From the NCBI GenBank assembly GCA_006247105.1, contig VDLU01000045.1, forward strand, positions 1 through 12,390: 12,390 nt of DNA. The letters are read 5' to 3'. This document shows, in pieces, positions 1-12,390 of this stretch (positions are counted from its first letter, which is position 1; the number at the start of each line of letters is the position of its first letter). Made by a program: the position numbers and the translations under genes. Origin of the DNA: Giardia muris. Taxonomy: Eukaryota; Fornicata; Diplomonadida; Hexamitidae. The notes beneath the pieces are model-generated. The model did not search any database, was not told the origin of the DNA, and was given only the letters and a program-made list of their open reading frames with translations.

Positions 1-287
1 TGCAGGAGGAGCTCCCCAATGGCAAAGGTCTCGGGGCGTTCGTACTCGACCTCCTCCTTGGGCGTGTGATGACAGCCCCACTCGAACGATATCCGTGCAA
101 GGGTGGACAAGGAGGTCCTCGTGCCTTCAAGAAGGGTTCCAGAAGGAGGCAGGGATCCGACGACAAGGGGACGATCAGAGTCGGAGGCCGAGTTGGGGCG
201 AGGAGGGGACGAACCAGTGGCTGGTGTATCAGACTCAGGGTTCGAGAGCGAGGGGATCCATAAGGTCGGACAGGACTCGTGCTCCAT
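1..287 (-). CDS. Unrecognised protein, N-terminal 95 codons, C-terminus beyond window edge
   Basis: On the minus strand an ATG at 287-285 opens a frame that stays open to the left edge (95 full codons), so the stop lies outside the window. The first 60 or so residues are rich in Ser, Pro and Thr and look disordered. They are followed by a more ordinary globular-looking stretch that includes ISFEWGCHH and ERPETFAIGELLL. No signal peptide, membrane segment or CxxC array is visible, and I do not recognise a family. The frame is also open upstream of the ATG to a TGA at 468-470, but that part translates to Arg/His-rich sequence typical of non-coding frames, so I place the start at 287. No A-rich initiator is obvious before this ATG, which is a point against it. 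It could be a real host gene or a chance open frame in GC-rich DNA. Confidence 0.45.
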   Translation of the reverse strand, partial: MEHESCPTLWIPSLSNPESDTPATGSSPPRPNSASDSDRPLVVGSLPPSGTLLEGTRTSLSTLARISFEWGCHHTPKEEVEYERPETFAIGELLL

Positions 288-580
288 CCGATGATCGAAC
301 TCAGAGGTTCCATGTCCCCCCGACGTCCCCAGCTGATGGTGGACCTCCCGATGCCACCACAGTCGGGAAGGAGGTAGAACGTGTCCTTCCACGAACCGAC
401 TGACACCCCACTCCGTTCGACTCGGGCAGTCTTCCCTGTGCCTAAGGACCCGTCGTCGTGGATGCTGTCATCCCCGATGATTCTCAGTGCATCGTGGGAC
501 GACCAAGGAGGATATTGTCCATGGTGGCGTCGACCCGTGCACCTCACGCTCCTCGAACAGGCCCCAGTTCGTGGCACGGC
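288..580. other. Unassigned GC-rich spacer
   Basis: No coding region is supported here. Short open frames exist on both strands (for example plus from 381), but none shows a domain, repeat or composition that separates it from background in this GC-rich DNA. It ends where the left arm of the inverted repeat begins. Confidence 0.5.
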
Positions 581-936
581 CCCACGAGCTGGAGGGCGTG
601 AACTCCGGACACCCACTTCTGTCACGAGTCCGGAGCAGTGAGCAGCCGGCATTGGCTCACACAGCCATGCACGACCTGGTGCCCTTCCCCGCTCTCCATC
701 CATGCCCTCAGACAGATCTGAGGAGGCCGGCCCTCCTTCATGGAGACGGGTTGGGATCAACCGGGGCTCATGGTCGTCCTCTCGTCCCTCCCGTGATCCC
801 GTTCACTCCTCTTGATCGAAGGACGAAGACCGGGGCACTGGACGATGACTGTTGATCCCGGAGGCCCATAGGAGGACCGACGGGGACTCCTTCATCTGGC
901 CGGGCCTTCCGACCTCCTGCCCCTGCCGGACGCAGG
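581..936 (-). other. Conserved 3' flank of ankyrin gene copy 1
   Basis: This 355-bp stretch follows the stop of copy 1 and is nearly identical to 10015-10369 after copy 2. Both contain an AGTGAAC hexamer-type sequence (TTCACT at about 804-809 here) that fits the Giardia polyadenylation consensus AGTRAA, although about 130 bp from the stop is far for Giardia. No gene in it is supported. The open frames on it overlap the end of the ankyrin gene or lack any feature. Confidence 0.5.
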
Positions 937-2589
937 TCATCCAGTGGGCGTTCCAAGGCCCTGGGGGTGGTTGGTGAGCCTGCCCCCGACAGCAGCGAGG
1001 TTCTGGAGGAGGATCCTCTTCTCCTCCTCCACCTCCTCGAGGCGTCTCCGAAGGTCTTTCATGTCATGGCTCTCGGTCCTCAGTTGGGCGTTCTCCTTCT
1101 CGAGGACGAGGTTCTGGGCCTTCTGGTCTGCGAGTGCTCTCTTGAGGTCCTCAATGGTCTTGGAGAGCTGCTCCTGAAGAGTCGCCTTCTCGGTGGTGAG
1201 GGCGTTGATGAGGGCTCGATTCTGGTCAGAGGCCTTTCGAAGGTCCTCGTTCATCTCCGCATGCCTCTTGGACTCATTGATAGCATTGTCGAGCTGCTGT
1301 TTGAGAGAGGAGACTTCTGCAGTTAGCTGATCGATCTGAGCCCTGTCCTGTCGTTTCCTGTCCTCGAACTGTTTGTGGAGGATATCGTTCTCTTTGTTGG
1401 CCTTCTGGAGTTGTTGTTTGAGAGAGGAGTTTTCCTGATTCAGTTGGGATAACTCCTTCTTTGTCTCCTCTAGGGTATTCTTGGAAGAGGAGAGGTCTTT
1501 CTTGAGGGAGTCGTTCTCAGTGGCGAGCTTGTTAACACGATCCCGGAGCCTAGGCACTTCACCGGGGTTATGTGGCGGGGGGATTCGCTCTGTCCCCTCA
1601 TTTTCGAGGAGCTGATGGACTCGGGTGAAGTCGCCTCCCCACGATACCCCATTGTTCGCATGCCATTGAGCTGTATGACCTTTGGAGTCCTTCATTCCCT
1701 GTTCGTAGGGGAGAAGGAGCTCAACGATCTTGGGGTAGTTGTAGTGGGCTGCGATCATGAGAGCGGTTGCTCCGGAAGGGAAGGCAATTCCATTAAAGTT
1801 GAACTTTCGTTCCTCCGTTGACTGCTTTCCCGCCTCGGAGAGGAGGAGTCGGGCGCAGTCCGTCTTGCCATTAAGGGCGGCCCACATCAATGCGGTCAAT
1901 CCATCTTCGTCCTGCATCCCAATTTCCTTTTCTAGGAAGGGGATGCAATTAGAGTGGCCATATTTTGCGGCCATCATCAGGGCTGTCATCCCGGTCGGAT
2001 CCTGATATCCAACACGATCCAGATGCTTCTTGACTCCCTCAATGTCTCCGGTGACTGCGGATACCATAAGCGGTGGTTGCTCTTTCGGGGGAGGGAGTTG
2101 TTCCGTGCCCTCGTTCTTGAGGAGCTGACGGACTCGAGTGAAGTCACCTATCTTTGTGCTGTTGTTCGCATGCCATTGAGCTGTGTATCCTTCAGAATCC
2201 TTAAGTCCCTGTTCGTAGGGGAGAAGGAGTTCAACGACATCGGGATGGTTCTGGTGGGCTGCGAGCATGAGTGCGGTTGTTCCGGGAGGATAAGTGTTGA
2301 GAAGGCCCTTCCATTCCTCTGTCGTCTGCTTTCCTGCCTCAGAGAGGAGGAGTCGGACGCAGTCTGTATAACCGTCGGAGGCTGCCAACATCAGTGCGGT
2401 CCGTCCACAGTTGTCCTGCATCCCGATCTCCCTCTCAAGTAGGGGGATGCAGTTGGCGTTACCTTCCATTGCGGCATACATCAAAGCCGTCCATCCATTT
2501 TTGCTCTTCTCCCCAACTTGATTGAGGTTCCTTTTCACGTCCTCGAGGTTGCCAAACATGGCCGCCCCCATCAAATCTGTAAGGGACAT
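937..2589 (-). CDS. Ankyrin-repeat and coiled-coil protein, 'protein 21.1'-like, copy 1 (intact)
   Basis: Intact 550-residue protein. The ATG follows TTCAAAA, an A-rich initiator-like context that is also conserved in copy 2, which supports this start. Residues about 1-340 hold two blocks of ankyrin repeats with the TALM.AA and LLL signatures. Each block carries a CIP.LE.EIGMQD repeat and an ELLLPYEQG...TAQWHANN unit. Residues about 350-535 are a long heptad-like, Glu/Lys/Gln-rich coiled coil containing two SSLKQQL segments, and the tail is Gly/Pro-rich. No signal peptide or membrane segment is seen, so it is probably cytoplasmic or cytoskeletal. Ankyrin repeats bind proteins and coiled coils oligomerise; the partner is unknown. 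Giardia genomes carry a large family of such ankyrin proteins, many called protein 21.1. It is transcribed away from the VSP cluster. Confidence 0.93.
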   Translation of the reverse strand: MSLTDLMGAAMFGNLEDVKRNLNQVGEKSKNGWTALMYAAMEGNANCIPLLEREIGMQDNCGRTALMLAASDGYTDCVRLLLSEAGKQTTEEWKGLLNTYPPGTTALMLAAHQNHPDVVELLLPYEQGLKDSEGYTAQWHANNSTKIGDFTRVRQLLKNEGTEQLPPPKEQPPLMVSAVTGDIEGVKKHLDRVGYQDPTGMTALMMAAKYGHSNCIPFLEKEIGMQDEDGLTALMWAALNGKTDCARLLLSEAGKQSTEERKFNFNGIAFPSGATALMIAAHYNYPKIVELLLPYEQGMKDSKGHTAQWHANNGVSWGGDFTRVHQLLENEGTERIPPPHNPGEVPRLRDRVNKLATENDSLKKDLSSSKNTLEETKKELSQLNQENSSLKQQLQKANKENDILHKQFEDRKRQDRAQIDQLTAEVSSLKQQLDNAINESKRHAEMNEDLRKASDQNRALINALTTEKATLQEQLSKTIEDLKRALADQKAQNLVLEKENAQLRTESHDMKDLRRRLEEVEEEKRILLQNLAAVGGRLTNHPQGLGTPTG

Positions 2590-2600
2590 TTTTGAACATC
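2585..2600 (-). promoter_or_regulatory. A-rich initiator at the ATG of ankyrin copy 1
   Basis: The minus strand reads GATGTTCAAAAATG into the start codon, and the same 14 bases precede the ATG of copy 2 at 8409. AT-rich sequence at or just before the ATG is the usual Giardia core promoter with a very short 5' leader. The conservation between otherwise diverged 5' flanks suggests it is functional. Function is inferred, not shown. Confidence 0.5.
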
Positions 2601-2716
2601 AAACGTCCACTTTCACCAGCCTTCCACTGAGGCTCCCATCTGACACTCTGGGCATCCAACCACTACCACCTACCTGCCCCGAGGACGGGAGGCCCACAGC
2701 TCTCCTCGGGATGCTC

Positions 2717-3314
2717 GTTGGGGCCTCCTCGCCCCCACAAGCCAGCCCGATCGCATCCATAACCCCTGGAAGCCGTTGATGCAGGTCGTGCAGACGTCCT
2801 TGCTGTCTGGACGGGATACACAGTTGGAGAGGACGCACTTCGTACAGGCGACGGGAGAAGAGGAGGAAGAGTGGTGGCCCTCGAGGCACTCCGAGCACGT
2901 GAAGGCGTTCGAGGCGTAGGTGCACGTCCCGCAGTTCTCTTTTCCTCCATTTGTCGCATCGCTACAGAGGTAGAGGTTCTTATTACTACCATCCGTCTTG
3001 ACGAAGGTGATCGCACCATCAGCTGCCGTCTCACAAACACCGTTGGTGGCCGTCTTGCAGAGCTGCTTTCCAACCCCCTGTGTCTGGTCATAACAGCCTC
3101 CCTCGAACAGGAAGTAGTTGTTGGTAGAAGGGTCCCTGCCACCACTGGCCGCCTTGTTGCAGCCCGAGCACACACCACCAGTACAGTCAGCAGTCGTAAC
3201 GGTGCTTGGATCCGCACAAGCCCCATTGATCGGGGCCTGGTTCGTGTCACTGCACTTCTTGCAGAACTCTCCCTCAACCCCCGGGATGGTGAAGGTCGAA
3301 CCACCCCGTCTCAT
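2717..3314 (-). pseudogene. VSP-1: VSP fragment lacking signal peptide and membrane tail
   Basis: Open minus-strand frame beginning at ATG 3314-3312 with MRRGGSTFTIPGVEGEFCKK and followed by typical VSP sequence: CKKC, CSGC, FEGGCY, CGTC, CSEC, CTKC and CTTC motifs. The first residues are not hydrophobic, so there is no signal peptide. The ATG lies 20 bp after the stop of VSP-2 and is probably fortuitous. VSP similarity ends near CINGFQG (about 2760). The frame then continues into sequence at the inverted-repeat boundary and stops at 2670, so the membrane segment and CRGK tail are absent. Complete VSPs are surface antigens exported to the trophozoite membrane; this piece could not be anchored. 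A role as a recombination donor is inference. Confidence 0.8.
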
Positions 3315-3329
3315 CCTTCCCCTTCACCA

Positions 3330-3335
3330 TTCACT
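3330..3335 (-). promoter_or_regulatory. Polyadenylation-type signal overlapping the VSP-2 tail stop
   Basis: The minus strand reads AAG TGA GTGAATGG, so AGTGAA shares its first base with the last base of the TGA stop. This fits the Giardia AGTRAA consensus and the known placement at VSP 3' ends. Confidence 0.6.
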
Positions 3336-5318
3336 CACTTCCCCCTGCATCCGAACCACCAACCGAGGAAGCCCCCGAGGCCCCCCAGGACCAGCAGGAC
3401 GGCGATGACGATCCCCGCAATGGCACCCCCAGAGAGCCTGGAAGAACTGGAGGAGGGGGAGGGGGGCAGGCATCGTTGGTGGGAGTGGAGCCGTCCCAGC
3501 AGAGGGTGCACTTCCCATTTGGACAGGAGGTGCACCCACTGGGGCAGGCCATGCAGTCGGAGGGGCTGGTCACAGTAGTGGTGTTGTAGTACCCAAGGGC
3601 ACAGGAGCTGCAGGCGGTCGAGGAGGTGCAGGCCCCGCACTCCTTCGGACAGGCCGTGAAGGCGCCTGAGGCTGTGTCGAGGATGAAGGGGGCATTGGGG
3701 GCGGGAGTAGTGCACTTCCCGTCGACAGCCGTCTGGCACAGCTTGCTCCCGACCGAAGTCCCGGTGGTCGAAGATACAGGATAGCAGCCTCCCTCGAAGA
3801 GGAAGTAGCTGTTCGTATTACCGGTCACAGTCGGATTCTTGCAGCTCCCGCACCTCGTGGCACTGGACGAGACGGGGTCAGTCCCGGCCTCGTTGAGGCA
3901 GATGTCGTTGGCGCCTGCCGCCCTCGTCGTCTTCTTGTTGACGGCGGCCAGGGGCGTGCAGGTCCCGTCAAATGGAACGAAGCCGGAAGGGCACTCCTTG
4001 CAGACGGTCGTGCTCCCAACAAGAAGCTGGTTCTTCAGAGGGCAGATCTTGAGGTCCGCCGCCTTCTGGGGAGAGAAGCATCCGCCCTGATAGGCCAGGA
4101 AGCCGTTGAGGCAGGAGGTGCAGTAGCCGGAGGACCCCGTGCAGATCTTCGTGTTCGCATCGACGCACTCTCCGTTGATCGGGTTCTTCCCAGTTGGACA
4201 CCCGACACAGACGAGCCCCGAGCCGAGGCCGAAGTCGAGGCAGCTCTCGCAGTTGTCGGGGCACTTGCTGCAGGTCGTGATGGAGAGGGAAGAGTTGTAG
4301 GTTGGGCCGAAGCCGCTCTTGCACGCCTCGCACTGGCTCTTGTCAGTGTTGCAGGCTCCACAGTTCTGGAGGTCGCAAGGCTGGCACGTCCCGTACTGCT
4401 GACCGGCGTCGGGGGTGTAGAAGAAGCCCTCGGAGCACTTGTCGGCATCGCACTTCTTGTGAGATTGATCGGCGTCGCACTGGTCGCAACCCTCGGGACA
4501 GGCCTTGCAGGTCGAGTCGAGGTAGAAGGTCGGCATGCACTTGGTGCAGGTGTCGGCGTCCGTGCACGTCTTGCAGTTCTCGGTCTTGCACTTCGTGCAC
4601 TTGTTTCCGTCCTTGAAGTACCCGTCGGTGCAGGTCGTGCAGGTGTTGGCATCGGAGCAGGTCAGACAACCGGCGGGACAGGCCGTGCACGCGCCCTTGT
4701 CGAGGTAGAACCCGTCCGCACAACCCGAGCAGGTGTTGGCAGCATTCGCCTCGATGCAGTTCTCGACCGAGCAGGAGAAGCAGTTGGCCTTGGTCGAGTC
4801 GGGAAGAAAGCCGGGGTTGCAGGTCGTGCAGGTGGCCGCGGAAGCACTGGTCGCCGTCCCCGTCTTGCAGTTCTGGGGCAGGGCGGGACAGCCCGAGATA
4901 GCGCCATTCGACGTGAAGGGGACGGACCCGGGGAGGCAGGCCTGACAGGTGACGGTCGAGGCGTAGGTGCACGTCTCGCAGTTCGCCACTCCTCCGCTCG
5001 AGGCGTCCCCGCAGGGTAGAGCTTCCCGTCCTTGAGGAAGGCCCCAGATGCCGCCGTCGTGCAAGCACCGCTGCTGGCCGCTGAGCAGAGAATGCTCCCG
5101 GGAGAGGACGCCTGGTCGTAGCACCCCCCGTTGAAGAGGAAGAGGGTCCCGGACGTCCCACACGACTCACACGTGCCATCGGCAGTTGGGGACTTCTGAG
5201 TACAGTCATTGCCTGGAGTCCCACACTTCCCATTGATCGGGGCCTCACCCGTCTCACTGCACTTCTTGCATAACTCTCCCTCAACCCCCGGGATGGTGAA
5301 GGTCGAACCACCCCCGTC
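3335..5318 (-). pseudogene. VSP-2: near full-length VSP body, frameshifted, no start codon
   Basis: About 660 codons of VSP sequence in three minus-strand frames. The 5' part (5318-5014) starts right after an in-frame TGA and has no Met; it carries FTIPGVEGELCKKC and NGGCYDQ. A one-base loss near 5014-5016 (in CTACCCTGC) moves the reading into the main frame, which is open from there to 3331. The main frame holds more than twenty CxxC motifs and a FEGGCYP near the C-terminus. A second shift at the C-rich tract 3454-3466 separates it from the tail, which carries SSSSRLSGG, a hydrophobic segment containing AIAGIVIAVLLVLGG, then WWFGCRGK and TGA at 3335. No signal peptide exists, and the preceding VSP tail is about 20 bp upstream. 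It is a VSP by composition, GGCY and tail; it could not make a normal surface protein as written. Confidence 0.88.
3454..3466 (-). other. C-rich frameshift tract before VSP-2 membrane segment
   Basis: On the minus strand TGC is followed by CCCCC T CCCCC before CTCCTCCAGTTC. With the run as written, the upstream Cys-rich frame reads into Pro residues and ends at 3331 in a non-hydrophobic tail. The frame with the membrane segment and CRGK is reached only with one more base (or two fewer). The same position is out of frame in VSP-3 with a different run length. Confidence 0.75.
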
Positions 5319-5337
5319 TCATCCTTCCCCTTCACCA

Positions 5338-5343
5338 TTCACT
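5338..5343 (-). promoter_or_regulatory. Polyadenylation-type signal overlapping the VSP-3 tail stop
   Basis: Same arrangement as at VSP-2: AGTGAAT beginning at the last base of the TGA stop, matching AGTRAA. Confidence 0.6.
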
Positions 5344-6964
5344 CACTTCCCCCTGCATCCGAACCACCAACCGAGGAAGCCCCCGAGACCTCCCAGGACC
5401 AGCAGGACGGCGATGACGATCCCCGCAATGGCACCCCCAGAGAGCCTGGAAGAACTGGAGGAGGGGAGGGGGGCAGGTCCCATTGAAGGACGACCCGTCC
5501 CAGCAGGTCGTGCAGGCCGTCGTGTTGCATCCCGTGCAGCCCGAGTGGTAGATCGAGCACGCCTTGCAGTCGGGGGTGGCTCCAGCTGTGGTGTTGGCGT
5601 TGTAGTACCCGAAGCCGCAGGACGTGCAGGTGACGGCACCGTTCGAGGAGGTGCAGGCCCCGCACCCCGGGACCTTCGAGGAGCAGGAGGTGAGGACGGT
5701 CCCATTGAGGTAGAGGCCCGAGGTGGTATTGACAGCATTACAGACCCCACCAGAGGCCGAGGTGCAGGCGCTCTTCCCGACCTCCGTGGAGGCGTTGTAG
5801 CAGCCCCCGTTGAGGAGGAAGAAGTTAGTGGTCGAGGACCCGGTCACGTCCTGGCACTTCCCGCACCTCGTGGAGGACGCATCGAGGGCGGTTCCGTCCT
5901 CCTTCTGGCAGATCTGGGTCGCCCTCGTCACGTTCGTCGAGGCGACCAGAAGGCATTCTCCGTTGATCGGGACGAAGCCCGGCTTGCACTCGGAGCAGAC
6001 GGTCGTGTTCCCGACCAGGAACTGCTTCTCCTTCGCACAGACGCCCAGCTCGGCGGCCTTGAAGGTCGAGTAGCATCCCTCGAGGTAGGGGACGTATCCA
6101 TTGAGGCAGGACGTGCAGGTGCCGGAGGAGTCGGTGCAGACCTTCTTGGTGGTCTCGTTTGCAGGAACACACCCCCCGTCGATCGGGGCTGATCAGTCGG
6201 ACACTCGGTGCAGACGAGCCCGGACCGAGGTAGGAGGTGCAGTTCTTGGACAGGAGTCGCAGGACGCAGGACGTGATGGCAAGGGAGGAGTTGTAGGTCG
6301 GGCCGAAGGGGGGAGGCAGGCCGAACAGGTCTTCTCGTCCGTGTCGCACGTCTTGCAGTTCTGGACGGTACAGGCCTTGCAGGTCTTGTCATTCTCTCCA
6401 ACAAGGCCGAAGCCGGGAAGGCAGGACTTGCAGGTGAAGACCTCTCCGGCACGGGAGGTGGTCGAACCTCCGTTTCCACCTGAGTTCCCTCCTGGAGTTG
6501 GGGCATAGGTGCATGTACCGCAGTTCTCTTTTCCTCCTGCATCTTCTGAGGTGTCACTGCAGAGGTAGAGAACCTCACTCTTGATGAAGGCGGGGGAGTT
6601 ATCCTGGAGAACAGTGCACTTCCCAGCAACCACGGTCTTGCAGAGCTTGTTCCCGGGAGAGGAGTCCGTCTTGTAGCACCCACCATAGAAGAGGAAGTAG
6701 TCCGTTCCTGTTCCACATCCCGTACAGACACCATTGGCACATTCAGCAGTCGTAACGGTGCTTGGATCCGCACAAGCCCCATTGATCGGGGCCTCACCCG
6801 TCTCACTGCACTTCTTGCAGAACTCTCCCTCAACCCCCGGGATGGTGAACTTTGAGTTTGCATCGCACTCTCCCGTAGCTCGAGCCTTCACCTCCACCGA
6901 GCCCTCGAGGACGTCGATCTCCGGTGCTGCTCTCCCGGAGGAGCGGTCGATCGTCCCGAGCATT
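5343..6964 (-). pseudogene. VSP-3: VSP copy with several frameshifts and CRGK tail
   Basis: VSP features run from about 6890 (TGECDANSKFTIPGVEGEF) to the CRGK stop at 5343, spread over three minus-strand frames. In order: CKKC, CTGC, FYGGCY, CGTC, CKSC, CKAC, CKTC in frame one, up to about 6310; then a shift in a C run (6307-6312) into the FGPTYNSSLAIT segment; another shift around 6236-6260 before SGLVCTEC; another near 6184-6188 (CAGCCCCGATC) before DGGCVPANETTKK; then a long intact run with LLNGGCYN and many CxxC motifs down to the C-rich tract at 5463-5473; and a last shift into the membrane segment. The nearest ATG is 6964-6962, but it is not followed by a hydrophobic signal. Homology to VSP-2 across the FGPTYNSSL region places each break. 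Clear VSP pseudogene, or a read with several homopolymer errors. Confidence 0.85.
5463..5473 (-). other. C-rich frameshift tract before VSP-3 membrane segment
   Basis: Here the tract after TGC is CCCCC T CCCC, one base shorter than in VSP-2. It too is out of frame with the membrane segment; the Cys-rich frame instead ends at 5332 in an unrelated C-terminus. The tracts are 12 and 11 bases (counting the C of TGC). Both would be in frame at 13 or 10. Confidence 0.75.
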
Positions 6965-8282
6965 GCGGGTCGTCCGGGCTCAGACCTCAGGCATGACGAT
7001 CCCATTGGGTGGTGCGAAGACCGATCCTCCTGGAGCGGACCTAGTTGGGAGCTGCTGGACGGTCCTGAGTTGTGTGGTCTTGCACCAAGGTCTGGGATGA
7101 GAGGGGAGGGGCCTGTCAGGCTGCGGTCGAGGAGGCGGGCTCTATGACGACTCCTCACCAAGTCCTCTCTCCATCTGTCGGCAGGACTCCGAGCTCCTGG
7201 ACGTCTGGTGCGTCCTCCCAGTGGTCCCGTCCCTGAGCCACGGTCTGAAGGGCGTGAGGAGCCACAAACCGGGCCCCTGCTCGAAGTCCTTCGTTCGTCA
7301 ACGATCTGCAGGACGGGCCTCCTCTCGTGGCCAGGAGCACACGTCCACGACCTTCCATATCTCCTCGGATGCTCCCGTCCCTCCAAACTCATACTTGGTG
7401 GGCAACGAGGACAGACAGCACGGCCTTCTTGTCGTCCCTGCCCCGAGGGAAGGCTCGAAGTGGTCATGATGGGGACTGCTTCTCGACTTCCGGAGAGGAG
7501 TAGTGGACGAGGTATCCCGACGTCATGCCTCTTCGACTCCTTGAACGAGCCGGGACTGAGAGTCCTCACGAAGGTCACGACCTCGAGGAGGAGCGGAGAG
7601 AGTCGTCTGTAATCCCAGAGCCACGGGCCGAGATGAGTCGACAGGAAGGGATGTCCGTCATCCAGCACAAGGGTCCTGGCCTCTCGATCCCAAGGACCTT
7701 GCAGGCACGGTTCCCAGTCCTCGTCGTGTGGTCCCATCCGAAGAGCTGAGTCATGAGACACCCGTTGATGGAACAGGGGTGATGAGGACTGCAGTGCGAC
7801 GGGAGGTGCCCACAAGGACGTCGTGGAGTGGACGGACGAACCGTCTCGTGCAGGAATGGGGCCACGGGACAGGCCACCGGTGTGAAAGGACGGACGGGAG
7901 AGGGGAGCAGTAGGTCTTCATCAGGCCGGGCAGTCTGGAAGGACTGAAGGACTATCGTGGGCACCACTGGTTCGGACAGCAGTGATGGCCTCTGGTGCAG
8001 GACGGCTCGTTGTCGTCCCAGGCCGTGAGCCCGCCCACATTGGACGACTCCGGCTCCTCGTTGGCAGAGATGGGACGTGTCCCTCCCCAACGGCCAGGGA
8101 GAGAGGACGAGCATAAGTCGGGGGCGTCTCCCTTCTGAGTCTGGATGCGAGTTGCACGTCAGCCAGCTTGGACCCACGCCTATCTGGAGGGGCCGGAAGG
8201 CTCTTCACCCTGCCATTGAGTGGGTGGGGAGCTATAAGGGGAGACTGATGACCAGTGGGAGCTCATTCGGGGACGAGAGAAC
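6965..8282. other. GC-rich region without supported gene
   Basis: This 1.3-kb stretch separates VSP-3 from the right repeat arm. The VSP-3 frame remains open on the minus strand up to 7815 and other open frames exist on both strands (for example 7575-8177 and 7208-7612). Their translations have few Cys, no CxxC array, no hydrophobic signal, no ankyrin signature, and mixed Arg/Pro/Ser composition typical of non-coding frames in GC-rich DNA. I looked for a VSP signal peptide upstream of VSP-3 and did not find one. Giardia intergenic spacers are normally very short, so a gap this long fits a non-expressed, rearranged region. Confidence 0.5.
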
Positions 8283-8396
8283 CCCGAGGAGAGCTGTGGG
8301 CCTCCCGTCCTCGGGGCAGGTCGTTGGTAGTGGTTGGATGCCCAGAGTGTCGGATGAGCGGGAAGGGGGAGCCTCAATCCGAGGAGAGTTGATGCT

Positions 8397-8411
8397 TGAT
8401 GTTCAAAAATG
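8397..8411 (+). promoter_or_regulatory. A-rich initiator at the ATG of ankyrin copy 2
   Basis: GATGTTCAAAAATG leads directly into the start at 8409, identical to copy 1. An earlier ATG at 8400 is in another frame that closes quickly, so the start is taken as 8409. Confidence 0.5.
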
Positions 8412-10014
8412 TTCGATACGGATTTGATGGAGGCGGTCAAGAAGGGAGACCTCAAGGGCGTGAAAAGGAATCTCAGTCAGGCTGGGAAACAGGATGGATA
8501 TGGTGGGACGGCCCTGATGTGGGCTGCAATTAATGGCCGCGCCGATTTCATCTCCCTACTTGAGAAGGAGATTGGAATGCAGGACAACAGGGGATGGACC
8601 GCATTGATGCTAGCCGCCCACAAAGGCAATACGGATTGTGCCAGACTCCTCCTCTCAGAGGCCGGGAAGCAAACGACGGGGGAATGGATTGGCTTTCCCC
8701 CCGGGACGACCGCTCTCATGACGGCAGCTCATCGGAATTATCCCGAGATTGTTGAGCTCCTTCTCCCCTATGAGCAGGGAATGACTGATTCCAAGGGTCA
8801 TACCGCTCAATGGCATGCAAACAGCAGTCCAGAGAAAGGCGACTTCACCGAAGTCCGCAAGCTCCTCGAGAACGAAGGGACAGAGCGAATCCCTCCTCCG
8901 AGAGAAGAATGTCTGCTTATGGCATCTGCAATCACTGGAGACATCGAGGGAGTCAGGAAGCACCTGGATCGTGTCGGATATCAGGATCCGACCGGGACGA
9001 CGGCATTGATGATGGCAGCAAGCTATGGTCACTCTAATTGCATCCCCTTCCTAGAAAGAGAAATTGGGATGCAAAGCAATGATGGGACGACCGCATTGAT
9101 GAAGGCCGCAATGAAAGGTCACACTAGTTGCATTCCCCTACTTGAGAAGGAGATCGGGATGCAGGACAACTCTGGATGGACTGCATTGATGCTGGCCGCC
9201 TACCATGGCAATACGGACTGCGCCCGGCTCCTCTTCTGAAGCGGGGAAGCAAACAACGAAGAGTAGTGGGATCACCTCGAATGGCAAAACAGTTCCCTTC
9301 CCTTCCGGAATGACGGCTCTCATGCCTGCAGCCTACTTCAACCGCCCTGAAATCGTCCAGCTCCTTCTTCCCTACGAGCAAGGATTAAAGGATTCCGAAG
9401 GACACACTGCCAAGTGGTATGCAAACAACAGTCCAGAGAAAGGAGACTTCACCCAGGTCCGCCAGCTCCTCGAGGACGAAGGGATAGAACGACTTCCTCC
9501 ATCAAGTCCTGGACTAACCAATCAGGAACATATCAACAAGCTCACAGCTGAGATCGAGTCTCTCAAGAAAGACCTCTTCTCGTCCAAGAATGCCCTAGAG
9601 GAGACAAGGAAGGAGCTATCCCAACTGAATCAGGAAAACTCCTCGCTCAAACAGCAGCTCGACAATGCTATCAATGAGTCCAAGAGGCATGCGGAGATGA
9701 ACGAGGACCTTCGAAAGGCCTCTGACCAGAATCGAGCCCTCATCAACGCCCTCACCACCGAGAAGGCGACTCTTCAGGAGCAGCTCTCCAAGACCATTGA
9801 GGACCTCAAGAGAGCACTCGCAGACCAGAAGGCCCAGAACCTCGTCCTCGAGAAGGAGAACGCCCAACTGAGGACCGAGAGCCATGACATGAAAGACCTT
9901 CGGAGACGCCTCGAGGAGGTGGAGGAGGAGAAGAGGATCCTCCTCCAGAACCTCGCTGCTGTCGGGGGCAGGCTCACCAACCACCCCCAGGGCCTTGGAA
10001 CGCCCACTGGATGA
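8409..10014 (+). pseudogene. Ankyrin-repeat and coiled-coil protein copy 2, one frameshift
   Basis: Paralogue of 937-2589. The first frame (8409-9239, 276 codons) encodes MFDTDLMEAVKKGDLKGV, an ankyrin block with TALMWAA, TALMLAA, ELLLPYEQG and TAQWHAN, then a second block ending at DCARLLF and a TGA at 9237-9239. Copy 1 has CARLLLSEAGKQ here; copy 2 continues with SEAGKQTT in a different frame (open to 10014), so two bases are missing, or one is extra, around 9231-9236. The second part has one more ankyrin unit (PYEQGLKDSEGHTAKWY) and the coiled coil, whose last 120 or so residues and their codons match copy 1 as far as I can compare. Only one of the two SSLKQQL segments remains. As written it yields a truncated ankyrin protein without the coiled coil. 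A sequencing error is possible. Confidence 0.88.
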
Positions 10015-10369
10015 CCTGCGTCCGGCAGGGGCGGGAGGTCGGAAGGCCCGGCCGGATGAAGGAGTCCCCGTCGGTCCTCCTATGGGCCTCCGGGATCAAC
10101 GGTCATCGTCCAGTGCCCCGGTCTTCGTCCTTCGATCAAGAGGAGTGAACGGGATCACGGGAGGGACGAGAGGACGACCATGAGCCCCGGTTGATCCCAA
10201 CCCGTCTCCATGAAGGAGGGCCGGCCTCCTGGATCTGCCTGAGGGCATGGATGGAGAGCGGGGAAGGGCACCAGGTCGTGCATGGCTGTGTGAGCCAATG
10301 CCGGCTGCTCACTGCTCCGGACTCGTGACAGAAGTGGGTGTCCGGAGTTCACGCCCTCCAGCTTGTGGG
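10015..10369 (+). other. Conserved 3' flank of ankyrin gene copy 2
   Basis: Nearly identical to 581-936 in inverted orientation, with only a few base differences seen, including a small indel around 10227-10240. It contains AGTGAAC at about 10144-10150 as the only AGTRAA-type signal noticed. No gene is supported. Confidence 0.5.
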
Positions 10370-10517
10370 TCGTGAGTGGAACCGTGCACGTTGGACATCT
10401 CGTTCTCCGGACCAACGCCCCTTGAAGGAACCCGTAGACGCATGGGTCGCAATCCCATGTCAGGATGGTACCGCAACGACAAACGCTCTGGGGTCCTAAG
10501 CACCTCTGTATAAGCAC
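10366..10517 (-). pseudogene. Possible zinc-finger remnant crossing the repeat boundary
   Basis: The minus-strand frame through this region encodes a Cys pattern with C-x-C, then about eight residues, C-x2-C, then about sixteen residues and C-x2-C (CRCGTIL, WDCDPC, RCPTC). This spacing could be a zinc ribbon or part of a RING-like finger. The frame is open upstream to a TAG near 10578 and downstream into the repeat arm (to 10155), where it no longer looks coding. There is no convincing start. It may be a fragment of a host gene cut by the rearrangement that placed the arm, or chance. Confidence 0.25.
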
Positions 10518-11009
10518 ATGATGCAGGATGGTTCCCCTCGATGAGGAGGGCTCAACGACGACCAGTTCGACAGCACTCTACGTGAGCGGCACCTTCTTTG
10601 CGGCATCCTCAGGCCATATGGCCCGGAAGTCCGGCAGTACCGTCGGGGATGGAGAGCCGTGGTTGAGGAGCAGGGTGCGTGCTGAGGTCGAGGTCACCGT
10701 GCTGGCGGTTATGACGATGGATGCGCCCCCACTTCCCTATCCATCCTTGCCATCCTCCCCGTCCTGGGCCGGGGGGCCTCATCGCCTCCACTTACGATGG
10801 AGGAGTCCCGTACCTTCTCCCGTCCCGCGTGACGTGCCAGTCGAGGAGAATCCGTCCAAAAAAGAGCAAGGCCTCGACACGACCGGTTAAGCACCCCGAA
10901 CCCGCCCCCTGTCCTCAAAGGGCCGCTTTCCCCTTGACAAGCCCCCGACGCTTGAGGGACGCGAAAGATCGGCATCCTCATCAACCATGATGATTCCACC
11001 ACCAGGCCA
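10518..11009. other. Unassigned interval between repeat arm and Rep element
   Basis: Open frames occur on both strands (plus 10528-10890; minus to 10709), with Pro/Ser/Arg-rich translations and no domain signature. I cannot choose a coding strand. Base composition is GC-rich up to about 10960 and then becomes more balanced toward the Rep-like element. Confidence 0.4.
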
Positions 11010-11434
11010 CCCCCTGCCTGATAATGAGCAGGAGATGCTTTAATAGTGTTGGTTTCACTTAGACGCGGAAGACGGACTTCGATGTATCTTGGCTCCTCGC
11101 CCCCTAGGAGTAGTACGCGGACACGGTTATCTATTGATTGACGCATGATCGCGTCCCTGATGAGGCGCCTCGGGACAGTTATGCGTTCGTATTGGTCTGA
11201 ATCTAGGTTGTATGCCCACGTCCAGCAGTACGTCTTTCCGTTACGCCTGTCGATGTGAATGTCTCCTACGCGGTGTCAGCACCAACAGTCGTTGCAGAAG
11301 ACCATCCAACCATTTTGTGGGCAAGTGTACCACTCTAGACAGTGCGTTTCCTCTTCTTGTTCGGTCCTGATTGTCTCAACTTTGTGGGGCAAAAAATGGA
11401 GCCAAGTAAGAGGCGACCTCCTACACCACGCCAT
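11010..11434 (-). pseudogene. Unknown Cys/Trp-rich ORF divergent from the Rep remnant, one in-frame stop
   Basis: On the minus strand a frame beginning at ATG 11434-11432 runs leftward with a single TGA at 11278-11276 and stays open to 10709. Before the TGA it contains a compact Cys block (WYTCPQNGWMVFCNDCWC). After it comes a strongly protein-like stretch (HIDRRNGKTYCWTWAYN, DQYERITVPRRLIRDAI, PRYIEVRLPRLSE). CP..G...FC.DCWC resembles a metal-binding motif, but I cannot name a family. It lies back to back with, and slightly overlaps, the start of the Rep remnant. Some CRESS genomes place a second gene divergently in this way, so it could be a gene of the same element; capsid identity is not supported by any motif. 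It could instead be a separate host gene fragment. Confidence 0.4.
11390..11398 (+). promoter_or_regulatory. A-run directly before the putative Rep start
   Basis: Six A bases lead into ATG at 11396. A-rich sequence at the ATG is the usual Giardia start context, so the element may have used host-type initiation. This start puts the motif I position about 15 codons in, as expected for Rep proteins. Confidence 0.35.
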
Positions 11435-12374
11435 TAGGTATTCACGGCGCGGGAGGAGCCATTACGGATGGTGCCGTCTGATTTATCCTCTCGCGTGCGA
11501 TATGTTGTCTGGCAGCACGAGAAGGCTCCCACGACCGATGCATGCTCAAGGATATGCTGAATTCACCGATTTCTCACGCTTTACAACAGCGCGATCTTTC
11601 TTCAATTACCTGAAGGAACGCACCTTGAGGTTCGAGCGGGTACACGTTCTCAAGCACGAGACTACTGTAGGAGGGAGGAGACGCGTGTTGATGGATCCTG
11701 GAAACAAGGCACTTGGCAGCCTGAAAGGGGTAGTGCTGCTCGCCTTTTTGGAGGCCAGACGCTGAGGAGTTCCTTCGTTCGTGGACGACTCTGCGAACGT
11801 TGCTGATCTGTCTATAGATCGAGACGCTCTCGTGCATCGCTTCCCTTCTATCTTTGCACGGGAGTCTAACTTGTTTGCTTATGGACTTGACGTCTCCTCA
11901 ATGCCCGCATCTCGACCGTCGACATTAAGCTGTTCGACTGGCAGATCGCTCTGCCTCGTCACCTACGCGCCCCTAGACGAGGAGGAGCTTTTGGAACTGG
12001 CCACGAGTCTGCCACTGGTAAATCGACGTTCGTCAGTACTTGGCACGTGTCGAGTTTCGTCGCGTTCTTATCCCTCGTTGGTCCTTGAGGGATCTCCTCC
12101 TTGCGTACGTCACTGGATCATAGCCTTCAGTATGCCACGCGATGCACAGGAGGAGTTCTTGCAGGACCGCACGTATCCGACCACGCTCGAACGTACCTCT
12201 GATGGAGGTATCCAGATGTCAGACAAGTATATGTCCTGTCAGAAGTACGTTGATGCTCATGTGATCGTGACCGCGAACACCTCTCCTCTATACGAGAAGC
12301 TCCCGAAGTGCATCGTTGAGATCTACCTCGACCTTCATCTATGGTCTGTGCATATTGGGTGCTCGTGTTCCTAG
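11396..12374 (+). pseudogene. rep: Decayed CRESS-DNA-type Rep (HUH endonuclease plus SF3 helicase)
   Basis: Rep motifs occur in the correct order over about 980 bp, the length of an ordinary Rep gene, but in alternating plus frames. After ATG 11396 and a TAG at 11435 comes a motif I-like VFTARE (11438-11455), then RYVVWQHEKAP (11498-11530). Next are motif II HAQGYAEF with its H-x-Q (11541-11564) and motif III RDYCRREE with the Tyr at 11663. The helicase part shows Walker A ATGKST (12011-12028), a Walker B-like WIIAFSMPR (12114-12140) with the usual acidic residue missing, DKY (12222-12230) and motif C-like HVIVTAN (12258-12278). It ends at TAG 12372-12374. Breaks: the TAG at 11435, and shifts near 11534-11540, 11600-11627, 11765-11800, 11893-11905 and 12050-12095. 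Rep nicks and rejoins circular ssDNA for rolling-circle replication; this copy cannot. Rep-like sequences are known from Giardia and Entamoeba, and Vilyaviridae have been linked to Giardia. The KY...HVIV spacing recalls nanovirus/plasmid-type Reps. Confidence 0.82.
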
Positions 12375-12390
12375 AGGTCAGTCGGAACAA

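What the first reader, a model, noticed from the sequence alone, without database searches (positions are those of the whole stretch)
11396..12374. Fossil CRESS-virus Rep gene in a Giardia antigen region
Motifs II and III of a rolling-circle HUH endonuclease (HAQGYAEF; YCRREE) and SF3 helicase motifs (ATGKST; MPR; HVIVTAN) lie in the right order and spacing across about 980 bp, yet in frames that alternate between two phases. That is the signature of an old integrated Rep copy decayed by small indels. It sits next to VSP and ankyrin paralogues and in visibly less GC-rich DNA. It is direct evidence of past contact between this lineage and a CRESS virus or Rep plasmid.
Basis: partly seen in the sequence, partly recalled or inferred. 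Interest (0 to 1): 0.85.

Follow-up and report, generated by a model that had tools for sequence, protein, structure and literature searches.

The report
Broken viral Rep gene in Giardia muris
Near one end of chromosome 1 of the mouse gut parasite Giardia muris lies a broken copy of the replication gene of a small circular DNA virus, in a species where a published check for known relatives found none, so the ancestors of this parasite too probably met such viruses.

Summary
The fossil Rep is real, but the window overstates its damage. The window is contig C41 of an assembly that fits Giardia muris. It matches the left end of chromosome 1 (C1) over 11 kb with no substitution and 20 indels, 19 of them bases missing from C41, so some broken frames here are probably assembly errors. 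In C1 the nearest gene on each side (ankyrin; ankyrin-kinase) is open, yet the Rep stretch still changes frame three times between its motif blocks, and an in-frame stop stands beside motif I in all three contigs. Decay is probably genuine. The endonuclease block is significant (PDB nanovirus-type Rep E 7.8e-8; Pfam Viral_Rep E 7.2e-6; one locus in the genome; 0 of 14 control genomes). The helicase rests on motif order and spacing only; direct alignment was not significant. The relic is one subtelomeric locus joined to core chromosome; no capsid gene or origin was seen. Kinsella 2020 examined G. muris and reported no Narya-, Nenya- or Vilyaviridae element. Endogenous Reps in Giardia are a known kind; this is a new member, probably the first from G. 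muris. Its virus family could not be tested.

The parts
11417..12332 (+). Rep relic as a whole (limits approximate): motif I region to end of the last helicase block
   Evidence: same locus on C1 about 10298-11194 and C40 about 19419-20290
11417..11539 (+). Motif I region of the HUH endonuclease (VFT ... RYVVW) with an in-frame stop directly before VFT, in 3 of 3 contigs
   Evidence: alignment of this part alone is weak (17.7 bits in C1); chained N-terminus reached by 8 of 150 shuffles
11541..11602 (+). Motif II block (HAQGYAEF)
   Evidence: in one open frame with motif III in C1 and C40, not in the window
11603..11728 (+). Motif III block (YCRREE; arginine where the recalled YxxK motif has lysine)
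12011..12025 (+). Walker-A-like block (ATGKS); the first glycine of the recalled GxxxxGK[ST] pattern is not there
   Evidence: 20 bits, E 0.12 against P0001 182-195 in contig C40
12108..12332 (+). Later helicase block with MPRD and motif-C-like HVIVTAN
   Evidence: no Pfam or PDB match and no convincing plasmid or phage match
10832..11237 (+). Left neighbour: diverged copy of a telomere/rDNA-associated repeat (first 188 bp 95%, whole 411-column alignment 75%)
8409..10014 (+). Ankyrin-repeat/coiled-coil gene, split in two ORFs in the window, one open 535-aa frame in C1
2670..7815 (-). VSP genes; in C1 one is an open 827-aa frame with GCRGK tail, another keeps a 551-aa part with that tail, the rest is broken there too
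   Evidence: Xu 2020 describes pseudogenised VSP arrays at telomeres
937..2589 (-). Ankyrin-repeat/coiled-coil gene, 550 aa, open in C41 and C40, cut by the contig start in C1

Best explanation
A fragment carrying the Rep gene of a CRESS-type virus (HUH endonuclease plus, probably, SF3 helicase) became joined to the left subtelomere of chromosome 1 of a Giardia muris ancestor, next to a telomere/rDNA-associated repeat and an ankyrin-kinase gene, and then decayed by nonsense and frame-changing mutations. Shown: Rep homology of the endonuclease block, position in a chromosome contig, one locus, a stop and frame breaks shared by contigs. Inferred: that the donor was a virus infecting this lineage, that integration came through Rep's own nicking or through break repair, and that it has no function now.
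For: Endonuclease block: PF02407 E 7.2e-6, 26.6 bits over the cut-off of 26; PDB 6h8o/2hwt E 7.8e-8 and 9.2e-8; complete metagenomic Rep P0001 (PF02407 + PF00910) E 2.7e-9 by tblastn against 1.7 kb of C1, composition correction off; 0 of 2000 shuffles for each of three references. One locus in 9.74 Mb by three queries; 0 of 14 control genomes. Host-joined: C1, 2,823,333 bp, with host genes to the right. Decay: three frame changes and an in-frame stop in C1, while the nearest gene on each side is open there (535 and 690 aa), as is one VSP (827 aa). Helicase motifs in order with SF3-like spacing, 0 of 5000 resamples and 0 of 428 tiles.
Against: Helicase blocks match no profile or protein significantly; a genome search with the helicase family PF00910 gave 14 matches, none at this locus; Walker A and motif III residues depart from the recalled canon. 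No capsid gene seen, no nonanucleotide origin in C1 9600-11600; target-site duplications were not looked for. Protein searches with the two whole ORFs found no relative. C1 is itself PacBio-based and part of its VSP frames at this end are broken too, so some remaining frame changes could be errors shared by the contigs.
Confidence: 0.84

Rival explanations
1. The gene is intact in the cell, and all breaks are uncorrected long-read indels near a contig end.
For: C41 and C40 differ from C1 by indels only (20 and 19 events, no substitution; C41-C40 34 events); most are bases missing in C41 or C40, and 11 of 20, 18 of 19 and 25 of 34 lie in homopolymers; the C41-only break between motifs II and III is such a difference. 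VSP frames at this end are partly broken in C1 as well. Xu 2020 (passages) reports indel correction of the PacBio assembly with short reads; correction may fail in a stretch assembled three times (inference).
Against: The stop directly before motif I is in 3 of 3 contigs, which show no substitution among them; three frame changes within about 0.8 kb of C1, while the gene on each side is open (535 and 690 aa) in the same contig. Broken telomeric VSPs are published as pseudogenes.
Confidence: 0.12
2. The Rep came from a bacterial rolling-circle plasmid of the gut rather than from a virus.
For: Plasmid p4M RepA is detectably related to the endonuclease block (score 65, 0 of 2000 shuffles) and to P0001 (E 4e-4). 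Kinsella 2020 (introduction passage) cites such an origin as a proposed alternative for protozoan Reps.
Against: The block scores far higher against P0001 (103) and the viral PDB Rep piece (111) than against p4M (65); no plasmid match to the ORF that holds the block at E 1 and none in one scan of genome contigs, which finds close relatives only.
Confidence: 0.06
3. Contaminating episome or assembly chimera not joined to Giardia DNA.
For: The window itself ends inside or just after the relic.
Against: C1 runs through the relic into host genes and on for megabases, and C40 agrees with it to C40's end at C1 11473.
Confidence: 0.03

Closest known systems
Endogenous Rep and Rep+Cap elements of Giardia duodenalis and donor family Vilyaviridae (Kinsella 2020, PMC7493932, passages and section 8)
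   Same: Rep-derived sequence joined to Giardia DNA
   Different: Different Giardia species; that paper examined G. muris GCA_006247105.1 and reported none of the three families there; this one is short, no Cap was seen, and kinship to Vilyaviridae is untested
Rep-like genes of Giardia intestinalis and Entamoeba (Gibbs 2006, known from citation only; Liu 2011, PMC3198968, passages)
   Same: Kind of element and kind of host
   Different: For Giardia, only G. intestinalis in the passages seen
Nanovirus-type Rep endonuclease (PDB 2hwt, 6h8o; virus name recalled)
   Same: 40% identical over the motif II-III block, the best PDB matches (35.4 and 35.2 bits against 15.7 for the next Rep)
   Different: Lysine of motif III is arginine here; helicase not comparable
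P0001, a 307-aa metagenomic Rep with PF02407 and PF00910
   Same: Motif II-III block 41% to 49% identical, by aligner
   Different: Its own best PDB match is 7lar (120 bits), and its helicase does not align significantly with the relic

Membership tests
CRESS-type (Cressdnaviricota) Rep, by descent | HUH endonuclease domain related to Viral_Rep | tested here: met
   PF02407 26.6 bits, cut-off 26, in the C1 frame; PDB E 7.8e-8
CRESS-type (Cressdnaviricota) Rep, by descent | Motif II HxQ and motif III YxxK (recalled canon) | tested here: inconclusive
   HAQ present; motif III reads YCRR, lysine not kept
CRESS-type (Cressdnaviricota) Rep, by descent | SF3 helicase domain after the endonuclease | tested here: inconclusive
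   Ordered motifs at fitting spacing (0 of 5000, 0 of 428), no significant alignment, no PF00910 match here
Endogenous viral element | Joined to host chromosome on both sides | tested here: met
   C1 and C40 span the left side; C1 runs on to the right, C40 to C1 11473; by assembly, reads not available
Endogenous viral element | Disrupted frame in the best contig | tested here: met
   Three frame changes and one stop in C1
Vilyaviridae | Rep falls in the family's clade | not testable with these tools
   No member sequence reached; four viral-contig scans gave no confirmed relative, and the 17 contigs are all of 5.9 kb or more
Vilyaviridae | Linked capsid gene in ambisense or antisense order | tested here: inconclusive
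   None seen: left neighbour is a repeat copy, right neighbour an ankyrin-kinase gene, no Pfam family in two flank pieces at E below 0.2; about 180 and 280 bases between are unassigned, and a partial insertion would lack it anyway
Bacterial rolling-circle plasmid Rep | Closest relatives are plasmid Reps | tested here: not met
   No plasmid match at E 1; p4M scores lower than the viral references

The most novel reading that the evidence does not exclude
The relic comes from a cressdnavirus lineage outside Vilyaviridae, perhaps nearer nanovirus-type Reps, so that the Giardia muris line hosted its own, undescribed CRESS virus family.
Probability: 0.3. Interest if true: 0.6.

Novelty: new member of a known kind. 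Interest (0 to 1): 0.45.

Why it matters
Giardia duodenalis/intestinalis is the only Giardia with published CRESS elements in the passages I saw, and the one published look at G. muris that I found was negative. A Rep relic in G. muris, commonly used as an in vivo mouse model (Xu 2020, passage), would widen the virus-host link to a second Giardia species and make the age of that link testable by looking at the same chromosome end in other Giardia. It also suggests that searches with known viruses can miss decayed elements, and that small contigs of this assembly carry false frameshifts.

Tried and rejected
Protein database searches with the two open C1 pieces found nothing at E 0.1; a third, restricted to the endonuclease block, gave P0001 at E 0.042. 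Viral contigs: four scans, no relative; the 17 contigs were not examined further, since none was of CRESS genome size. Genome contigs: one scan, none. PHROGs and NCBIfam: none for four C1 pieces. Weak rows set aside: AAA_29 E 0.11 for the Walker A piece, two designed proteins at E 0.038 and 0.068 without a passing stretch, one phage-collection Rep at E 0.6 for the endonuclease block.

A minus-strand ORF left of the relic (10709-11275) was considered as a capsid gene and rejected: most of it lies on a diverged copy of a repeat; of the 20 further rows, 18 hold the part that resembles the window. A Rep-like string on contig C25 was considered a second relic and rejected: no Pfam or PDB match, and the two other copies looked at do not read it. 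Three near-identical 'copies' were rejected as separate insertions: no substitution among them.

A chained alignment test against P0001 was noisy: whole locus reached by 3 of 150 shuffles, N-terminus 8 of 150, helicase 49 and 35 of 150. A structure model of the 63-residue endonuclease block was poor (mean pLDDT 50.6) and no fold search was run on it. An intron as cause of the frame changes: a recalled Giardia splice pattern has no match with up to one mismatch in the window, and the first frame change lies within about 40 bases.

Changed after checking the draft: the statement that VSP frames are open in C1 was too wide (only one is long and open), so the best reading went from 0.85 to 0.84 and the assembly-error rival from 0.10 to 0.12; the capsid row was moved to inconclusive.

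Full report
What the window is. The window is the whole of contig C41 of an assembly of 9,737,486 bases in 52 contigs. Its contigs C3 and C4 measure 1,296,710 and 1,289,658 bases, matching the 1.297 and 1.290 Mbp chromosomes given for Giardia muris by Xu 2020 (PMC7641422, passages; that text counts 59 contigs). VSP frames end in GCRGK, the tail that paper describes for G. muris.

One locus, three contigs. A DNA search with 11000-12390 found three places: C41, C1 9860-11252 and C40 18980-20373. Window 1160-12390 aligns with C1 1-11252 with no substitution and 20 gap events, 19 of them bases missing in C41, 11 in homopolymers; C40 against C1 has no substitution and 19 gap events, 18 in homopolymers; C41 against C40 has 34, 25 in homopolymers. 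Separate insertions or alleles should show substitutions, so this is most likely one chromosome end assembled three times with uncorrected indels. C1 looks like the better version: the ankyrin gene that is two ORFs in the window is one 535-aa frame in C1, and one VSP is an open 827-aa frame there. It is not free of breaks: another VSP keeps only a 551-aa part in one frame and a third is in pieces, which fits the pseudogenised telomeric VSP arrays of Xu 2020 but could also hide errors. C40 carries LSU, 5.8S and SSU rRNA genes at 2733-7054, left of the part it shares with the window, so the locus is subtelomeric. To the right C1 runs on into an ankyrin-kinase gene of 690 aa, another ankyrin-like frame and a kinesin-like frame (ankyrin repeats by Pfam, the kinase, second ankyrin and kinesin names by eye).

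The endonuclease block. In C1 motifs II and III lie in one open frame of 186 aa, whose first 90 or so residues match nothing. The block scores 26.6 bits for PF02407, E 7.2e-6; in the genome search C1 and C40 reach 27.5 bits and C41 25.4 (26.8 with its neighbours), with 0 of 14 control genomes ringing. From the window alone one piece reaches 17.3 bits. Against solved structures the 63-residue block matches 6h8o and 2hwt at E 7.8e-8 and 9.2e-8, then 2hw0 at E 0.14; that the first two are a nanovirus Rep is recalled. The one database hit is P0001, 307 aa with PF02407 and PF00910, E 0.042 in 5.8 billion proteins; on the locus itself it aligns at E 2.7e-9. Shuffled blocks never reach the observed score against P0001, the PDB piece or p4M RepA (0 of 2000 each). 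Searching the genome with PF02407, P0001 and the PDB piece finds only this locus.

The helicase blocks. ATGKS, MPRD and HVIVTAN follow at distances that fit an SF3 helicase, and a TGK[ST] plus motif C pair 65-95 codons apart is absent from 5000 Markov resamples and 428 tiles of other G. muris DNA. This pattern was chosen after seeing the sequence. Direct comparison gives little: 20 bits at Walker A in C40, no significant chain, AAA_29 at E 0.11, no PF00910 match at this locus among 14 in the genome, no other Pfam, PDB or phage match, two designed proteins without a passing stretch and three plasmid rows at E 2 to 5. I hold the helicase likely, not shown.

How it is broken. In C1 the blocks stand in frames 0 (motif I region), 1 (motifs II and III), 2 (Walker A) and 0 (MPRD and HVIVTAN), and a stop stands directly before VFT in 3 of 3 contigs. 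In the window the phases are 1, 1, 2, 1, 1, 2, 2; the change between motifs II and III is not in the other contigs. The motif III lysine and the first Walker A glycine are also gone, by recalled canon. Since the gene on each side is open in C1, at least part of the damage is probably genuine. I name no change that would undo it.

Borders. On the left, 10832-11237 is a copy of a repeat; of the 23 rows, three are this locus and 18 of the other 20 hold the part that resembles it. It is 95% identical over 188 bp and then strongly diverged; contig C25, which carries it, ends in TAGGG arrays. On the right an ankyrin-kinase frame begins inside an ankyrin repeat, and similarity to its paralogues starts 234 to 256 bases into the query in the rows of that part, near C1 11478 (40 of 179 candidates were scored); the bases before are matched only by C1 itself and C40 in that list. 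So the relic may sit at a breakpoint of that gene; I did not show an empty site.

Composition. GC of the relic is 0.534, ankyrin genes 0.543 and 0.544, a core stretch 0.523, VSP region 0.622. Kinsella 2020 (section 8 read) gives 59% for vilyaviruses and reports lower GC in endogenous copies, which fits an old copy but proves nothing.

What was known. Rep-like sequences in Giardia intestinalis/duodenalis were reported in 2006 and 2011 and a near-complete virus insertion in 2020 (PMC7493932, PMC3198968, passages; the 2006 paper known from citation). Kinsella 2020 states that the G. muris assembly GCA_006247105.1 held no element of Naryaviridae, Nenyaviridae or Vilyaviridae (passage). The words virus and viral do not occur in the main text of the G. 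muris genome paper. Ten searches of the held open-licence library (seen as listings, with passages of five papers) showed no report of a CRESS element in G. muris; the 2022 family description was not held.

Which virus. NCBI places Vilyaviridae in Cirlivirales. The block is nearer the nanovirus-type Rep than the other PDB Reps (35.4 against at most 15.7 bits), but nearly as near to P0001 (scores 111 and 103), whose own best solved match is 7lar. Sixty residues do not settle a family. Membership of Vilyaviridae is neither shown nor excluded; the published negative leans slightly towards a distant or different lineage.

Verdict.

Noticed in passing
window 2670-7815: VSP frames are more broken in C41 than in C1, where one is an open 827-aa frame with GCRGK tail and another keeps 551 aa; gene counts made from the small redundant contigs may be misleading.
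   Followed up: partly
L024 (C40) 2733-7054: C40 joins an rDNA cluster (LSU, 5.8S, SSU) to the left end of chromosome 1.
   Followed up: partly
window 581-1317 and 9634-10369: Two 99% complementary inverted-repeat arms (597 and 138 bp pieces) flank the VSP array and hold the ends of two ankyrin genes.
   Followed up: no
window 10832-11237: Diverged copy of a telomere/rDNA-associated repeat; 18 other places in the list hold this part, at 97-100% to the C25 copy.
   Followed up: partly
L022 1475-3561 (C1 11475-13561): Ankyrin-kinase gene right of the relic starts inside an ankyrin repeat, as if its 5' part were lost at the junction.
   Followed up: partly
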